A program made the translations under genes and the position numbers. From NCBI GenBank assembly GCA_023664305.1, contig JAMPFT010000001.1, forward strand, positions 270,856 to 334,855: 64,000 nucleotides of DNA, in the 5' to 3' direction. The first letter of the stretch is position 1, and each line of letters starts with the position of its first letter. The DNA comes from a bacterium. Lineage in GTDB: Bacteria > Bacillota > Clostridia > Lachnospirales > Lachnospiraceae. Of the stretch, positions 1 to 64,000 are shown piece by piece. The notes under the pieces are model-generated. The model saw nothing but the letters and a program-made list of their open reading frames with translations. It was not told the origin of the DNA and did not search any database.

Positions 1-2396
1 AAGTTTCCTGCCCGGCAGACATAATCCACCTGTCCCGGAGTCGTCAGTCCTTCATTCTTTTTCTCAGGGGTCGGGACATACGCCTCCCTCTTTACCTCGC
101 AGGTATAGAGCCTGCTCTTCAGGTCAGCAACCGGCTGCTCAAGCTTCGTAAGCTGAGCGCCGTCTCCCGTAAAGTCGATCATCAGGTTCTCCGGGCGGAA
201 AATCATCCGGCTTAAGGTCTGCAGCTTCTCCACAAGCGCCTTCCCCTCCGCCTCAAAGTTCTTTTCCAGCCCGCTGGTCAGACGGTACTGGCCGACTCCG
301 CTCAGCTCATCCTCCGCCGCGCTTCTGATGCTGCCGTAGGACAGCGCCCGGTTGATCGCGACGACATGGCCTGCCTGCATCATATATTCCTGACCTCTGG
401 AATTATTCTCCGCCAGAACCTCCTTCAGTCTTCCCGTATCGGTCAGATCCGTCCTCAGGATCAGTTCCTCCATCAGCTCCAGCGCCCTGGGCAGATTCTC
501 ATACAGCGCCTTGGTGCTGACCTCCATCGTCAGGGTATAACGGTCGGCGTCCTCCGCGCTGCCGTAGGTATACTGCGACACGGAGATCTCGCCCGTCGCC
601 AGATTGATCTCGTTGCAGAGCTCGCCGTAGGTATAATGCTCCGTGTTCATGTTGCAGTACACATTCTTCAGGATCCCGATATAAGGGAAATACTCCTGAG
701 GAATATCCTTTATCTTGAAGATCAGTCTGAGATACCCGATCCCGTTGGTAAAAACGTCATGATGCAGCGCCGGCGTGTCGCCCAGCGTCTTTTCCAGATT
801 GTAGAGAGGCGCGGTCTCCCGCTTCAGATCTTCTCTTGCCAGCAGCGGAATCTTCGCGATATCCTCCGGCGAATCCTCCTTCTCCCGGAACTCGTTGAGC
901 CTTGCCATCATAACGCGCACTTCTTCCAGCTCTTCGTCGCTCATACCGCTCTTAATCCCGGCAAGCTTCTCCTTTAACGCCTCCTCCTGGGCTTTGGCGA
1001 GACCCTCCTTCGGCAGAAGCACCACGGTTGCCACATGGGTATTCTTCAGCATATACTTGTCAATCAGTTCTTCAAAATACCCCTCCTCCACTTTCTTCCG
1101 CAGAGCCGCATAGGTCTCGTTGGCCTCGATATGGATAAAAGGCTTGTTATCGTCATAAAGCCAGCTGTCCATCATCTGCAGACCGTACATCAGCCCCTTG
1201 GGCGTCGAACCGAAATCCGCCTCCCGGTACTGAAATTCAAAATGATTGATAGCGGAAAGCAGGGCCTTTTTGTCAAAGCCGTTCTTCACGATGCCCTCCA
1301 GCGTCTCCCGGATCACCGCAAGGAACTCCTCCTCCCTTGCCGCCGAGGTTCCCTTTGCCACCACGCCGAACAGCGGCTGCCGCAGGCTCTCGTTGAACGC
1401 AAATACATCCTTGCCGATGCCTTTCTCGATCAGCGCCTGCTTCAGGGGCGCGCCGGGTACGTTGCAAAGCGCGTGATCCAACACCTTTCTTGCCACATAC
1501 ATCTCCCGGTCCAAGGTATCTCCCATGCAGAATGCCCGCGCCAGGTAGGTGTTTTCTTCCGCGTTTTCTCCCTCGCTGACGGGAAACTCCCTCACGCTGC
1601 GGGCAGGCTCCGAAAAGGCCGGCTCCTCCGCGATCTCGGAATCCACCTTCAGATAATCGAAGTGGGAAAGGTATTCCCTGTCGATGTAATCCAGCTTCTC
1701 CGCCATATCCATATCGCCGTAGAGATAGATATAACTGTTGGAAGGATGATAATAGGTTCTGTGGAAGTCCAGAAACTGCTCATAGGTCAGATCCGGGATA
1801 AATTCCGGATCTCCGCCGGACTCCACCGCATAGGTCGTATGAGGATAGAGCGCCGTGGTAATTTCCCGGTACAGAAGATCGTCCGGGGAGGAAAGCGCCC
1901 CCTTCATCTCATTATACACAACGCCGTTGTAAATCAGCTCTCCCGCCTCGTTCAGCTCGTAATGCCAGCCCTCCTGCCGGAAAATAGCTTCGTTCTGATA
2001 GGTGTTGGGATAAAATACCGCGTCCAGATACACATGCATCAGATTCTGGAAATCCTTGTCGTTGCAGCTCGCCACCGGATAGACGGTCTTGTCCGGATAA
2101 GTCATGGCGTTCAGAAAGGTATTCAGGGAACCCTTCACCAGCTCCACAAAGGGATCCTTCAGAGGGAAATTTTTGGAACCGCAGAGCACGGAGTGCTCTG
2201 TGATATGCGCCACGCCTGTGGAATCCGTAGGCGTTGTGCGGAAGCCTATGGAAAACACCTTGTTATCGTCGTCATTAGAGATTAAAGCCACCCTGGCTCC
2301 GGTCTTTTTGTGTCTGCAAAGATACGCAATACTGTCGATATCCTTGATTTTTCTCCTTTCAAGTACCTCATAGGTCGTTAAATCTTCCACTCTCAT
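1..2396 (-). CDS. M16C (PreP-type) zinc metalloprotease, 3' end outside window
   Basis: N-terminal 798 residues of a presequence-protease-like M16C peptidase, a family that degrades small peptides inside a closing two-half chamber. The inverted zinc motif HxxEH is at residues 64-68 (HITEH), and the downstream NEMKGA segment supplies the likely third zinc ligand. The frame stays open to base 1, so the C-terminal part lies outside the window. The ATG is preceded by AAAAGGAG at good spacing. No signal peptide is visible, so it is probably cytosolic. The family call is firm; the natural substrate is unknown. Confidence 0.93.
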   Translation of the reverse strand, partial: MRVEDLTTYEVLERRKIKDIDSIAYLCRHKKTGARVALISNDDDNKVFSIGFRTTPTDSTGVAHITEHSVLCGSKNFPLKDPFVELVKGSLNTFLNAMTYPDKTVYPVASCNDKDFQNLMHVYLDAVFYPNTYQNEAIFRQEGWHYELNEAGELIYNGVVYNEMKGALSSPDDLLYREITTALYPHTTYAVESGGDPEFIPDLTYEQFLDFHRTYYHPSNSYIYLYGDMDMAEKLDYIDREYLSHFDYLKVDSEIAEEPAFSEPARSVREFPVSEGENAEENTYLARAFCMGDTLDREMYVARKVLDHALCNVPGAPLKQALIEKGIGKDVFAFNESLRQPLFGVVAKGTSAAREEEFLAVIRETLEGIVKNGFDKKALLSAINHFEFQYREADFGSTPKGLMYGLQMMDSWLYDDNKPFIHIEANETYAALRKKVEEGYFEELIDKYMLKNTHVATVVLLPKEGLAKAQEEALKEKLAGIKSGMSDEELEEVRVMMARLNEFREKEDSPEDIAKIPLLAREDLKRETAPLYNLEKTLGDTPALHHDVFTNGIGYLRLIFKIKDIPQEYFPYIGILKNVYCNMNTEHYTYGELCNEINLATGEISVSQYTYGSAEDADRYTLTMEVSTKALYENLPRALELMEELILRTDLTDTGRLKEVLAENNSRGQEYMMQAGHVVAINRALSYGSIRSAAEDELSGVGQYRLTSGLEKNFEAEGKALVEKLQTLSRMIFRPENLMIDFTGDGAQLTKLEQPVADLKSRLYTCEVKREAYVPTPEKKNEGLTTPGQVDYVCRAGN

Positions 2397-2545
2397 GTGT
2401 TGTCTCCTTTTCTTTTTATGCTATTTTTACACAGCCGCAAACTCCCTGCTCCAAACCCCTGAGCCTGACTGTGAAAATTTCCGCTTTCTGTCCGCGCTCC
2501 GCTCACTTTGCGGACCATTCCGATCCCTGCTTCCCGCCCCAATCC

Positions 2546-2643
2546 GGAAGAATGCGAAACATTCTTCCAGGCGAGTGAAACTCGCCTTGTGAACAAAGTT
2601 CGCCTTGTGAACAAAATTCGCCTTGCGAACAAAGTTCGCCTTG
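2546..2643. repeat. Hairpins plus 18-bp tandem palindromic repeats
   Basis: Two perfect hairpins stand side by side: GGAAGAATG/CATTCTTCC (2546-2568) and AGGCGAG/CTCGCCT (2569-2587). They run into three full copies and one partial copy of an 18-bp unit, CGCCTTGTGAACAAAGTT (2583-2643). Each unit contains its own small inverted repeat (GCGAAC/GTTCGC type). The array ends at the stop codon of the 139-residue gene and lies upstream of the M16C gene. It has no T-run, so it is not a classic terminator. Function unknown; it may be a REP-like element or an mRNA-stabilising structure. Confidence 0.75.
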
Positions 2644-3063
2644 TTATAATCCCGTCAGCGCCAGCTTGCTCACCGAGAGCTCCTGCACCACCAGCCCGCA
2701 GGCCTCCTTCTCTTCCCTCGTCATCCCCGCCAGCTTCGCCACGTCGAAAACCCTCGTCACATACTCCTTCCGGGACTTCCCAAACAGGCTCCTCTTCTCC
2801 TCGATGACGTTTACCCGCACCCTCGCTTTCATCTGGGTATAAATCTTTACGCAAAAGCTCTTCGGATCCAGATAATACAGGTGGGTCTCCAAAGTGTCCT
2901 CCGGGTCCGCCTCCGGCAGGATATATTTCTGCACCAGCATCCGAAACTTAAACAGGATGTCGTCCTCCTCCAGAAGCTCCGCAAAGGTATACTTGCAGCC
3001 CACATAAAGGCGGCCCGTATCCTGCATACTGTATTTAAAATCCTCGTAAGACGTGTGTTTCAT
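2644..3063 (-). CDS. Hypothetical protein, 139 aa
   Basis: I do not recognise the family. The protein is soluble, charged and mixed alpha/beta in character, with an acidic stretch around residues 30-55 and a basic middle. No signal peptide, membrane segment or metal motif is visible. The ATG follows GGAGG at 8-nt spacing, and codon use matches neighbouring real genes, so I take it as a genuine gene. It sits just upstream of the M16C gene, separated by the 18-bp repeat array. Confidence 0.7.
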   Translation of the reverse strand: MKHTSYEDFKYSMQDTGRLYVGCKYTFAELLEEDDILFKFRMLVQKYILPEADPEDTLETHLYYLDPKSFCVKIYTQMKARVRVNVIEEKRSLFGKSRKEYVTRVFDVAKLAGMTREEKEACGLVVQELSVSKLALTGL

Positions 3064-3134
3064 CCGGACACCCTCCGCCCGCCTCTGCGGATATCCTTTC
3101 GTTTTCTTCTCAAAATCAACCGGATAACTGTGGC

Positions 3135-3596
3135 TTATACCTTCCGAATCGGAAAAAACAGATAATTCTTCCCTGTCTGCGGGCAGGTAAAATCGTGAAC
3201 CGCGCCCGCCAGAGAAAGATTGTTATCCTTCAGATAAGCCAGCGCTTTCGAGAACGTATCGCCGTCTTCGCATTCCACATAAATATATTCATAGCCGGGA
3301 ATCCTCCACTTTACCCACCCGTCGGGAGCTTCCGCATCATCCTCGCATTCCGCTCCCGCGAGATAGAGGCCTCTGGAAAAATCTTCCCACGGACGGAAGG
3401 AACGGGAAAAATCGGACATAGCTCCCCATATTCCGCCTATATTACCGTTTTCATCCTTTTTTGCCAGATGCCGGATTTCTTCAAAATGAGTATTTGCGTC
3501 CTCCCACAGCTTTTGAATAAAACCCTCTCCGTCTGATGTGGATCCCTCCTTGCCGATTACCGTAAAAGAATCCTTCACACACTTTTCAATTATCAC
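3135..3596 (-). CDS. GyrI-like small-molecule-binding domain protein
   Basis: A stand-alone 153-residue GyrI-like (AraC effector-binding fold) protein. Family hallmarks are FTVIGKEG near the N-terminus, the segment LAKKDENGNIGGIWGAMSDF, and PDGWVKWRIPGYEYIYV later. Such proteins bind hydrophobic cationic or other small ligands, and some hydrolyse reactive compounds. I chose the GTG at 3596 because AAGGAGGT lies 6 nt upstream; a longer ATG reading is possible but has no such site. No DNA-binding domain is attached. The true ligand cannot be read from sequence. Confidence 0.82.
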   Translation of the reverse strand: MIIEKCVKDSFTVIGKEGSTSDGEGFIQKLWEDANTHFEEIRHLAKKDENGNIGGIWGAMSDFSRSFRPWEDFSRGLYLAGAECEDDAEAPDGWVKWRIPGYEYIYVECEDGDTFSKALAYLKDNNLSLAGAVHDFTCPQTGKNYLFFPIRKV

Positions 3597-3612
3597 AGCC
3601 GCACCTCCTTGA

Positions 3613-4728
3613 TCACAAATCAATTTTTCGATATTTTCTTAACAGATACAAAGCTTTTTCAATATCCTCGCTGTCAGGATTCACGACTTCCGCCCGGTTT
3701 GACAGTCCGCAAATCCGTCTGGCTTCGCCGCCAAAAAAGACTCTTCGGTTACTGGGACATTTACACAGTCTTTCGGGAAACTGATTCTTAAACCATTCGA
3801 ACAAATCGCCGTTTTCTTCCTGCAAAACCTTTGCAAACTCATTGATATTTTCAAAATGATTAAAATAAATACACAACATAAAAGATTCATTATCCGCATA
3901 AAAGCCGCATATGTTCTTCCCCTTATAGACATATTCGACCTTCCACCTGAAATCCGATACGATTCCTCTCAGCGGCTTTATCTTTGCCTTTATTTTCATT
4001 CCCGCCAGATTATCCTCTAATTCTTTTACGGCTTCAGAACTCCTGGCAGGCAGTGTTTTGCATATATCGTCTACCGTCGGGATCGGCGCATAAGCATTTT
4101 TAAAATCGAGACGTACAAAGTTCATCCACTTATATTTGCTGTCAGGCGCACTACATAAATATGCAATTCCCTCCATCATCCGCCTGTCTTCTCTGTGAAC
4201 AATACGGACGGTATCGCCGTCTTCCCAGACCTGAATACCCAGCTCTGACAAGACCTCATATCTTTCCGCATTGTATTTTGCTTCGTGGAAGCGATCCATC
4301 TGATTCCTGATCTCGGAATAATCTTCCTTTTTCAGTATCATCTCTCCCGACCGCTCATCGAGTCCCCTGCTTCTCAGGCCGATCTGATAAAGATAAACGG
4401 CATAAAACTGTATCGCCTGTTGAAAGGTATTTCTCAATGTGCTTTCTTTCGGATCATTTTCATGCTCCTTTTCTTTCTGCTTTTGTACTTCCTGTTCTTT
4501 CCGCTTTATGATATATTCTTCATAAGGCCTGGGGAACACCCTGTACTTTTCCGGTTCCCGATACATTTCACGGTAAAGCGAGACCATGAACCGATAAAAT
4601 TGCCGTTGTCCTTCTTCCGTTTGCGGCATTGCTGTTTCAAAGGGTGCAATCATATCCAGACAATGTCTGACTGAACGCTGCGCGCAGGTTTCCGCGTTCC
4701 TGTTTTCCCTCGGCTTTCCGTCCGCCAT
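3613..4728 (-). CDS. Hypothetical protein, about 371 aa
   Basis: I do not recognise the family. The N-terminal half is helical and charged, with a Lys/Glu-rich stretch near residues 75-95. The C-terminal half carries several aromatic-rich segments (FRWKVEYVYKG, FVRLDF). A small Cys cluster lies near the end (CKCPSNRR, then RRICGL), suggesting a possible metal site. I chose the ATG at 4728 because GAGGG lies 8 nt upstream; a GTG start 42 nt further up is possible. It is somewhat AT-richer than neighbouring housekeeping genes and ends 16 bp before the GyrI-like gene, so the two may be co-transcribed. Confidence 0.7.
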   Translation of the reverse strand: MADGKPRENRNAETCAQRSVRHCLDMIAPFETAMPQTEEGQRQFYRFMVSLYREMYREPEKYRVFPRPYEEYIIKRKEQEVQKQKEKEHENDPKESTLRNTFQQAIQFYAVYLYQIGLRSRGLDERSGEMILKKEDYSEIRNQMDRFHEAKYNAERYEVLSELGIQVWEDGDTVRIVHREDRRMMEGIAYLCSAPDSKYKWMNFVRLDFKNAYAPIPTVDDICKTLPARSSEAVKELEDNLAGMKIKAKIKPLRGIVSDFRWKVEYVYKGKNICGFYADNESFMLCIYFNHFENINEFAKVLQEENGDLFEWFKNQFPERLCKCPSNRRVFFGGEARRICGLSNRAEVVNPDSEDIEKALYLLRKYRKIDL

Positions 4729-4797
4729 TCTTTTTTCCCTCACTCTCCCGCCTGCAAATTCCTTCCGCACAAAAGCTGCGCTTCCCCGCCTGAAAGC

Positions 4798-5541
4798 TCA
4801 CCCCATCTCTATATCCCCGATTTTATAGCCGCTCATCCGACAGGCGTCCCGGATACTTTTTAAGGACAGGCCGGTCTCGGCCGCCAGCTCCTCAGGCGTC
4901 ACCTTACGGTGCAGCTCCTCCGCCAGCTTTCTCGCCTTGTCCGCCACAAGATTCACCCTGCCCTCGATCCTTTCATCCAGCTTTCTGTTTGCGTCGCTTT
5001 CCCGGATATACTCCTCCATGGCGTCCATCATCAGCTTTCCCAGCATTCCCCTGGCCTCCGCCGGACTTTCCAGACTGCCCAGCATACCGACTCCCACGGA
5101 AAGAGCCACATTTCCCTCGCCGATCAAATCCTCCAGCAAAACGCCCTGTCCCGTATAAAGCTTCGCCACATCCGCCACATCCCGCAGATAGTGGCTGATC
5201 AGCTTCTCCTTTGCGTCCCCTTCTCCCGCCATGGCGGAAATGGTGAACGCCTGCACCTCTCCCTCGCTGTATTTCGGGAGACGCTCCAGCTCATCCAGAT
5301 AATCCTGCAGATAGCTTCGCTCCCCGTCCGTCAGGTACTCGTCCGGATCCGCCGGGCTTCCGATTCCGACCCTGTGCTTCACCAGATAGTCGAAGACGAG
5401 CTGCATCTGCTCCTCGCTGAAATTCTGGTCACGGAATGCCTCCCTGACCTGCTTTTCACTGACGCAGTTCCCCTGTTCCTTTGCCGTTTTCCGAATCTGT
5501 TCCAGCGTTTCGGCAAACAAAATCTCCTTACTCTCGCTCAT
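4798..5541 (-). CDS. Sigma-70-like protein without region 4
   Basis: 247 residues. The N-terminus resembles sigma region 1.1 (helical, with QVREAF and VFDYLVKH). The middle resembles region 2 (SHYLRDVADVAKLYTGQG, then LLEDLIGEGNVALSVGV). The end resembles region 3 (ARKLAEELHRKVTPEELAAETG). The chain stops there, so the region 4 helix-turn-helix that reads -35 boxes is missing. It could be a truncated sigma, an RNA polymerase-binding regulator, or a sigma partnering with another protein. GAGGGG precedes the ATG. Confidence 0.75.
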   Translation of the reverse strand: MSESKEILFAETLEQIRKTAKEQGNCVSEKQVREAFRDQNFSEEQMQLVFDYLVKHRVGIGSPADPDEYLTDGERSYLQDYLDELERLPKYSEGEVQAFTISAMAGEGDAKEKLISHYLRDVADVAKLYTGQGVLLEDLIGEGNVALSVGVGMLGSLESPAEARGMLGKLMMDAMEEYIRESDANRKLDERIEGRVNLVADKARKLAEELHRKVTPEELAAETGLSLKSIRDACRMSGYKIGDIEMG

Positions 5542-5631
5542 AAAAATCCCCTCACGTCCAAATCTTTTCGTCCCGCCATCCTCCGCGAGGCAAAAATCCC
5601 CGGCTGAACCCCGGCTCCGTCTTATCCGCCG

Positions 5632-6504
5632 TCAGCTTCTGTGCTCGTGGGTGAACAGATGATACTGGCAGTACTCGTAATTCCCCTTGCATTTGGAGCA
5701 GAACCGAAATTCCAGCGTGGGATCGTCTTCCTCCGTCCGGCCGCAGATCGCGCACTTATGGGTCGTAACCTTCATATTCCGCTTAATGTCATGCTTAAAC
5801 TCCGCACGGCGCTTCACCTGTTTCGGATTCAGGTGCATGCGGTTTTTGGAGCGAAGCACAAAGATCAGGAAATTGATCAGCGACGCCGCCACCGCCATCA
5901 TGCTGAACCAGCTTCCCGTGAAGAAATAGCTGATCATCTGAAGTGCCAGCACCGCGCCGTAGATAATTCCCAGTATTTTTACTTTTACGGGAATCACAAA
6001 CATCAGCAGAACCTCGGCATTGGGGAAGGTCGCCGCATATGCCAGAAAAATGGACATATTGATGTAAAAGGTGCTGTACTCCAGGGCTCCCACCTCACAG
6101 ATCGCGCCCACCAGCGCAAAGTTACCGCCGTACAGAACCAAAAGCACGCCGGCACACAGAAAGCTCCCCGCCACGGTCAGTAAGATACCCGTAAAGATAT
6201 AGACGTTATATTTCCAGGTTCCCCAGACCCTCTCCAGACTTGTCCCCAGGCTGAAGTAAAACATCAGCATGATCAGCACAAAAAACAGATCCGAAAGATT
6301 CGTGGCCGAAGAGGGCGGCGCCAGAACCCATGTCAGCACTCTCCAGATCTGGCCGTGAAGAATCGCGTAGGGATTCAGCGTCAGATAGTTCATAAATCTC
6401 GGAACCGTCCACTCCAAAATATACCCGACAACATAACCCAACAGCAGCACGACAGTCAGATTTGGAATTGCGTATTTCCCAAACTTCCGTTCCCATTTAC
6501 TCAT
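5632..6504 (-). CDS. Rhomboid-like membrane protein with C-terminal zinc ribbon
   Basis: About 290 residues with five to six predicted membrane spans. The early loop ILHGQIWRVLTWVLAP matches the rhomboid pattern before the second helix. I see no GxSG serine motif in the expected helix, so the serine protease dyad is probably absent, as in iRhom/derlin-type pseudoproteases. After the last span comes a basic stretch and a short zinc ribbon (CAICG, then CSKC and a terminal Cys/His-rich end). The start MSKWERK was chosen over an upstream ATG because AAAGGAAG precedes it and the upstream residues look non-coding. Confidence 0.72.
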   Translation of the reverse strand: MSKWERKFGKYAIPNLTVVLLLGYVVGYILEWTVPRFMNYLTLNPYAILHGQIWRVLTWVLAPPSSATNLSDLFFVLIMLMFYFSLGTSLERVWGTWKYNVYIFTGILLTVAGSFLCAGVLLVLYGGNFALVGAICEVGALEYSTFYINMSIFLAYAATFPNAEVLLMFVIPVKVKILGIIYGAVLALQMISYFFTGSWFSMMAVAASLINFLIFVLRSKNRMHLNPKQVKRRAEFKHDIKRNMKVTTHKCAICGRTEEDDPTLEFRFCSKCKGNYEYCQYHLFTHEHRS

Positions 6505-6595
6505 ATCGTCTGTCTTCCTTTCATCCGCGGCGGCATGTCCGTTCTCACGGCATATCCCGCCACAGGTTGTCATTTTCCCAAAAACATCCGAATAC

Positions 6596-6624
6596 ATTTT
6601 ATCATTCCCCGCCCAAGAAGTAAA
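6596..6624 (-). promoter_or_regulatory. Probable sigma-A promoter for the rhomboid-like gene
   Basis: On the minus strand TTTACT and TAAAAT are separated by 17 bp, about 90 bp before the start codon at 6504. It is divergent from the promoter at 6687-6715. Confidence 0.6.
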
Positions 6625-6686
6625 CCAACCAATTTCATTTTATAGAAATATCAGTTTTTTCATAAATTTTTCATGGCTTTTGTTCG

Positions 6687-6715
6687 TTGCTTTTTTACCG
6701 TAAGTGTCGTATAAT
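6687..6715 (+). promoter_or_regulatory. Sigma-A promoter for the large activase gene
   Basis: TTGCTT, a 17-bp spacer and a perfect TATAAT. An imperfect dyad (TAGTT-N5-AACTA) follows directly, where a repressor could bind near the transcription start. The leader to the ATG is about 65 nt. Confidence 0.75.
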
Positions 6716-6785
6716 ACCTTAGTTAGTCGAACTACGTCGAAAACTTTTTACGACAAGGATTCATTTTCAGGAAGGATGATCGGCA

Positions 6786-9700
6786 ATGGAAAATCTGAAC
6801 AAGGTTGCGGCTCTCGGCATCGATATCGGTTCCACTACGGTCAAGATCGCAATTCTGGACGAAAATCATCATATTTTGTTCTCCGATTACGAGCGTCATT
6901 ACGCCAATATCCGCGAAACCCTTTCCTCGCTCCTGTCAGGGGCTTACAGAGAGCTGGGAAACCTGACGCTTCATCCCATGATAACCGGCTCCGGGGGCCT
7001 GACTCTCGCCAACCACCTAAGCGTTCCCTTTACGCAGGAGGTAATCGCGGTGGCCTCTTCTCTGCAGGAGCTTGCTCCCAAAACCGATGTAGCCATAGAA
7101 CTGGGCGGTGAAGATGCAAAGATCATCTATTTTGAAGACGGAAACGTGGAACAGCGCATGAACGGTATCTGCGCCGGCGGAACAGGCTCCTTTATCGACC
7201 AGATGGCGTCCCTGATCCAAACCGACGCTTCGGGCTTAAACGAATATGCCAGGGGCTATCAGTCGCTCTATGCCATCGCCGCAAGGTGCGGCGTGTTTGC
7301 AAAAACCGACATTCAGCCCCTGATCAACGAGGGCGCAACGAAGGAGGATCTCGCCGCGTCCATTTTTCAGGCAGTGGTGAACCAGACCATCTCCGGCCTG
7401 GCCTGCGGAAAACCCATCCGCGGACATGTGGCCTTTCTGGGCGGTCCTCTTCATTTTCTCTCGGAGCTTAAGGCCGCTTTTGTGCGCACGCTGAAGCTGG
7501 ATGAGGAGCATGTCATCGAGACGGACAACTCTCACCTTTTCGCCGCCATCGGCGCCGCCCTGAATGCAAAAGAGGAAATTTCCTGCGCCATGGAGGACAT
7601 GGTCGGGAAGCTTTCTTCCGAGATCAGGATGGAATTTGAGGTGGAACGCATGGAGCCGCTTTTTGAGGACAAGGCTGCCTACGACGCTTTCCTGGAACGC
7701 CACGGGGCGCACCGCGTCGGCACGGCCGACCTCGCCTCCTACCGCGGGAACGCGTATCTCGGCATCGACGCCGGTTCCACCACCACGAAGATTGCTCTTG
7801 TGGGAGAGGACGGGTCCCTCCTGTATTCCTTTTACAGCAATAACGACGGCAGCCCGTTAAAGACCGCTATCCGCTCCCTGAAAGAAATCTATGAGTCCAT
7901 CCCCCCCAGGGTGCAGATCGTCCGCGCCTGCTCCACGGGTTACGGCGAAGCGCTGATGAAGGCGGCTTTCCTTTTGGACGACGGCGAGGTGGAAACGGTC
8001 GCGCACTACTATGCCGCCGCTTTCTTCAATCCTGAGGTGGACTGCATTCTGGATATCGGCGGGCAGGATATGAAGTGCATCAAGATCAAAAACGGAACCG
8101 TAGACAGCGTGCAGCTCAACGAGGCATGCTCCTCCGGCTGCGGCTCTTTTATAGAGACCTTTGCCAAATCCTTAAACTACAGTGTGCATGATTTCGCCCA
8201 GACCGCGCTTTTTGCGGAGCATCCCATCGATCTGGGCACCCGCTGTACCGTTTTTATGAACTCAAAGGTAAAGCAGGCGCAGAAGGAGGGTGCCAGCGTC
8301 GCGGACATCTCCGCGGGACTGGCCTATTCCGTGATCAAAAATGCCCTGTTCAAGGTCATCAAGGTCTCCGACGCGTCGGAGCTGGGCAAAAATATCGTGG
8401 TGCAGGGCGGAACCTTTTACAACGACGCGGTGCTGCGTAGCTTTGAGAAGATCGCCGGATGCGAGGCGGTCCGCCCCGACATTGCCGGTATCATGGGAGC
8501 CTTCGGCGCGGCGCTGATCGCCAGAGAGCGCTTCGAGGCGGGAAACACAAGCTCTATGCTTTCCTATGAAAAGCTCTGCGCCCTTCAATATGAGACCAGC
8601 ATGGCGAAGTGCAGGGGCTGCACTAACAGCTGCCGTCTCACGATCAACAAATTCTCCGGAGGACGTCAGTTTATCTCCGGCAACCGCTGCGAGCGGGGCA
8701 TCGGCGGACAGAAAAACGCCAATCATATGCCGAATCTGTTTGAATACAAGCTGCAGAGACTCTTCTCCTACCCCTCTCTGGAGGCCGACCAGGCGCCCAG
8801 AGGCACGGTAGGCATTCCGAGAGTCTTAAACATGTACGAAAATTATCCGTTCTGGCATGTGTTTTTTACCGAGCTGAAGTACCGCGTCGTCCTCTCCCCC
8901 AGCTCCAACCGCCAGATCTACGAGCTGGGAATCGAATCCATTCCCAGCGAATCGGAGTGTTATCCGGCCAAGCTGGCCCACGGCCATGTGACCTGGCTGA
9001 TCCGCCGCGGCGTGGATTTTATCTTCTACCCCGCGCTGTTTTACGAGCGCGATGAGGTTCCGGGGGCAAACAACCACTATAACTGCCCTATTGTAACCTC
9101 CTACTCCGAAAACATCAAAAACAATGTGGAGGAAATTTCCGGCGGCGCTTTCCGGTTCCGCAATCCTTTCCTGTCCTTCCGGGATATCGGCACGGTCACG
9201 GACGCCCTGTTGAAGGAATTTACAGAGCTTCCCGCTGACGAGGTGAAGGCCGCCGTAAAAAAAGCCTGGCAGGAGCTGGACGACGCCCGCCGCGACATCC
9301 AAAAGAAGGGTGAGGAAACGCTTGCCTGGCTGAAGGAAAACGGAAAGCGCGGGATTGTTCTGGCCGGCAGACCCTATCACATCGATCCGGAGATCAACCA
9401 CGGTATTCCTGAGCTGATCACCTCCTTTGACATGGCGGTTCTGACCGAGGATTCCGTGTCTCACTTAGGCTGTCCGGAGAGACCGTTGATCGTCTCCGAC
9501 CAGTGGATGTATCACTCCCGGCTCTACGCCGCCGCAAGCTTTGTCAGGACAACGGACAATCTGGATCTGATCCAGCTCAACTCCTTCGGATGCGGTCTGG
9601 ACGCCGTCACTACGGATCAGGTAAACGATATCCTCTCCGGCTCCGACAAAATATACACCTGTCTCAAGATCGACGAAGTGAATAACCTGGGCGCGGCAAG

Positions 9701-11021
9701 GATCCGCGTGCGTTCTCTGCTGTCCGCCATCAGAGTGCGGGAAAAACAGCAGAAAGAGCGTACCCTGCGCTCCTGCGCCATTGAAAAGATACCCTTTACC
9801 GAGCAGATGCGGCAGGATTATACCATTATCTGTCCCCAGATGTCGCCTATTCACTTTGAAATCCTGGAGCCTGCCTTTAACGCCTGCGGTTACCATTTCG
9901 TAGTTCTTGACAACGACAACAAGCATTCCGTGGACATGGGCCTGAAATATGTAAACAACGACGCGTGCTATCCGTCCCTGCTGGTAGTGGGGCAAATCAT
10001 GGAGGCGCTGCTTTCCGGGAAATACGACCTGAACAAAACGGCCATCATTATGACACAGACCGGCGGCGGCTGCCGCGCCACAAACTATGTGGGCTTTATC
10101 CGGCGGGCCCTGAAAAAGGCCGGTATGGAGCAGATTCCCGTCATTTCCCTGAATCTGGTGGGCATCGAGAGCAATCCCGGCTTCCATCTCAACGCAAATA
10201 TGCTGATGCGCGCCGCAATCGGCGCCCAGTTCGGCGACATTTTCATGCGCTGCGTCTACCGGCTGCGCCCCTATGAGGCGACGCCCGGAAGCGTAAACGC
10301 CGTCCACCAGAAATGGCTGAAGGTTGTACAGGATTTCGTATCTGCAAAGCATATCAGCCTGTTGAAATTCAACCGGCTCTGCCGGGAGATCATACGCGAC
10401 TTTGACCGTATCCCCCTGCTGGATGTTCAGAAACCCAGAGTGGGAATCGTTGGCGAGATCCTTGTCAAGTTTTCCCCCGCGGGCAACAACCATCTGGTAG
10501 AGCTTTTGGAAAGCGAGGGGGCAGAGGCGGTGGTGCCGGATCTGCTCGACTTCATGCTCTACTGCTTCTACAACCAGCTGTACAAGGCGGATCATCTGGG
10601 AACAAGCAAAAAGAGCGCGCATATCGCCTCTCTCGGCATCTGGGCGATTGAGCATATTCTCCGGCGGGCATCCGTAAAGGAGTTCCAAAGAAGTCTCCGG
10701 TTTTCGGCTCCCACGCCAATCCGGGAAATTGCTTCCTTCGCGGAGCCCATCGTCTCCATCGGGAATCAGACCGGCGAGGGATGGTTCCTGACGGGAGAAA
10801 TGGTAGAGCTGATCCACGACGGGGTGCCAAACATCGTATGCACCCAGCCCTTCGGCTGTCTTCCCAATCATGTCGTGGGCAAGGGCGTGATCAAGGCGCT
10901 GCGCAAAGCCTACCCCAAATCCAATGTCGTAGCCATCGACTATGATCCCGGCGCAAGCGAGGTCAACCAGCTGAACCGTATCAAGCTGATGCTCTCCACC
11001 GCCGTAAAAAATATGAATTAA
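6786..11021 (+). CDS. CoA-substrate-specific enzyme activase, double ASKHA plus HgdB-like domains
   Basis: A 1411-residue protein of the 2-hydroxyacyl-CoA dehydratase activator (HgdC/BcrA/BadF) superfamily. Two actin-like ATPase modules are visible: one begins at [13 protein letters not shown] (about 11) with [12 protein letters not shown], the second at [13 protein letters not shown] (about 324) with [11 protein letters not shown] and [11 protein letters not shown] Cys-rich linker follows ([10 protein letters not shown]), then a DUF2229-type region and HgdB-like segments ([13 protein letters not shown]). Family activators use ATP and a 4Fe-4S cluster to deliver one low-potential electron to a partner dehydratase. 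No dehydratase is encoded nearby, so the target is unknown. AGGAAGG precedes the ATG. It is monocistronic, with its own promoter and terminator. Confidence 0.93.
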
Positions 11022-11025
11022 AATC

Positions 11026-11075
11026 AGGCTGCTGCAAAAGGCAATATCAAAATCCTTTTGCAGCAGCCTTTTTTT
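11026..11075 (+). terminator. Rho-independent terminator of the activase gene
   Basis: A perfect 16-bp stem (AGGCTGCTGCAAAAGG with its complement at 11054-11069) is followed by seven T residues, starting 5 bp after the stop codon. Confidence 0.95.
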
Positions 11076-11085
11076 GTTAGCATAA

Positions 11086-11110
11086 GGGCAGTTCGCAAAG
11101 CGTACTGCCC
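11086..11110. repeat. REP-like palindrome, copy A
   Basis: GGGCAGT/ACTGCCC arms enclose a second CGC/GCG pair. The core AAGGGCAGTTCGC recurs at 55316 and, with changes, at 32755, always between genes. Confidence 0.55.
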
Positions 11111-11140
11111 GTTGTTTAAGCTGCCCGCGTTTGGCCCGGG

Positions 11141-11180
11141 AACCATGGACCCGTGGAACCGTGGAACCGTAGAACCGTGG
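11141..11180. repeat. Five 8-bp direct repeats
   Basis: Five consecutive units related to AACCGTGG (AACCATGG, ACCCGTGG, AACCGTGG, AACCGTAG, AACCGTGG) lie in the gap between the activase terminator and the 79-residue gene. No coding role is visible. Confidence 0.7.
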
Positions 11181-11238
11181 GAAGCTTCGACGTAGGCCCG
11201 GCAGGCTTTCCCTCTTCCTCCCGCCGCATTCTGCAGTT

Positions 11239-11478
11239 TCAGGATGCCGCTTCCACCCTGGTTTTCATGTATTCCTGCAGCATTCTTGCCACATCCTCCG
11301 GCTGCAGTCCTGCATCCGAGATCATATCGCTGACCGTCTCAAGCTCCTTTTTCTTCTTTTCCTGAAAAAGCTCTTCCAGCTCCCGTTTCTCCGACTCAAC
11401 CCTGGTCAGTAACGCCTCGATCAGCTCCTGCTTTGCGGTAATCTTTTCTTCGATGGTTTTGCGCTGTCCTCTTGCCAT
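11239..11478 (-). CDS. Small coiled-coil protein, 79 aa
   Basis: Almost entirely helical. Residues 5-50 form a charged heptad-like stretch rich in Glu, Lys and Leu, followed by a short C-terminal helix (PEDVARMLQEYMKTR). No membrane segment or signal. AAAGGAG sits at good spacing before the ATG. I do not know its function. Its position just after the SNF2 helicase gene suggests it may be transcribed with it. Confidence 0.7.
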   Translation of the reverse strand: MARGQRKTIEEKITAKQELIEALLTRVESEKRELEELFQEKKKKELETVSDMISDAGLQPEDVARMLQEYMKTRVEAAS

Positions 11479-11581
11479 ATCTGTCTCCTTTCACAGGATT
11501 TATGCAATCCTGTTTACAGTATATGGACAAGACTGGTAAAATATGCTTTTTTTCGAAAAATCGCACATTTCAAAGCTTCCT

Positions 11582-14500
11582 TCAGGCCAGCAGCGAAAGA
11601 AACTCCTCCCGGCTCATAGCGCCCAGCTGCCCGTCGCCCTCCTGCACAATCTGATCGGAAAGCGCTTTCTTGCTCTCCTGAAGCTTCTGGATCTTCTCCT
11701 CGATGGTATTTTTGGCGATCAGCCGGTATACCACGACCTTCTTCGTCTGCCCGATCCTGTGGGCCCGGTCTGTGGCCTGGTTCTGCACGGCGACATTCCA
11801 CCAGGGATCATAATGGATCACCACATCCGCCCCGATCAGGTTCAGTCCCACGCCGCCCGCCTTCAGGGAAATCAGAAAGACCGGCGTCCCGTCCTCGTTA
11901 AAAGCCTTCACCAACTGCAGCCGCTTCTCCTTCGGCGTCTCCCCGGTAATCATATAAAAGGCAAGCCCCTCCCCGGACAATCGATCCGCCAGAAGCGAAA
12001 GCATGGACGTAAACTGGGAGAACAGCAGAATCTTATGCCCTCCCTCCACCGCGCTTCGGATCAGCTCCACGCAGGCCTCCAGCTTTGCGGAGCCCCCGGC
12101 ATAGTTTTCAAAGCAAAGCCCGGGATCGCAGCAGATCTGCCGCAGCCGCATCAGCTCCGCCAGAATCCGAATTTTATCCCGCCGGAAGGACTCCGCGTCC
12201 TGCGTCGCCAAATCCTTGCGCATCTTCACCACCTGGGCGTCGTAAAGCGTCTGCTGCTCTCCCTCAAATTTCACATACCGGTTCTCCTCCAGCTTCTCCG
12301 GCAGATCCCGCAGAACCTCTTCCTTTAATCTGCGCAGAATAAAGGGCGATACCATCCTCTGCAGCCGCTCCAGCGCCGCACCATCCTCGTTTTTTACAAT
12401 CGGCGCTTCGAAATCGTTCCGGAAAACGTCGTACCCGTACAGATACCCCGGCATCAGATAGTCAAAAATGCTCCAAAGCTCGCTGAGACGGTTTTCCACC
12501 GGCGTCCCCGTCAGGGCATACCTCACCTTGCTTTTGATCCCCTTCACCGCCTTGGCCGCCGCAGTGGTATGGTTCTTGATATACTGGGCCTCGTCGATGA
12601 TCTGATAATGAAACTCCTTGTCCTCGTAGCCCGCGATATCCCGCTTCAACAGGTCGTAGGAGGTCACAATCACGTCATAATACCGATAGTTCTCCAGCTT
12701 CTGCGCCCGCTCCGCCTGGTCTCCCGTGATAAAGCAGCAGGTAAGCTCCGGCGCAAAGCGGTTCAGCTCCTCACCCCAGTTATAGACCAGGGACGCGGGC
12801 GTCACAATCAGAGAGGTATAAATCCTCCCCTCCTGCTTTGCCGCCAACAGCACGGCGATGGCCTGCAGCGTCTTTCCCAGCCCCATATCGTCCGCCAGAA
12901 TACCGCCCAGCTGATATGCCTCCAGCAGTCTCAGCCACCGATAGCCCAGCCTCTGATAGCCCCGCAACACCTTCCGCAGGGATTCCGGCACATCAAAATC
13001 CGCATCCTTCACCGCCTTGAAATTTTTTGCGATCTCCCGGAAGTGGCTGTCCCGGTTGCTGTAAATCTCCTCGTTCTTCTCCAACAGCTTATCCAGATAC
13101 AACGCCCGGTACAGCGGCACCTTGACGTTTCCCTTCAAAAGCTCCTTCGGAGAAAGCCTGAGCGTCGCCAGCATCTCGTCCAACGCCTCCAGCGATTGAT
13201 CCTCCAGGCTTAAGAAGTCACCGCTCTTCAGCCGATAATACTTCTTCTTCGCCCGGTAGCTGCGGAGAATATCCAAAAGCTCCGCCGGAGGCACATCCTG
13301 GGTCGAAATCTCCAGATTTAACAGATCCCGGGAAACCGATACGCCCACAGATACCCGCATCCTCTTCCCCAGATTCGTATTCCGGAACCGCTGGGTACAC
13401 TGTACCTCCCCCAGGGCCAGCAGCGTATCCACCCCTTCCTCCAGCACCCGGTACATCAATTCCTCGTCTCCGTCGCAGGTCAACTCCTCCCGCTCCGGTA
13501 TGTAATTCGGGAAAAACTGCGTCACCCGGAACCGGATCTCCTCCTCCTGCTGTTTATCCCGGACCGGATCCGCTTCCTCCTGCTGCTTCAGCAGCGAAAA
13601 GCTTTCCTTCCCGTACCTCGCCTCAATCCGGCAGCTCATATCCTTCCTCTCCGCGTCCAGATAGAACACAAACCGGGGCTTGGGCGGAAGATATGCCTCG
13701 ATCTCCTCGCTGTTCTCCTCCCGAATCTCCACCACATCCTCCAGCTGCGGCAGCACATCATGATAAAACTGCCCCAGACGGTTCCTGCCCACTTCAAAGT
13801 GCAGATTCCCGCCTCTGCTGAAATCCGCCAGAGTCTGAATCTTCCGGGCAAATTCCTCCTCCATCCGGCAAAGCTCCTCCCCCTGGATAAAATAGGACGA
13901 GCGGTTGCCCTCGTAGATCAGCGGCATCCTGCAGTCCGCCTCCACGCCATGAAATGAGTGCCTGTTGCTCTGACGGTTCTTCCGGATGGTCATGGTAATA
14001 TTCGGATTTTTTTCCCGGGGATAAAGCTTCTTCTTCTCCTTCTTCTCCGCGTCCCTGTCCTCGTAATCGACGCCGTCCTCCCCCAGCATCTGCCAGAACT
14101 CGTCCAGCCGCCAGCCGAACATAGCCAGGTCGCCGCCCTTAAACGCCGCCTGCCGGGAATATCGGTCCGCCTCAATCAGTCTCCTGTTAAAGTCCAGCTC
14201 CTCCCGGACAATCCGCCCGATGTACTCGATCCATCGTTTCCCGTCCTCCGTAAAATTTTCCAGACGATGATTGATCGTTGTGCCGCTCCCATAAGTGCTG
14301 CTGCGGGATTCCCGCACATTATCGTAAAACTCGGAGAGATCCTTCACGACAAACAGCCGGCCTTCCCCCACCTTAAACGAAAGGGACAGGTCCCCGTTTT
14401 TCCTGCAGAGTCTGGGAAGCAGCGTAAGACTGCCGCTCTTCCCGATGGCGTCCGACACCACATGATTCGCCCGGCGCTGGTATACGGCGCTCATAAATCC

Positions 14501-15985
14501 GGCCGTATACCGATCCGTCGTGTCGCCGTAATTCTTTTTCTGCACTTCCTCCCGAAGCAGCTCCACCAGCGCCGCCAGATAGGCGCAGTATTCCCGCCTG
14601 TAATAACGATAATAATAATGTCTGGCACACTCTTCGCAGCCGCATTCCGCATACATCGCTTCCTTCTGGCCGATCAAAATATGCAGGGGAAACTGTCTCT
14701 TTCCCTGCTGCCCTACGCCCGTTGCCTCCAGGACCATGTTCGGCGATTCGTCGCAGTATCCGCTGTTGATCTCTTCCAGCTGCACCGCTCCCTGGGCAAG
14801 GAGCTTTTGACTCCTTTGGAGCTTTTGCTCGGTCAGATGCATACTCTTTTTTACGGAATCGATCACAAAATACGGATAGGGCGCCAGGTAATCCTTCGGC
14901 CGCTCCCGCTCCTCAGGCTCCTCCTGCCGGTTCAGGACGATGTAGCCGGGGACGGATTCGGAAGCTGCTTGTCCGCCTGCGGGCAGCTGAAGCTCTGCGG
15001 TCAGCCGGTTCTCCGCGGGAAGCTCTATTGCTTCGGCGGCGCTTTCCTCTTTTTTCGTTCCGTTCGCAGACGGTTCGAAGGCTTCAGACTGCCCGGAATC
15101 TGTCGCCTTGTCAGACTTTGAGACTGCTATCGGTGCTCTGGCTGCAGGCTGCCCGGTTCCCGCGGCCTGCCCGGCCTCTGCGGATGCTTTCATCGCTTTG
15201 CGGGATTTTACGGATACGGAGCCCCGTGGGGACTCTGCAGGATCTGCTGTTTCAACTGCTTTCCCCGTCGGATTCCCTGACTCTTCAACCGGTTCCTCTG
15301 CTGCGGTCTGTTCTCCTACGGTATCCTCTTCCCTCGTTGCAGAAGACTTGTTTATTGCAGCCAAATTGTTCGTCACGCCAGACTCTTTCACAGCATCTGC
15401 TTTCTTTGCGGCAGATACTTCCTCCTCAGCAGTCGCTTTCCCCTCCGTAGCCTCCGGATTCTCCCGCTGCTTCATCAGCTCTGCCATCGTCATCTGACGA
15501 AACTCTCCGAACTCCCGCCCGTCTTCCGAAAAGGGCACGCTCTTTCCTCCGTCCTTCGAAGCCGCCTGACTCCGTTTTTCGCTTTCCGAAACCGGCCTGC
15601 TCTGCTCTCTTTTCGCTGAATCCGCCTGCCGACACCCTTCGCCTTCCGAAATCTCCTTGCTCTGCTTTCCACTCCCCGGATTCCTCTGCAAAGACCGTTC
15701 ATCCTCTGGAATCTCCTGATGCTTCCCTGCGCCCTCCATAGCGTAGAACACCGCCGCCATATGCTTACATTTTGCGCCGCTGCTGGCCATGGGACAGCGG
15801 CAGCTCATCAGATAACCTTCCTTCTCCCTCCGCGGAGACAGCCGGACATTATAACGCTGTTTCTCCAATACCCCCGCCGTCCAGACTCCTTCCTTTTCCT
15901 GCAGATCGATGACCTTCCCCTGCTCAAAATATGTTCTCCCCTGCTCCAGAGTATGTCTGCTGAACTGCATCTTCCAATCGTACAT
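11582..15985 (-). CDS. SWIM zinc-finger SNF2-family helicase with large low-complexity insert
   Basis: 1467 residues. A SWIM zinc finger is near residues 58-70 (CRCPMAS, then CKHMAAV). A bacterial SNF2-associated region follows, and the SNF2 ATPase core fills the last 450 residues: Walker A DDMGLGKT near 1030, motif II DEAQ near 1128, motif III LTGTPVENR, motif VI RAHRIGQ near 1406. Bacterial relatives are ATP-driven DNA translocases thought to act on protein-DNA complexes or RNA polymerase. The region from about residue 85 to 365 is Glu/Ser/Ala/Lys-rich and low-complexity, making the protein longer than I expect for this family (about 1100). AAAAAGGAG precedes the ATG. Confidence 0.92.
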   Translation of the reverse strand: MYDWKMQFSRHTLEQGRTYFEQGKVIDLQEKEGVWTAGVLEKQRYNVRLSPRREKEGYLMSCRCPMASSGAKCKHMAAVFYAMEGAGKHQEIPEDERSLQRNPGSGKQSKEISEGEGCRQADSAKREQSRPVSESEKRSQAASKDGGKSVPFSEDGREFGEFRQMTMAELMKQRENPEATEGKATAEEEVSAAKKADAVKESGVTNNLAAINKSSATREEDTVGEQTAAEEPVEESGNPTGKAVETADPAESPRGSVSVKSRKAMKASAEAGQAAGTGQPAARAPIAVSKSDKATDSGQSEAFEPSANGTKKEESAAEAIELPAENRLTAELQLPAGGQAASESVPGYIVLNRQEEPEERERPKDYLAPYPYFVIDSVKKSMHLTEQKLQRSQKLLAQGAVQLEEINSGYCDESPNMVLEATGVGQQGKRQFPLHILIGQKEAMYAECGCEECARHYYYRYYRREYCAYLAALVELLREEVQKKNYGDTTDRYTAGFMSAVYQRRANHVVSDAIGKSGSLTLLPRLCRKNGDLSLSFKVGEGRLFVVKDLSEFYDNVRESRSSTYGSGTTINHRLENFTEDGKRWIEYIGRIVREELDFNRRLIEADRYSRQAAFKGGDLAMFGWRLDEFWQMLGEDGVDYEDRDAEKKEKKKLYPREKNPNITMTIRKNRQSNRHSFHGVEADCRMPLIYEGNRSSYFIQGEELCRMEEEFARKIQTLADFSRGGNLHFEVGRNRLGQFYHDVLPQLEDVVEIREENSEEIEAYLPPKPRFVFYLDAERKDMSCRIEARYGKESFSLLKQQEEADPVRDKQQEEEIRFRVTQFFPNYIPEREELTCDGDEELMYRVLEEGVDTLLALGEVQCTQRFRNTNLGKRMRVSVGVSVSRDLLNLEISTQDVPPAELLDILRSYRAKKKYYRLKSGDFLSLEDQSLEALDEMLATLRLSPKELLKGNVKVPLYRALYLDKLLEKNEEIYSNRDSHFREIAKNFKAVKDADFDVPESLRKVLRGYQRLGYRWLRLLEAYQLGGILADDMGLGKTLQAIAVLLAAKQEGRIYTSLIVTPASLVYNWGEELNRFAPELTCCFITGDQAERAQKLENYRYYDVIVTSYDLLKRDIAGYEDKEFHYQIIDEAQYIKNHTTAAAKAVKGIKSKVRYALTGTPVENRLSELWSIFDYLMPGYLYGYDVFRNDFEAPIVKNEDGAALERLQRMVSPFILRRLKEEVLRDLPEKLEENRYVKFEGEQQTLYDAQVVKMRKDLATQDAESFRRDKIRILAELMRLRQICCDPGLCFENYAGGSAKLEACVELIRSAVEGGHKILLFSQFTSMLSLLADRLSGEGLAFYMITGETPKEKRLQLVKAFNEDGTPVFLISLKAGGVGLNLIGADVVIHYDPWWNVAVQNQATDRAHRIGQTKKVVVYRLIAKNTIEEKIQKLQESKKALSDQIVQEGDGQLGAMSREEFLSLLA
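15500..15690 (-). repeat. Degenerate tandem repeat inside the SNF2 helicase gene
   Basis: About three imperfect copies of a 57-60 bp unit, encoding segments of the type GKQSKEISEGEGCRQADSA, KREQSRPVSESEKRSQA and GGKSVPFSEDGREF. The repeat lies in the low-complexity insert and keeps the reading frame, so the insert probably grew by slippage. Confidence 0.6.
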
Positions 15986-16135
15986 TTTTGATTTCTCCTT
16001 TTTCGGAAAGTGTTCCTCATTGTTTGCTTTATGCGCGGGAAATGACTGCTATCCTTCATGAGGCGATTCATAAAAGGGATAATCCGCAAGACCGCTTACT
16101 TCCTATAATGCGTCCGGCTCCAATCAGTTCACGCT

Positions 16136-16663
16136 TCACGAAAATTCTGCTGTCCCCAATAATTCCTTCACAATGATTTCCGCGCATTCCGCCGCACTGT
16201 TTTGGCTTGTGTCTACCCTTAGGCTGTACTCGATATTTTTTGCCATCAACTCCTGCTGTTCCTCCGATTGGCTTTCGTACCTGTCCCCGCGAAGAAGATT
16301 CCTTTCCCTGCAAAGCTCCAGAGGACAGTATACCTCCACCAAATCCAGCGGATTATCCCTCAGGATCTCTGTCAACTGCAGATAATGAGGAGTAATTTCT
16401 TCTCTTTCCACCAGGATTCCGTCGATCAGAACATTTTTGCCCATGTCGGAATAGAGCTTTGCGGTGTGATACATCATCAGTATCACTTCACTGAGATATT
16501 TCCAATAGTTTTCACGCAGATATTTTTCTCCGACCATCTCCTGAAACAAATCGTTTGCAACCACATAAAAAAAGATGTCGTCCCTCTCCTGAAGGGCTTC
16601 CACGATTGATGTTTTCCCTGCGCTCGTCACACCGTTTAAGAAAATAATACGTCCTTTTTCCAT
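16136..16663 (-). CDS. Chloramphenicol phosphotransferase-like P-loop kinase
   Basis: 175 residues with a Walker A motif GVTSAGKTS at 11-19 and a second conserved stretch (VLIDGILVERE) that fits the CPT-like family. Known members phosphorylate chloramphenicol or other small alcohols; many homologues have unknown substrates. A conserved pair ending in CRERNLLRGDR is compatible with a lid. It lies directly downstream of the Septu pair and upstream of the SNF2 gene, with AT-richer composition than the housekeeping genes around it. Resistance function is possible but not shown by sequence. Confidence 0.78.
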   Translation of the reverse strand: MEKGRIIFLNGVTSAGKTSIVEALQERDDIFFYVVANDLFQEMVGEKYLRENYWKYLSEVILMMYHTAKLYSDMGKNVLIDGILVEREEITPHYLQLTEILRDNPLDLVEVYCPLELCRERNLLRGDRYESQSEEQQELMAKNIEYSLRVDTSQNSAAECAEIIVKELLGTAEFS

Positions 16664-16756
16664 TCTTATACCTCTTTGCGCATACCAATCAATATTCGAA
16701 AATTTATTTTCAAACTGTTACCTCTTCCGGCTTTCGTGAGAAAGATAGAACCAAAT

Positions 16757-17395
16757 TTATGTACTCTCTACCAATATCCCGTAATTCTCCCTGTAGTAAC
16801 ACCTTTTAAATTCCGCAAATGCAGATTCTCTATTGAGCAATGCCGCCAACGTCCTTTCTGCCACTTTTGATGCGGGATCCGTTTTATATTTTTCAATCGC
16901 CTTATATAGCAGGCTCATTTGCATCAACAAACCTTCCCTGCGCCTTTTACAATGATAGGATCTATGTCCGGAATTTTCCTGCGTGAACACTTCATTCATC
17001 AACATCGCCGTTAAAGCAGCCTGCATATCATTCTTATCGATTGCCTCCACAGACAAATCATCTTCCGACACATGAAAAACTAATCTTTCTTCCGGATCAT
17101 CCACACAACAATCAATAATGCCAGACTCATACTTTCCCTTATTCTTCACCGAATTGCAATGCTCGCATGACAAAAAAAGATTATTCCAATCAAACATCAA
17201 ATCTCTATTTTCGTGATGCGGGATTCTGTGTTCCACTATCTTATCCTGCTCTTTTATCCCGCAGATATAGCATTTGTCGTGAAAATCTTCGTACAAGGCA
17301 TCCGTTACATCTCGACCCTGATATTTCCTGCTTCCTTTTGCCTTTTCAATCGCCAAAGATGCCGGAACTTCCCTTCTTCTTTCAATTTTTACCAT
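16757..17395 (-). CDS. ptuB: PtuB-like HNH endonuclease (Septu defence)
   Basis: 212 residues. The HNH zinc-finger core is clear: CYICG near residue 42, then EHRIPHHENRD, then NNLFLSCEHCNSVKN. The downstream helical part is typical of the HNH partner of Septu systems, where the nuclease acts with an ATPase to degrade nucleic acid during phage infection. Its ATG shares one base with the stop codon of the ATPase gene (TGATG), indicating translational coupling. AT-rich compared with neighbours. The same pair occurs in some retrons, but no reverse transcriptase is present here. Confidence 0.85.
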   Translation of the reverse strand: MVKIERRREVPASLAIEKAKGSRKYQGRDVTDALYEDFHDKCYICGIKEQDKIVEHRIPHHENRDLMFDWNNLFLSCEHCNSVKNKGKYESGIIDCCVDDPEERLVFHVSEDDLSVEAIDKNDMQAALTAMLMNEVFTQENSGHRSYHCKRRREGLLMQMSLLYKAIEKYKTDPASKVAERTLAALLNRESAFAEFKRCYYRENYGILVEST

Positions 17396-18645
17396 CAGAC
17401 GTCCTCCCTGCGTTCAAACGCTATCTTTCGCCTTAAAAATTCATTCGTTATATCCAACGCAAGGTAATCCGGAATTTCTGACAAATATAAATCCAATTCC
17501 GCAATCTGGGCAAAATCATCATTCGTCAATTTCTTCTTGTCGGTTAATTTTTTATACTTTTCAAATTTTTCGCGCAGTTCCGCTGATAATTTATCCACAT
17601 TAAAATAACTTTCCACGATTCCATCATAGGGAATATTCTGTAAACCGTCTTTGATCGTAATCTTCTTCTCCATGTCATATATTGTTACATTTGAAATGCT
17701 GTTCAAAACAAACGGAGAATGTGTTGATACAATAAATTGTATATTCGGGAATAGTGTTGTCAACATCCCCATAATACGCTTTTGCAGCTCCAGGTGAAGA
17801 TGGGTTTCGATTTCATCAATCAATACGACCCCCGGCATATCATATGAGAATTTTTGTTCTGTATGCCTTTCCATGCGCATCATCAAATCTACGATGATAT
17901 CCATTATTGCAGCATATCCTCTTGACATCTCATTCAATCCAAACCGTTCTCTCCCCTGCTGCAATACATAAAAATGAAATGTATCTTCATCGAACTCCAA
18001 TTTTATGGAATCCTCTCCATACATCTCCTGTAATATTTTTTCAAAATTATCGAACCATTCGGTAATTCTCTTTCCCTTCTCCGATTTTCCGGCCTGCAAA
18101 GCCAATGCCTGCGTCATCTTGATATCTAAAAGATATTTTATAAATTCCTTCGACGGGGTATCTTCCATTCCATATGTCTCTTGAAATTCGACTTTTGTAA
18201 CATGCTTGGGCTCAATAAGATCCAGAACTCTTTCGTCTTTATAGTAAGCCACAATAAAATCACCATTCTTAAAATTCTTATTCAGCGTAGCATAAGAAAC
18301 ATTAAATTCAATATCCAGCCCGCTTTTCGCCGCCTTTAATTCGTTTTGTGCCGCTTCAAGAAATTCCTTTCTCTCTCCCACATCTTCCAAATCAGGAGAC
18401 TGTTTTAATCCTGTATTATAATTGGACTGATACGACTCAACTTTGTTTTGATAATACATTATGCCATCATGTTTTGTTATTGAGTCCAAAAAAACACTCA
18501 ATCTATCCAGCAAACTTGTTTTTCCGCTTCCGTTTTTCCCAGTTAAAATCAAATGACGCATATCGCCATTTCCCAAGCAGATTTCTTCATCCTTCAAATG
18601 CCTGACCCGCTCAATCTCTATTTTCTTAATAAAAATTTTTTCCAT
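17395..18645 (-). CDS. ptuA: PtuA-like AAA ATPase (Septu defence)
   Basis: 416 residues, OLD/SMC-like ATPase. Walker A is GKNGSGKTS at 36-44, a signature-like segment is EMSRGYAAIMDI near 239-250, and Walker B is VVLIDEIE at 273-280, followed by the H-loop region STHSPFVLNS at 307-316. Such ATPases pair with an HNH nuclease and act as the sensor or switch. The gene is visibly AT-rich and lies between housekeeping genes (metA, SNF2), consistent with acquisition by transfer. GGGAG lies about 10 nt before the ATG. Activity of this pair is untested. Confidence 0.87.
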   Translation of the reverse strand: MEKIFIKKIEIERVRHLKDEEICLGNGDMRHLILTGKNGSGKTSLLDRLSVFLDSITKHDGIMYYQNKVESYQSNYNTGLKQSPDLEDVGERKEFLEAAQNELKAAKSGLDIEFNVSYATLNKNFKNGDFIVAYYKDERVLDLIEPKHVTKVEFQETYGMEDTPSKEFIKYLLDIKMTQALALQAGKSEKGKRITEWFDNFEKILQEMYGEDSIKLEFDEDTFHFYVLQQGRERFGLNEMSRGYAAIMDIIVDLMMRMERHTEQKFSYDMPGVVLIDEIETHLHLELQKRIMGMLTTLFPNIQFIVSTHSPFVLNSISNVTIYDMEKKITIKDGLQNIPYDGIVESYFNVDKLSAELREKFEKYKKLTDKKKLTNDDFAQIAELDLYLSEIPDYLALDITNEFLRRKIAFERREDV

Positions 18646-19094
18646 TTTCTCTATATCTCCCTATATCCTTTTTGCCGATGAAGACATCATAACTGTTTTT
18701 ATTCTTCAATACCGCTTCTACAGTTATTGTCCCACAATCACGATGCAGACGGCTATTCGGCCGTCTCCTGCCCCGAATAAGGTTATTTTATCACAGGACA
18801 TCATAAAAATCAGTATAATTTTGCTTTTTGCCCCAATCTGCAAATACACGATATCTTAAAAACTTATCTTATTATTTTTCGAGTCATACCTATCATTTTA
18901 TCTTTCCAATTGACTACCTGCCTGATAGCTTCCTTTTCCTGCGCTCCTATAAAAAGGAAAGATCCGCATAAGCCTTTAAACGTTTCGGAATACAGTAATT
19001 ATCAAGAGAAACGGAGAATGTGAGGGTATTTTACCAGCATGTTTATCATGTGGAAGTCACACCGGAGGTTCTTTCTTTTGTTTTGCATGGCTCC
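18646..19094. other. AT-rich intergenic region upstream of the Septu pair
   Basis: 449 bp without a convincing gene. It holds a small perfect hairpin (AGACGGC/GCCGTCT near 18747-18767) in the presumed ptuA leader and weak promoter-like boxes on the minus strand (TAAAAT at 18786-18791). A 13-bp string AGGAAAGATCCGC near 18956 recurs near 29399. No reverse transcriptase or obvious retron RNA pair is seen. Confidence 0.5.
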
Positions 19095-20000
19095 CTACCA
19101 CTCATACGGCGTCGTCTGATACACATAGTAATTCAACCAGTTACTGTACAGGTTGTTACTGTGAGATCTCCACTGCAATAACGGCCGCTTCTCCGGATCG
19201 TCCTCCGGGTAGTAGTTATAGGGGATCTGAATCGGAAGTCCCTTGTCACGGTCCCTGTGATACTCGTTGTTTAACGTATAGCGGTCATACTCCGGATGAC
19301 CGGCCACAAAGATTTTCTTCCCTCCCTCGGCGATGGCAAGATAAACGCCCGCCACGGGAGATTCCGCCAGCACCGTCAACTCGCTGCAGGCGTGGATGGC
19401 TTCCGCGGGAGTCTCGGTATGGCGGCTGTGTGGCGCCAGAAAAACGTCGTCGAAGCCTCTCACCAGCGGGATCTTCCGATTGGAAACCTTATGCTCATAA
19501 ACGCCGAACAGCTTTTGGGGCAGCGCTCTTTTGTCGATGCCGTAATAATGATAATACCCGGCCTGAGCCGCCCAGCAGATATGTAGGGTGGAGGTCACAT
19601 GGCTTTCCGCCCAGTCAAATATCTCGCAGGTCTCCCTCCAGTAGTCCACCTGTTCGAAGGGAATGTCTTCCACCGGCGCTCCCGTCACAATCATCCCGTC
19701 AAATTTTCTGTCCCGAACCTCGTTCAGCGTGGTATAAAATTTATTCAGATGGCTGGCTGAGGTATTGACGGAAACGTGGCTCTGCATGTTCATAAAGGTC
19801 ACGTCGATCTGCAGGGGCGTATTGGAAAGAGCGCGCAGAAGCTGCAGCTCCGTGTCCTGCTTTACGGGCATATTGTTCAAAATCAGCACCTGCAGCGGGC
19901 GGATATCCTGATGGATGGCCCGCAGCTCGTCCATCACAAAAATATTTTCATTTTCCAGGATCTCCTTTGCGGGCAGATCGCTCTGTGTTTTGATCGGCAT
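19095..20000 (-). CDS. metA: Homoserine O-acyltransferase MetA, predicted acetyl-CoA type
   Basis: 301 residues, full length for the MetA family, which activates homoserine at the start of methionine synthesis. The nucleophile is Cys142 (HICWAAQAG), with the conserved APHSRHTE segment and GHPEYD further on. Residue 111 is Glu (VTGAPVE). Glu at this position is known to give acetyl-CoA preference, while Gly gives succinyl-CoA preference, so the likely product is O-acetylhomoserine despite the usual succinyltransferase name. AGGAGG precedes the ATG. It follows ligA on the same strand after 132 bp. Confidence 0.95.
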   Translation of the reverse strand: MPIKTQSDLPAKEILENENIFVMDELRAIHQDIRPLQVLILNNMPVKQDTELQLLRALSNTPLQIDVTFMNMQSHVSVNTSASHLNKFYTTLNEVRDRKFDGMIVTGAPVEDIPFEQVDYWRETCEIFDWAESHVTSTLHICWAAQAGYYHYYGIDKRALPQKLFGVYEHKVSNRKIPLVRGFDDVFLAPHSRHTETPAEAIHACSELTVLAESPVAGVYLAIAEGGKKIFVAGHPEYDRYTLNNEYHRDRDKGLPIQIPYNYYPEDDPEKRPLLQWRSHSNNLYSNWLNYYVYQTTPYEW

Positions 20001-20132
20001 ATTAATTACCTCCTGTTTTTTCCCGGCTGTCGGCAGAGCTTTTCTCTCCCGCCGCTTACGATCGGGTTCTTTTCCTTCCCGTTCCGCTCGCCGCCGGGTT
20101 CTTTCTGCTTTCCTCTTCTGCTGACAGACGCT

Positions 20133-22115
20133 TCAGTTTTTCTCTGCTTCCCACGGCAAAATCTCATATTTCTCCAGAAACTCATCCTCGGACAAAACTG
20201 GGACTCCCAGCTCCCTGGCCTTTTTATTCTTAGCTGATGTGGATGTCACGTCATTATTGATCAGCGCCGTTGTTTTCCCGGTGACGCTTCCCGTCACCTT
20301 GCCGCCCTTTGTCTCTATGATTTCTTTTAAGTCGTTTCTGTTGGCAAAATGCTTCAGGCTTCCTGTGATCACAAAATTCATACCCGCAAGGAGCCCGCTT
20401 CCTGTGTCCGCCGCAGGCTTTTCCACGCGCAGCTGCGCCATGAGGCGCGAAATCTTCCTCTGATTCTCCGCGTCCGCCATATATTCCGTAAACGCCGTGG
20501 CAATTACTTCCCCTACTCCTTCCATGGCGCTCAGGGTCTCCACGTCGGCCTTCTGCATCCGCTCCATGTCATAATCAAAAAACCGGCAGATCATTTTGGC
20601 GTTCGCCACGCCGATATTTGCGATCCCCAAACCGTAAATCACCCGGGGCAGCGTAGTGTTCCGGGCAGCTTCTATGCTTTCCGCGAGATTTTGCCAGGAT
20701 TTTTCCCCGAAGCCCTCCATTTCGACGATCTCCTCCCGGTAACGGTCCAGGCGGAAGAGATCGGCGTACTCCTGAATAAAGCCCCGGTCCACAAATTTTT
20801 CCAGCGTCGCCTCGGAAAGCCCGTCGATATTCATGGCGTCTCTGCTGACAAACAGGGTAAACGACTTAATCCGCTTCGCGGCGCAGTTTTCGTTCCGACA
20901 GTAAAGTGACTGCACTTCATTCACCTGACTGATCTGCGTCGGCGCGCCGCAGACGGGGCACCGCGCCGGAATTTCAACGCTGTCGCTGCAGGTGAGATTC
21001 TCCGCAATCTGAGGAATAATCATATTGGCCTTGTAAACCAGGATACGGTCGCCGATTCCCAGCTTCAGGCCCTTTAAAATACTGATATTGTGTACCGAAG
21101 CCCGGCTCACGGTCGTCCCTTCCAGCTCCACCGGCTCAAAGACCGCTACAGGATTAATCAGTCCCGTCCGACTGGCGCTCCACTCGATCTCCCGCAGGGT
21201 CGTTTCCGCCGTCTCGTCCGCCCACTTAAAGGCGATGGAGTGTCTGGGAAATTTTGCCGTCCTGCCCAGAGACTGCCCGTATGCAATATCCTCATAGGCG
21301 AGCACCAGTCCGTCGGAAGGGATATCATAATCCTTTATCTTCTCTTCAAACCGCTCCACCGTGTCAAGAATCGTTTCTTCCGTCACGGTATAATGTTCGA
21401 CCGTGTCAAATCCCTGACTGTCCAAAAACCGAAACTGCTCCTCCTGAGAGTTATGAAAGTCCTCCCCTCCAGCCTCAATGAGAGAATAAGCGTAAAAACG
21501 CACATTCCGGCCTGCAGTGACCTCATTGTTCAGCTGACGCACGGAGCCGCTGCAAAGATTTCTGGGGTTTTTGTACCGTTCCGCCGCATTTAGCTGCGCG
21601 TTCATCCGTTCAAAATCGGAATAAGTGATCACGGCCTCCCCCCTGATCACAAGCTTTCCGGTAAAAGGAATCGACAGGGGAATATTTCGGAAGGTTTTCG
21701 CATTGTTCGTGACCACCTCTCCAATTTCACCGTTTCCCCTGGTGACCGCTTTTGCAAGTTTTCCGTCAAGATATGTCAATACTACCGTCAATCCGTCCAA
21801 TTTCCAGCTTAAAATTGCAGGACGGCCTTGCAGCCAGTCCCTCAGCTCTTCCCGGCTCTTTGTCTTTCCCAGAGAAAGCATCGGCGTTTCATGCCGTTCC
21901 TTCGGCAATTCCTCCACCGCTTCGTACCCCACGCTTAAGGTGGGACTGTTCGCCAGCACGATCCCCGTCCTCTCCTCCAGCTGCTGCAGTTCGTCATAGA
22001 GAGCATCATACTCAAAATTGCTCATGATCTCCCTGTCCTCGGCATAATATGCCCTGGATGCCTGATTCAGGATATCCACCAAATATTTGATTCGTTCCGT
22101 CTCTTCTGACTGCAT
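20133..22115 (-). CDS. ligA: NAD-dependent DNA ligase
   Basis: About 660 residues with the full LigA architecture. The adenylation domain has catalytic Lys105 in SWKLDG. An OB fold, a four-Cys zinc finger (CPVCG, then CRNENC), helix-hairpin-helix repeats (GLGIANIGVANAK) and a C-terminal BRCT domain (GMNFVITGSL) follow. It seals nicks in replication and repair using NAD. I place the start at MQSEE because AGGTG lies 9 nt upstream; the longer GTG reading would put that site inside the gene. Essential in most bacteria. Confidence 0.96.
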   Translation of the reverse strand: MQSEETERIKYLVDILNQASRAYYAEDREIMSNFEYDALYDELQQLEERTGIVLANSPTLSVGYEAVEELPKERHETPMLSLGKTKSREELRDWLQGRPAILSWKLDGLTVVLTYLDGKLAKAVTRGNGEIGEVVTNNAKTFRNIPLSIPFTGKLVIRGEAVITYSDFERMNAQLNAAERYKNPRNLCSGSVRQLNNEVTAGRNVRFYAYSLIEAGGEDFHNSQEEQFRFLDSQGFDTVEHYTVTEETILDTVERFEEKIKDYDIPSDGLVLAYEDIAYGQSLGRTAKFPRHSIAFKWADETAETTLREIEWSASRTGLINPVAVFEPVELEGTTVSRASVHNISILKGLKLGIGDRILVYKANMIIPQIAENLTCSDSVEIPARCPVCGAPTQISQVNEVQSLYCRNENCAAKRIKSFTLFVSRDAMNIDGLSEATLEKFVDRGFIQEYADLFRLDRYREEIVEMEGFGEKSWQNLAESIEAARNTTLPRVIYGLGIANIGVANAKMICRFFDYDMERMQKADVETLSAMEGVGEVIATAFTEYMADAENQRKISRLMAQLRVEKPAADTGSGLLAGMNFVITGSLKHFANRNDLKEIIETKGGKVTGSVTGKTTALINNDVTSTSAKNKKARELGVPVLSEDEFLEKYEILPWEAEKN

Positions 22116-22138
22116 CTTGTGTTTCACCTGCCTTATGC

Positions 22139-22861
22139 TTATTTTTTCCTTTCCATCCCACAGTCCCGGTACAGCCGCTCCACATCCTCCGCTGCCAGCT
22201 CGCGGTACTGTCCGGGCTTCAGTTCTCCCAGCGTCACATGCATAACGCGTATTCTCTTCAAACCTTTCACTCTATATCCGCAGGCAGTACACATTCTCCG
22301 GATCTGCCTGTTGACTCCCTGGGTCAAAACGATCCGAAAGGTATCTTTTCCTGTTTTTTCCACATCACACTGCCTCGTAGTGATATCCAATTCCCTCAGA
22401 TAGACGCCCTGAGACATTTCGCGTAAAAATTTGTCCGATATTTCCTGATCCGTTTTTACCAGATACTCCTTCTCGTGACGGTTTTCTCCCCTCATCATCC
22501 CCTGAATCAGATCGCCGTCGTTGGAGAGAAGCAGCAGCCCTTCCGATTCCTTATCCAGTCTTCCCGCATAAGTAACCCTGACGGGATAGCGGACGATATC
22601 CGAAATGATTTTTTCCGCATGGGCGTCTCTTTCCGTACAGGTAACCCCTACAGGCTTGTAAAAGGCCAGAACCACCGTCCCCTTTTGCTCTGTGATCCGC
22701 CGTCCCTGTACTCTCACCTCGTCCCCGTCGCCGACGGTCTGCCCTATCCCGGACACCTGCCCGTTGACGGATACTTTTCCCTGTTCGATCAGCCGGTCCG
22801 CCTCTCTCCTGGAACAGACGCCGCAATGCGCCAGATACTTGTTTAATCGCATGGATTCCAT
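22139..22861 (-). CDS. rluF: RluF/RsuA-family rRNA pseudouridine synthase
   Basis: 240 residues: S4 RNA-binding domain at about 3-60, then the catalytic domain with Asp103 in GRLDKESEG and the family motif GVNRQIRRMC. These enzymes isomerise specific uridines in rRNA. The GVNRQIRRM signature favours the RluF branch over RsuA or RluB, but site specificity is inferred only. Its start overlaps the end of the RNase H gene by 19 bp, so the two are translationally linked, and ligA follows 23 bp later. Confidence 0.9.
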   Translation of the reverse strand: MESMRLNKYLAHCGVCSRREADRLIEQGKVSVNGQVSGIGQTVGDGDEVRVQGRRITEQKGTVVLAFYKPVGVTCTERDAHAEKIISDIVRYPVRVTYAGRLDKESEGLLLLSNDGDLIQGMMRGENRHEKEYLVKTDQEISDKFLREMSQGVYLRELDITTRQCDVEKTGKDTFRIVLTQGVNRQIRRMCTACGYRVKGLKRIRVMHVTLGELKPGQYRELAAEDVERLYRDCGMERKK

Positions 22862-23511
22862 TCTGTCATATCCTCTATCTTACAGATCTTCGGGATTCCG
22901 CTTTGCTCCGTCAGCCCCGCCTTTGCCATTTGATCCGCCAATTCGTTATAACGCACATTGGTATGGGCGGCAACCTTCGTAAAACGAATTTCAATAGACT
23001 CTCTCCAGCTTTGCATGGCCGCGGCATATTTCTGCGTCAGTTCGGTTTTGGAACGCCATTCTCCCGTGACCCACTTTTCGATTCCCTGATAATCGTACCT
23101 GATCTCGATTTTCCGGTATCCGCTGTACATCGCCGCCTTCACCGCGTACATGGCTCCCAGCATTTCTCCCGTCACATTGCGGTGCTGAAGGGATTCGGCG
23201 TTGTCGCCGCTGCCGCATTGGGTATAAATTCTCCCGTCCGCCAGCAGGAACACACATCCGAACGCATAACGCTTCCTAAAATCCTCATAGCTTCCGTCCA
23301 CATAGGCGAGAACTTCTCCCTCCGGCGGAAGGTCCCCGGTAAAAGACGTTTCCTTTTCTTCCCCGAGATAGACAAAAGCCTCCTCCATGCTCCCAAATCC
23401 CCGGTATTCCGCCCCGGGATATCCGTCCACAGACGCCTTGCATTCCTCCCAGGTTTGAAAAATTCCCGTCGTCTTTCCTTTTTTTACAGCATAGACCTTT
23501 TTTGCCGCCAT
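22843..23511 (-). CDS. rnhA: Ribonuclease HI with viroplasmin (caulimovirus-type) N-domain
   Basis: 222 residues. An N-terminal viroplasmin domain (KVYAVKKGKTTGIFQTW, residues 5-21 and following) binds RNA-DNA hybrids. The RNase H1 domain carries the catalytic carboxylates Asp72 (YVDGS), Glu116 (GEMLGA), Asp140 and Asp193 (ELADQMAK), with His183. It removes RNA from RNA-DNA hybrids. First gene of a likely rnhA-rluF-ligA run. Confidence 0.93.
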   Translation of the reverse strand: MAAKKVYAVKKGKTTGIFQTWEECKASVDGYPGAEYRGFGSMEEAFVYLGEEKETSFTGDLPPEGEVLAYVDGSYEDFRKRYAFGCVFLLADGRIYTQCGSGDNAESLQHRNVTGEMLGAMYAVKAAMYSGYRKIEIRYDYQGIEKWVTGEWRSKTELTQKYAAAMQSWRESIEIRFTKVAAHTNVRYNELADQMAKAGLTEQSGIPKICKIEDMTEWNPCD

Positions 23512-23595
23512 GTGATACTCTCCGCTCTCCTGCCTCTTTTTGCGCCGTCTGTTTGATTATATCAATTTTTTCCCTACTTTACCATACCTATACCG

Positions 23596-23631
23596 AAAAA
23601 AGGAGACTAATCCTGCGATCAGCCTCCTTTG
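23596..23631 (-). terminator. Rho-independent terminator of the 287-aa gene
   Basis: On the minus strand an AAAGGAG/CTCCTTT stem, extended by partly paired bases, is followed by six T residues, about 25 bp after the stop at 23656. Confidence 0.8.
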
Positions 23632-23655
23632 TCACATGACTTCCAAGATTCAGTT

Positions 23656-24519
23656 TTACGCCGACGTATCAATCATTCCGCCTTCCACAAGCTCTACCGC
23701 GTCAGGTGCCGGCACATCAATCGGAATATCCACACCGCCCAGTTCCAGCGAGACGCTGCTTTCCGCGCCGCTGTTTTCGGCGCTTCCTTCCCCGATACCG
23801 CTGCCTGCGCTCTGCTTCTCCTTTGCCAGCTTGTCGAACATAACCTTCAAATACCGCATGTCCGCCAGCATAATCTCCCGCATCTCGTCGGCACGGTGCT
23901 TTTTCTTCAACTGCTCCAGATCAGCAGGATCCATATCCTCCGTATCGGAATACATCAGCTCCTCCGCCAGATCGCCCATACCGTTTTCCAGACGCTCCAG
24001 CTCCTCCATCGCCTCCTGTAAGAGCTCCTGACACTCCTGTATCAGCTCCTGCAGTTCTTCCGGATCCATCTCCGGCAGCTCCCCGCCGAACATATCCTCC
24101 GTAAAGATTTCCTTCGTCTTCTCTTCCTGCTCCGCCTCGCAGGGACCGCCCTCCTTGTCGGCGCGCTCTTCCTCCTGCAGATGCTTCAGACGCTTTTTGG
24201 CCACTCTGGCAATGGCCTCCGCATGGACGATGGCGTGGTACAGCTCCTGATCGTCATACACGCCGCTCCTGACTATCCACATACGGCGCAGAGATACCAC
24301 CTTCTGACGCGCGCTGACCAGCGTCTGCCGGGCCATCCCGCTGGTCTTCGCCTTCAGGATCCGCCCCGAAATCTCCTTGAAATTATACTGCACCTTCTTC
24401 TTTTTCTTTTTTTGTTTTGAAGTCGAAACGGTAATATTGCCTGCGACGGTTCCGTCCGCCCGCTTAATCTCATACCGCTTTACCGACTGATTCCCGTAAG
24501 CTCCAATCCGCATGCTCAT
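23656..24519 (-). CDS. Hypothetical helical protein, 287 aa
   Basis: I do not recognise a named family. The N-terminal part has a basic low-complexity stretch (KQKKKKKK, near residue 35). The middle is helical with RQTLVSARQKVVSLRRMW and HAIVHAEAIARVAKK. Residues 140-185 are strongly acidic and coiled-coil-like (EELQELIQECQELLQEA). The C-terminus is a flexible acidic tail. No signal peptide or membrane span. The start MSMRIG is chosen because GGAGG lies 8 nt before it. It appears monocistronic, with a terminator downstream. Confidence 0.75.
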   Translation of the reverse strand: MSMRIGAYGNQSVKRYEIKRADGTVAGNITVSTSKQKKKKKKVQYNFKEISGRILKAKTSGMARQTLVSARQKVVSLRRMWIVRSGVYDDQELYHAIVHAEAIARVAKKRLKHLQEEERADKEGGPCEAEQEEKTKEIFTEDMFGGELPEMDPEELQELIQECQELLQEAMEELERLENGMGDLAEELMYSDTEDMDPADLEQLKKKHRADEMREIMLADMRYLKVMFDKLAKEKQSAGSGIGEGSAENSGAESSVSLELGGVDIPIDVPAPDAVELVEGGMIDTSA

Positions 24520-24615
24520 GCCATCATCCTCCCTGATTCTGACAAGTCCTTTCAATATATATCGGACGGCAGGCCGGATTTTTTATCGCTTACGGTTCAA
24601 AAACAAATTTTTTTC

Positions 24616-24644
24616 TTGAAACTTTATACTCAGCATAATATAAT
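24616..24644 (+). promoter_or_regulatory. Consensus promoter for antitoxin RNA
   Basis: TTGAAA, exactly 17 bp, then a perfect TATAAT on the plus strand. No plus-strand gene follows, only the antisense RNA region facing the toxin gene. Confidence 0.85.
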
Positions 24645-24650
24645 AAATAA

Positions 24651-24737
24651 AAGAGAAGTAACCGTCTACAAAGCGGCAGCCTCGTTAGGTAAAATAAGTC
24701 ACCTGTCCGGCTAAGACAAAGGTGGCTTATTTATTTT
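24651..24737 (+). ncRNA. Predicted antisense RNA antitoxin (type I)
   Basis: The transcript expected from the consensus promoter runs into a strong hairpin (AAATAAGTCACCT at 24692-24704 with AGGTGGCTTATTT at 24720-24732, one G-U pair), followed by a short T-rich stretch. It overlaps the last codons, the stop and the 3' untranslated end of the toxin mRNA on the other strand. The layout matches txpA/RatA and bsrG/SR4 type loci, where the RNA pairs with the 3' end of the toxin message. Ends are predicted, not measured. Confidence 0.75.
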
Positions 24738-24826
24738 CGCTTGTTGTTCCTATCTATGTAGGCAAGCAGTGCAATGAGGAACGAACCGCCTAAAAACAGC
24801 AGGCTTAACACTTCGTATAGATCCAT
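24731..24826 (-). CDS. Hol-Tox (TxpA/BsrG-like) type I toxin, 31 aa
   Basis: A tiny hydrophobic peptide: MDLYEVLSLLFLGGSF, then a membrane-spanning LIALLAYI and a charged tail DRNNKRK. The length, single span and basic end match the putative holin-like toxin family, which depolarises membranes when overexpressed. GGGAGG lies 10 nt before the ATG but can pair with CCTCCC upstream in the leader (24835-24840 with 24856-24861 on the plus strand), which would hide the ribosome binding site. Its stop codon lies inside the shared terminator stem. Too short for ordinary gene callers. Confidence 0.85.
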   Translation of the reverse strand: MDLYEVLSLLFLGGSFLIALLAYIDRNNKRK

Positions 24827-24915
24827 CAGCACCACCTCCCTTCTTCTTCAGATACGGGAGGCTGCCACCAGCTTTAGCTTGGCTGAGCTTGTATTCAATT
24901 ACTTCTCGCAAAGAA

Positions 24916-24944
24916 ATTGTATCACATTTCGCACGCAATAGCAA
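24916..24944 (-). promoter_or_regulatory. Promoter of the type I toxin gene
   Basis: On the minus strand TTGCTA, 17 bp, TACAAT. It lies just after the stop of gdhA and gives a leader of about 80 nt containing the hairpin that masks the toxin ribosome binding site. Confidence 0.75.
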
Positions 24945-24959
24945 CCTGTTTTCCAGGCT

Positions 24960-26420
<1,461 letters not shown>

Positions 26421-26496
26421 TCATTTCCTGTTTTGTACAAATTCACTACATGTATCCTCGCTGTTACGGAGGGATTACGGCTCTCTGCCACAGTGT

Positions 26497-26934
26497 TCAG
26501 CTCAGATATTGCTTCAGCCGGGCTATGTTCTTTTCCTCTAATTCAATGAGCTGTTTTGCCAGCGTCACGGGTCTTTCTCCCGCGTTTTCATTCCGCTTCA
26601 GCGCTTTTTCCATCTCGATAATTCCGTTTGTGCTTCCCTTGATCATCATCTCCGCAATATGTCCCGTGCTGGTATTCAGCAGGGTATTATAGTGAATACC
26701 CGTCTTCAGCATGGCATCCGCCAGCGCGCCGCTCCTGTAATACTCCGCCTTTCCCTCCACAAGCTGTCTGGAAGCCGCATTGTGAATCTCCGAGTATTTC
26801 AGGGACTGTCTGGAAAGCTGCATGGCTAAGGCGTCGTCATACACCTTGTCCGAAATTGTGTCAATGGCTTTCATGGCCGTTTCCGTATTCTTTTGAATCT
26901 CTCTGTAAATCGCTATTTCCTGTGATGTCATCAC
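26497..26934 (-). CDS. Hypothetical helical protein, 145 aa
   Basis: Family not recognised. It is all-helical with a four-helix look: helices around residues 4-35, 37-62, 66-110 and 115-143. It carries scattered His, Glu and Tyr residues (KYSEIHN, GHIAEMM), which makes a ferritin-like bundle possible but unproven. No membrane span. The start is uncertain between GTG at 26934 and ATG at 26931; AGGAG lies 7 and 10 nt upstream respectively. Confidence 0.7.
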   Translation of the reverse strand: MMTSQEIAIYREIQKNTETAMKAIDTISDKVYDDALAMQLSRQSLKYSEIHNAASRQLVEGKAEYYRSGALADAMLKTGIHYNTLLNTSTGHIAEMMIKGSTNGIIEMEKALKRNENAGERPVTLAKQLIELEEKNIARLKQYLS

Positions 26935-26952
26935 CCAAAATCTCCTATCGAC

Positions 26953-26985
26953 AAAAGAAGCCTTCTACACTCGGTAAAAGGCTTC
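26953..26985 (-). terminator. Terminator of the SH3 protein gene
   Basis: GAAGCCTT/AAGGCTTC stem followed by four T residues on the minus strand, 30 bp after the stop at 27015. Confidence 0.8.
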
Positions 26986-27014
26986 CCAAAATAAATTCTT
27001 TTTATACCCGTTTT

Positions 27015-28229
27015 CTACAGCTGCGTCACATAATCGGCTTTCACATATCCCACCTGTCCGTTATACTTTACCTTGCACCATCCGTCCTCGTCGGCAAACA
27101 GCTCCAGCGAATCTCCCTCAGGAAGCACGCCCAGTCTTACCGCCGTCTCGTTCGGCGCGGAACGCACGTTGACCGTAGCGGTAGCCTTCACGGTTCCGAT
27201 CACCGAAAGCCCGCTCGCGCTCTCCTCCATTTGCAGATACTGGGAATTGACATATCCGTCCCGCCCGTCATAGACGATTCTCGTCCAGCCGTTCAAAAGC
27301 ACTTCCTGTACCTGAACCCGGGTGCCGCCGGTGAGCTTTCCAAGCTTATCTGCCTGTACACTGTCCGAGTTTCTGACATTTACCGTTGTGGTAGCCGTCG
27401 CGTACTGCGGGCCTGCGTCCGCAACCGGGTCCGCTGCGGGCGTCTGCTCCTGGCCTGTCTCGCCCTGTTGCGTACTCCCGCCTTCCTCCGGTGTGCTCTC
27501 CGACGCATGACGCGCCGCCACCGTCTCTCCCACCGCAATCTGAACCTGCGTGTTGATCAGGCTTACATACTCCTGCAGCGCCGGATTCGCAGAAATAATT
27601 TCATTGCATTCCATATTGACACGGTTATTAAACTCCACCACGTCAACCTGGCTGTTTACCGCCAGAATATACTGCCTTTCCTCCTGCGTAAAATTACTCT
27701 GATTCTTGATATAGAGCGTCCCATCTTCCTTCCGACAGACATAGAGCGCCTCGTAGCCGGGCACCTCCTCAAAGCTTACGATTCCCATCTTATAATACAC
27801 ATAAGCGATCACGGACCCTTCTGCAGTTCCCTGCTTGCAGTATATCTCGAGATCCGCGTAATGGTCGATATATTTGGAAAGCTCCACATAGTAAAGCAGA
27901 TCGTTCTCGCTGATATCGTCCATCAGGGAACGCATGGTCTCCTCGTCCCCCGCTCCTCTGGCAGTATAATAGGTATCGATCAGCGCGGCAATTTCTTCAT
28001 CCTCGTTCAGCGTAAGTGGGACGTCCTCGGGCACGGGATCTCCGGCCTCAGCCTGCGCGCTCTGCACGGAGCTTTCCTCCTGCTGATCTTCCGCCTCTTC
28101 CTTCGCTTTATTTGCATTCAGCGCCGTCACCACCGTAAACGCCACAACGGCAATCAGCAGCACGGGGAAAATGATTTTACAGTTCCTGACAATGATATCA
28201 CGGATTGCTTTCCACTTATCCTTACGCAT
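27015..28229 (-). CDS. Membrane-anchored protein with two bacterial SH3 domains
   Basis: 404 residues. A basic N-terminus is followed by one membrane span at about 18-38 (KIIFPVLLIAVVAFTVV), an acidic linker, a globular NTF2/ketosteroid-isomerase-like region near 75-190 (IAALIDTYYTARGAGDEETM), then a flexible Thr/Glu/Gln-rich stretch. Two SH3b domains close the chain, each starting with a TVNVRN/TVNVRS motif and ending YVNSQYL or YVKADYV. Such proteins sit outside the membrane and bind peptidoglycan. The start MRKDKWK has AAAGG at 7 nt. The substrate of the middle domain is unknown. Confidence 0.85.
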   Translation of the reverse strand: MRKDKWKAIRDIIVRNCKIIFPVLLIAVVAFTVVTALNANKAKEEAEDQQEESSVQSAQAEAGDPVPEDVPLTLNEDEEIAALIDTYYTARGAGDEETMRSLMDDISENDLLYYVELSKYIDHYADLEIYCKQGTAEGSVIAYVYYKMGIVSFEEVPGYEALYVCRKEDGTLYIKNQSNFTQEERQYILAVNSQVDVVEFNNRVNMECNEIISANPALQEYVSLINTQVQIAVGETVAARHASESTPEEGGSTQQGETGQEQTPAADPVADAGPQYATATTTVNVRNSDSVQADKLGKLTGGTRVQVQEVLLNGWTRIVYDGRDGYVNSQYLQMEESASGLSVIGTVKATATVNVRSAPNETAVRLGVLPEGDSLELFADEDGWCKVKYNGQVGYVKADYVTQL

Positions 28230-28251
28230 ATTCACGCCTTTCTCAAAACGC

Positions 28252-28272
28252 AAAAAGCCGCAAGCGGCTTTT
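28252..28272 (-). terminator. Terminator between tRNA-Arg and the SH3 gene
   Basis: AAAAGCCGC/GCGGCTTTT hairpin with a T-run on the minus strand. It should end the tRNA transcript. It lies only 23 bp before the SH3 start codon, so that gene may depend on read-through or on a promoter I could not place. Confidence 0.75.
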
Positions 28273-28296
28273 ACAGACATTTTCCACTATTATAGT

Positions 28297-28414
28297 ACAG
28301 GGTGATGTAAAATGCATCCGACAGGAATCGAACCTGCATTAAAGGCGTCGGAGGCCTTCGTTCTATCCGTTAGACTACGGATGCAAATGTTACAAATTTA
28401 TTACATCACCCTGT
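28297..28414 (-). repeat. 14-bp perfect inverted repeat enclosing tRNA-Arg
   Basis: ACAGGGTGATGTAA at 28297-28310 and its exact complement at 28401-28414 flank the tRNA on both sides. In the precursor RNA the 5' leader and 3' trailer would pair into a long stem with the tRNA as its closed end. Confidence 0.85.
28313..28384 (-). tRNA. tRNA-Arg (anticodon CCG)
   Basis: 72 nt. The acceptor stem GCATCCG/CGGATGC, anticodon stem AAGGC/GCCTT with loop CTCCGAC (anticodon CCG, reading CGG) and a T arm with loop TTCGATT are all present. Discriminator base A. The 3' CCA is not encoded and must be added. Confidence 0.96.
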
Positions 28415-28416
28415 TT

Positions 28417-28445
28417 ATAATATCATAAAATACGGCGCGTGTCTA
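28417..28445 (-). promoter_or_regulatory. Promoter of tRNA-Arg
   Basis: TAGACA, 17 bp, TATTAT on the minus strand. The start of transcription would fall in the first arm of the inverted repeat, about 25 nt before the mature tRNA. Confidence 0.65.
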
Positions 28446-28462
28446 CCTGCAATTTCAATTTT

Positions 28463-29353
28463 TTAAAAAATTATTTTCAATTCTCCCGCCAGAGGGTCAT
28501 AAAAGTACAGATTATCCGATAGAACCTCCTCCGGAGCCACATGACTCCTGTTCACCTCGTAAATCATTCTCCGCAGTTCCCCGACGGATTCTCCCTCGTT
28601 TTTCTCCAAAAGAATTACCTCGTGGATAGAGCTCGGGATCACATAAAAGCCCCTCATTTCTTTTCCGGCAAGCATCTTCAGCATACCCGGATATAATATG
28701 CATGCGGCGCCGTGCGTGCGCCGTTCGTTCGTCAGAACCGCCAGCGGGATCTCACAGTCCGGCTCCAAAACCTCGCGGACGTCCATAATCTCCTGCAGCA
28801 CCTCCCGCATGGGGCTGACCTTTCCGGGAAAAAGCCTCGGCGTATTTTCTTCCGCGCACTTCATCAGCTCCTGCAGGGTTACTCCCCAGAGATCCAGATG
28901 CGAATGATAAATCAGGATGGAACCTTCTCCCAGGACCCTGCCGCTGTAAGCGTAATAAAAGCAGATGGCAAGATCCAGGTACTCCAGATGCGGTATTTCC
29001 TTCAGAAGAGCCTCATTGTCCTGCCTGCGGATCAGGCGGTAGCAGATCCTGTCCCTGACTTTTCGGAAATCTTTAAAGAAATCCATGTCAATCTTTCCCC
29101 TGGGCACCTCGTCCTGATAAATCTCAAAAATTCTGCGCAGGATTTCTCCAAAGGGAACCCCGTCCTCATACGCGGCAAAAAACGTTTCCAGATAGATCGT
29201 TGGCACGACGTTATCCCTGCCACCCAAAATCAGCAGCCCGTGAAGAACCACTCCGTTATTTTTTCGAACCTCTTTCAGTTCAACCTGGTATTTCCCGCCA
29301 AGCTTCTTCTCGACGGCATCCCGTACCTTTTGTGCAAAGCTGTTTATATCCAT
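28463..29353 (-). CDS. DUF5688 family protein
   Basis: 296 residues, soluble. It matches the DUF5688 family common in Lachnospiraceae: an N-terminal VRDAVEKKLGGKYQVEL segment, a central helical part (DKICYRLI-like region, here DRICYRLIRRQ), and the C-terminal FYVIPSSIHEVILL and NLYFYDPLAGELK. No catalytic motif is known. AAGAGGA precedes the ATG. It reads into the tRNA promoter region, and its own terminator is not obvious. Confidence 0.8.
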   Translation of the reverse strand: MDINSFAQKVRDAVEKKLGGKYQVELKEVRKNNGVVLHGLLILGGRDNVVPTIYLETFFAAYEDGVPFGEILRRIFEIYQDEVPRGKIDMDFFKDFRKVRDRICYRLIRRQDNEALLKEIPHLEYLDLAICFYYAYSGRVLGEGSILIYHSHLDLWGVTLQELMKCAEENTPRLFPGKVSPMREVLQEIMDVREVLEPDCEIPLAVLTNERRTHGAACILYPGMLKMLAGKEMRGFYVIPSSIHEVILLEKNEGESVGELRRMIYEVNRSHVAPEEVLSDNLYFYDPLAGELKIIF

Positions 29354-29473
29354 TACTGTCCTCTTTCTGCGCCGCGTCCTGATGTGTTTTCTAAAAGAAG
29401 GAAAGATCCGCGCTTCGAAGGAAGCGTCCGGAAAGACTGCTTCGGCACATGCGGCGCTTTGCGCCGAAGCACA

Positions 29474-29507
29474 GAAAAAGGCAACGACATAAAAATGTCA
29501 TTGCCTT
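29474..29507 (-). terminator. Terminator of efp
   Basis: A 13-bp stem (AAGGCAATGACAT with its partner, one G-T pair) and a TTTTT run on the minus strand, 34 bp after the efp stop. Confidence 0.9.
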
Positions 29508-29541
29508 ACAAGTCTGACTGTCTGAAAATCATGCCACCCGA

Positions 29542-30099
29542 TCAGACGCGGGAAAGATATTCCCCGGTTCTGGTATCGATCTTGATTTTATCGCCCAACT
29601 CGACGAAAAGAGGGACTGCAACCTGCGCGCCGGTTTCCACGGTGGCGGGCTTTGACGCTCCTGTGGCGGTATCTCCCTTGAAGCCGGGCTCGGTATCCGT
29701 GATCTCCAGTTCCACAAAAAGAGGAGGCTCCACAGAAAACACGCTGCCGTTATGGGAACATACCTTACACATTTCGTTCTCTTTTACAAACTTCAGCGCA
29801 TCGCCGATGGTATCGGCGTCCAGCGCAATCTGCTCGTAGGTCTCCGTATCCATAAAATGATACAGATCGCCGTCGCTGTACAGGTACTGCATATCTTTTC
29901 TATCAATACGCGCCTGAGGGCATTTTTCGGTAGGCCGGAAGGTTTTTTCAACCACGCCGCCGTTTTTGATATTCTTCAGCTTCGTTCTGACGAAAGCCGC
30001 GCCCTTTCCAGGCTTAACATGCTGGAATTCAATAATCTGGTACACGCTGTTTTCATACTCGATCGTAATACCATTTCTGAAATCGCCTGCAGAAATCAT
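29542..30099 (-). CDS. efp: Elongation factor P
   Basis: 185 residues, the standard EF-P length. The KOW-like first domain carries the exposed loop KPGKG with Lys32 at its tip, the residue modified in many bacteria. Two OB domains follow (MDTETYEQI and the C-terminal [15 protein letters not shown]). It relieves ribosome stalling at proline runs. The start MISAGDF is preceded by AGGAGG; the upstream frame is non-coding. It lies downstream of the aro genes, but has its own promoter and terminator. Confidence 0.97.
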
Positions 30100-30142
30100 A
30101 TTATATTCCTCCTGATTTTTCCTCACAAAATAATTCCTTTTA

Positions 30143-30171
30143 AGTTTAATATAAAAGTACGCGAATTTCAA
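30143..30171 (-). promoter_or_regulatory. efp promoter
   Basis: TTGAAA, 17 bp, TAAACT on the minus strand, in the short AT-rich gap after the AroKQ gene. Confidence 0.65.
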
Positions 30172-30190
30172 CTGTTTTTGTAAAAATTAT

Positions 30191-31156
30191 TTATTTTTCG
30201 CTTTTGAGAAATTTTCCCGCCAGAATAAAGTCTACGGCCTGCAGATAACCGTCCAGCCCCTGGCCGTAAATCTGCCTGTCGCAGACGGGAGCCGTCACGG
30301 AAACCTTTCGGAACTCCTCCCGTTTCGTGATGTCGGAAATATGAATCTCAACCTTCGGCACCGTGATACTGGCTAAGGCATCCCGGATCGCATAGCTGTA
30401 ATGCGTGAAAGCCCCGGGATTGATAATAATTCCCTGCGTGCCGTCAAAATACGCCTCCTGAAGACGGTCGATGATGGCTCCCTCGTGATTGCTCTGGAAC
30501 ACCTGAATATCACTGCCGGTCTCTTCCGCCTTTTTCTGCAGAAGGTCCAGCAGATACTGATAATCCTGCGTGCCGTATACGGCTTTCTCCCGGATACCCA
30601 AAAAGTTAAGATTCGGGCCGTTGATCACTAAAAGCTTCATTTTTTCCGTCTCCTCCGCTATCCTTCTGACAATGCTCTCCAAATCCGTTCCGTCCACATC
30701 CAGAATCAGATCCGCACAGCTCTCATAAGCTTCCCTGCGCTCCTCCATCAGCTCCCGGATCCTGCCGAGCGGATCCTCACACTGCAGAAGCGGGCGTTCT
30801 CTGTCGTTCTTCAGTCTCTCATAAACGGTTTCCGGTCTGATCCTGAGATAGATTACCCTGCCCAGCTTTTTTAACAGCTCCCTGTTTTCCGGCCGCACCG
30901 GCGTGCCGCCTCCTACGGAATAAATTCTTCCGTACTCCTTTTCCAGCAGCTCCTCCAAAAGCTTTGTCTCCATCCTTCGAAAGCTTTCCTCGCCCTCCGC
31001 CGCAAATATCTCGCTGATGCTTTTGCCTTCCCTTCGCTCTATCAGCTTGTCCGTGTCCTCCACAGGCATCCGCAGCCTGTAAGAAAGCTTCAGCCCCACG
31101 GAGGTCTTTCCGCTCCCCATAAATCCCGTCAAAATCAAATTCTGTCTCTGTTTCAT
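30191..31156 (-). CDS. aroKQ: Shikimate kinase / type II 3-dehydroquinase fusion (AroK-AroQ)
   Basis: A 321-residue two-domain protein. Residues 1-172 are shikimate kinase with P-loop GFMGSGKT at 11-18, DTD near 34-36 and VGGGTP near 81-86. Residues 173-321 are a complete type II dehydroquinase: NGPNLNFLG, lid Arg189, catalytic Tyr194 (AVYG) and His252 (NPGAFTHYSYA). The frame is continuous, with no stop between domains. Met173 has GGAGGAG about 9 nt upstream, so free AroQ might also be made by internal initiation. The domains catalyse steps five and three of the shikimate pathway. The start has GGGAG 5 nt upstream and follows aroE by 80 bp. Confidence 0.93.
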   Translation of the reverse strand: MKQRQNLILTGFMGSGKTSVGLKLSYRLRMPVEDTDKLIERREGKSISEIFAAEGEESFRRMETKLLEELLEKEYGRIYSVGGGTPVRPENRELLKKLGRVIYLRIRPETVYERLKNDRERPLLQCEDPLGRIRELMEERREAYESCADLILDVDGTDLESIVRRIAEETEKMKLLVINGPNLNFLGIREKAVYGTQDYQYLLDLLQKKAEETGSDIQVFQSNHEGAIIDRLQEAYFDGTQGIIINPGAFTHYSYAIRDALASITVPKVEIHISDITKREEFRKVSVTAPVCDRQIYGQGLDGYLQAVDFILAGKFLKSEK

Positions 31157-31236
31157 CTTATCTCCCGGTCCTTCCGCCGATTCGGCCGCATAGACGGCTG
31201 CCGCAATTCCGTAAAACGCCGCTTTCTCTTGCGCAT

Positions 31237-32112
31237 TTATTCCGAAAGCCCCATGGCCTCCTTCATGGCGGCATAGGCTTCTTTGGCAAGCACGGCCCCC
31301 ACCTCTTTTCCAGTCCACAGCTCATACGCGATGATTCCCTGCCAGAGCAGCATTTTCAGACCGTTGAAGGCCCTTCCCCCGGCGACCTCCGTCAGCTCCA
31401 TAAAGCGGGTCCTTGCAGGATTAAAAACAAGGTCATACCCCGTGTGTACCCGGCGGTAAAAGGCAGGATCCTCTATCACCGCCTCCTCCGTTTTCGGAAA
31501 CATCCCCACGTTGGTGGCCTGGATGCAAAGGAACCGCTCCCCCTCCGGCAGCAGCGCATAATCCTCCAGCGCCAGAGCGTGCGCAAAATCTTTTCCCGCA
31601 ATCCCGTTTATCTCCGCCGCAATGCGCTCCCCCTTCTCCGCCGTGCGGTTTAAAATTGTCACGCTCTCCGCTCCCTTTTGCGCAAGAAGCACGGCCACCG
31701 CCCTGGCCACTCCTCCGGCTCCCAGGATCAGCACTTTCTCCCCTTCCGGCCTCACGCCGTCCTCGCACATGGCGCGGTACAGCCCCGGCATATCCGTATT
31801 GTACCCCAGAAATCCGCCCTCCGTCCGCACCAGAGTGTTGACGGCTCCAATCTTCTCCGCCAGCGGATCGATCCCCTTTAACCAGGGAATCACGTCGCTT
31901 TTATAGGGGACCGTCACATTGCACCCTAAAAGATTCAGCGCCCAGGCTCCTTCTACCGCTTCCCTGATCTTTCCCGCCGGCACATGAAAGGGCACATAGA
32001 CCAGATTTTCCCCCATGGCGCTTGCCAGTGTATTATGTATGGCCGGCGACATGGTATGCTCCACCGGATTACCGAACAGACCGCAGGTGCGGGTATATCC
32101 GTCTATCTTCAT
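31237..32112 (-). CDS. aroE: Shikimate dehydrogenase
   Basis: 291 residues. The substrate domain shows GLFGNPVEHTMSPAIHN and VTVPYKSDVIPW (catalytic Lys). The NADP-binding Rossmann domain shows GAGGVARAVAVLLAQKG and an NRT motif suited to NADP. It reduces 3-dehydroshikimate to shikimate, between the two steps of the AroKQ fusion encoded next. The start MKIDGYT has AAAGGAG upstream; the upstream extension is rejected. Confidence 0.95.
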   Translation of the reverse strand: MKIDGYTRTCGLFGNPVEHTMSPAIHNTLASAMGENLVYVPFHVPAGKIREAVEGAWALNLLGCNVTVPYKSDVIPWLKGIDPLAEKIGAVNTLVRTEGGFLGYNTDMPGLYRAMCEDGVRPEGEKVLILGAGGVARAVAVLLAQKGAESVTILNRTAEKGERIAAEINGIAGKDFAHALALEDYALLPEGERFLCIQATNVGMFPKTEEAVIEDPAFYRRVHTGYDLVFNPARTRFMELTEVAGGRAFNGLKMLLWQGIIAYELWTGKEVGAVLAKEAYAAMKEAMGLSE

Positions 32113-32212
32113 TCCGACTCCTTTCAGACGCGCCGTCTTTGGCGGCACAGACATCATATTTATGGCGCGTCGCCGCTCATGACGCAGGTCATCCGGCCTC
32201 TGCCGTTACGCT

Positions 32213-32725
32213 TCAGTTCTTTTCCCGGTTCCGTTCTTCTCTGTGATAAAAAAACAACACAATGCGCTCCAGCTTCCGCTTCAGCACAATCTGAATTTCT
32301 TCCTTCGGATGGATGGGACGGACAAGATAAGTCTCGATTCCCGCCTTTTTTGCCCCCCACACGTCCGTAAACAGCTGATCTCCTACGAATAAAGTGCTCT
32401 CCGGCGCCGTACCCATGCGCTCCATCGCCTGCACATAACCGGCTCTCCCCGGTTTCCCCGCCCGGAAAATATAAGCCGCGCCCACCTTCTCCGCAAAGCT
32501 TTTTACCCTGGGCTCCTTATTGTTCGACAACAGCAGCGCCCTGTATCCCACGCCGCGCAGCCGCTCAAAGAAAGCCACTGCCCTCCCATCCGCAGGCGCG
32601 CCGTGCGGCACAAGGGTATTGTCAATGTCAAAAATGACGCCCCGATACCCTTTTCGGTATAATTCCTCATAATCTATATCGTATGCATTATCCGCCTCAT
32701 GATCCGGATAAAAGCGCTGCAGCAT
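32213..32725 (-). CDS. yqeG: YqeG-type HAD-IIIA phosphatase
   Basis: 170 residues. HAD motif I is FDIDNTL with Asp33 and Asp35, motif II is LLLSNN, the Lys of motif III is in RAGKPG, and motif IV is FVGDQLFTD. Family members are small hydrolases acting on phosphorylated substrates; the true substrate is not settled. First gene of a yqeG-aroE-aroKQ run, an order also seen in other Firmicutes where yqeG neighbours aroE. Confidence 0.9.
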   Translation of the reverse strand: MLQRFYPDHEADNAYDIDYEELYRKGYRGVIFDIDNTLVPHGAPADGRAVAFFERLRGVGYRALLLSNNKEPRVKSFAEKVGAAYIFRAGKPGRAGYVQAMERMGTAPESTLFVGDQLFTDVWGAKKAGIETYLVRPIHPKEEIQIVLKRKLERIVLFFYHREERNREKN

Positions 32726-32754
32726 AGTTTTCCGCCTTTCCGACTTCTCTTAAC

Positions 32755-32783
32755 AAGGGTGGTTCGCGAAGCGCCCTTCCCGA
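32755..32783. repeat. REP-like palindrome, copy B
   Basis: AAGGGTGGTTCGCGAAGCGCCCTT has arms AAGGG/CCCTT and a central TTCGCGAA dyad. It shares the core AAGGGyrGTTCGC with the copies at 11084 and 55316. Confidence 0.5.
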
Positions 32784-32890
32784 TGTTCTTTTCGTTTCCC
32801 TCAAATCATTCCTTATTTTCCGATCCGTCAAAGCAACCCTATGCTTCCATTATATACGCAGGCGCGGACACCGTCAACAAAACGGTTATT

Positions 32891-34534
32891 TTACCCCTTT
32901 TTATCCCCGATAATCTCATCGTAGAGCTCCAGCCCGAAACTGGTCAGCTGCGGTTCCTGCTCCACCATCTTATAGGTGCGCTTCCCGCTTTCCGTGCGCT
33001 GCGCGCTTAAAAAGGCCGTCTGCCGGGCCCAGTCCTCCCTCTCCTCATAGACCCTCGTCGCAAAAGAGAGCAGATGGGTCACCATCAATACCTTCACTCC
33101 CGATTCCGTCAACGCCCTGACAATATCATAGGCAATGACGGATCCTTCCTTCTCCGTGGTCGTGGCAAAAGACTCGTTCAAGAGCACCAGCGAAACGTCC
33201 TCCAGCCGGTTTACGATCTGCTCCATACGCCCCAGCTCCTCATCCAGCCGCCCGCTGTTCATGGCGCTGTCCTCCCGCCGGGTAAAATGCGTAAAAAAGG
33301 ACGGGAAAATACCGCTTTCATAGCTTTGGGCGGCAACGGGCAGGCCGCACTGCAGCATAATCTGCGCGATTCCGATACTCCTTAAGAAAGTAGATTTGCC
33401 GCCCTGATTCGCGCCGGTCACAAGCATAAGTCTCTTGCCGTCGATCTCACAGGTGTTCCCCACCGGATCCATGTGCTGCACAAGTCCCATGACTACCTCC
33501 TTCAGCTCCCGAAAGCGCAGGGTGTCATTCGTTCCTACCGTCGGAAAACAGCTGCAGATTCCAAACCGTTCCATAAAATGCCTTAAATTGACGGCTCCCC
33601 GATAAAAGGCCGTCTGAAAGCGCAATCGGTCAAAAAATGTGCCGAAAGCGTCCTGGAACGGTTCACAGCACAGGACGATATGGCGTACCACCTCAAATTC
33701 CAGCTGTCCCGTCTGTTCCAGCAGGGCCAGATCCGTCCGGACGGAAAGGGCGGTTTTTGTGCGCTGATTCATATAATCCTGCACCCGCACAATGGCGCTG
33801 CCCGGCTTGCGGTAACGTCTGACCTCGGTGGAGACCTCGCCCAGCTTAAAATCCTCCAGCTTCAGTCCGTCGCCGACCCCGCATCCGATGACCATTCTCG
33901 GCTTATCCACGAACCGGCCGTTCGAATTGTCCCTGCTTTTCTGCGCTTCCTCGTCATTGAGATTGGCGTAAAACAGAATATCCTGCAGAATCCGTTCCAG
34001 ATTTGCCTCTGTCTCGTCGGAAAATTCGGCGCACAGCCTTTCGTAAAACAACCGCCACCCGTCGGCGTGCAGCTTCCCCTGATACTCTGCAAACAGCGCT
34101 TTCAGACGTTTCAGACTCCTGACAAACAGCTCCAGCACATGAATTTCACCCACCAGGGCTCTCGGCGAATTGCGGGTTCCATTTTTCGCCGCCGTCCGCC
34201 GTCCGATCCTGTCCCATTCCTTCAGGATTTCCGTGGCAAGACCGTACAGTTCACGGATAAAGTCCTCCTGTGCAAAGCAGTCCTCCAGAAGCTTCTGCCG
34301 ATACCGGATCTCCTCCCCCAGGGTCAGCGGAACCAGCATCACCTTCTTCATGACATCCTCCAGGAAAGGATCCCCCTCTCCCACTGCCTTCACCTTGCCT
34401 TCTTCCTTCTCCAGCTCCCTCGCCGCAGCGTGAAACAGCGCCTTCAGGCCAAGATCCTGCATGATGGCGCGCTCGTCCGTGTAACGCCCGACATTTTCCC
34501 ATTCCCTTTTAGGATAGAGCAGATATGCATTCAT
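32891..34534 (-). CDS. MutS-like ATPase, second of a pair
   Basis: About 547 residues. Only the later part of MutS is present: a helical lever/clamp-like region followed by the ABC-type ATPase with Walker A GANQGGKST, the segment RREDSAMNSGRLDEELGRM, Walker B-like VSLVLLNESFATTTEKEG and VLMVTHLLSFA. No N-terminal mismatch-recognition domain (no FxE motif) is visible. The start MNAYLLY lies 4 bp after the stop of the upstream partner. Function unknown; it probably acts as a heterodimer with that partner on some DNA structure. Confidence 0.85.
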   Translation of the reverse strand: MNAYLLYPKREWENVGRYTDERAIMQDLGLKALFHAAARELEKEEGKVKAVGEGDPFLEDVMKKVMLVPLTLGEEIRYRQKLLEDCFAQEDFIRELYGLATEILKEWDRIGRRTAAKNGTRNSPRALVGEIHVLELFVRSLKRLKALFAEYQGKLHADGWRLFYERLCAEFSDETEANLERILQDILFYANLNDEEAQKSRDNSNGRFVDKPRMVIGCGVGDGLKLEDFKLGEVSTEVRRYRKPGSAIVRVQDYMNQRTKTALSVRTDLALLEQTGQLEFEVVRHIVLCCEPFQDAFGTFFDRLRFQTAFYRGAVNLRHFMERFGICSCFPTVGTNDTLRFRELKEVVMGLVQHMDPVGNTCEIDGKRLMLVTGANQGGKSTFLRSIGIAQIMLQCGLPVAAQSYESGIFPSFFTHFTRREDSAMNSGRLDEELGRMEQIVNRLEDVSLVLLNESFATTTEKEGSVIAYDIVRALTESGVKVLMVTHLLSFATRVYEEREDWARQTAFLSAQRTESGKRTYKMVEQEPQLTSFGLELYDEIIGDKKG

Positions 34535-34538
34535 CCCG

Positions 34539-36068
34539 TTACCCGTTCCTTTCCCGCATTCTGTCCCGGCATCTTTCCCGCAGGCGTTCATAAGTCAGCC
34601 CGTGCCTCTCCGCCAAAGCAACCGCACCGGCGCTCTCCCCGGCCCTGCTGCGGGCAATCCGGAAGGTCTGCCGCCCCTGTTCATCCAGCATCGCCCGCAG
34701 GCTTACCACACGGGGATGCGCGTCGGCCAGCTCCCGCAGATGCGTGACATAAATTCCTCTGCAGCCCAGGCCGATAAAATGCTCCAGCACCCGCTTCCCC
34801 ATCAGGCAGGCGTCATAATTTGCCGCGGTGGTAAACAACTCGTTGAGTATCACAAAAGCTCCTGTCTGCGCGCCGTGAGCCGTATCCATCATCGGCGCCA
34901 GACGCGACAGCTCATCCTTCAGCCTGCCCCGCCCCGTTTCCACGCTCTCCTCCACGGAGAAATGAGTCATCAGATCCGAAAACCGCTGTACCCTGGCCGA
35001 TACGGCTGGGACATCCAGTCCCATTTTGGTAAAATAAATCAACTGCCCAAGACTTCTGGCAAAGGTGGTCTTTCCCCCCTGGTTAGGGCCTGTCAGGACA
35101 AAAAAACTTTCCCCCGGCCGATACTCCAGACCGTTGCTCACGATGTCCTCCCGCCGCACGCCTTCCGCACACGCCAACGCCAGATCGTACAGCCCCGCCG
35201 CCTCCGTCTTTTCTTCGCACAGAACCGGCGCTGCAAATTCATACCCCTTCTCCTTCATCTTCTGCTCAAAGCAGTAAAAAGAAAGATAATATCCGATTTC
35301 CGACGTAAAACGGATCAGCACCTCCGGCGCGTATTCCCGATACCTTTCGTAAAAATCCTCCACCCGTTCAAAAAACTCCGGATTCCTTTTCCGGAGAGAT
35401 TTCAGCAGTTCCCGCTCCAGCTCCGTCAGCTCCCTCGACGAGGCAAAGGGACTCTTCATCCGCCTGTCCTGCCCCGGAAAGCATGCCCTCAGAAAATCGT
35501 CGTACCCGCTCTCCGCCTTGTTCTCCGTTACGACAAGCCTGTCGTTTTCATAAACGATCGTCAGCTGAAAAGACCCCAGTTCCTCTAAAATCCCGGCAGC
35601 CTCCTTCCGCATCCGGCCAAATTCTTCCCCTTCCGTATATTCCCGCAGGCAGTCCCGGAACGCCCGCATCCCTTCCGAGGTAAGCGGCAGTCCTTTTAGC
35701 GCCCGGTTGAGCTCCCAAAACGCGCGGCAGTAACCGTCTGCCTCCCGCACATGCCATATCCCTTTCTGAAGCTTTTCCGATATCTTCTCCTTCTCCACAA
35801 AGGCCTCGCGCCTCTCCTGCATTTTTTCCCGAAAAGCGCAAAGCGTCTCATAAAGACCGTTCCTCCCGACATCGGCAAAAACCTCCCTGCGGTAGTCCTC
35901 CCCTGCGGCGTCGGCGGGCAGACAGCCGTACATGGACGATACGTTTTCACCCCAGTACAGATTGATCCTCTCAATGATCCGGTAAAGATTCAGATCCGTC
36001 AAAAAAGCCGGGCTTAACTCTTCCTTCCGGGGATTTTCCTCCCTGTCCAAAATGCTCTCAAATTTCAT
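34539..36068 (-). CDS. MutS-like ATPase, first of a pair
   Basis: About 509 residues. The long helical N-terminal half has no mismatch-recognition motif. The ATPase half has Walker A GPNQGGKTT, FSVEESVETGRGRLKDEL as signature region, and GAFVILNELFTTAANYD followed by GIYVTHLRELA. Like its neighbour it is a shortened MutS relative. Both keep the Walker A GxNQGGKS/T form but differ widely elsewhere, as in MutS-homologue heterodimers. The start MKFESIL has AAGGAGG at 5-6 nt. No mutL lies nearby. Confidence 0.85.
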   Translation of the reverse strand: MKFESILDREENPRKEELSPAFLTDLNLYRIIERINLYWGENVSSMYGCLPADAAGEDYRREVFADVGRNGLYETLCAFREKMQERREAFVEKEKISEKLQKGIWHVREADGYCRAFWELNRALKGLPLTSEGMRAFRDCLREYTEGEEFGRMRKEAAGILEELGSFQLTIVYENDRLVVTENKAESGYDDFLRACFPGQDRRMKSPFASSRELTELERELLKSLRKRNPEFFERVEDFYERYREYAPEVLIRFTSEIGYYLSFYCFEQKMKEKGYEFAAPVLCEEKTEAAGLYDLALACAEGVRREDIVSNGLEYRPGESFFVLTGPNQGGKTTFARSLGQLIYFTKMGLDVPAVSARVQRFSDLMTHFSVEESVETGRGRLKDELSRLAPMMDTAHGAQTGAFVILNELFTTAANYDACLMGKRVLEHFIGLGCRGIYVTHLRELADAHPRVVSLRAMLDEQGRQTFRIARSRAGESAGAVALAERHGLTYERLRERCRDRMRERNG

Positions 36069-36194
36069 TCTGTCCTCCTTTGCCGTCTGCCGCGGCATAC
36101 GTTCGGCATCTGTCTCTCCGTACTTATTTTTCGTGTCTGCTTCTCATACTTATTTCCCACACCTGTTTCCTGCGCTTATTCTGTCTCCTGCTTA

Positions 36195-36223
36195 TTTACA
36201 AATTGTACATCATAAAGTATACT
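36195..36223 (+). promoter_or_regulatory. Promoter of the GH43 gene
   Basis: TTTACA, 17 bp, TATACT, about 35 bp before the ATG. Confidence 0.7.
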
Positions 36224-36257
36224 TTAAGCAATCCAAAAACAAGGAGGCCGCCTTTTT

Positions 36258-37589
36258 ATGAAATTTACCTATCCGCCGGAGCCGCCCCGTCCCGCTCCGA
36301 AGCCAAAACGCCCGTTACCCGGCCGAAAACCCGCTTCCATGCCGGCTCACAGTCTCTGGATGATTCATGACCCGGCAATCTACCGCGATCCGGTAAGCGG
36401 CGACTATTTTTTATACTGCACCAACGCCCGTATTCTCCGCTCTCAGGATCTGATCACCTGGGAGTCTCTGGGAAAAGCAGTCGAAGAACCTCCCGCCGAG
36501 GCGCAGAAATGGACTGCCAGCAAAGCGATCTGGGCTCCGGACATTGTAAAGACAGGCGGCGAATACCGCCTGTACTGCTCCAATTCCTCCTTCGGCGTCA
36601 GACAGTCCTGCATTTTTCTCGCCGTGTCGGATCGGGCGACAGGGCCGTTCCTTCCCAGAGGCATCGTACTGCGCACCTCCGAACGGTTAAACGTCAACGC
36701 CATCGACGCCAATATCGCGGAGGACGTCCGCACCGGCAGACAGTATATGGCCTACGGCTCCTTCTGGGGCGGCTGCCATCTCATCGAACTGGATCGGGAA
36801 ACCGGACTGGCAAAAAACGGGCCGGATGAGCTGGGACTCTGCATTGCCCGCCGCCCCGAATGGGCGGACACAGCCATCGAAGGCCCTTATATCATTTACC
36901 ATCCGGACACCGATTATTATTACCTGTTTGTTTCTTACGCTTCCCTGAAAAGCGATTATAACATCCGGGTAGGAAGAAGCCGGAAGATCACCGGCCCCTA
37001 TCTGGATCACAACGGCAGGGATCTGCGGGATTTGTCGGACGACGACGCTTCCCTGGGATATATGATTGCCTGCGGATATAAATTTGACGATGACCCGGTG
37101 GGTTATATGGGACCCGGACACAATTCCGTCCTCCGGGACGCCGACGGGGAATGGTATCTGGTCTCCCACATCCGCCCCCACAATTTCCGGGAAGCCGAGC
37201 CTTCGGCCCTTCAGATACGCAAAATGCTTTGGAGCGACGACGGATGGCCGTTAGTCTCTCCGGAGCCCTACGCCGGGGAAAAACCGCAGCAGGTAACCTG
37301 GCAGCTTCTCGTCGGCAGCTACGAGCGGATTAAGCTGACTCCCACGGTTCCCCAGGGCATGCTGACCTCTGTTAAAATGACCTTAAATCCGAACGGAACC
37401 GGACTCCTTGCAGACTCTGTCCGGATTATCTGGGAAATGACAGACGAGTATTCCCTTCAGATCAGATACGCCAATACCACGGAGAAATTCCGGATTCTGG
37501 CGGCATGGGATCACGAGGCATGGCGGCCTACGCTGGTATTAACCGGATATGACCAAAAACATATCTGTATTTGGGGGAAAAAATTTTAG
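36258..37589 (+). CDS. Glycoside hydrolase family 43 (arabinanase-like), cytosolic
   Basis: 443 residues. The five-bladed propeller catalytic triad is visible: Asp38 (IHDPAIYRD), Asp150 (NAIDANI) and Glu208 (AIEGPYI), with GPGHNSVL supplying the conserved His. The shape matches arabinan endo-1,5-alpha-arabinosidases or related arabinofuranosidases. There is no signal peptide; the Pro/Lys-rich N-terminus is not hydrophobic, so it likely works on imported oligosaccharides. A C-terminal beta domain (about 350-443) is present. It stands alone, without transporter or regulator genes. AAGGAGG lies 10 nt upstream. Confidence 0.9.
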   Translation: MKFTYPPEPPRPAPKPKRPLPGRKPASMPAHSLWMIHDPAIYRDPVSGDYFLYCTNARILRSQDLITWESLGKAVEEPPAEAQKWTASKAIWAPDIVKTGGEYRLYCSNSSFGVRQSCIFLAVSDRATGPFLPRGIVLRTSERLNVNAIDANIAEDVRTGRQYMAYGSFWGGCHLIELDRETGLAKNGPDELGLCIARRPEWADTAIEGPYIIYHPDTDYYYLFVSYASLKSDYNIRVGRSRKITGPYLDHNGRDLRDLSDDDASLGYMIACGYKFDDDPVGYMGPGHNSVLRDADGEWYLVSHIRPHNFREAEPSALQIRKMLWSDDGWPLVSPEPYAGEKPQQVTWQLLVGSYERIKLTPTVPQGMLTSVKMTLNPNGTGLLADSVRIIWEMTDEYSLQIRYANTTEKFRILAAWDHEAWRPTLVLTGYDQKHICIWGKKF

Positions 37590-37599
37590 GCGGGATTTT

Positions 37600-37800
37600 C
37601 TACACCGCCCTTACATTGACCGCCTGCGGCCCCTTTTCGCTTTCCTCGATCTCAAAGGTAACAATCTGCCCCGCCTCCAACGCCCCGGAAGCCATGACGA
37701 TGCCGGAGCGTTGGACGAACAAATCTCTGCCGCTCTCTTCGTCTGCAATAAATCCGAACCCTTTTGTAGCGTTGAACCAGTTTACTGCGCCTTTCCTCAT
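37600..37800 (-). CDS. Cold-shock domain protein with unusual RNP2
   Basis: 66 residues, a single OB-fold cold-shock domain. RNP1 is intact (KGFGFI), but RNP2 reads DLFVQRS instead of the usual VFVHxS, so the conserved His is Gln and the next aromatic is Arg. The start also has VNWFN in place of VKWFN. These proteins bind single-stranded RNA and DNA; the changes may alter binding. It converges on the GH43 gene with only 10 bp between the stops. Confidence 0.92.
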   Translation of the reverse strand: MRKGAVNWFNATKGFGFIADEESGRDLFVQRSGIVMASGALEAGQIVTFEIEESEKGPQAVNVRAV

Positions 37801-37857
37801 TTTTTGCTTCCTTTCCTTTTCTGCCGGAATTGCCTTTTGACAAGGGACATTTCTGCA

Positions 37858-37998
37858 TCAGCCTTTGTGTAATTTTCTCATAAGTCGCTTTGCTCTCCAC
37901 CGAGGTCAAATCCATCTCATCCGAATTTCTTTCGCCTCAATACGCCGCCCGGCATTCAAATTTTCCTCAGCAGACACACCGTCTCCACATAATTACCA
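37858..37998 (-). pseudogene. Degenerate second copy of an RlmD C-terminal segment
   Basis: Translation on the minus strand gives YVETVCLLRK, then, after a frame change, DLTSVESKATYEKI. The same order (VEVVCLLSKL, then DLTVAESKATYEEI) is found at the end of the intact RlmD gene near 39300-39430. Over about 120 bp the two stretches align with one 1-bp shift. It has no start and contains stops, so it is a remnant. Confidence 0.65.
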
Positions 37999-38064
37999 TT
38001 GTCCAAACCAACATCTAACAAATCACTTATTAACCTCGTCATTTTCATAAAAACAATTTTCCCG

Positions 38065-39087
38065 TTAATTCTTATCACTTTTTTTCACTGTGCTGTGAAG
38101 ATTTTTAATACTTTCTAAATATTCTTCTTCAACTGGCGACAAATTCTGTTCCTGATATTTTCTATATTCTTCTGTTGCTTTTTCGATTGCCTGTGCATGA
38201 CTTATTGTTCCAGCACCCTGTAACACCTTTTCACCTGTAGTTTTTAAAACATTATCAAGATGTTCCACATAATCCGCCATATACATAGGATTATGGCGCA
38301 TCGCTTGAATTTCAGCAAAATCAAAATATCCCGATACAATATTATTCAAAATTTTTAATTCTTCATCATTAAGATAATTTTTTGCAATGCTTATATCTTT
38401 CAACGCAGGAAAATCACCTGAAAAACTCTTTAATCCCATAAAAGGCTGCCCTGCATCAGCACGCTCATATATAATCTCCGCTGCCGTATGCCCATGTGCT
38501 GCATAGTGCAATTTGTTTTGCACCATTTTAAAAAATGCAATAGATTCACTGCTCTTCGGATTATAGTCAATACTTGTCGCATATAAATCAAGCACCTGTC
38601 GATACATAACCTTTTCAGATGAACGAATATCTCTTATACGATCCAATAACTCTTTCCAGTAATTACCGCCACCCAGATTTTTCAGCCGCTCATCATCCAT
38701 TGTGAAACCTTTTATCATATACTCTTTTAAACGTTCCGTAGCCCATCGGCGGAAATTCGTAGCAATTTTAGATTTCACTCTATATCCAAGCGAAATAATC
38801 ATATCAAGATTATAGTGGATTGTATTATATTTCTTTCCATCAGCCGCAGTTGTTCGGAATTTCCGAACAACTGACTCTTCATCCAATTCTTCCTCTTCAA
38901 AAATATGCCTGATATGCTCGCTGATATTAGATTTACTTGTCTGATACAACTCACATAATTGTGCCTGTGTAAGCCAAACAGTCTCGCTTTCAAATTTAAC
39001 GTCAATTTTTGTATGTCCATCCTCCGTTTGATATATGAGAATTTCATTTCCGACAATATCGGAACCGCTTTTTTTATCCTCCATCAT
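38065..39087 (-). CDS. RhuM family protein
   Basis: About 340 residues. The N-terminal part carries the RhuM pattern (VWLTQAQLCELYQTSKSNISEHI, with later VRKFRTTAADGKKY and YNLDMIISLGYRVKS). The C-terminal half has a Fic-like/helical look with GHTAAEIIYERADA. RhuM proteins occur in pathogenicity and defence islands; biochemical function is not established. AT-rich against its neighbours and placed between two RlmD-tail copies, consistent with acquisition. The start is the first of two ATGs, with GGAGGAGGA upstream; longer starts lack such a site. Confidence 0.88.
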   Translation of the reverse strand: MMEDKKSGSDIVGNEILIYQTEDGHTKIDVKFESETVWLTQAQLCELYQTSKSNISEHIRHIFEEEELDEESVVRKFRTTAADGKKYNTIHYNLDMIISLGYRVKSKIATNFRRWATERLKEYMIKGFTMDDERLKNLGGGNYWKELLDRIRDIRSSEKVMYRQVLDLYATSIDYNPKSSESIAFFKMVQNKLHYAAHGHTAAEIIYERADAGQPFMGLKSFSGDFPALKDISIAKNYLNDEELKILNNIVSGYFDFAEIQAMRHNPMYMADYVEHLDNVLKTTGEKVLQGAGTISHAQAIEKATEEYRKYQEQNLSPVEEEYLESIKNLHSTVKKSDKN

Positions 39088-39255
39088 CCAGTCCTCCTCC
39101 GTTCCATTAATTTCTTGCATAAACAATTTTGCTTTCTTCCCCATAAAATTATCAGCTATCAAGACTTGTATTCAATCATAGTTCTCAAGCAGGTTTCGGT
39201 ATTGCCGTTCAAAATGAGGTCTGCCTACTCTAACGGTGTACTTTAATTCAAATAG

Positions 39256-39339
39256 TCAAACCTTCAATCCCGTATGCTCCAATACATATTCCCTGATTTC
39301 CTCATAGGTGGCTTTACTTTCCGCAACGGTCAAATCAAG
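39256..39339 (-). pseudogene. In-frame RlmD tail cut off by a TAG stop
   Basis: Directly after the RlmD stop (TAG at 39340-39342) the same frame continues for 27 codons as LDLTVAESKATYEEIREYV and a short end, then a TGA. Many clostridial homologues, as I recall them, carry this tail as part of the protein. The stop codon therefore seems to have shortened the gene. Confidence 0.55.
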
Positions 39340-40788
39340 CTATTCCATATCCAACTCTGCATCAATATGTTTACCAGATTTAAGTTTGGAAAGCAGACAG
39401 ACAACTTCCACATTCCCCGTCCACGGGAACTGATCCACCGCCACCGCCTTCTCCATCCGATAGCCGCCTGCGAAAAAGACCTCCAGGTCCCGGACAAGGC
39501 TCGTGGGCTTGCAGGAAATATAGACGATGCGCTCTACGCCGTAGCGGAGAATCTTTGGCAGGGCTTTGGGGTGGATGCCGTCCCGGGGCGGATCCAGAAT
39601 GATCAGATCCGGCTTTTCTTCGATCTCATCCAGTACCTTCAGCACATCCCCCGCCAAAAACGTGCAGTTATCCAGACCGTTGTCCGCAGCGTTTTGCCTC
39701 GCCGCTTCCACCGCCTCCTCCACAAGCTCCACGCCGATCACCTTTTCTGCCACGGGCGCCATCATCTGCGCGATGGTGCCGGTGCCGCTGTAGAGATCAT
39801 AGACTGTCTTTCCCTTTCCGCCCGACTCCTCCGAAATATCTCCCACATACTCCCGCACAGTCTCGTAAAGTACCTCCGCGCCGTGGGAATTGGTCTGGAA
39901 AAAGGAAAAGACGGATATTTTAAAGCGGAGTCCCAAAAGCTCTTCATAAAAAAAATCCCTGCCCCAAAGCACTTCCGTCCTGTCGCTCTGCACCACATCC
40001 GCCTGAGAATCATTGATAATATGTAAGATACCGGCAAAACGGCCCTGTAGCTTTCCCTCTCTTTCAAGAGACAGCAGCGCGTCGCAAAAGCCCTGGATCA
40101 GCTCCTCCTCCCCGCCGCTTTGTATCTCCCGGGAGGCAGTCACAAGCGCCGCAAGGATCTCTCCCGTTTTGGAGGCCTTTCGCACCAGCAGATGCCGTAG
40201 ATACCCTTCCCTGCGGAGTCTGTGATAATATCCTGTTCCGCGGTCTGTAAAATAGCTTAGCGCCGTGCCGAGGATCAGACGGTAGTCGGCATCCGCGAGC
40301 CTGCAGTCGTCTACCGTCACCACGTCGTAAAAGCTTCCGCGCTTATGCATCCCGAGCGTAAGCGGACCGTCTTTTTCCTCGTCTCCGAAAGAAAATTCCA
40401 TCTTATTCCGATACTCATATTCTTTCGGGCTTCCCTTGATTCCCTCCCATTTCCAGGAAGCATTTTGTCCCGGCACGCCGTCCAAAAGCTTTTTTACCTG
40501 TTCTCCTTTCAGCTTCAGCTGTGCCTCGTAGGAAAGAGAAAGGTAAGTGCATCCTCCGCACACGCCAAAATGGGAACACGGACAGCCGGTCTCCAGAGGC
40601 GATTTTTCTATCACCTCCAAAAGACGGCCTTCCGCCCTCCCGTTTCTCACTTTATTGACAATAAGCTTGATCTTCTGTCCGGGCAGGCTGTTTTTTACAA
40701 TGACGGCGCCCTCCCCCGTGTCCGCGATACCCTTGTTGGGGAAGTCTACCCTCTCGACTGTAGCCTCATATACCTGACCCTTTTTCAT
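39340..40788 (-). CDS. rlmD: 23S rRNA (uracil-5-)-methyltransferase RlmD/RumA-like
   Basis: 482 residues. An N-terminal TRAM domain (EATVERVDFPNKGIA) is followed by a 4Fe-4S cluster site (CPC, then CGGC at 69-80, with a further Cys in VDDCRL). The SAM domain shows DLYSGTGTIAQMMAP and ILDPPRDGIHPKAL, and the nucleophile Cys is in YISCKPTSLVRDL. It methylates a uridine in 23S rRNA. The C-terminal tail is cut by a TAG (see the 39256-39339 entry). It starts 5 bp after the stop of the small acidic membrane protein gene. Confidence 0.93.
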   Translation of the reverse strand: MKKGQVYEATVERVDFPNKGIADTGEGAVIVKNSLPGQKIKLIVNKVRNGRAEGRLLEVIEKSPLETGCPCSHFGVCGGCTYLSLSYEAQLKLKGEQVKKLLDGVPGQNASWKWEGIKGSPKEYEYRNKMEFSFGDEEKDGPLTLGMHKRGSFYDVVTVDDCRLADADYRLILGTALSYFTDRGTGYYHRLRREGYLRHLLVRKASKTGEILAALVTASREIQSGGEEELIQGFCDALLSLEREGKLQGRFAGILHIINDSQADVVQSDRTEVLWGRDFFYEELLGLRFKISVFSFFQTNSHGAEVLYETVREYVGDISEESGGKGKTVYDLYSGTGTIAQMMAPVAEKVIGVELVEEAVEAARQNAADNGLDNCTFLAGDVLKVLDEIEEKPDLIILDPPRDGIHPKALPKILRYGVERIVYISCKPTSLVRDLEVFFAGGYRMEKAVAVDQFPWTGNVEVVCLLSKLKSGKHIDAELDME

Positions 40789-40792
40789 CAGC

Positions 40793-41059
40793 TTATTCTT
40801 CTCCCTCGTCTACGAAGAAGTCCTCGTCATCCTCTTCCGCTTCCTCGTCTTCAAAGTCGTCCTCGAAATCATCCTCAAAGTCGTCCAGATAGTCGGGAGT
40901 AAAATACCGGTACACGGCATATGCGATCGCCGCAACCGCCGCTATGGCTCCGATCACCGCAAGGGCGCAGACCACCGGATTACACTTTTTCTTCTCTTCC
41001 TTCTTACCGAGAAGCTCCGTCAGTTTTGCCGTCTCAAGTAAATTTTCAAGCTTGTTCAT
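40793..41059 (-). CDS. Small membrane protein with acidic tail, 88 aa
   Basis: A short N-terminal helix, one transmembrane span at about 27-49 (NPVVCALAVIGAIAAVAAIAYAV, shortened here to its central part) and a very acidic C-terminal tail made of repeated DDFED units. The tail could bind cations or basic proteins. AAGGAGG precedes the ATG. Function unknown. It is probably co-transcribed with rlmD, since the gap is 4 bp. Confidence 0.8.
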   Translation of the reverse strand: MNKLENLLETAKLTELLGKKEEKKKCNPVVCALAVIGAIAAVAAIAYAVYRYFTPDYLDDFEDDFEDDFEDEEAEEDDEDFFVDEGEE

Positions 41060-41130
41060 AGGATACCTCCTTAACAATTTTGCCGTCTTCCTATAGGATA
41101 TCACATTTACGTCAAAATTACTACAATCTT

Positions 41131-43488
41131 TTAGATTCTTTTCAATTTTGCAAAGGATGCGTACATAATTTTTTGTCCCGCTTTGTCAAAATGCACGGTT
41201 ACTTTGTAATCTCTGGGTTCCCTGACCAGGTTTAATACGGTGCCTTCCCCGTACTTGACGTGGGATACCCTGTCTCCCGCCGCGTAATCCGGTTCTTCGC
41301 CCGGCTGCACAGGTACTCCTTTGGAGATACCCGCCAGTCGGTTCAGGCTGCCGATCTCCTTCGCGATATAGGGCTTGTCCGCCTTGGCCGTGGCCTTGGG
41401 ACGGAGAACCGCCCTGGGACGGAAATCATAATTTCCCCTGTCCCCCCGGCTGCCCGCGTTCAGGTCGGCCTCATATCCCGACGCCTCCCTACCGGCCGCG
41501 CCCAACCCGATCATGCTCTCCAGCATCTTTCGGTCGCCCTGCGAACGCTTCCTTTCGGGCATCTCCTGATCGAGCAGCTCGACCGGGATCTCCCGCACAA
41601 ATCTGCTCACAGGATTGTACTGTGTCTCTCCCCGGATCATGCGGGTTCTGGCACAGGTGAGCGTCAGCTCGTTCATCGCCCGCGTAATCCCTACATAAGC
41701 AAGACGTCTCTCCTCCTCGATATCCTCATCCTCGTCGGTTCGGATTGCCGCCTGTCCCGGAAACAGTCCGTCCTCCAGTCCCGTCAGATAAACGCAGGGA
41801 AACTCCAGTCCCTTGGCGGAATGCAACGTCATAAGCAGTACTCTGTTATCCCCCTCCGCTACATTATCGATGTCCGCCACCAGGGCCACCTCAGCCAAAA
41901 ACTCGGTCAGTCCGGCTTCCTCATGGGACTCCTGAAAATCCGCCGCCTTGGCAATCAATTCATCCACGTTGGCGATCCGGTCATCCGCCGTCTCCTCATC
42001 GTTTTCCTGAAGATACGCGGCGTATCCGATCCTGTCAACGATCTCCCGGATCAGCTCCGGAACCGTCATCCCGGCGGAGGCTTTTCGAAAGCTTTGAATC
42101 AGCTGCACAAAGGGACGTATCTTCACGGAAGCCTTCCCCAGGCTCATGATCTCATCCGCCAGCTCCATGGCGTCAAACAGTCCCACATCCCGCATCTGCG
42201 CATAGTCGTCCAGCTTTCCCAGCGTTGCCGCTCCGATGCCCCGTTTGGGGATATTGACGATTCTGCGCACCGCCACCTCGTCCCTTCCGTTGTCAACGGT
42301 CTTTAAGTAGGCCAGAATATCCTTGATCTCCGCCCTGGCGTAAAAGTTGGTTCCGCCCACGACGTTATAGGGAATCCCCTCTAAAACCATGCGCTCCTCC
42401 AGCGCCCGGGCCTGGGCGTTCGTCCGATAGAGAACCGCGCAGTCCTTATACTGCGCCCCCTCCCTGCGGACCTTTCCGGCCACATCGCCAGCCACATATT
42501 CCGCCTCCTCGTAGGCGGTGTCAAACTGACGGAAGGTAACCTTTTTCCCCTCTCCCCTGTTCGTCCAAAGGGTCTTCTCCTTCCGCCCTTTGTTGTTTCG
42601 GATCACCGCGTTTGCCGCGTCCAGGATGCGCTGCGTCGAGCGGTAATTCTGCTCCAGCCTGATAACCCCGGCCTCCGGAAAATAGTTTTCAAAATCCAGA
42701 ATATTCCGGATATTGGCTCCGCGGAACCGATAGATCGACTGGTCGTCGTCCCCCACCACACAGAGATTACGGTATTTCTGCGCCAACAGCCTGACCAGCT
42801 CAAACTGGGCCGTATTGGTATCCTGATACTCGTCCACCATGATATACTGAAACCGCTCCTGATAGGAGTCCAGAATCTCCGGACAGTTTCGGAACAGCTC
42901 CACCGTTTTTACAATAATATCGTCAAAATCCAGCGCGTTGTTTTTCTTCAGCGTCTCCTGATATTCCCGGTATACCTTTGCGTAAACGGCCTTCCCGAAA
43001 TCGTAGGAAGCGTCCAGCTCGTACTCCCTGACGCCGATCAGATTGTCCTTTGCGGAGGATATGGCGTTTAAAAGCGCCCTCTCCCGGTAAGTCTTCGTGT
43101 CAATATCCAGACGCTTGCAGATCCCCTTCATCACCGTTTTCTGGTCATCCGTATCGTAGATGGTGAATCCGTTTTCAAATCCCAGCCTGTCGATGTGGCG
43201 GCGCAGAATGCGGACGCACAGCGAATGAAAGGTAGATACCCATACCTGATCCGCCCCAAACCCAACCAGGCCGTTTATCCTCTCCCGCATCTCTCCCGCC
43301 GCCTTGTTGGTAAAGGTGATGGCTAAAATATTCCAGGGCTTCACGCCAAGCTCGTCGATCAGATAGGCCACCCTGTGGGTCAGGCATCTCGTCTTGCCGC
43401 TGCCGGCTCCCGCCAGCAAAAGCAGAGGCCCTTCCGTCTGCAGGACGGCCTCCTTCTGCTCCCTGTTTAACGTATCGTAAATACTCAT
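41131..43488 (-). CDS. pcrA: ATP-dependent DNA helicase PcrA/UvrD
   Basis: 785 residues, superfamily 1A. Helicase motifs appear in order: LAGAGSGKT (I), DEYQDTN (II), VVGDDDQSIYRFRGA (III), EQNYRS (IV), LMTLHSAKGLEF (V) and VGITRAMNELTL (VI). The C-terminus ends with the Tudor-like PcrA domain (GDRVSHVKYGEGTV), which in Gram-positives binds RNA polymerase. It unwinds DNA 3' to 5' in repair and plasmid replication. An internal linker near 640-720 is variable and low in complexity. Confidence 0.97.
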   Translation of the reverse strand: MSIYDTLNREQKEAVLQTEGPLLLLAGAGSGKTRCLTHRVAYLIDELGVKPWNILAITFTNKAAGEMRERINGLVGFGADQVWVSTFHSLCVRILRRHIDRLGFENGFTIYDTDDQKTVMKGICKRLDIDTKTYRERALLNAISSAKDNLIGVREYELDASYDFGKAVYAKVYREYQETLKKNNALDFDDIIVKTVELFRNCPEILDSYQERFQYIMVDEYQDTNTAQFELVRLLAQKYRNLCVVGDDDQSIYRFRGANIRNILDFENYFPEAGVIRLEQNYRSTQRILDAANAVIRNNKGRKEKTLWTNRGEGKKVTFRQFDTAYEEAEYVAGDVAGKVRREGAQYKDCAVLYRTNAQARALEERMVLEGIPYNVVGGTNFYARAEIKDILAYLKTVDNGRDEVAVRRIVNIPKRGIGAATLGKLDDYAQMRDVGLFDAMELADEIMSLGKASVKIRPFVQLIQSFRKASAGMTVPELIREIVDRIGYAAYLQENDEETADDRIANVDELIAKAADFQESHEEAGLTEFLAEVALVADIDNVAEGDNRVLLMTLHSAKGLEFPCVYLTGLEDGLFPGQAAIRTDEDEDIEEERRLAYVGITRAMNELTLTCARTRMIRGETQYNPVSRFVREIPVELLDQEMPERKRSQGDRKMLESMIGLGAAGREASGYEADLNAGSRGDRGNYDFRPRAVLRPKATAKADKPYIAKEIGSLNRLAGISKGVPVQPGEEPDYAAGDRVSHVKYGEGTVLNLVREPRDYKVTVHFDKAGQKIMYASFAKLKRI

Positions 43489-43634
43489 AAATTCCTCCGG
43501 GCCTTTCCTCCCTGCCGCCTGTCTCAGATACGGCTGTCCCCGTCAGGGCGTCCTCTCATTCCGGTCCGCATTCCTTTTCCCGGATACTGTCGTCCTTGTT
43601 AAAAACGTCCCTTTTCTCCGGCCTGCATCCTTTC

Positions 43635-44972
43635 TCAGATACGGTCGCCCTCGTCAAAGATGTCTCCGCATTCCGGACAGAATTTGGGCGGGTGCGCGGG
43701 ATCCTCCGGTTCCCAGCCGCACTTGTCGCACTTATAAAGCGGAGCGCCCTCCGGCTTTCTTTTCCCGCATTCCTGACAGAATTTACCCTGATTGATATGT
43801 CCGCAGGAGCAGGTCCAGCCTGCGCCCGCAGGCTTTGCGCTGCCGCATTCCCCGCAGAATTTTCCCCTGTTGTCCGTCTTGCCGCAGGAACAGGTCCAGC
43901 CTAAGACCGCCCCGGGATTCTGCATCTGCACGGCGGATGTCTGCTGCGCGCTTCCCGTCATACCGTTCATTCCGCCGCCCATCATATTGCTCATCATGCC
44001 CATGGCCATCATATTCATGGCCCCTTCCATTGCCGCCCCGCCGGCTCCCTGGCCGCTCCCGCCGGTCTTCTCCAGCATGGACGCAAAGGCCTCCGTCTTT
44101 CTGGCCGCCTGCATATCGGCATTGCGAAGCATCGCGGTATCCTGCCATTTCTGGAACCTCGCCTTGTCCTCCGCCGGTATATCGGAGGAGTTGATTGACA
44201 TACTCACCATCCGGATGCCGCGCAGTCCCGTCCATTTTTCCGTCAGCGCCTCGGAGAGCAGACTGCAGATCTGCTCGGAAAAGCCGGGAAGCTCGTAAGG
44301 TCTCACGCCCTGGGCGGAAATTTTCGCAAGCGCAGGCTGCAGGGACGTCAGCAGCTCGCTCTTTAAGGTCGCCAAAAGCTCCGTCTTCTGATATCTATCC
44401 GACACGTTTCCGCAGACATTGGTATAAAACAGGATGGGATCCACAATCCGGAACGTATACTGCCCGTTTACCTTTACCGCCGTATCAAAGTCAAACCCGG
44501 TATTTCGGTCCAGCACCCGGAAAGGAATCGGCGTCGGCGTTCCGAACAGATTGTTCAGGATTTCTTTGGTATTAAAGAAATAAACCCGCTGATCCTTTGC
44601 CGCATTTCCCCCAAACGCAAAACGTCTTCCGAGAGCGCTGAAGCTGCTCTTGATACTCTCGCCCAGATCTCCGTAAAACAGACTGGGCTCCGTAGAATTA
44701 TCATAAACAAACTCTCCCGCCTCCGCGCAGACGTCCACGATTCCGCCCTGATCCACGATCAGCATGCACTGCCCCTCGTTGACCGCCACCACGGAGCCGT
44801 TTGAAATAATATTGTCCGCGCCCTTCGTGTTGCTGTTCCTGCCTTCCGCCGCCTTTCTGCGGCCCTTCACCATAAGCACGTCGTTGGAAAGCGAATCACA
44901 GTAAAAAAACTCTCTCCACTGGTCGGCCAACAGTCCTGAAAGTGCATCCTTTGCTGCTTTGATCAATCCCAT
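43635..44972 (-). CDS. SPFH-domain protein with double zinc ribbon (YdjL/YdjI-like)
   Basis: 445 residues. The first 280 residues form the SPFH/virion-core-type domain (CMLIVDQGGIVDV, FRIVDPILFYTNV). A Met/Gly-rich linker (about 310-350) follows, then zinc ribbons (WTCSCGKTDNRGKFCGECG, WTCSCGHINQGKFCQECG) and a final C-terminal ribbon. Relatives sit near membranes and help stress or phage-shock responses; the role here is not known. A promoter lies upstream (45017-45045). Confidence 0.88.
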   Translation of the reverse strand: MGLIKAAKDALSGLLADQWREFFYCDSLSNDVLMVKGRRKAAEGRNSNTKGADNIISNGSVVAVNEGQCMLIVDQGGIVDVCAEAGEFVYDNSTEPSLFYGDLGESIKSSFSALGRRFAFGGNAAKDQRVYFFNTKEILNNLFGTPTPIPFRVLDRNTGFDFDTAVKVNGQYTFRIVDPILFYTNVCGNVSDRYQKTELLATLKSELLTSLQPALAKISAQGVRPYELPGFSEQICSLLSEALTEKWTGLRGIRMVSMSINSSDIPAEDKARFQKWQDTAMLRNADMQAARKTEAFASMLEKTGGSGQGAGGAAMEGAMNMMAMGMMSNMMGGGMNGMTGSAQQTSAVQMQNPGAVLGWTCSCGKTDNRGKFCGECGSAKPAGAGWTCSCGHINQGKFCQECGKRKPEGAPLYKCDKCGWEPEDPAHPPKFCPECGDIFDEGDRI

Positions 44973-45016
44973 TTGTTTATCCTCCGGTTCCTGACATTTT
45001 TTCGGTTCATTTATTC

Positions 45017-45045
45017 ATTCTATCAAATTTTCCGGTTTCTCTCAA
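45017..45045 (-). promoter_or_regulatory. Promoter of the SPFH gene
   Basis: TTGAGA, 17 bp, TAGAAT on the minus strand, about 45 bp before the start codon. Confidence 0.65.
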
Positions 45046-45159
45046 CAGATTTCGGAAATAATCTTTGCGAATCTTCTTTACAAACCCGTTTGATTTTACT
45101 AAACTAAAAAGAGATTGCTGTTTGAGGCATATAAATTATCACAAAGGAAGTAAACTGAC

Positions 45160-45651
45160 ATGGGAAAAAAGGCGACAAAGGCTGCTGACAATATGTACTA
45201 TCTGGCGCGCTGCGAGGCCGCGGAGGGCAACGAGGACTTTTCCAGCCGCGAGAAGGCGGCGGAGATCATCGGCATCGACCGAACCAGGCTGGCCCGGATC
45301 GAGCTGGATACGATCTCTCCCTATCCGGAGGAGGTTAAGGCGATGGCGGAGGCCTACAATGTGCCGGAGCTCTGTAATTCCTACTGTGCAAGGGAATGTC
45401 CCATCGGGCGCAGTACCGTCCCGGAGGTCACCATCGACGACTTCGACCGGCTGGCGCTGAAGGTGCTGGGTTCTCTGAAGGACATCGATTCTCTGCGGGC
45501 GTCCCTGATCGCCATATCCGAGGACGGCGTGATCGAGGAGGATGAGCGCCCGGCCTTCCAGGAAATCCTAAATTCGCTGGAAAAGATCAGCACCAACGCA
45601 AAGGCGCTGCAGCTCTGGGCGATCAAGAATATCCGATTGAAAAATGGGTAA
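45160..45651 (+). CDS. XRE-like helix-turn-helix regulator
   Basis: 163 residues. Residues about 26-60 resemble an XRE helix-turn-helix (SSREKAAEIIGIDRTRLARIE, then YPEEVKAMAEAY). A Cys-containing segment (CNSYCARECPIG) follows, then a helical C-terminal half. It is likely a DNA-binding regulator, but target and signal are unknown. AAAGGAAG lies 9 nt before the ATG. The P-loop gene follows 78 bp later on the same strand, so the two may form a small unit. Confidence 0.78.
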   Translation: MGKKATKAADNMYYLARCEAAEGNEDFSSREKAAEIIGIDRTRLARIELDTISPYPEEVKAMAEAYNVPELCNSYCARECPIGRSTVPEVTIDDFDRLALKVLGSLKDIDSLRASLIAISEDGVIEEDERPAFQEILNSLEKISTNAKALQLWAIKNIRLKNG

Positions 45652-45729
45652 AGATTCAGCCGGCGACATGACGGGAAGCGCGCACCAATTGACGGGTATG
45701 CGCGGGGAAGGCACGCAAAGGGTATAAAA

Positions 45730-46422
45730 ATGAAAATAGCGATAAGCGACAATCTAATCCGACACTACCTGCAGAATGTCTATTTTATAAACGGACACAG
45801 CTACGCGGGAAAGTCCACCATGGTAAAAATGCTGGCCGAACGGTACGACATGATTGCCTGCGGGGAAAATTACCACGACGTATTTCCGCGAGAGAAGCTG
45901 TCCCGCTGGAAGCAGCCGGGACTCTGCTATTTCGATACGATGAGCGGCTGGCAGGAATGGCTCGGCATGACCCCGGAGGAGCACTGGAACTGGATGGAGC
46001 AGATTTCCAGGGAATGCGTGGAGGTTGAAATACTGGAGCTGCTCAAATTGGCGGCCTCCGGGAAAAGGATTATCGTGGATACCAATATCCCTCCTGATGT
46101 GCTGAGAGGAATTTCCTCTTATCACCGCGTCGCCATCCTGCTCTGCGATCCGCCGGACGTCTGTTTTACCCGTTTTTTTGACCGGGACGACCCGGACAAG
46201 AAATTTATGATGGAGCAGATTCAGCTTTGCCCCGATCCGGAAGCCGCACTGAAGAATTTTAATTCCTGGTCATTGTATCATCCCCCGTTGGAAACCGACT
46301 GGGCGCATACGGGCTTTTTTACCTATACCCGCTCCGATTTTGAAAGGGATACCCGGGAAGAAATGCTGTCGGCCCTGGCGGAGCATTTTGGATTGCAAAG
46401 AGCGCTGCCGGTTTCCCGGTAA
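45730..46422 (+). CDS. P-loop kinase-like protein, 230 aa
   Basis: A Walker A motif GHSYAGKST is at 22-30 and an IIVDTNIP segment near 115 fits a Walker B. The rest is helical with a Trp-rich middle (WQEWLGMTPEEHWNWME). It resembles shikimate-kinase-like or CPT-like small NTP-dependent kinases, but I cannot name a substrate. AAGGG lies 7 nt before the ATG. It ends just before the structured element at 46475. Confidence 0.75.
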   Translation: MKIAISDNLIRHYLQNVYFINGHSYAGKSTMVKMLAERYDMIACGENYHDVFPREKLSRWKQPGLCYFDTMSGWQEWLGMTPEEHWNWMEQISRECVEVEILELLKLAASGKRIIVDTNIPPDVLRGISSYHRVAILLCDPPDVCFTRFFDRDDPDKKFMMEQIQLCPDPEAALKNFNSWSLYHPPLETDWAHTGFFTYTRSDFERDTREEMLSALAEHFGLQRALPVSR

Positions 46423-46474
46423 CGCTCCTCTTTTTGTCTTCCCGTCATGCCGCCTGCGGCGGCACAAACAATTG

Positions 46475-46633
46475 GTGCAAATCCGGAAGAACGCCTGCCC
46501 AAAGAGGTGGGCTACGCCCCCTCTTGGCGTTCTTCAAGTTGCTTTAGCAACTTGTGCAATTTAGATTTTCTTAGCAGGCGTCCTAAGAGGGTGTGTAAAC
46601 ACCCCTCTTTGACCGCTTAGAAAATCTTTGCAC
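46475..46633. repeat. Multi-hairpin element closed by GTGCAAA/TTTGCAC
   Basis: An outer 7-bp pair (46475-46481 with 46627-46633) encloses three hairpins: 46488-46533 (AGAACGCC/GGCGTTCT, with nested AAGAGG/CCTCTT and GGGC/GCCC), 46536-46553 (AAGTTGC/GCAACTT) and 46564-46626 (GATTTTCTTAGC with its near-complement, plus nested AAGAGGG/CCCTCTT). Almost every base is paired, giving a four-way junction. It lies between convergent genes, 2 bp from the stop at 46636. It could be a small non-autonomous mobile element, a structured RNA or a bidirectional 3' structure. Confidence 0.7.
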
Positions 46634-46635
46634 AC

Positions 46636-47652
46636 TTATTTCGCCGCTTCCTCCGCAAACCTGGTCGTCACAAGGTCGTCATACGGCACTTTTTCTTCCA
46701 GAACCCCGGCGTCCTTCAATATATTCTGCAGCAGATCAAAGGCATCCTGTTTAAAGACCAGATCCGTCTTCCAGGTATCCTGTTTATAATACCGCTCCAC
46801 AATTTTTGTCAGCGTCTCTCTGTCCGTCTCCGCAAACTGCGGCGCGATCACCTCCGCGATCTCCTCCGGGGTATGGCTCTGTACAAAGTCCATCCCCTTC
46901 TGCAGGGCGTTTGTAAAGGCCTGCACGGTATCCGCATGGCTCTCCAGATAGCTCTTTTTCGCCGAGAAGGAGGTGTAGGGCACATATCCAGAATCCTCGC
47001 CCAGCGACGCCACCACATACCCGTCGCCCTTCTGTTCCAGCATCGTCGCATGAGGCTCAAACTCCACCGTGAAATCCGCGTCTCCTCCGGAGAAAGCAGC
47101 CGCCGTGGATCCGAAGTCAATACTCTGGTCTATGTTCACCGATGCAGGATCGATGCCGTTCTTTTCCAGAATATACTCAAACACCATCTCCGGCATTCCG
47201 CCCGCTCTTCCGCCGAGTACGTCCTGACCTACAAGCATCTCCCAGGAAAAATCTTCGATCGGCTTTCTGGAAACCAGAAAATTTCCGGCCCTCTGGGTCA
47301 GCTGCGCAAAATTCACCACATAGTCTGCCGTTCCTCCCGCATAGGTGTATATGGTGCTCTCGCTACCCATAAATCCTATATCCGCCTCATCGGTAAGCAC
47401 TGCCGTCATCGTCTTATCCGCCCCGAATCCGGTGACCAGCTCCAGATCGATTCCTTCCTCCGCAAAGTACCCTTCTTCAATCGCCACATACATCGGCGCA
47501 TAAAAAATGGAATGCGCCACTTCATTCAACACTACTTTGGTCTGACCGTCTCCCTCTCCCTGGCCGTCTTTTGTACAGCCCGTAAAGCAGGACAGCACAA
47601 AAGCCGCCGTCAGGCAGATTGCGCCCGCTTTCTTCCAAAACGCTCTTTTCAT
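46636..47652 (-). CDS. ABC transporter substrate-binding lipoprotein (SsuA/THI5-like)
   Basis: 338 residues. A lipoprotein signal peptide ends at Cys26 (SCFTGC). The mature part has the NMT1/THI5-like pattern: SIFYAPMYVAIEEGYFAEEG, GFGADKTMTAVLTDEADIGF and GFMGSES. Such proteins bring sulfonates, thiamine precursors or similar organic compounds to an ABC importer. No permease or ATPase gene lies nearby, so it is an orphan receptor here. The ligand is unknown. Confidence 0.88.
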   Translation of the reverse strand: MKRAFWKKAGAICLTAAFVLSCFTGCTKDGQGEGDGQTKVVLNEVAHSIFYAPMYVAIEEGYFAEEGIDLELVTGFGADKTMTAVLTDEADIGFMGSESTIYTYAGGTADYVVNFAQLTQRAGNFLVSRKPIEDFSWEMLVGQDVLGGRAGGMPEMVFEYILEKNGIDPASVNIDQSIDFGSTAAAFSGGDADFTVEFEPHATMLEQKGDGYVVASLGEDSGYVPYTSFSAKKSYLESHADTVQAFTNALQKGMDFVQSHTPEEIAEVIAPQFAETDRETLTKIVERYYKQDTWKTDLVFKQDAFDLLQNILKDAGVLEEKVPYDDLVTTRFAEEAAK

Positions 47653-47777
47653 AGGAACCTCCCGATTTTGTCATGCTCTATCTTATGACTTTTCTCTAAA
47701 AAGGTTCCATTTCCGCCGCGTCAGGCTCCGCTCGCTCCCGCTGTCTCAGGTGCTCTCGCTTTTTTCTCCGGGAAGAA

Positions 47778-48452
47778 TCAGTCTCCTCCCTGCTTCTCCT
47801 TATCGGTCCGCTCCTTCTTCTTTCCTTCCGCTTTTCCGGCGGACGGGTTTCGCTCCGCCCGCTCCTCCGCAAGCTGATCCACAATTTTCTCAATCATCAG
47901 CTTCTTCACATACACGTCGAAGCTTAAGGCACAGATAAAGGCAAACTTCCGCAGGAAATCCCTGCTCTCCTCCGGCGCGCCGCCAAAGGTCTGTTCCGCC
48001 GTTTTAAACTTCTCCGCCACATCGGCCTTCAAAGCCTGGATCTGTCCCTTCTCCATGCTGAATGCCTCCCGATAAATCTCCTCCAGCCCGTAATCCTTTT
48101 CGTTTTTGAAGAACTTCTCGGTGATCGGGTGAAGGAGCGTCTGGATGTCGCTGATCGACATAATCCCCTTATAATAATAAATAAAAATCAAAAGCAGGAC
48201 ATGCTCCTTGGAATACTTTTTCTTCACCGGAGGAGGGAGCAGGTCGTTCTTCGCATAATTATTGATCATGGTCTTCGTCAGGATCTTATCCTCCTTCGGA
48301 TACCGGGAAGTGGGCCTTAGCCTGCTGTCCATAAAAGTGGTAACCTGATCCATATACAGCTCGATATCCGGTATATCTTCAGGGTTGATATGCTCTATTC
48401 TGTCAAGGCTTTCCAGAATGCTGTTTAATAAATTGCCGCTGTCTAACGTCAT
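47778..48452 (-). CDS. DUF1836 family predicted regulator
   Basis: 224 residues. The DUF1836 part has the family segments RYPKEDKILTKTMINNYAKNDLLPPP and HVLLLIFIYYYKGIMSISDIQ (parts of both), a fold thought to resemble MerR-type winged DNA-binding domains. The C-terminal tail is basic and likely flexible. AGAGGG precedes the ATG at 48452. A strong promoter with a palindromic spacer lies upstream, which would fit self-repression. Function otherwise unknown. Confidence 0.85.
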   Translation of the reverse strand: MTLDSGNLLNSILESLDRIEHINPEDIPDIELYMDQVTTFMDSRLRPTSRYPKEDKILTKTMINNYAKNDLLPPPVKKKYSKEHVLLLIFIYYYKGIMSISDIQTLLHPITEKFFKNEKDYGLEEIYREAFSMEKGQIQALKADVAEKFKTAEQTFGGAPEESRDFLRKFAFICALSFDVYVKKLMIEKIVDQLAEERAERNPSAGKAEGKKKERTDKEKQGGD

Positions 48453-48506
48453 GCAGTTTCCCTCTCTTCTCTGTTCAGAGACCGTCATTTGATCCCCTTG
48501 ACATTC

Positions 48507-48535
48507 ATTATATAGTATTCAATACTACATGACAA
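48507..48535 (-). promoter_or_regulatory. DUF1836 promoter with operator-like palindrome in the spacer
   Basis: TTGTCA, 17 bp, TATAAT on the minus strand. The spacer holds a perfect 15-bp palindrome TAGTATTCAATACTA (48513-48527), well placed for a repressor that blocks polymerase. Confidence 0.8.
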
Positions 48536-48574
48536 CTACTTCTTTTGTAAAGACGGCATTTTTCTCCTCCTCCC

Positions 48575-48603
48575 TTTACTTTACAACTTTAATATGATAA
48601 AAT
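48575..48603 (+). promoter_or_regulatory. Promoter of yerC
   Basis: TTTACT, 17 bp, TAAAAT on the plus strand; transcription should start near 48610. Confidence 0.7.
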
Positions 48604-48615
48604 AACTCCAGTCAG

Positions 48616-48633
48616 ACTGTAAAGTTTTACAGT
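48616..48633 (+). promoter_or_regulatory. Operator-like palindrome at the yerC start site
   Basis: ACTGTAAA-GT-TTTACAGT, 8-bp perfect arms, lies about 6 to 23 bases downstream of the predicted transcription start. A TrpR-like protein encoded by the next gene is one candidate binder. Confidence 0.65.
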
Positions 48634-48663
48634 GTAAAAGGAATCGAGTGAGGTGCTGCAGCA

Positions 48664-48972
48664 ATGAACAAAAAAATCAAGAACGAATCCGTGGATTTTC
48701 TGTTTGATGCAATCCTATGCCTGAAAACCCGGGAAGAATGCTATACTTTTTTCGAGGACCTGTGTACCGTCAACGAGCTTCTTTCTCTCTCTCAGCGCTT
48801 TGAAGTCGCCGCCATGTTAAAAAACCGCAAAACATACCTTGAAATCGCGGAAAAGACAGGCGCCTCCACCGCGACGATAAGCCGTGTCAACCGCTCCTTA
48901 AACTACGGAAACGACGGCTACGATATGGTATTTGGCCGTATGGACTGCGAAGAAACCGAAAAAGCGGAATAA
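48664..48972 (+). CDS. yerC: TrpR-like protein YerC/YecD
   Basis: 102 residues of the TrpR/YerC/YecD fold. It shows FEDLCTVNELLSLSQRFEVA and a helix-turn-helix AEKTGASTATISRVNRSL. These small dimers bind operator DNA; some act with a ligand, but the ligand of YerC is not settled. GAGGTG lies 8 nt before the ATG. The promoter region carries a palindrome that could be its own operator. The stop lies in the shared terminator stem. Confidence 0.93.
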   Translation: MNKKIKNESVDFLFDAILCLKTREECYTFFEDLCTVNELLSLSQRFEVAAMLKNRKTYLEIAEKTGASTATISRVNRSLNYGNDGYDMVFGRMDCEETEKAE

Positions 48973-49007
48973 AAAAGCGGGCTTCAAGCCCGCTTTTTTA
49001 TTCCGCT
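48963..49007. terminator. Bidirectional terminator with a 22-bp stem
   Basis: A near-perfect stem (48963-48984 with 48986-49007) contains AAAAAAGCGGGCTT/AAGCCCGCTTTTTT with T-runs on both strands. The stop codons of yerC and of the bactofilin gene both lie within it. Confidence 0.93.
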
Positions 49008-49503
49008 ATTCTGTTGTAAATCCGCCTTCTCCGCCGACAGCGCCTTCCGTAAAGGCTTCGTCCTTGCTGGCCTCCTCCACTTCCTTCAGCGCTTCTTCAA
49101 TCGCCGCTTTGGCCGTTTTCTTTCCCATTTTCAGCGCTTTCGCGTTCGGCTTGCTGCGCTTTGCGGGAACGTCCTGCTTCATATCGCACCTTCCCTGAAA
49201 GATAGCATGCTCGTCGATCACGATCGTCGTTGTGGTAATATCGCCTATTACCTTGCCGGTGGAGGTAATCTCCGCCTTTTCCTGGGCGTTAATGTTGCCT
49301 ACCACTTCGCCGCCGATTACCACAGTCTTCGCCAGAATATCTCCGCTTACATAGCCTGCCGCCCCCAAAATGAGCATTTCGCTCACCGTTACGTTTCCGT
49401 AGATGCTTCCGTCGATTCTGGCGGAGCCCTGCGTCTCAAAATTTCCGTTGCATTCGGCATCTTTTCCGATAATGGTTGAAATACTTATTTTGTTTCCTCG
49501 CAT
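49006..49503 (-). CDS. Bactofilin (polymer-forming cytoskeletal protein)
   Basis: 165 residues. The central right-handed beta-helix is clear from repeated short beta rungs: GNVTVSEMLILGAAGYVSGDI, KTVVIGGEVVGNI, AEITSTGKVIGDI, TIVIDEHAIFQG (parts only). The N-terminus is short and the C-terminal 50 residues are helical and charged. Bactofilins polymerise into membrane-linked filaments that place cell-wall enzymes. It follows the LytM-like gene by 65 bp, a pairing seen in other bacteria. AGGAGG precedes the ATG. Confidence 0.92.
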   Translation of the reverse strand: MRGNKISISTIIGKDAECNGNFETQGSARIDGSIYGNVTVSEMLILGAAGYVSGDILAKTVVIGGEVVGNINAQEKAEITSTGKVIGDITTTTIVIDEHAIFQGRCDMKQDVPAKRSKPNAKALKMGKKTAKAAIEEALKEVEEASKDEAFTEGAVGGEGGFTTE

Positions 49504-49568
49504 AATGTCCTCCTTACTTTTAAGCCGCCCGTGCAGCTCATACTCTTGTTCATCCGCTGTCGCCGATA

Positions 49569-50282
49569 TCAGCCGCTGATCGCCAGCATATCCATGGGGT
49601 CGATGTAGACGCCGTCTTTCATCATCTGATACCCCAGCTTGCTGTTCCCATCCGTGATCAGGATTAACGTCGTCCCCTGATTTACGGTCTCTCCCTGTTT
49701 TACCTTTACCTCGCCTGCGTTCCGGTAGATTGTCACATAGCCGTTTCCGTGATCCACCCAGATATTGTGGCCGTAATCGGCATCGTTATTGACGGCCGTC
49801 ACCGTTCCGCCCGCGGTCGCAACCACCATAGCGCCCTCGGACGTCGTGAAAATGCACATGGGGTCTCCCTCCGCAGCGTCCTCCATCGTCGCCGAACCCG
49901 TCAGCGGAAATTCCGTCGGCATCGTTCTCTTTTCCAGCTGCTCCGCCAACTGAGTCTCGTTAAACGTCTTTTGATTGACCGTCTCGCTTAAAATACGGAT
50001 CGTCTCATTCAACGACGCCACCTCGTCCTCAAGCTCCGCCTTCTCCTGCTCCAGCCTCTCGATCTGCTCCTGCTGCGAGGCTGTCTGGAGATTTTTTTCG
50101 GTCCAGACATCTCTCTCAAAATAGAAATACCCTATGGAGCCTCCGATAAAAACAGAAACCGCAGAGATTACAATCCACACGATCCACGGATGATACCTGT
50201 GCTGCTCGACCTTTGCGTCCACCGCATCCGACGCAAAGATGACCATCCGGCGTTTCTTACGTTTATGTCGTTGTCGTGCCAT
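49569..50282 (-). CDS. LytM/M23-like membrane protein lacking catalytic ligands
   Basis: 237 residues. A basic N-terminus precedes one membrane span near 32-52 (WIVWIVISAVSVFIGGSIG), then a coiled coil (QIERLEQEKAELEDEVASL) and a C-terminal M23 fold (GGTVTAVNNDADYGHNIWVDHGNGY). The zinc ligands usually found in HxxxD and HxH are missing: the first region reads FTTSEGAMV and the last YRNAGE. It is therefore probably a scaffold, like SpoIIQ- or EnvC-type proteins, rather than an enzyme. GGAGGTG precedes the ATG. Confidence 0.85.
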   Translation of the reverse strand: MARQRHKRKKRRMVIFASDAVDAKVEQHRYHPWIVWIVISAVSVFIGGSIGYFYFERDVWTEKNLQTASQQEQIERLEQEKAELEDEVASLNETIRILSETVNQKTFNETQLAEQLEKRTMPTEFPLTGSATMEDAAEGDPMCIFTTSEGAMVVATAGGTVTAVNNDADYGHNIWVDHGNGYVTIYRNAGEVKVKQGETVNQGTTLILITDGNSKLGYQMMKDGVYIDPMDMLAISG

Positions 50283-50459
50283 AAAAAGAATCACCTCCGG
50301 TAAACACGAATACATGTATTTTACCATAGGCCGCTTCTAACATCAATGTGGATTTAACATTTTTGTAACATTTCCCCAATAAAAATTTAAGAATTTCTAT
50401 AATATAACGATTTTTTTTACTCTTTTTTGTATATATTGTACAAGGCAATTCGTCCCGGT

Positions 50460-51239
50460 TTACCCGTGTCCGCATATTTCAAGGACCTTCCGCCATTCCA
50501 GACCGCCTCCAAACAGATCCAGCGCACTCCCGACGGTCACGTTCAGTTTTCCGTTTCCCAGTCTCTGCAGCGCTTCCAGATCTTCATAGCTATGTACGCC
50601 GCCGGCATAAGTCACCGGTATCTTTCCCCAGGAACCGAGAAGCCCTGCCAGCTCCTCCTCAATTCCCAAAGCCTGTCCCTCCACATCCACCGCGTGAACG
50701 AGAAACTCATCGCAATATCCCGCAAGGCTTTCCAAAAGCTTTAAATTCACCTTCTCCTCGGTTACCTTCTGCCATCTGTCCGTGACCACACGGTATCCGT
50801 CCCCTGTCCTGACGCAGCTCAAGTCCAGCACAAGTCTGTCCCTGCCCACCGCGGCGGCAAGCTTTTCCAATCTGTCGTAGCGGATCCGTCCGTCCCGAAA
50901 CACATAGGATGTCACGATGACATGAGAAGCTCCCGCCTCCAGAAATTCAGCGGCATTTTCCGCCGTGATCCCGCCGCCTGCCTGCAGTCCGCCGGGATAG
51001 GCCCGCAGCGCGGACAGCGCCTGCTCCTTCGTCAGCGCGTAATATCCGCTTTCCGGCGGATTCAGCAGAATAACGTGTCCTCCGCGCAGTCCGGCATCCC
51101 GAAAAAGCGCGGCAAAATAAGCGGCGTCCTGCTCTGCCACAAAATTTTCGACCACACGGTCTCCTGTATCCTTCAGACTGCCTCCCACGATCTGTTTCAC
51201 TTTACCGTTATGAATATCAATGCAGGGTCTGAATTCCAT
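50460..51239 (-). CDS. hisA: HisA-type isomerase, eukaryotic (HIS6-like) branch
   Basis: 259 residues, TIM barrel. The early FRPCIDIHNGKVKQIVGG motif with Asp8 and later HAVDVEGQ supply the two catalytic Asp residues; QAGGGITAENA and TYAGGVHSYEDL bind phosphate. The early sequence and length resemble the yeast HIS6 branch more than typical bacterial HisA. It isomerises ProFAR in histidine synthesis. No other his gene is present in this window. Confidence 0.88.
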   Translation of the reverse strand: MEFRPCIDIHNGKVKQIVGGSLKDTGDRVVENFVAEQDAAYFAALFRDAGLRGGHVILLNPPESGYYALTKEQALSALRAYPGGLQAGGGITAENAAEFLEAGASHVIVTSYVFRDGRIRYDRLEKLAAAVGRDRLVLDLSCVRTGDGYRVVTDRWQKVTEEKVNLKLLESLAGYCDEFLVHAVDVEGQALGIEEELAGLLGSWGKIPVTYAGGVHSYEDLEALQRLGNGKLNVTVGSALDLFGGGLEWRKVLEICGHG

Positions 51240-51364
51240 TTTTTTCCTTTTTCCTTTTTACCACATATTTTTTCCTCCTCTTCGCATACTATACGCAGAT
51301 CGACCATTTTGCATTCGCAGTGGTAGATTGTTGAGTTTATCTTATGACAGAACGGAGGATGACT

Positions 51365-52006
51365 ATGAAAAAAAGCAGACAGCTGAGAGGGGTTAAAAAA
51401 CTCCTCACGTTAGGTCTTGTTCTTGCCTATGTATGCATGGCTACAGCGTGCAAGAATAACGACAACACAGGCAACGGCACAGGCTCCGGCAGTATGGCCG
51501 GAGGCGGCGCCCAGAATGAATCCGGTTCTGCCGGCACCGACGGCACGAACGGCAGCAATAATTCCAACAGCAGCAATTCCAACGGTTCTTCCGAAAGCGG
51601 TTCCGGAAACAATAATTCCGTGACGGAAGGAAGCGGCAGCAGCAGCTCTGTACTGGACGATATCGGCGACGCGGTCAACGATGCGATCGACGGTGTGACC
51701 GACGGCATTGACGATATGACCGGAAACGGCTCCGACACCAACGGTACGACAGGAACGGGAACCGGCACTAACGGCACTACAGGCACCGGCACGAGTGGAA
51801 CAGGTTCCGGCACAAACGGCACCACAGGCACAGGTACGAGCGGAACAGGCTCCGGCACAAACGGCACAGGCACAGGTACGAACGGCACCACAGGCACAGG
51901 TTCCGGCACAAACGGCACCGGCTCAGACGTCGGCGGAACGAACGGAACCACCAGAGGCATCGGCTTCGGCACCGGAAACGGCATGTCCGGCGTTCTGGAG
52001 CGTTAA
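51365..52006 (+). CDS. Gly/Thr/Asn repeat lipoprotein
   Basis: 213 residues. The lipoprotein signal ends at Cys29 (MATAC). The mature part is low-complexity: Asn/Ser/Gly first, a short helical stretch (DDIGDAVNDAIDGVTDGI), then repeats of the TGTGTSGTGSGTNGT type. It is an anchored flexible surface protein; a function such as spacer or adhesion support is only a guess. GGAGG lies 6 nt before the ATG. Confidence 0.8.
   Translation: MKKSRQLRGVKKLLTLGLVLAYVCMATACKNNDNTGNGTGSGSMAGGGAQNESGSAGTDGTNGSNNSNSSNSNGSSESGSGNNNSVTEGSGSSSSVLDDIGDAVNDAIDGVTDGIDDMTGNGSDTNGTTGTGTGTNGTTGTGTSGTGSGTNGTTGTGTSGTGSGTNGTGTGTNGTTGTGSGTNGTGSDVGGTNGTTRGIGFGTGNGMSGVLER
51746..51925 (+). repeat. Tandem minisatellite in the lipoprotein gene
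   Basis: Two adjacent 45-bp units encode TGTGTSGTGSGTNGT, flanked by shorter variants of the same codon pattern. The array is in frame, so copy-number change would alter protein length without breaking it. Confidence 0.8.
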
Positions 52007-52038
52007 AAAACAAAATATAAGCTTCTATAAGGCAGTCC

Positions 52039-52806
52039 TCAGGAAAGGACTGCCTCTATCACATCACGCATATCATACATTCCCGCAGGCTTTCCCGCGA
52101 GGAATTTTGCCGCCTGAACCGCTCCCTTTCCAAACACTGCCTTGGAATAGGCCGCGTGAGAAAAGGTAATCACCTCATCCGGCCCCGCAAAGAGAACGTC
52201 GTGCTCTCCGACAATCGTTCCACCCCGCACCGCGCTGATCCCGATCTCCTTTACAGGCCGTCTCTCTCTTCTTGCGCTCCTGTCAAATACATATTCATAT
52301 CCGCCGCCCAGCTCCTCATTCACGGAATCCGCCAGGGCGAGAGCCGTCCCGCTGGGAGCGTCTGCCTTGAGGTTATGGTGTTTTTCCACGATTTCAATAT
52401 CATAGCCCGCGGGCCCCAGCACGCCCGCAGCCTTTTTTAACAGCGAAAACAGCAGATTGATGCCCAGGGACATATTCGCCGATTTCAAAACAGCCACGCT
52501 CTCCGCGGTCTCCCGCACCTTCTGCAGCTGCCTCTCATCCAGCCCCGTCGTACAGAGGACGCAGGGAATCTTTCTCTGCTTACAGTAGTCAAGAAGCCCG
52601 TCTACGGCTGCAGCCGCGGAAAAGTCGATAATGCAGTCCGCGTTTTCCGTACACTCCCGTAAGTCTGCGTAAACCGGATAGGAATTGTGCCCATCGTCAA
52701 ACGTATCCACGCCCGCCGCGATACATACATCGCCGTCCTCCGCCGCCAGCCTGCTGATCACCTGCCCCATTTTCCCGTTGCAGCCGTGCATGATAATTCT
52801 AACCAT
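52039..52806 (-). CDS. dapB: 4-hydroxy-tetrahydrodipicolinate reductase
   Basis: 255 residues. The nucleotide-binding motif GCNGKMGQV is at the N-terminus and the signature EKHHNLKADAPSGTA is present, with catalytic His and Lys. It reduces the DapA product in lysine and diaminopimelate synthesis. It lies 41 bp after dapA. Its start has only a weak ribosome binding site (GAGAG). The stop codon falls in a hairpin with AGGCAGTCCT arms shared with the end of the convergent lipoprotein gene. Confidence 0.95.
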   Translation of the reverse strand: MVRIIMHGCNGKMGQVISRLAAEDGDVCIAAGVDTFDDGHNSYPVYADLRECTENADCIIDFSAAAAVDGLLDYCKQRKIPCVLCTTGLDERQLQKVRETAESVAVLKSANMSLGINLLFSLLKKAAGVLGPAGYDIEIVEKHHNLKADAPSGTALALADSVNEELGGGYEYVFDRSARRERRPVKEIGISAVRGGTIVGEHDVLFAGPDEVITFSHAAYSKAVFGKGAVQAAKFLAGKPAGMYDMRDVIEAVLS

Positions 52807-52847
52807 ATTCGTTTTTTCTCTCTTTCGTCTCTGATTCCGATCCGCTT

Positions 52848-53732
52848 TTACAGGATTCCGTAATTCTTCATCGCCTTTTCCAGCCGGGCTGCGTGTTCCG
52901 GCTCCATCTCCGTGAGTGGCATTCTCAGCGCGCCTGCCTGCAGCCCCATCAGATTTAACGCCTTCTTCACGGGAATCGGATTCACCTCGCAAAACAGCGC
53001 CTTGCAGAGCTCCATCGCCCGCAGCTGCAGCCTGCAGCTTTCCTTTACATTGCCGTCCAGATAAGTCTGGCAGATTTCATGGGTCTGCGCCGGCGCGACA
53101 TTCGACAGCACGGAGATAACGCCCAGCCCGCCCAGCGACATAATCGGCACGATCTGGTCGTCGTTTCCGGAATAAATATCCACGCAGCCGTCCGAGATTG
53201 CCGCAAGATACGCGATCTGGCTGATATCGCCGCTTGCCTCCTTGACGCCTACGATATTCTCCACCTCGCGGCACAGTCTCGCCACCGTCTCCGGCAGGAT
53301 ATTGCAGCCCGTTCTGCTGGGCACGTTATACAGCAGACAGGGGAGCTTTACGGAGTCCGCCACCGTCTTAAAATGCGCAAACAGTCCGTTCTGCGTCGCC
53401 TTATTGTAATAAGGGCTCACAAGAAGCAATCCGTCCACGCCGATCTTTTCCGCCTCCGTGGAAAGATAGACCGCCGTCTCCGTACAGTTGGAGCCCGTAC
53501 CCGCAATCACGGGAATCCTCCCCGCCACCGTCTCCGTGCAGTACCGGATCACATCCAGATGCTCCTCGTGCGTCAGCGTGGACGATTCTCCCGTCGTTCC
53601 GCAGACAATGATCGCATCCGTTCCGTTTTCGATCTGGAACTCCAAAAGCTTCGCAAACTGCTCATAATTGACTGTCCCGTCCTCATGCATGGGCGTGACG
53701 ACGGCCACGCCTGCCCCCTTAAAAATTGCCAT
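52848..53732 (-). CDS. dapA: 4-hydroxy-tetrahydrodipicolinate synthase
   Basis: 294 residues, class I aldolase TIM barrel. It has CGTTGESSTLTHEEH, the Tyr in YNVPSRTGCNI, and the Schiff-base Lys in VGVKEASGD. It condenses pyruvate with aspartate semialdehyde. The start MAIFKGAG has GGAGGAG upstream. Together with dapB it supplies diaminopimelate to the cell wall. Confidence 0.96.
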   Translation of the reverse strand: MAIFKGAGVAVVTPMHEDGTVNYEQFAKLLEFQIENGTDAIIVCGTTGESSTLTHEEHLDVIRYCTETVAGRIPVIAGTGSNCTETAVYLSTEAEKIGVDGLLLVSPYYNKATQNGLFAHFKTVADSVKLPCLLYNVPSRTGCNILPETVARLCREVENIVGVKEASGDISQIAYLAAISDGCVDIYSGNDDQIVPIMSLGGLGVISVLSNVAPAQTHEICQTYLDGNVKESCRLQLRAMELCKALFCEVNPIPVKKALNLMGLQAGALRMPLTEMEPEHAARLEKAMKNYGIL

Positions 53733-53767
53733 TTTTTCTCCTCCGTTTTTATGTTCTGAATGCAGCG

Positions 53768-54265
53768 TTATTTCCAATACCTGAATTTCATGGTCTCGAT
53801 CTTGGAAACCTCGTCTGCCAGCACACATATTTCATCGCACAGCTTAATACCCGTAAGGATCACGCTTGTCTCCTCCCGGCACTCCAGCATCCCTTTCAGA
53901 TCCTGCACGGACACAATTCCCTTTTCCACCAATCCCAGCACCTCGTCCAGAATAAGCAGATCGCACTCTCCCGTGGCGAGCACCTTTCTGGCAAAATTCA
54001 TTCCGTTTCGGATATTTACGATCTCCTCCGCCTTTTTCTCCTCGGACAGCTGCTCATAGTTTTCGTCCAGCTTTTCAAAACGGAACATTTTGATCTCCGG
54101 CTCCAGACGTCTCTGAAAGCCGGATTCGTCCGGCCCCTTTCCCTTCAGAAACTGTATGATGACCACACGTTTCCCTTCCATCGCCGCCTGAACGGCTCTT
54201 CCGATCGCTGCAGGCGACTTTCCTCTCCCGTCTCCTGCATATATGTAGATCAGTCCTCTCGCCAT
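53768..54265 (-). CDS. CobO/BtuR-like P-loop ATPase
   Basis: 165 residues. The N-terminal P-loop is YIYAGDGRGKSPAA and the later segments VVIIQFLKG, LLILDEVLG and SVILTGIKL match corrinoid adenosyltransferases of the CobO type. The P-loop has GRGKS instead of the usual GKGKTT. A role in adenosylating cobamides is likely by family, but no cobamide genes are nearby. AAGAGGT precedes the ATG at 54265. Confidence 0.82.
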   Translation of the reverse strand: MARGLIYIYAGDGRGKSPAAIGRAVQAAMEGKRVVIIQFLKGKGPDESGFQRRLEPEIKMFRFEKLDENYEQLSEEKKAEEIVNIRNGMNFARKVLATGECDLLILDEVLGLVEKGIVSVQDLKGMLECREETSVILTGIKLCDEICVLADEVSKIETMKFRYWK

Positions 54266-54365
54266 ACCATACCTCTTATTCTTTCGGTGCCAAGCTGCCG
54301 GAACGGGCAACAATCTATTCACTTCTGTTAGAATACCATATATTTCAGGATTTGGCAATAAAGTG

Positions 54366-55001
54366 TCAGCTTTCTTCTTCCATCAGCTCCAATTTGCTTA
54401 CGGAAACCTCAAAAGCTACCCTTCTCTCCACATTTTCTTCATCCAGTTTTTTCATATATTCGCGGCTCTGGATTCTTCCCCAGACCGCGCACCGCTCCCC
54501 GACTCTGAAATTATTTGCGTATCGCGCGTTCCTGCCCCAGCAGATACAGGGGATATAGTCGGACTTCCCATAGGGGCGGTTCACCGCCAGCAGCAGATCG
54601 GCAATCTCACGTCCCAGCGGGGTCTTTCGGTAAATGGGCTCCTTGCAGATATACCCGTCCAGAAAGATCTGATTCGTTTTGGAGCTCTCCTCCATCTCCT
54701 CGATAAAGCTGATTTCCCGCGCAAACACGGAGAGCACCAGCCTGTTCCTGCGCTCCTCATGGCGGTTATAGGAGCGGAACTGACCGTTGACGCAGATCAG
54801 TTCGCCTATGTAGTCGGCGTTCACATCCATAAGCCTCTCCGACACCATCACAGGGATAATGTCATAGCTTTCGCTGAGGCGCTTGCACTTGACGTCCACC
54901 ATGTAAAACCCTTCCCCGAATATCTCGTGGCTGTAGGAAAAACCGCTGACGATTTCTCCCATGACCGTTACCTGATTGTTTTCAATTACCTTATCTGTCA
55001 T
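54366..55001 (-). CDS. Single-stranded DNA-binding protein-like, two OB folds
   Basis: 211 residues. Two OB-type halves are visible: residues 8-95 (VTVMGEIVSGF, ICVNGQF) and 105-205 (IFLDGYICKEPIYRKTPLGREIADLLLAVNR, IPCICWGRNA, parts only). The second half is the typical SSB core; the acidic tail expected in housekeeping SSB is short (LELMEEES). It is a secondary SSB or PriB-like protein. GGGAG precedes the ATG. Confidence 0.82.
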   Translation of the reverse strand: MTDKVIENNQVTVMGEIVSGFSYSHEIFGEGFYMVDVKCKRLSESYDIIPVMVSERLMDVNADYIGELICVNGQFRSYNRHEERRNRLVLSVFAREISFIEEMEESSKTNQIFLDGYICKEPIYRKTPLGREIADLLLAVNRPYGKSDYIPCICWGRNARYANNFRVGERCAVWGRIQSREYMKKLDEENVERRVAFEVSVSKLELMEEES

Positions 55002-55356
55002 CTTCGTTCTCCCTTCTTACTTTTAAGACTTTTTCCGGTAATACCGCCGACAGCCCGGTAGAACACCCGGAAACTTATCGGGGGCCAATATTATTTATAC
55101 AATAAAACAACGCTCAATAGAACAGTTTTTCATCGCGTAATTCCGCGCTTTTTTTCACAATATCCTCATTTCCCCGGGCAGTTTCGCCTTTTTCCGCCAA
55201 AAGAAAGGACAAAAAGTCCCCGTGACGCTTTGGCTGCGATAAAGCTTCCTGCAGAGTAAAAAGAAAAACCGACAGACTGTGACTCCACACAATTTCTGCC
55301 GGTCCGTCCTGACCTAAGGGCAGTTCGCGGACGCGCCGCCCTCAGGCTTCCTCGTT
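55002..55356. other. Intergenic region with REP-like palindrome, copy C
   Basis: 355 bp with no convincing gene. It contains an imperfect hairpin (ACCGACAGA/TCTGCCGGT near 55268-55302) and the REP-like palindrome at 55313-55346 (CCTAAGGGC/GCCCTCAGG arms) that shares AAGGGCAGTTCGC with the copy at 11084. An AT-rich stretch near 55085-55130 may hold the SSB-like gene promoter, but I cannot place clear boxes. Confidence 0.5.
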
Positions 55357-55992
55357 TCAGGCGGGCGTAAACGCCGCCTCATACCGTTTTGCCGCCTTGC
55401 GCCAGTTAATCAGTCCAAACCACCCTTCCACATATTCGGCGCGCCTGTTCTGATACTGCAGATAATAGGCATGCTCCCATACGTCCACCAAAAGGACCGG
55501 CGTATATTCCTTCCGGTTCGGCACATCCTGATTCGCCGTCTGCAGGATGGACAGCCTGCCGCCCGGATCCGCCGCAAGCCAGGCCCAGCCGGAGCCGAAT
55601 GTGCCGACCGCCGCCTGCTTCATCTGTTCCTTCCACTGCTTGCAGGATCCGAAATCCCTGACGATGGCCTCCGCCAAAGCCCCTTCCGGCTCCTGACCCG
55701 CCGGGCTCCTCATCGAGTCGAAATACAGCTCGTGATTGTAAACCCCGCCGCCGTTATTGCGAACCGCCGTGCGAATCTGCGCGGGCAGGGAATCGATCCT
55801 GCCAAGAAGCTCCTCCAGACCAAGCCGCTGAAGCTCCGGATAGTCCGACAGCGCGCTGTTCAGATTATCGACATAGGTTTTGTAATGCCTGTCATGATGA
55901 AAATGCATCGTTTCCTCATTCAACACGGGGACAAGTGCATCGTACTCATAAGGCAGGGGCCGTACAACAAATGGATAGGTTTCCGCTTTCAT
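55357..55992 (-). CDS. sodA: Superoxide dismutase (Fe/Mn family)
   Basis: 211 residues. Metal ligands are visible: His in MHFHHDRHYKTYV, His in YNHELYF, Asp and His in DVWEHAYY. The GGGVYNH and TANQD patterns fit the manganese or cambialistic type more than iron. It removes superoxide, useful for an anaerobe exposed to oxygen. The ATG at 55992 has AGGAG 5 nt upstream. No export signal. Confidence 0.94.
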   Translation of the reverse strand: MKAETYPFVVRPLPYEYDALVPVLNEETMHFHHDRHYKTYVDNLNSALSDYPELQRLGLEELLGRIDSLPAQIRTAVRNNGGGVYNHELYFDSMRSPAGQEPEGALAEAIVRDFGSCKQWKEQMKQAAVGTFGSGWAWLAADPGGRLSILQTANQDVPNRKEYTPVLLVDVWEHAYYLQYQNRRAEYVEGWFGLINWRKAAKRYEAAFTPA

Positions 55993-56045
55993 AATCACTC
56001 CTGTCCGCGCACGCAGCTCATCCGCCGTATGCGCTTTTTTTTACA

Positions 56046-56079
56046 GAAAAATACCTGCATAATGGCTATTTTATGCAGG
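56046..56079 (-). terminator. Terminator of the 193-aa lipoprotein gene
   Basis: CCTGCATAA/TTATGCAGG stem followed by TATTTTT on the minus strand, about 80 bp after the stop at 56161. Confidence 0.8.
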
Positions 56080-56160
56080 CATTTCTGATTTATTCATTTT
56101 ACGCAGTTTTTCCTGTTCCCTTTTCTTCCGGCAAAACAAAGTTCGCGCCTTTTCCCGTTT

Positions 56161-56742
56161 TCAGTCCAGCACGGTTGTGAGGTATTCGACAGAGACAATG
56201 CTGTCGCCCTGCAGGATAAAGCAAAGCTTCATGCCGTCCTTCGCATACACGACCTTGCCGTTCTCCTCGGCGCTGTCCGTCCCGTATGTCTCCTCCATTT
56301 TGGATCTGCTGTCGCCGATGGCTACTCCCTCCGGGGTGGCAACGGAATCATCCTTAAAAATCACCGCGGAAATGTAATCCTCCCCGTCCTGCGGATAGGT
56401 GTCGATCTCATAGCTGTTGTAGGTATAGATCTTATCCAGTCCCTCGAAGGCGCAGCTCGTCGATTCGAAATAAGCGGGGGAACCCCCGATCGCTTCGATC
56501 ACCGGCGCCGCAGGAGCGTCTATCTGTACCGTCACGCCGTTTGGCGTCACAAAATAATAGCCCGCCGTCTGATTTGCCGCAGAGGATCCGCCTCCGCCCG
56601 GATTGCCGCTCTCGTTTCCGTCCTGCTGTCCCGTTCCCGCGGAGCTGTTGTTCACATCGCCCGGGATCACTTTTTCACTGTTTCCGCACCCGGCTGTCAG
56701 CAGCATCGCCGCCAGCACAAGCACCAGTCCTCTTTTTTTCAT
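56161..56742 (-). CDS. Lipoprotein, 193 aa
   Basis: The signal peptide ends at Cys19 (LLTAGC). A Gly/Asn/Ser linker follows, then a compact domain from about residue 55 with GYYFVTPNGVTVQIDAPAAP and GVAIGDSRSKMEETYG. The family is not recognised. It is separated from the Dlt-like operon by a terminator but points the same way, so read-through expression is possible. Function unknown. Confidence 0.8.
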   Translation of the reverse strand: MKKRGLVLVLAAMLLTAGCGNSEKVIPGDVNNSSAGTGQQDGNESGNPGGGGSSAANQTAGYYFVTPNGVTVQIDAPAAPVIEAIGGSPAYFESTSCAFEGLDKIYTYNSYEIDTYPQDGEDYISAVIFKDDSVATPEGVAIGDSRSKMEETYGTDSAEENGKVVYAKDGMKLCFILQGDSIVSVEYLTTVLD

Positions 56743-56795
56743 CATACACCTCATTTCTGCGCCGCTCTCCCAACCCGGCCCTGCCGGATCCGTAT

Positions 56796-56832
56796 AAAAA
56801 GCCCTGCGCCAAACGGCGCGCAGACACAGGGC
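56796..56832 (-). terminator. Terminator of the Dlt-like operon
   Basis: On the minus strand GCCCT/AGGGC with a nested GCGCC/GGCGC hairpin is followed by TTTTT, about 70 bp after the SGNH gene stop. Confidence 0.7.
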
Positions 56833-56901
56833 ACGCTTTCCAAAGCTTCTTTTATTCCGTCCGTTTTCCTGTCCTCGATCCCGGCTTTTTGCAAACCGTC
56901 T

Positions 56902-57948
56902 CTACTGCCCCGCGGCCTGCTCCAGCGCGCGGTATTGCTCCTCTCTGTCGCGCCTGTATTCCCGGCCCTTTTCTTCCCAGCGCTCTGCAAGAGACGCCTC
57001 TCCGCGCCTGTCCTTCAGTCCGCACTGCTCCCTTAAGAAACCGCCGAGATACCGGCTGACCTTCTCCGCCCCGGACAGATTCAGGTGAAGCCCGCCGTCA
57101 TAGGTATCCGTGGAGAAGTCCAGCCCGGTCTCCTCCGTCAGCTCCAGAAAATCAAGGTACAAAAGCCCCTTTTCTTCCGCAAACGCCTCCACCTGCTCCT
57201 CCCACTCCGGATACCAGTAAGGGTACAGGCTGGGCGCCTTGATCAGCACAAGCTCAATTCCGTTCTCCCTGCAGAGAGACTCCATCTTCTCCAGATATCC
57301 CACGGCGTTATCCCCGAAATCATAATCCGCCAGCACCCTGCCGTCCGGCACGTTTTCCGCCGGCTTTACGTCCACTCTCATATAGTAGCCGTTATGGGAT
57401 ACCTTTCTCGTCTGAAACAGATACGTCACGTCCGCCTTCGACAGTTCGCTCCATCTGGAATGATACCGCAGAATCGGAAACACATAGTCCAGAAAGCTTT
57501 CTTCCTCCGTCATGGACGCCAGAATCGCCCCTGCCTTTGCCTTCGACCACTTCATGCCCTCCAGCGTCATCCGGTTATAGGCCTCCTTCTGGGGCTCGTT
57601 ATATTTTAACGACAAAACGTTAAAAATCACAACCTCCGGCTTTTCGTACCGCAGCGTGTCCTCCAGAAGATAATAGGACTGCCAGATCAACTGCTGGGCG
57701 CTCCCCCTGATATAGCTGTTGATCCCGTATTCCTCCCAGAGCACCTGAGGCGAAAAATTTTCATACACCTCGCAGTCTCCGATAAACACCACGTCATGAT
57801 CCTTTTCCTCGTCATAGTACTCCGCAATCAGCGCGCCCTCTATCACGTTTTCCGTATATTTGGGGATCAGAAGCCTCTGCAGCAAAAACAGGCTTCCCGC
57901 GATAACCGCCGCGGACACGATCCCTCTGACCACCGCTTTCTTTTTCAT
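56902..57948 (-). CDS. DltD-like SGNH membrane protein with Cys in the nucleophile block
   Basis: About 348 residues. One N-terminal membrane span (about 8-26) is followed by an extracellular SGNH-type domain. Block I reads FIGDCEVYENFSP, with Cys59 where GDS-type enzymes have Ser; the C-terminal DGGLHLNLSGAEK carries the Asp/His pair. It is the last gene after the MBOAT gene, the place of DltD, which hands D-alanyl groups to teichoic acid. The start MKKKAVV has GGGAG 5 nt upstream. Either Cys acts as nucleophile or the site is not catalytic. Confidence 0.82.
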   Translation of the reverse strand: MKKKAVVRGIVSAAVIAGSLFLLQRLLIPKYTENVIEGALIAEYYDEEKDHDVVFIGDCEVYENFSPQVLWEEYGINSYIRGSAQQLIWQSYYLLEDTLRYEKPEVVIFNVLSLKYNEPQKEAYNRMTLEGMKWSKAKAGAILASMTEEESFLDYVFPILRYHSRWSELSKADVTYLFQTRKVSHNGYYMRVDVKPAENVPDGRVLADYDFGDNAVGYLEKMESLCRENGIELVLIKAPSLYPYWYPEWEEQVEAFAEEKGLLYLDFLELTEETGLDFSTDTYDGGLHLNLSGAEKVSRYLGGFLREQCGLKDRRGEASLAERWEEKGREYRRDREEQYRALEQAAGQ

Positions 57949-57969
57949 TTCAACTCCCATTCATCCGCG

Positions 57970-59562
57970 CTAAAACTGATTATAGATAAACTGGCTGGCG
58001 TCATAGCCTACGCCGTAGGCTCCCAACAGAAGCGTAGCCAAAAACAGCCCGTACCACACCGCAAATTTAAGCCAGTACGGCTTCGCAGCAATCTTCTCCC
58101 GCACGCTTCCCGATCTCTGCCACAGGCTGACCGCAATAAGCAGCGCCACTCCCGCCGCCAACACCGCAAAATCCAGGGCCGTCAGCCCTAAGGTAAGCAG
58201 CGAGCCGTCCCAGAGAATGTGCCAGTTAAAATTCGTAAACAGAGTGCCGAACATCCGAAAGGTCAGCGGCACATCCCGGTAACAGTCAAAGGTCCGCAGG
58301 GCGCTCATCAGCAAAACGGTCCGCACCACCTGAAACAGCCGGAAGAAAAATTTATCCCTGACCGCAAAACGTCTGTGAAAGCGCTCATACAAAGGCTCCA
58401 GCTCCTGGGAGATCATGATCACCGCCCAGTTTGCCAGCCCCCACACGATAAAATTCCAGCTGGCTCCGTGCCAGATTCCGGTGGCAAACCACACGGTAAA
58501 GGAGGAAAGATAAACCGGCATCCTTTTTCCGATTCTCTCCCCGAAATGCGCTCTGGAAAATCTGGAAAACTTTAACATGGGCTTGCAGACCGAAATGGGA
58601 TAAAAAATGTAATCCGTGAACCAGGAGCCCATGGTAATATGCCATCTGCGCCAATACTCCTTGATGGATTTTGAAAAATAGGGCCGGTTAAAGTTTTCCG
58701 TCACCCGAATCCCCAAGGCCTGGGCCACACCGATGGTGATATCGATTCCGCCCGTAAAATCCGCGTACAGCTCCAGCGCGTAAAACAGCATTCCCAGAAA
58801 CACATAAGCCCCGCCGTAGTTCTCCGGACTGCGGATAATCGTGTTGACGCCCACAAGCATCCTGTCCGCGATCACAAGCTTCTTAAAAAACCCCCAGAGG
58901 ACTCTCTGCAGCCCGAAGGAAAGAGTTTTCCCGTCAAAGGGATGCTCCTCGAACAGGCTCTGCGCCAGATCTCCGAAGCGGCTGATCGGCCCCTGGATCA
59001 GCTGGGGAAAAAAGGAGACGAACAGCGCGAGCCGAAAGGGATTTTTCTCCGCCGGGACCACCCCGCGGTACACGTCGATCAGATACCCCATGGCCTGAAA
59101 GGTGAAAAACGAGATCCCCATAGGCAGCGCGATATTCCAGAAATCAAGGGTCCTGCCGCTTCCTGCCGCACGAAATACGGCGTTCAGGTTGCCGATGACA
59201 AAATTGGTATATTTTACCACCGCCAGCACGCCGATGTTAAACAAAAGACAGCTTAACAGACAGAGCCACTGTCTGTGCTTCATTTTCGCCTTATAGGCTT
59301 TCTTCGCCTCTTTATCCAGCTCCTCCTTATGCTCTTTCAGATATTCCTTCTGCCGTTCTCCGATCAGGGCAATCCCGCGCCCCGCCAGATAAGTGGTCAC
59401 GGTCGTCCCCAGAATATAGATCAGATTGGACGGCCCCGTGAAAAAATAAAAGAAATAGCTTGCGGCAAGCAAAAGTCCCCACTGGAAGCGCTTCGGTATC
59501 AGATAATACAACACCAGCAGAACCGCCAGAAAGCCCAAAAATTCATACGATGTGAACAGCAT
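57970..59562 (-). CDS. MBOAT acyltransferase (DltB/AlgI-like)
   Basis: 530 residues with about ten membrane spans. The family motif WRRWHITMGSWFTDYIFYP and the catalytic His near residue 364 (GIWHGASWNF) are present. DltB-type proteins move an acyl or aminoacyl group from a carrier protein across the membrane. It starts 5 bp after the carrier protein stop, as in dlt operons. The cytoplasmic loop near 70-95 is unusually charged. Confidence 0.92.
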   Translation of the reverse strand: MLFTSYEFLGFLAVLLVLYYLIPKRFQWGLLLAASYFFYFFTGPSNLIYILGTTVTTYLAGRGIALIGERQKEYLKEHKEELDKEAKKAYKAKMKHRQWLCLLSCLLFNIGVLAVVKYTNFVIGNLNAVFRAAGSGRTLDFWNIALPMGISFFTFQAMGYLIDVYRGVVPAEKNPFRLALFVSFFPQLIQGPISRFGDLAQSLFEEHPFDGKTLSFGLQRVLWGFFKKLVIADRMLVGVNTIIRSPENYGGAYVFLGMLFYALELYADFTGGIDITIGVAQALGIRVTENFNRPYFSKSIKEYWRRWHITMGSWFTDYIFYPISVCKPMLKFSRFSRAHFGERIGKRMPVYLSSFTVWFATGIWHGASWNFIVWGLANWAVIMISQELEPLYERFHRRFAVRDKFFFRLFQVVRTVLLMSALRTFDCYRDVPLTFRMFGTLFTNFNWHILWDGSLLTLGLTALDFAVLAAGVALLIAVSLWQRSGSVREKIAAKPYWLKFAVWYGLFLATLLLGAYGVGYDASQFIYNQF

Positions 59563-59567
59563 GTCTG

Positions 59568-59798
59568 TCAGTCCTCATCTTCCAGTTCCCGGATCAGGCT
59601 CCAGATCGCCTCCGCCGAATTAAAATTCTCCGGCACAATCTTCTCCGCGGAGATCGTCACATCAAAGCGCTCTCCGATCTCGGCGATGACGGAGACGATG
59701 TCAAAAGAATCCAGTATCCCGGCATCGATCAGATTGTCGCAGTTTTCAAAATCCACCTCCGGATGAAGATCCCTCAAAATTTCCAGTAATTCTTCCAT
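59568..59798 (-). CDS. Acyl/aminoacyl carrier protein (DltC-like)
   Basis: 76 residues, acidic. The phosphopantetheine site is Ser31 in LDSFDIVS, with the carrier-protein helices around it. It lies between the adenylation enzyme and the MBOAT, the position of DltC, and would carry the activated amino acid as a thioester. AAGGAAGG precedes the ATG. Confidence 0.92.
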   Translation of the reverse strand: MEELLEILRDLHPEVDFENCDNLIDAGILDSFDIVSVIAEIGERFDVTISAEKIVPENFNSAEAIWSLIRELEDED

Positions 59799-59820
59799 AC
59801 CTGATAACCCTTCCTTTCTC

Positions 59821-61341
59821 TTATGCGTGATTCTGCCCCTGATAAGCAGCCTTCAGGGCGTTTCTGTCTATTTTCCCGTTTGCGGTAAAAAGCATTTCCT
59901 CCAGCCGGATAATGCCGTTGGGAATCATATAGCGCGGCAGCCTGCCTTTCAGGAGCCCCGCAAGCTCCCCCTCTTCCACATCCCCCACATAATACAGCAC
60001 AATCCTGTTTTTCCTGTCGTCGTAGATGCAGGCGGCAATCTTTACCCCGTCCATGAGACTGACGTTTGCCTCGATCTCCCCCAACTCGATCCTGTGGCCC
60101 ATATGCTTGATCTGATAGTCTTTTCTGGATACAAAGACCAGCTCCCCGCGCTCGTTGTACCTCCCCAGATCCCCGGTCCGGTAAATCAGCTCAGGGTACG
60201 AGGTGTTCAGCGGGTTCTGCACAAATACCTCGCCTGTTTTCTCAAAATTATTGTAATAACCGAGAGTCACGGAGGTGCCGCGGATACAGATTTCGCCGAC
60301 CTCCCCCTCTTTGGCCCTTCTGTTTTCCTCTGTCAACAGAAGGATCTCCGTATTTTTAAAGGGCCGTCCGACGGGAATGGCCTCCGTCTCCTCAAAATCA
60401 CGCTCCACCCTGTAAAAGCAGCACATCCCCGTACCCTCGGTGGGGCCGTACAGATTCGTGAAATCCGCCTCCGGCAGAGTCTCCCGCCAGATCCTGAACT
60501 GTTTGATGGGAAAGACCTCGCTTCCGAAGGCGACGGTTTTTAAAGTTTTGGGCGTCACCGTCCGGAAGGTTCCGAAGGCCGAGATCATGGTCAGGGCCGA
60601 TACCACCCAGCAGATCGTATTGATCCGATGCTCGTTTAAATACTCCACCAGCTTCACCGGAAACATAAAAAGGCTCCGGGGAATCAGGTAAGTGGTGGCA
60701 CCGAATTTTAAGGTGGGATACAGCTCCTTTAAGCAGGCGTCGAAGTACAGCGGGGTCTGATTGCCGAAGACCGTGTTTTCGTCAAAGCCCAGCGTCTCCG
60801 ACAGCTGCTCGATGTAGTCGATCACCGACCGGTGGCAGGCCGCCACCCCCTTCGGCACTCCGGTAGAGCCCGAGGTAAACACAATGTAGATCGGATCCGT
60901 ATCGATCGCGCGGTCATAAATATCCTGCAGGGCCTCACCGTTTACCGGCGTCTCCGATATGACGTCATACCGTACAATTTCACCCGAAAAATCAAGCTCC
61001 CTCGCCAGCGCCTCCGTCCGGCTGTCACAGATAATCAACGGCGTCTGCACATTCTTTAAGATCAGGTCAATCCGAAACCGCGGCATTTCCTCGTCGATCG
61101 GCACATAAAAGCAGCCTCCCGCAATCACGCCGAAGAAAGCCGCTATCTCTTTGGGGTGCTTTTCCATAAACACCACCACGGGCTGCCTGTATATGCCCTT
61201 TTCGTGGAGAAAGCTTCCCACCGCCCTGCTTTGGTCGTGGACCTGGCGGAAGGTGAGCGTCTCGCTGTCGTCGGCAAAAGCCGTCTTGTCCGGCTTTACC
61301 GTCACAATATGATTCAGATAGTCCAAAACATGATTCTGCAT
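59821..61341 (-). CDS. DltA-like amino acid adenylation enzyme
   Basis: 506 residues, stand-alone adenylation domain. Core motifs run in order: FTSGSTGVPKG (A3), LYFDACLKELYPTL (A4), NLYGPTEGTG (A5), YRTGDLGRYN (A7), KHMGHRIELGEIE (A8) and NGKIDRNAL (A10 with the catalytic Lys). In DltA the residue before the Gly-Glu of the FCGEVLP loop is Cys; here the matching loop is FGSEVFP. WVVSALTM also replaces the usual WxSTPSF. The substrate may therefore not be D-alanine. The start MQNHVL has GGAG 6 nt upstream. Confidence 0.9.
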   Translation of the reverse strand: MQNHVLDYLNHIVTVKPDKTAFADDSETLTFRQVHDQSRAVGSFLHEKGIYRQPVVVFMEKHPKEIAAFFGVIAGGCFYVPIDEEMPRFRIDLILKNVQTPLIICDSRTEALARELDFSGEIVRYDVISETPVNGEALQDIYDRAIDTDPIYIVFTSGSTGVPKGVAACHRSVIDYIEQLSETLGFDENTVFGNQTPLYFDACLKELYPTLKFGATTYLIPRSLFMFPVKLVEYLNEHRINTICWVVSALTMISAFGTFRTVTPKTLKTVAFGSEVFPIKQFRIWRETLPEADFTNLYGPTEGTGMCCFYRVERDFEETEAIPVGRPFKNTEILLLTEENRRAKEGEVGEICIRGTSVTLGYYNNFEKTGEVFVQNPLNTSYPELIYRTGDLGRYNERGELVFVSRKDYQIKHMGHRIELGEIEANVSLMDGVKIAACIYDDRKNRIVLYYVGDVEEGELAGLLKGRLPRYMIPNGIIRLEEMLFTANGKIDRNALKAAYQGQNHA

Positions 61342-61403
61342 TTTACACTCCATGCCGCCTCAGGCGGACACTCATTTCAAAGTCCAAAAAGTTTAAGTCT
61401 CTG

Positions 61404-62114
61404 TCAGATCAGCTCCCGGTATTCCTCCTTCAGGCTGCCGCAGGACAGCACCGCCCGACGCGCCAAAACCTCCATCACATCCAGATACCCGGCTCCTATC
61501 GGGAAATCCCGCTTGATCAGGGACAGCTCCGTACAGGCGAGAAGGATCACCTCGGCTCCCTTTCGGGACAGCTCCCCGGACGCCTGCTCAAACAGCGGCA
61601 GTTCGATCTCTCTGCCCGCCTTGACGTCGTCATAGATCAGATGCATGACTTTTCTTTGGGCTTCCTCCCCCGGGATCACCGCCTCGACGCCGTATTCCTG
61701 CAGCTTTTTCTGGAACAGTCCGCTTTCTATCGTACCGTCCGTAGCCAGGATTCCCGCCCGTGCGACGTTCCGTCCGCTCAAATACGCCGCCGTCTCCTCC
61801 ACGGCGTTGATCACCGGGACGCCGACGGCCTCCTCCAGCTGCCCCTGAAAATAATGGGCGGTGATACAGGGCACGGCAATGATCTGCGCCCCCTGCTCTG
61901 CCAGTCCCCTCCCGGTCTCGATCAGATCAGGCAGCGGACTTTTTTTGCTCTTTCCCAGAATATATGCTGTTCTGTCCGGAATCTGAGGTCTGCTGTGGAG
62001 CAGCACCTCCAGATGCTGCTGATCCGTTTCAGCCCGCGTCATGTCGGTCACAAGCCGGAGAAAATACGCGGTAGCCATGGGCCCCAGTCCGCCAATCACA
62101 CCTAATTTTTTCAT
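61404..62114 (-). CDS. Aspartate/glutamate-family amino acid racemase
   Basis: 236 residues. The two catalytic cysteines of cofactor-independent racemases are present: Cys83 (AVPCITAH) and Cys194 (LLACTELSL), with IGGLGPMAT at the start. The spacing matches aspartate racemase. The usual PCNT reads PCIT. Its place between the Ig-like protein and the adenylation enzyme suggests it makes the D-amino acid used by the operon. AGGGGTG precedes the ATG. Confidence 0.9.
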   Translation of the reverse strand: MKKLGVIGGLGPMATAYFLRLVTDMTRAETDQQHLEVLLHSRPQIPDRTAYILGKSKKSPLPDLIETGRGLAEQGAQIIAVPCITAHYFQGQLEEAVGVPVINAVEETAAYLSGRNVARAGILATDGTIESGLFQKKLQEYGVEAVIPGEEAQRKVMHLIYDDVKAGREIELPLFEQASGELSRKGAEVILLACTELSLIKRDFPIGAGYLDVMEVLARRAVLSCGSLKEEYRELI

Positions 62115-62166
62115 CGGTACACCCCTGTCCGCCTTATCGGGACCGAAAGCCTGCCTGTCCGGAGCA

Positions 62167-63795
62167 TCAGTTTACCTCCGGATAAGCCGAGTGGTCATAA
62201 TTATGTGAATCGGAGTGATTTGCGGAATACTCCATCATCTGCTCGTCCGTCCACATGAAGATCGTAGGATGGTCCTTCCGGGGCGTCGTGTCAAAATGAT
62301 ACCAGCCGTCTCCCACATCCACCAGATTCCAGTAATGACTGGTCTTCGCCGGGATCTTCTCGATATCCATGTTTGTGATACCCGCCCTGGTCAAAAGCTC
62401 CTTTGACGTGCTTGCGAAGACATAACAGTCGCCCTGGCCTTCCGCCAGTCCCTCGTAAGCCGCCCGGAGCCAGTCTCCCTTCTCGGAATGGCTGATATAT
62501 CCCACATGCCCCCTGATATAAGTAAAGATAGCCTGCACCTTTTCCATCGGCGTCATGTTATCTGTAATGATCTTTGCCAGCACGGCATCCGCCAGCGCGT
62601 CCACCGTCTCCTGGGAATACATGCTTTCCAGAATCGTGACCGTGACAGATGCTTCCGTCACATTCCCCGCGTAATCCGTGGCACGGTAAGTCACAGGATA
62701 GCTTCCTGCGGCGTTGGGATTCACCTGGCTGTTGTCGATCTCCAGATTCAGTCCCTCCGGACAGTTATCCACAACCTCCACATTCTTGCGGTATGCTATG
62801 GTATTGCCCAGATAAATCGTGATATCCTTCACTCCGATAAGCTGCGGCGGCTCCGTATCCGCCTGAAGCGTCAGCGTAGCCTGTCCCACCGTCTCGTTGC
62901 CGCCCTGATCCCTTGCCACAACGGACACCTGCTGCGCTCCCGTAAGCGTCAGATCCGGCTCCTGCAGAAAAGAAACCGTCACCTCCGTCCTGTCTTTTGT
63001 CTCCACGACGAACTCTTCCGCCGTTCTGGGGACCAGCGTAAACCCGGACACATCCCTTAGCACAAGCTGCGGCGGAACCGTATCCGCCACCTGCAGGGTG
63101 GAATGATACTCTTCCCCGTCCACCCGGAGAATCACATCATACTCGGCCACATCGCTTAAATCCAGCTCCGCCAGATTGGTCAGAAGCTGCGCGTCCACGT
63201 CTCCGATCAGAAAAGCCTCAATACCGGGAGACGTTCCCCCCACTTCGCAGACCACCCTCGTACGCACGGGCACTACATGAAGCTCCGTCTCCAGCACGAC
63301 GCTGTTCTTCCCTTTGTCCGTCAAGCGCAGCTTCACCGGACAGGAGCCGGGGTGACTGATGTCCGGCAGCTCTGCAAAGGTCACCGTCACCTCTGTGGCG
63401 TCCCGGACCTCCTCCACAAAATCAGGCGCAGAACAGGTCTTGCCGTACTCCAGCTCCAACACCCGAAGCGTCGCCTCCGGCGGAATCGTATCCTCGATGT
63501 AAAGCGTTGACGTATGCGTGAACCATCCGCTTTTGACCCTGATTCGGTATTCGCCGGGCTCATTGACGGAAAAAGAATCGCTGTCCGGCGTAAAGTACGC
63601 ATTCTCATCCTCCTGCTTCAGAAAATCGGACGGCTTTACCTCTACGCCCGCTTCCACACGGCACACCTTATAAGCCAGACTGTCTACATACAGATATCCG
63701 CCTGCCGCAGCCGCAAGCAAAACTACCGCAAGCCACAGCAGACCGCCCTTTTTCTTTCTTCTTTTCTTTCGCTTCTTCATAACTGCCTTACTCAT
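62167..63795 (-). CDS. Membrane-anchored Ig-like / transglutaminase-like protein
   Basis: About 542 residues. A very basic N-terminus (KKRKKRRKKK) leads into one membrane span. About four Ig-like/HYR-type beta domains follow (repeated DTVPPQL, DTEPPQL and VTVTILE edges). The C-terminal transglutaminase-like domain has Cys near 452 (GQGDCYVFAS), His near 486 (SHYWNLVDVG) and Asp near 501 (YHFDTTP). The fold may cleave or link peptides outside the cell. First gene of the operon; the start is set at MSKAVMKK after GGGGTG. Confidence 0.87.
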   Translation of the reverse strand: MSKAVMKKRKKRRKKKGGLLWLAVVLLAAAAGGYLYVDSLAYKVCRVEAGVEVKPSDFLKQEDENAYFTPDSDSFSVNEPGEYRIRVKSGWFTHTSTLYIEDTIPPEATLRVLELEYGKTCSAPDFVEEVRDATEVTVTFAELPDISHPGSCPVKLRLTDKGKNSVVLETELHVVPVRTRVVCEVGGTSPGIEAFLIGDVDAQLLTNLAELDLSDVAEYDVILRVDGEEYHSTLQVADTVPPQLVLRDVSGFTLVPRTAEEFVVETKDRTEVTVSFLQEPDLTLTGAQQVSVVARDQGGNETVGQATLTLQADTEPPQLIGVKDITIYLGNTIAYRKNVEVVDNCPEGLNLEIDNSQVNPNAAGSYPVTYRATDYAGNVTEASVTVTILESMYSQETVDALADAVLAKIITDNMTPMEKVQAIFTYIRGHVGYISHSEKGDWLRAAYEGLAEGQGDCYVFASTSKELLTRAGITNMDIEKIPAKTSHYWNLVDVGDGWYHFDTTPRKDHPTIFMWTDEQMMEYSANHSDSHNYDHSAYPEVN

Positions 63796-63855
63796 TCCCA
63801 CACCCCATGCCCATTTCGTTTTTCTTCAGATCGGGCCGGATAAATACCATTCCCT

Positions 63856-63884
63856 ATTTTAAGTCGTTTTTACTCAATTGTCAA
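63856..63884 (-). promoter_or_regulatory. Promoter of the Dlt-like operon
   Basis: Perfect TTGACA, 17 bp, TAAAAT on the minus strand, about 60 bp before the first start codon. Confidence 0.85.
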
Positions 63885-64000
63885 TAAACAGAGACATTTC
63901 GTCGCCGACCCGTGCAAAATGACAGCTCAGGGCGGGCTCAGGTCTTCTGCGGACCGTAAAGGCACATCGGCGCTTAGCGAGGTCCTTTCGAGCTTAGCGT
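63885..64000. other. Window edge without a visible gene
   Basis: GC-rich sequence with small repeats (CGCTTAGCGAGG and GAGCTTAGCG). No open frame that I can support; it may be the end of an upstream gene or a leader beyond the window. Confidence 0.3.

Follow-up and report, generated by a model that had tools for sequence, protein, structure and literature searches.

A seven-gene set found in many gut Clostridia probably makes an acidic D-amino acid for attachment to the cell surface. From the gene sequences and their comparison across genomes we propose, with moderate confidence, that this is a dedicated system which produces such an amino acid, most likely D-Asp, and attaches it to an acceptor in the cell envelope.

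Gene set and operon layout

The genes are located in a stretch of 64,000 nucleotides, here called the window, in an assembly of 3.58 Mb in 44 contigs. The following features are discussed.

63856..63884, minus strand: promoter-like site TTGACA-17-TAAAAT, 11/12 consensus match
62167..63801, minus strand: Ig-like and transglutaminase-like protein (PF01841, PF16403) with an N-terminal hydrophobic stretch
61404..62114, minus strand: PLP-independent aspartate-type racemase (PF01177) with the cysteine pair C83/C194, R48 and K165
59821..61353, minus strand: stand-alone amino acid adenylation enzyme (PF00501), 510 aa, code D A K C V F L G M K
59568..59798, minus strand: carrier protein (PF00550), likely phosphopantetheine serine S31 (LDSF)
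57970..59562, minus strand: MBOAT acyltransferase (PF03062) with C-terminal acyl-shuttle motif FIYNQF, H308 and H365
56902..57960, minus strand: DltD-like SGNH protein with Cys63 (GDC) where the catalytic Ser is expected
56803..56824, minus strand: terminator-like hairpin followed by a T tract, 3' of the SGNH gene
56161..56754, minus strand: small lipoprotein with lipobox C23, C101 and, in its structural model, two alpha-beta repeats

The original prediction described six minus-strand genes with gaps of 5-52 bp, and recomputed coordinates and strands agree with it: the six operon genes are all on the minus strand, with intergenic gaps of 52, 50, 22, 5 and 9 bp. A promoter and a terminator were said to bracket these genes. 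Both sites were found. The promoter-like site was the top scorer among seven in the region, a count that is not exceptional (4.5 expected, sd 1.9), and a site scoring at least 11 occurred in only 1 of 2000 random sequences modeled on the 179-base promoter stretch. Terminator-like sites are common in the region (16 against 8.0 expected, sd 3.0). The bracketing did not hold for the conserved unit, which extends past the terminator to the lipoprotein gene, whose ORF starts about 50 bases beyond the hairpin. Two tRNA genes lie upstream of the operon, and the upstream ORFs resemble argS and typA as judged by eye.

A scan of one genome per species returned 574 relatives of the adenylation enzyme, and locus counts refer to the best 80 of these 574. 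A lipoprotein homolog was present in 67 of the best 80 loci; of the 53 among them with more than 5 kb on either side of the adenylation gene, 52 had it. The position of the gene varies: it follows the SGNH gene or the adenylation gene, or lies between the racemase and adenylation genes. C23 and C101 were found in 69/69 sequences. This pattern indicates that the conserved unit consists of seven genes, and that the lipoprotein gene belongs to it even if it is separately transcribed in the window.

The residue counts pool sequences from the window, the best 80 loci and earlier loci, in that order, giving 1+67+7 for the racemase, 1+67+0 for the SGNH protein, 1+72+11 for the MBOAT, 1+73+16 for the carrier, 1+71+8 for the transglutaminase-like protein and 1+67+1 for the lipoprotein. 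A coverage filter of 0.6 was applied to the pooled sequences, except for the latter two proteins. Loci L001, L003 and L004, being copies of the window, were left out of the counts for the racemase, the carrier, the MBOAT histidines and the SGNH protein. The pooled genus loci and best-80 loci probably repeat some species.

Racemase identity and linkage

The racemase scored above the cut-offs of the models for aspartate racemase (TIGR00035, 210.8 against 93.1) and for the cysteate racemase CuyB (NF052483, 205.5 against 190), and its closest solved relative was the aspartate racemase 1jfl. The predicted cysteine pair was confirmed by the occurrence of C83 and C194 in 75/75 sequences (window included); R48 was equally invariant and K165 was found in 74/75. 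In an alignment with 1jfl they fall on its cysteines, its R48 and its K164, the latter two of which presumably bind the side-chain carboxylate. The window racemase thus shares family, cysteine pair, R48 and the K164/165 position with 1jfl and CuyB, but differs from them in being tied to an envelope aminoacylation cluster. The same genome encodes a separate glutamate racemase (TIGR00067, 263.7 against a cut-off of 146.65). D-Asp would be the simplest product of the window enzyme, and it is likelier than D-Glu because of this separate glutamate racemase and because the closest solved relative is an aspartate racemase.

In 67 of the best 80 of 574 loci a racemase gene was present within the fetched stretch. 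It was immediately upstream of the adenylation gene on the same strand in 57, with a spacing of -9 to 149 between aligned ends, and elsewhere in the stretch in 10. The other 13 fetched stretches were without a racemase; four of them were cut by a contig end and nine had upstream sequence. The racemase was then sought in 12 genomes, comprising those of the nine loci without a local racemase, the contig-edge locus L083 and the positive controls L034 and L063. With the controls excluded, 9 of the 10 genomes contained a racemase homolog somewhere, and a search of the L074 genome returned none. Three genomes, those of L055, L108 and L083, had the racemase next to a transglutaminase gene on another stretch, and for L055 and L108 it also adjoined further members of the set. 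For seven loci (L074, L075, L076, L081, L091, L092 and L102) no racemase was found beside set genes. In six of these genomes, all but that of L074, the racemase relative was only 34-44% identical; these relatives keep R48, both cysteines and K165, and no other set genes were found in the 6-11.5 kb fetched around each. Loci L197 and L198 are also without a racemase nearby.

A similar picture was obtained in the host genus. Among its 41 genomes the adenylation gene (at least 64% identity) was found in 13, two of these copies being cut short, and the racemase (at least 47% identity) occurred in 10 of the 13 genomes with the adenylation gene and in none of the 28 without it. The hypergeometric chance of this co-occurrence is 2.6e-7 under the assumption of independent genomes, which these are not. 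The three genomes with the adenylation gene but without the racemase are 63, 70 and 80% complete. The original prediction had been staked on conservation of the racemase beside the other genes in relatives. Racemase and gene set did occur together in most of the best 80 loci and in the genus, and these comparisons point to a strong link between the racemase and the operon.

Adenylation enzyme and choice of amino acid

The adenylation enzyme scored 324.8 against an amino acid adenylation domain model, above the cut-off of 317.4. It also matched the DltA model TIGR01734, at 272.9 bits and below the cut-off of 559.85. A nonribosomal peptide synthetase module, which would include a condensation domain, was considered and rejected: at E 0.001 the protein of 510 aa showed no domain other than AMP-binding. 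In Bacillus cereus DltA, according to the available text of PMC8972799, the methyl group of D-Ala lies in a pocket lined by Met200 and Cys268 (B. cereus numbering), the latter being the residue that selects the D form. In the window enzyme these places are occupied by Lys209 and Gly277. The pocket Lys was conserved in 80/80 loci and the Gly in 79/80 (best 80 of 574). Met and Cys are both retained in L150, the sole relative above the DltA cut-off, and L151, slightly below it, has Leu and Cys. The ten-letter code is kept in L193-L197 (53-54% identity) except for a Val/Ile exchange, and in L198 (45% identity) Ile replaces Met. A genus ortholog, L014, has Arg in place of the pocket Lys. A larger set of 108 adenylation sequences, from which L102 is absent, contained 91 at least 64% identical (window included), with Lys in 90 and Arg in one, and 17 others that carry other codes.

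A tree of the window enzyme and 39 chosen loci (40 sequences) placed the window clade, including L193-L198, apart from canonical DltA and from the order's remaining Dlt-like enzymes (support 1.000). Alignment A1 comprised 45 of 52 related sequences plus the window, and A2 all 33 plus the window. Judged from score, pocket and tree, the adenylation enzyme is not DltA. Strict specificity for D-alanine, named beforehand as the outcome that would speak against the original prediction, finds no support in a pocket where Met and Cys are replaced by Lys and Gly.

The pocket Lys would suit an acidic side chain. Lys alone is no proof of an acidic substrate, since some of the order's other Dlt-like adenylation enzymes (codes DSKDIF.. 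and DVKIVF..) have it too, with no match to the window racemase in the fetched stretch. The code D-A-K-C-V-F-L-G-M-K did not match the Asp and Glu codes in the available portion of the literature examined (PMC12283262). In combination, the racemase linkage and the non-D-Ala pocket favor an acidic D-amino acid, which supports in part the original proposal that a D-amino acid, perhaps Asp or Glu, is made and attached. D-Asp is our best guess for its identity.

The same system may instead handle D-glutamate or D-cysteate, which we consider rather unlikely. The Glu code, which we take to be DAKDLGVVDK, begins with D, A and K, the residues that the window enzyme has at positions 235, 236 and 239, and the string DAKDLG occurs in the literature. 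The genome's own glutamate racemase, however, already supplies D-Glu. For D-cysteate, the racemase score above the CuyB cut-off is favorable, but cysteate is a less common metabolite, and for both alternatives the best solved relative of the racemase is an enzyme for aspartate.

A second alternative is that D-alanine is still what this clostridial Dlt system attaches, and that the racemase serves another purpose or makes a side product. Gene order and protein classes are as in dlt, where one operon likewise combines a stand-alone adenylation enzyme, a carrier, an MBOAT protein and an SGNH partner (DltABCD with DltX), and the DltA, DltC and DltB models all match. Furthermore, none of the 116 genomes sampled in the order had a DltA above cut-off, so any D-alanylation there must use something else. 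Against this, the window adenylation enzyme, carrier and MBOAT all scored far under the Dlt cut-offs, the carrier reaching 36.8 bits against a DltC cut-off of 68 and 25.8 bits against one of 52.35, and the MBOAT 142.2 bits against a DltB cut-off of 375. Replacement of both D-Ala pocket residues, the well-supported split from canonical DltA and a racemase tied to the gene set, absent from Dlt, also disagree with D-alanine, and we regard its attachment by this system as improbable. The genome contains one LtaS-like protein, at 90.3 bits against a cut-off of 970.

Transfer to the surface and biological meaning

The logic of the system is likely that of Dlt, in which an aminoacyl group is exported to the cell surface. 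The carrier was present in 73 of the best 80 of 574 loci, and S31 in 90/90 sequences. In the MBOAT, H308 and H365 were found in 84/84 sequences, and FIYNQF, FIYNRF or FIYTQF in 73/73 full-length sequences. A shuttle mechanism for FXYXXF motifs at the MBOAT C-terminus is described in the available part of PMC12148441. The operon gaps of 5-52 bp leave no room for DltX; unlike in Dlt, the shuttle motif is on the MBOAT itself. The only Pfam match of the SGNH protein was PF13472 at 22.2 bits, under the cut-off of 32.9, and no NCBIfam model matched at E 0.001. Fold searches with its structural model indicated an SGNH fold. Cys63, in place of the Ser of Dlt partners, occurred in 68/68 SGNH sequences (window included). 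An order-wide set of 30 loci had Cys in all 24 sequences of at least 46% identity (window included) and Ser in all six at 30-34% identity. The transglutaminase-like and lipoprotein genes are additions relative to Dlt. In the former protein C459, H489 and D504 were each found in 80/80 sequences and likely form a catalytic triad.

In the proposed route a cytoplasmic racemase would convert L-Asp to D-Asp, which the adenylation enzyme would activate with ATP and load onto the carrier. In the pocket of this enzyme Lys209 would pair with the carboxylate of the side chain. The MBOAT would then carry the aminoacyl group across the membrane onto the Tyr of its own FIYNQF motif, and with this tyrosine as acceptor DltX would not be needed. 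Cys63 of the SGNH protein would accept the group as a thioester and hand it to the outside acceptor, on which the transglutaminase-like protein and the lipoprotein may act or which they may position. We infer the substrate, the direction of transfer, the acceptor, catalysis by Cys63 and the roles of the two outside proteins.

PatA/PatB-type pathways resemble the window set in having an MBOAT with its own C-terminal FXYXXF motif and an SGNH partner, but they use an acyl-CoA donor and a catalytic Ser and have no carrier, whereas the window set has a carrier, an adenylation enzyme and Cys (PMC12148441, available part). Ten fetched stretches contained a cysteine SGNH gene without an adenylation gene in range, namely L199-L207 (9 of 20 regions) and L191. 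The L199-L207 stretches include short contigs, and an adenylation enzyme is encoded elsewhere in the genomes of L199, L200 and L207. L191, from the same genome as the window, encodes a transglutaminase, an MBOAT (FIYSRF), a cysteine SGNH protein and a lipoprotein directly after an M15 (VanX-like) peptidase gene, with no adjoining racemase, adenylation enzyme or carrier. Since the module also occurs without these three, the cysteine SGNH protein and its neighbors look like a core to which racemase, adenylation enzyme and carrier were added as a supply line.

Instead of a glycopolymer, the acceptor could be a protein or peptide, such as a surface protein or the stems of peptidoglycan, with the transglutaminase-like protein and the cysteine SGNH protein handling peptide amines. 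This differs from the favored explanation in the acceptor only. The invariant C/H/D residues of the transglutaminase-like protein and the M15 peptidase gene before the second module agree with a peptide acceptor. The MBOAT-SGNH pairs described in the available part of PMC12148441, however, target sugars of peptidoglycan (PatAB) or teichoic acid (Dlt), and we think a peptide acceptor unlikely. More speculative, and in our estimate quite unlikely, is that the Cys thioester yields an amide and not an ester, so that an acidic D-amino acid (D-Asp) would be placed permanently on the amino groups of a polymer or peptide at the surface; the transglutaminase-like protein would work on the same acceptor. 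If true, this would mean a chemistry new to MBOAT-SGNH pairs and a surface decoration that is new in gut Clostridia, and the second module of L191 would form the same linkage from an acyl-CoA donor.

Other Dlt-like operons of the order (L213-L219) share a DltA-like adenylation enzyme with the window set, and a carrier match in all except L218; L213-L215, L217 and L219 also have an MBOAT and an SGNH partner. They differ in having Ser in the SGNH protein (GSS or GDS) where one was found, and other pocket codes. In L216 and L217 the adenylation gene adjoins one for a LysA-like PLP decarboxylase, and in L214 one for a GNAT acetyltransferase. Dedicated amino-acid enzymes may thus be a general theme of the Dlt-like operons of this order. 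No description of a racemase-coupled MBOAT-SGNH set or of a cysteine SGNH partner was found in open-licence PMC literature, including the available parts of PMC9558356 and PMC12148441, which is not proof of absence.

With its fused shuttle motif, its SGNH Cys and its seventh gene, the set is more than a Dlt operon plus a racemase. It joins two mechanisms that have been described separately, the carrier-fed Dlt route and the shuttle-fused PatA route, and in it the idea of a cysteine SGNH transferase can be put to the test. Dlt-type decoration determines how Gram-positive bacteria are charged at the surface, how well they resist peptides and how they are recognized by the immune system. Because an acidic D-amino acid adds no net positive charge, the biological effect of the proposed modification should differ from that of D-Ala. 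Lachnospiraceae was the family named for 43 of the best 80 of the 574 adenylation relatives. In view of these 574 relatives and of the sampled genomes without DltA above cut-off, the window set, or systems akin to it, may be the principal Dlt-like machinery in the order.

Arrangement and surroundings of the set

The operon in the window is followed downstream, on the same strand, by a superoxide dismutase gene:

55357-55998, minus strand, iron/manganese superoxide dismutase

In eight related loci (L035, L037, L043, L045, L063, L064, L066 and L099) the set is divided into two blocks, carrier-MBOAT-SGNH followed by racemase-adenylation, with ca. 2 to 4 kb between the SGNH and racemase genes.

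Other Dlt-like operons of the order carry different enzymes beside the adenylation gene, namely a LysA-like PLP decarboxylase in L216 and L217 and a GNAT acetyltransferase in L214. The specificity pocket codes of these three adenylation enzymes differ from that of the window enzyme.

The cysteine SGNH protein and a second module

The genome that contains the window harbors a second module:

G000:C42:128692-133289 (L191:2693-7290), cysteine SGNH, MBOAT, transglutaminase and lipoprotein genes

It is immediately preceded by an M15 (VanX-like) peptidase gene, and no match to the racemase, adenylation enzyme or carrier was found within the fetched 14 kb around it.

The cysteine SGNH protein has a conserved D285/H292 pair. 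Cysteine-bearing relatives from three genomes (L167/L193, L169/L195 and L171) have H285/D292 instead, as if the acid and the histidine had exchanged positions.
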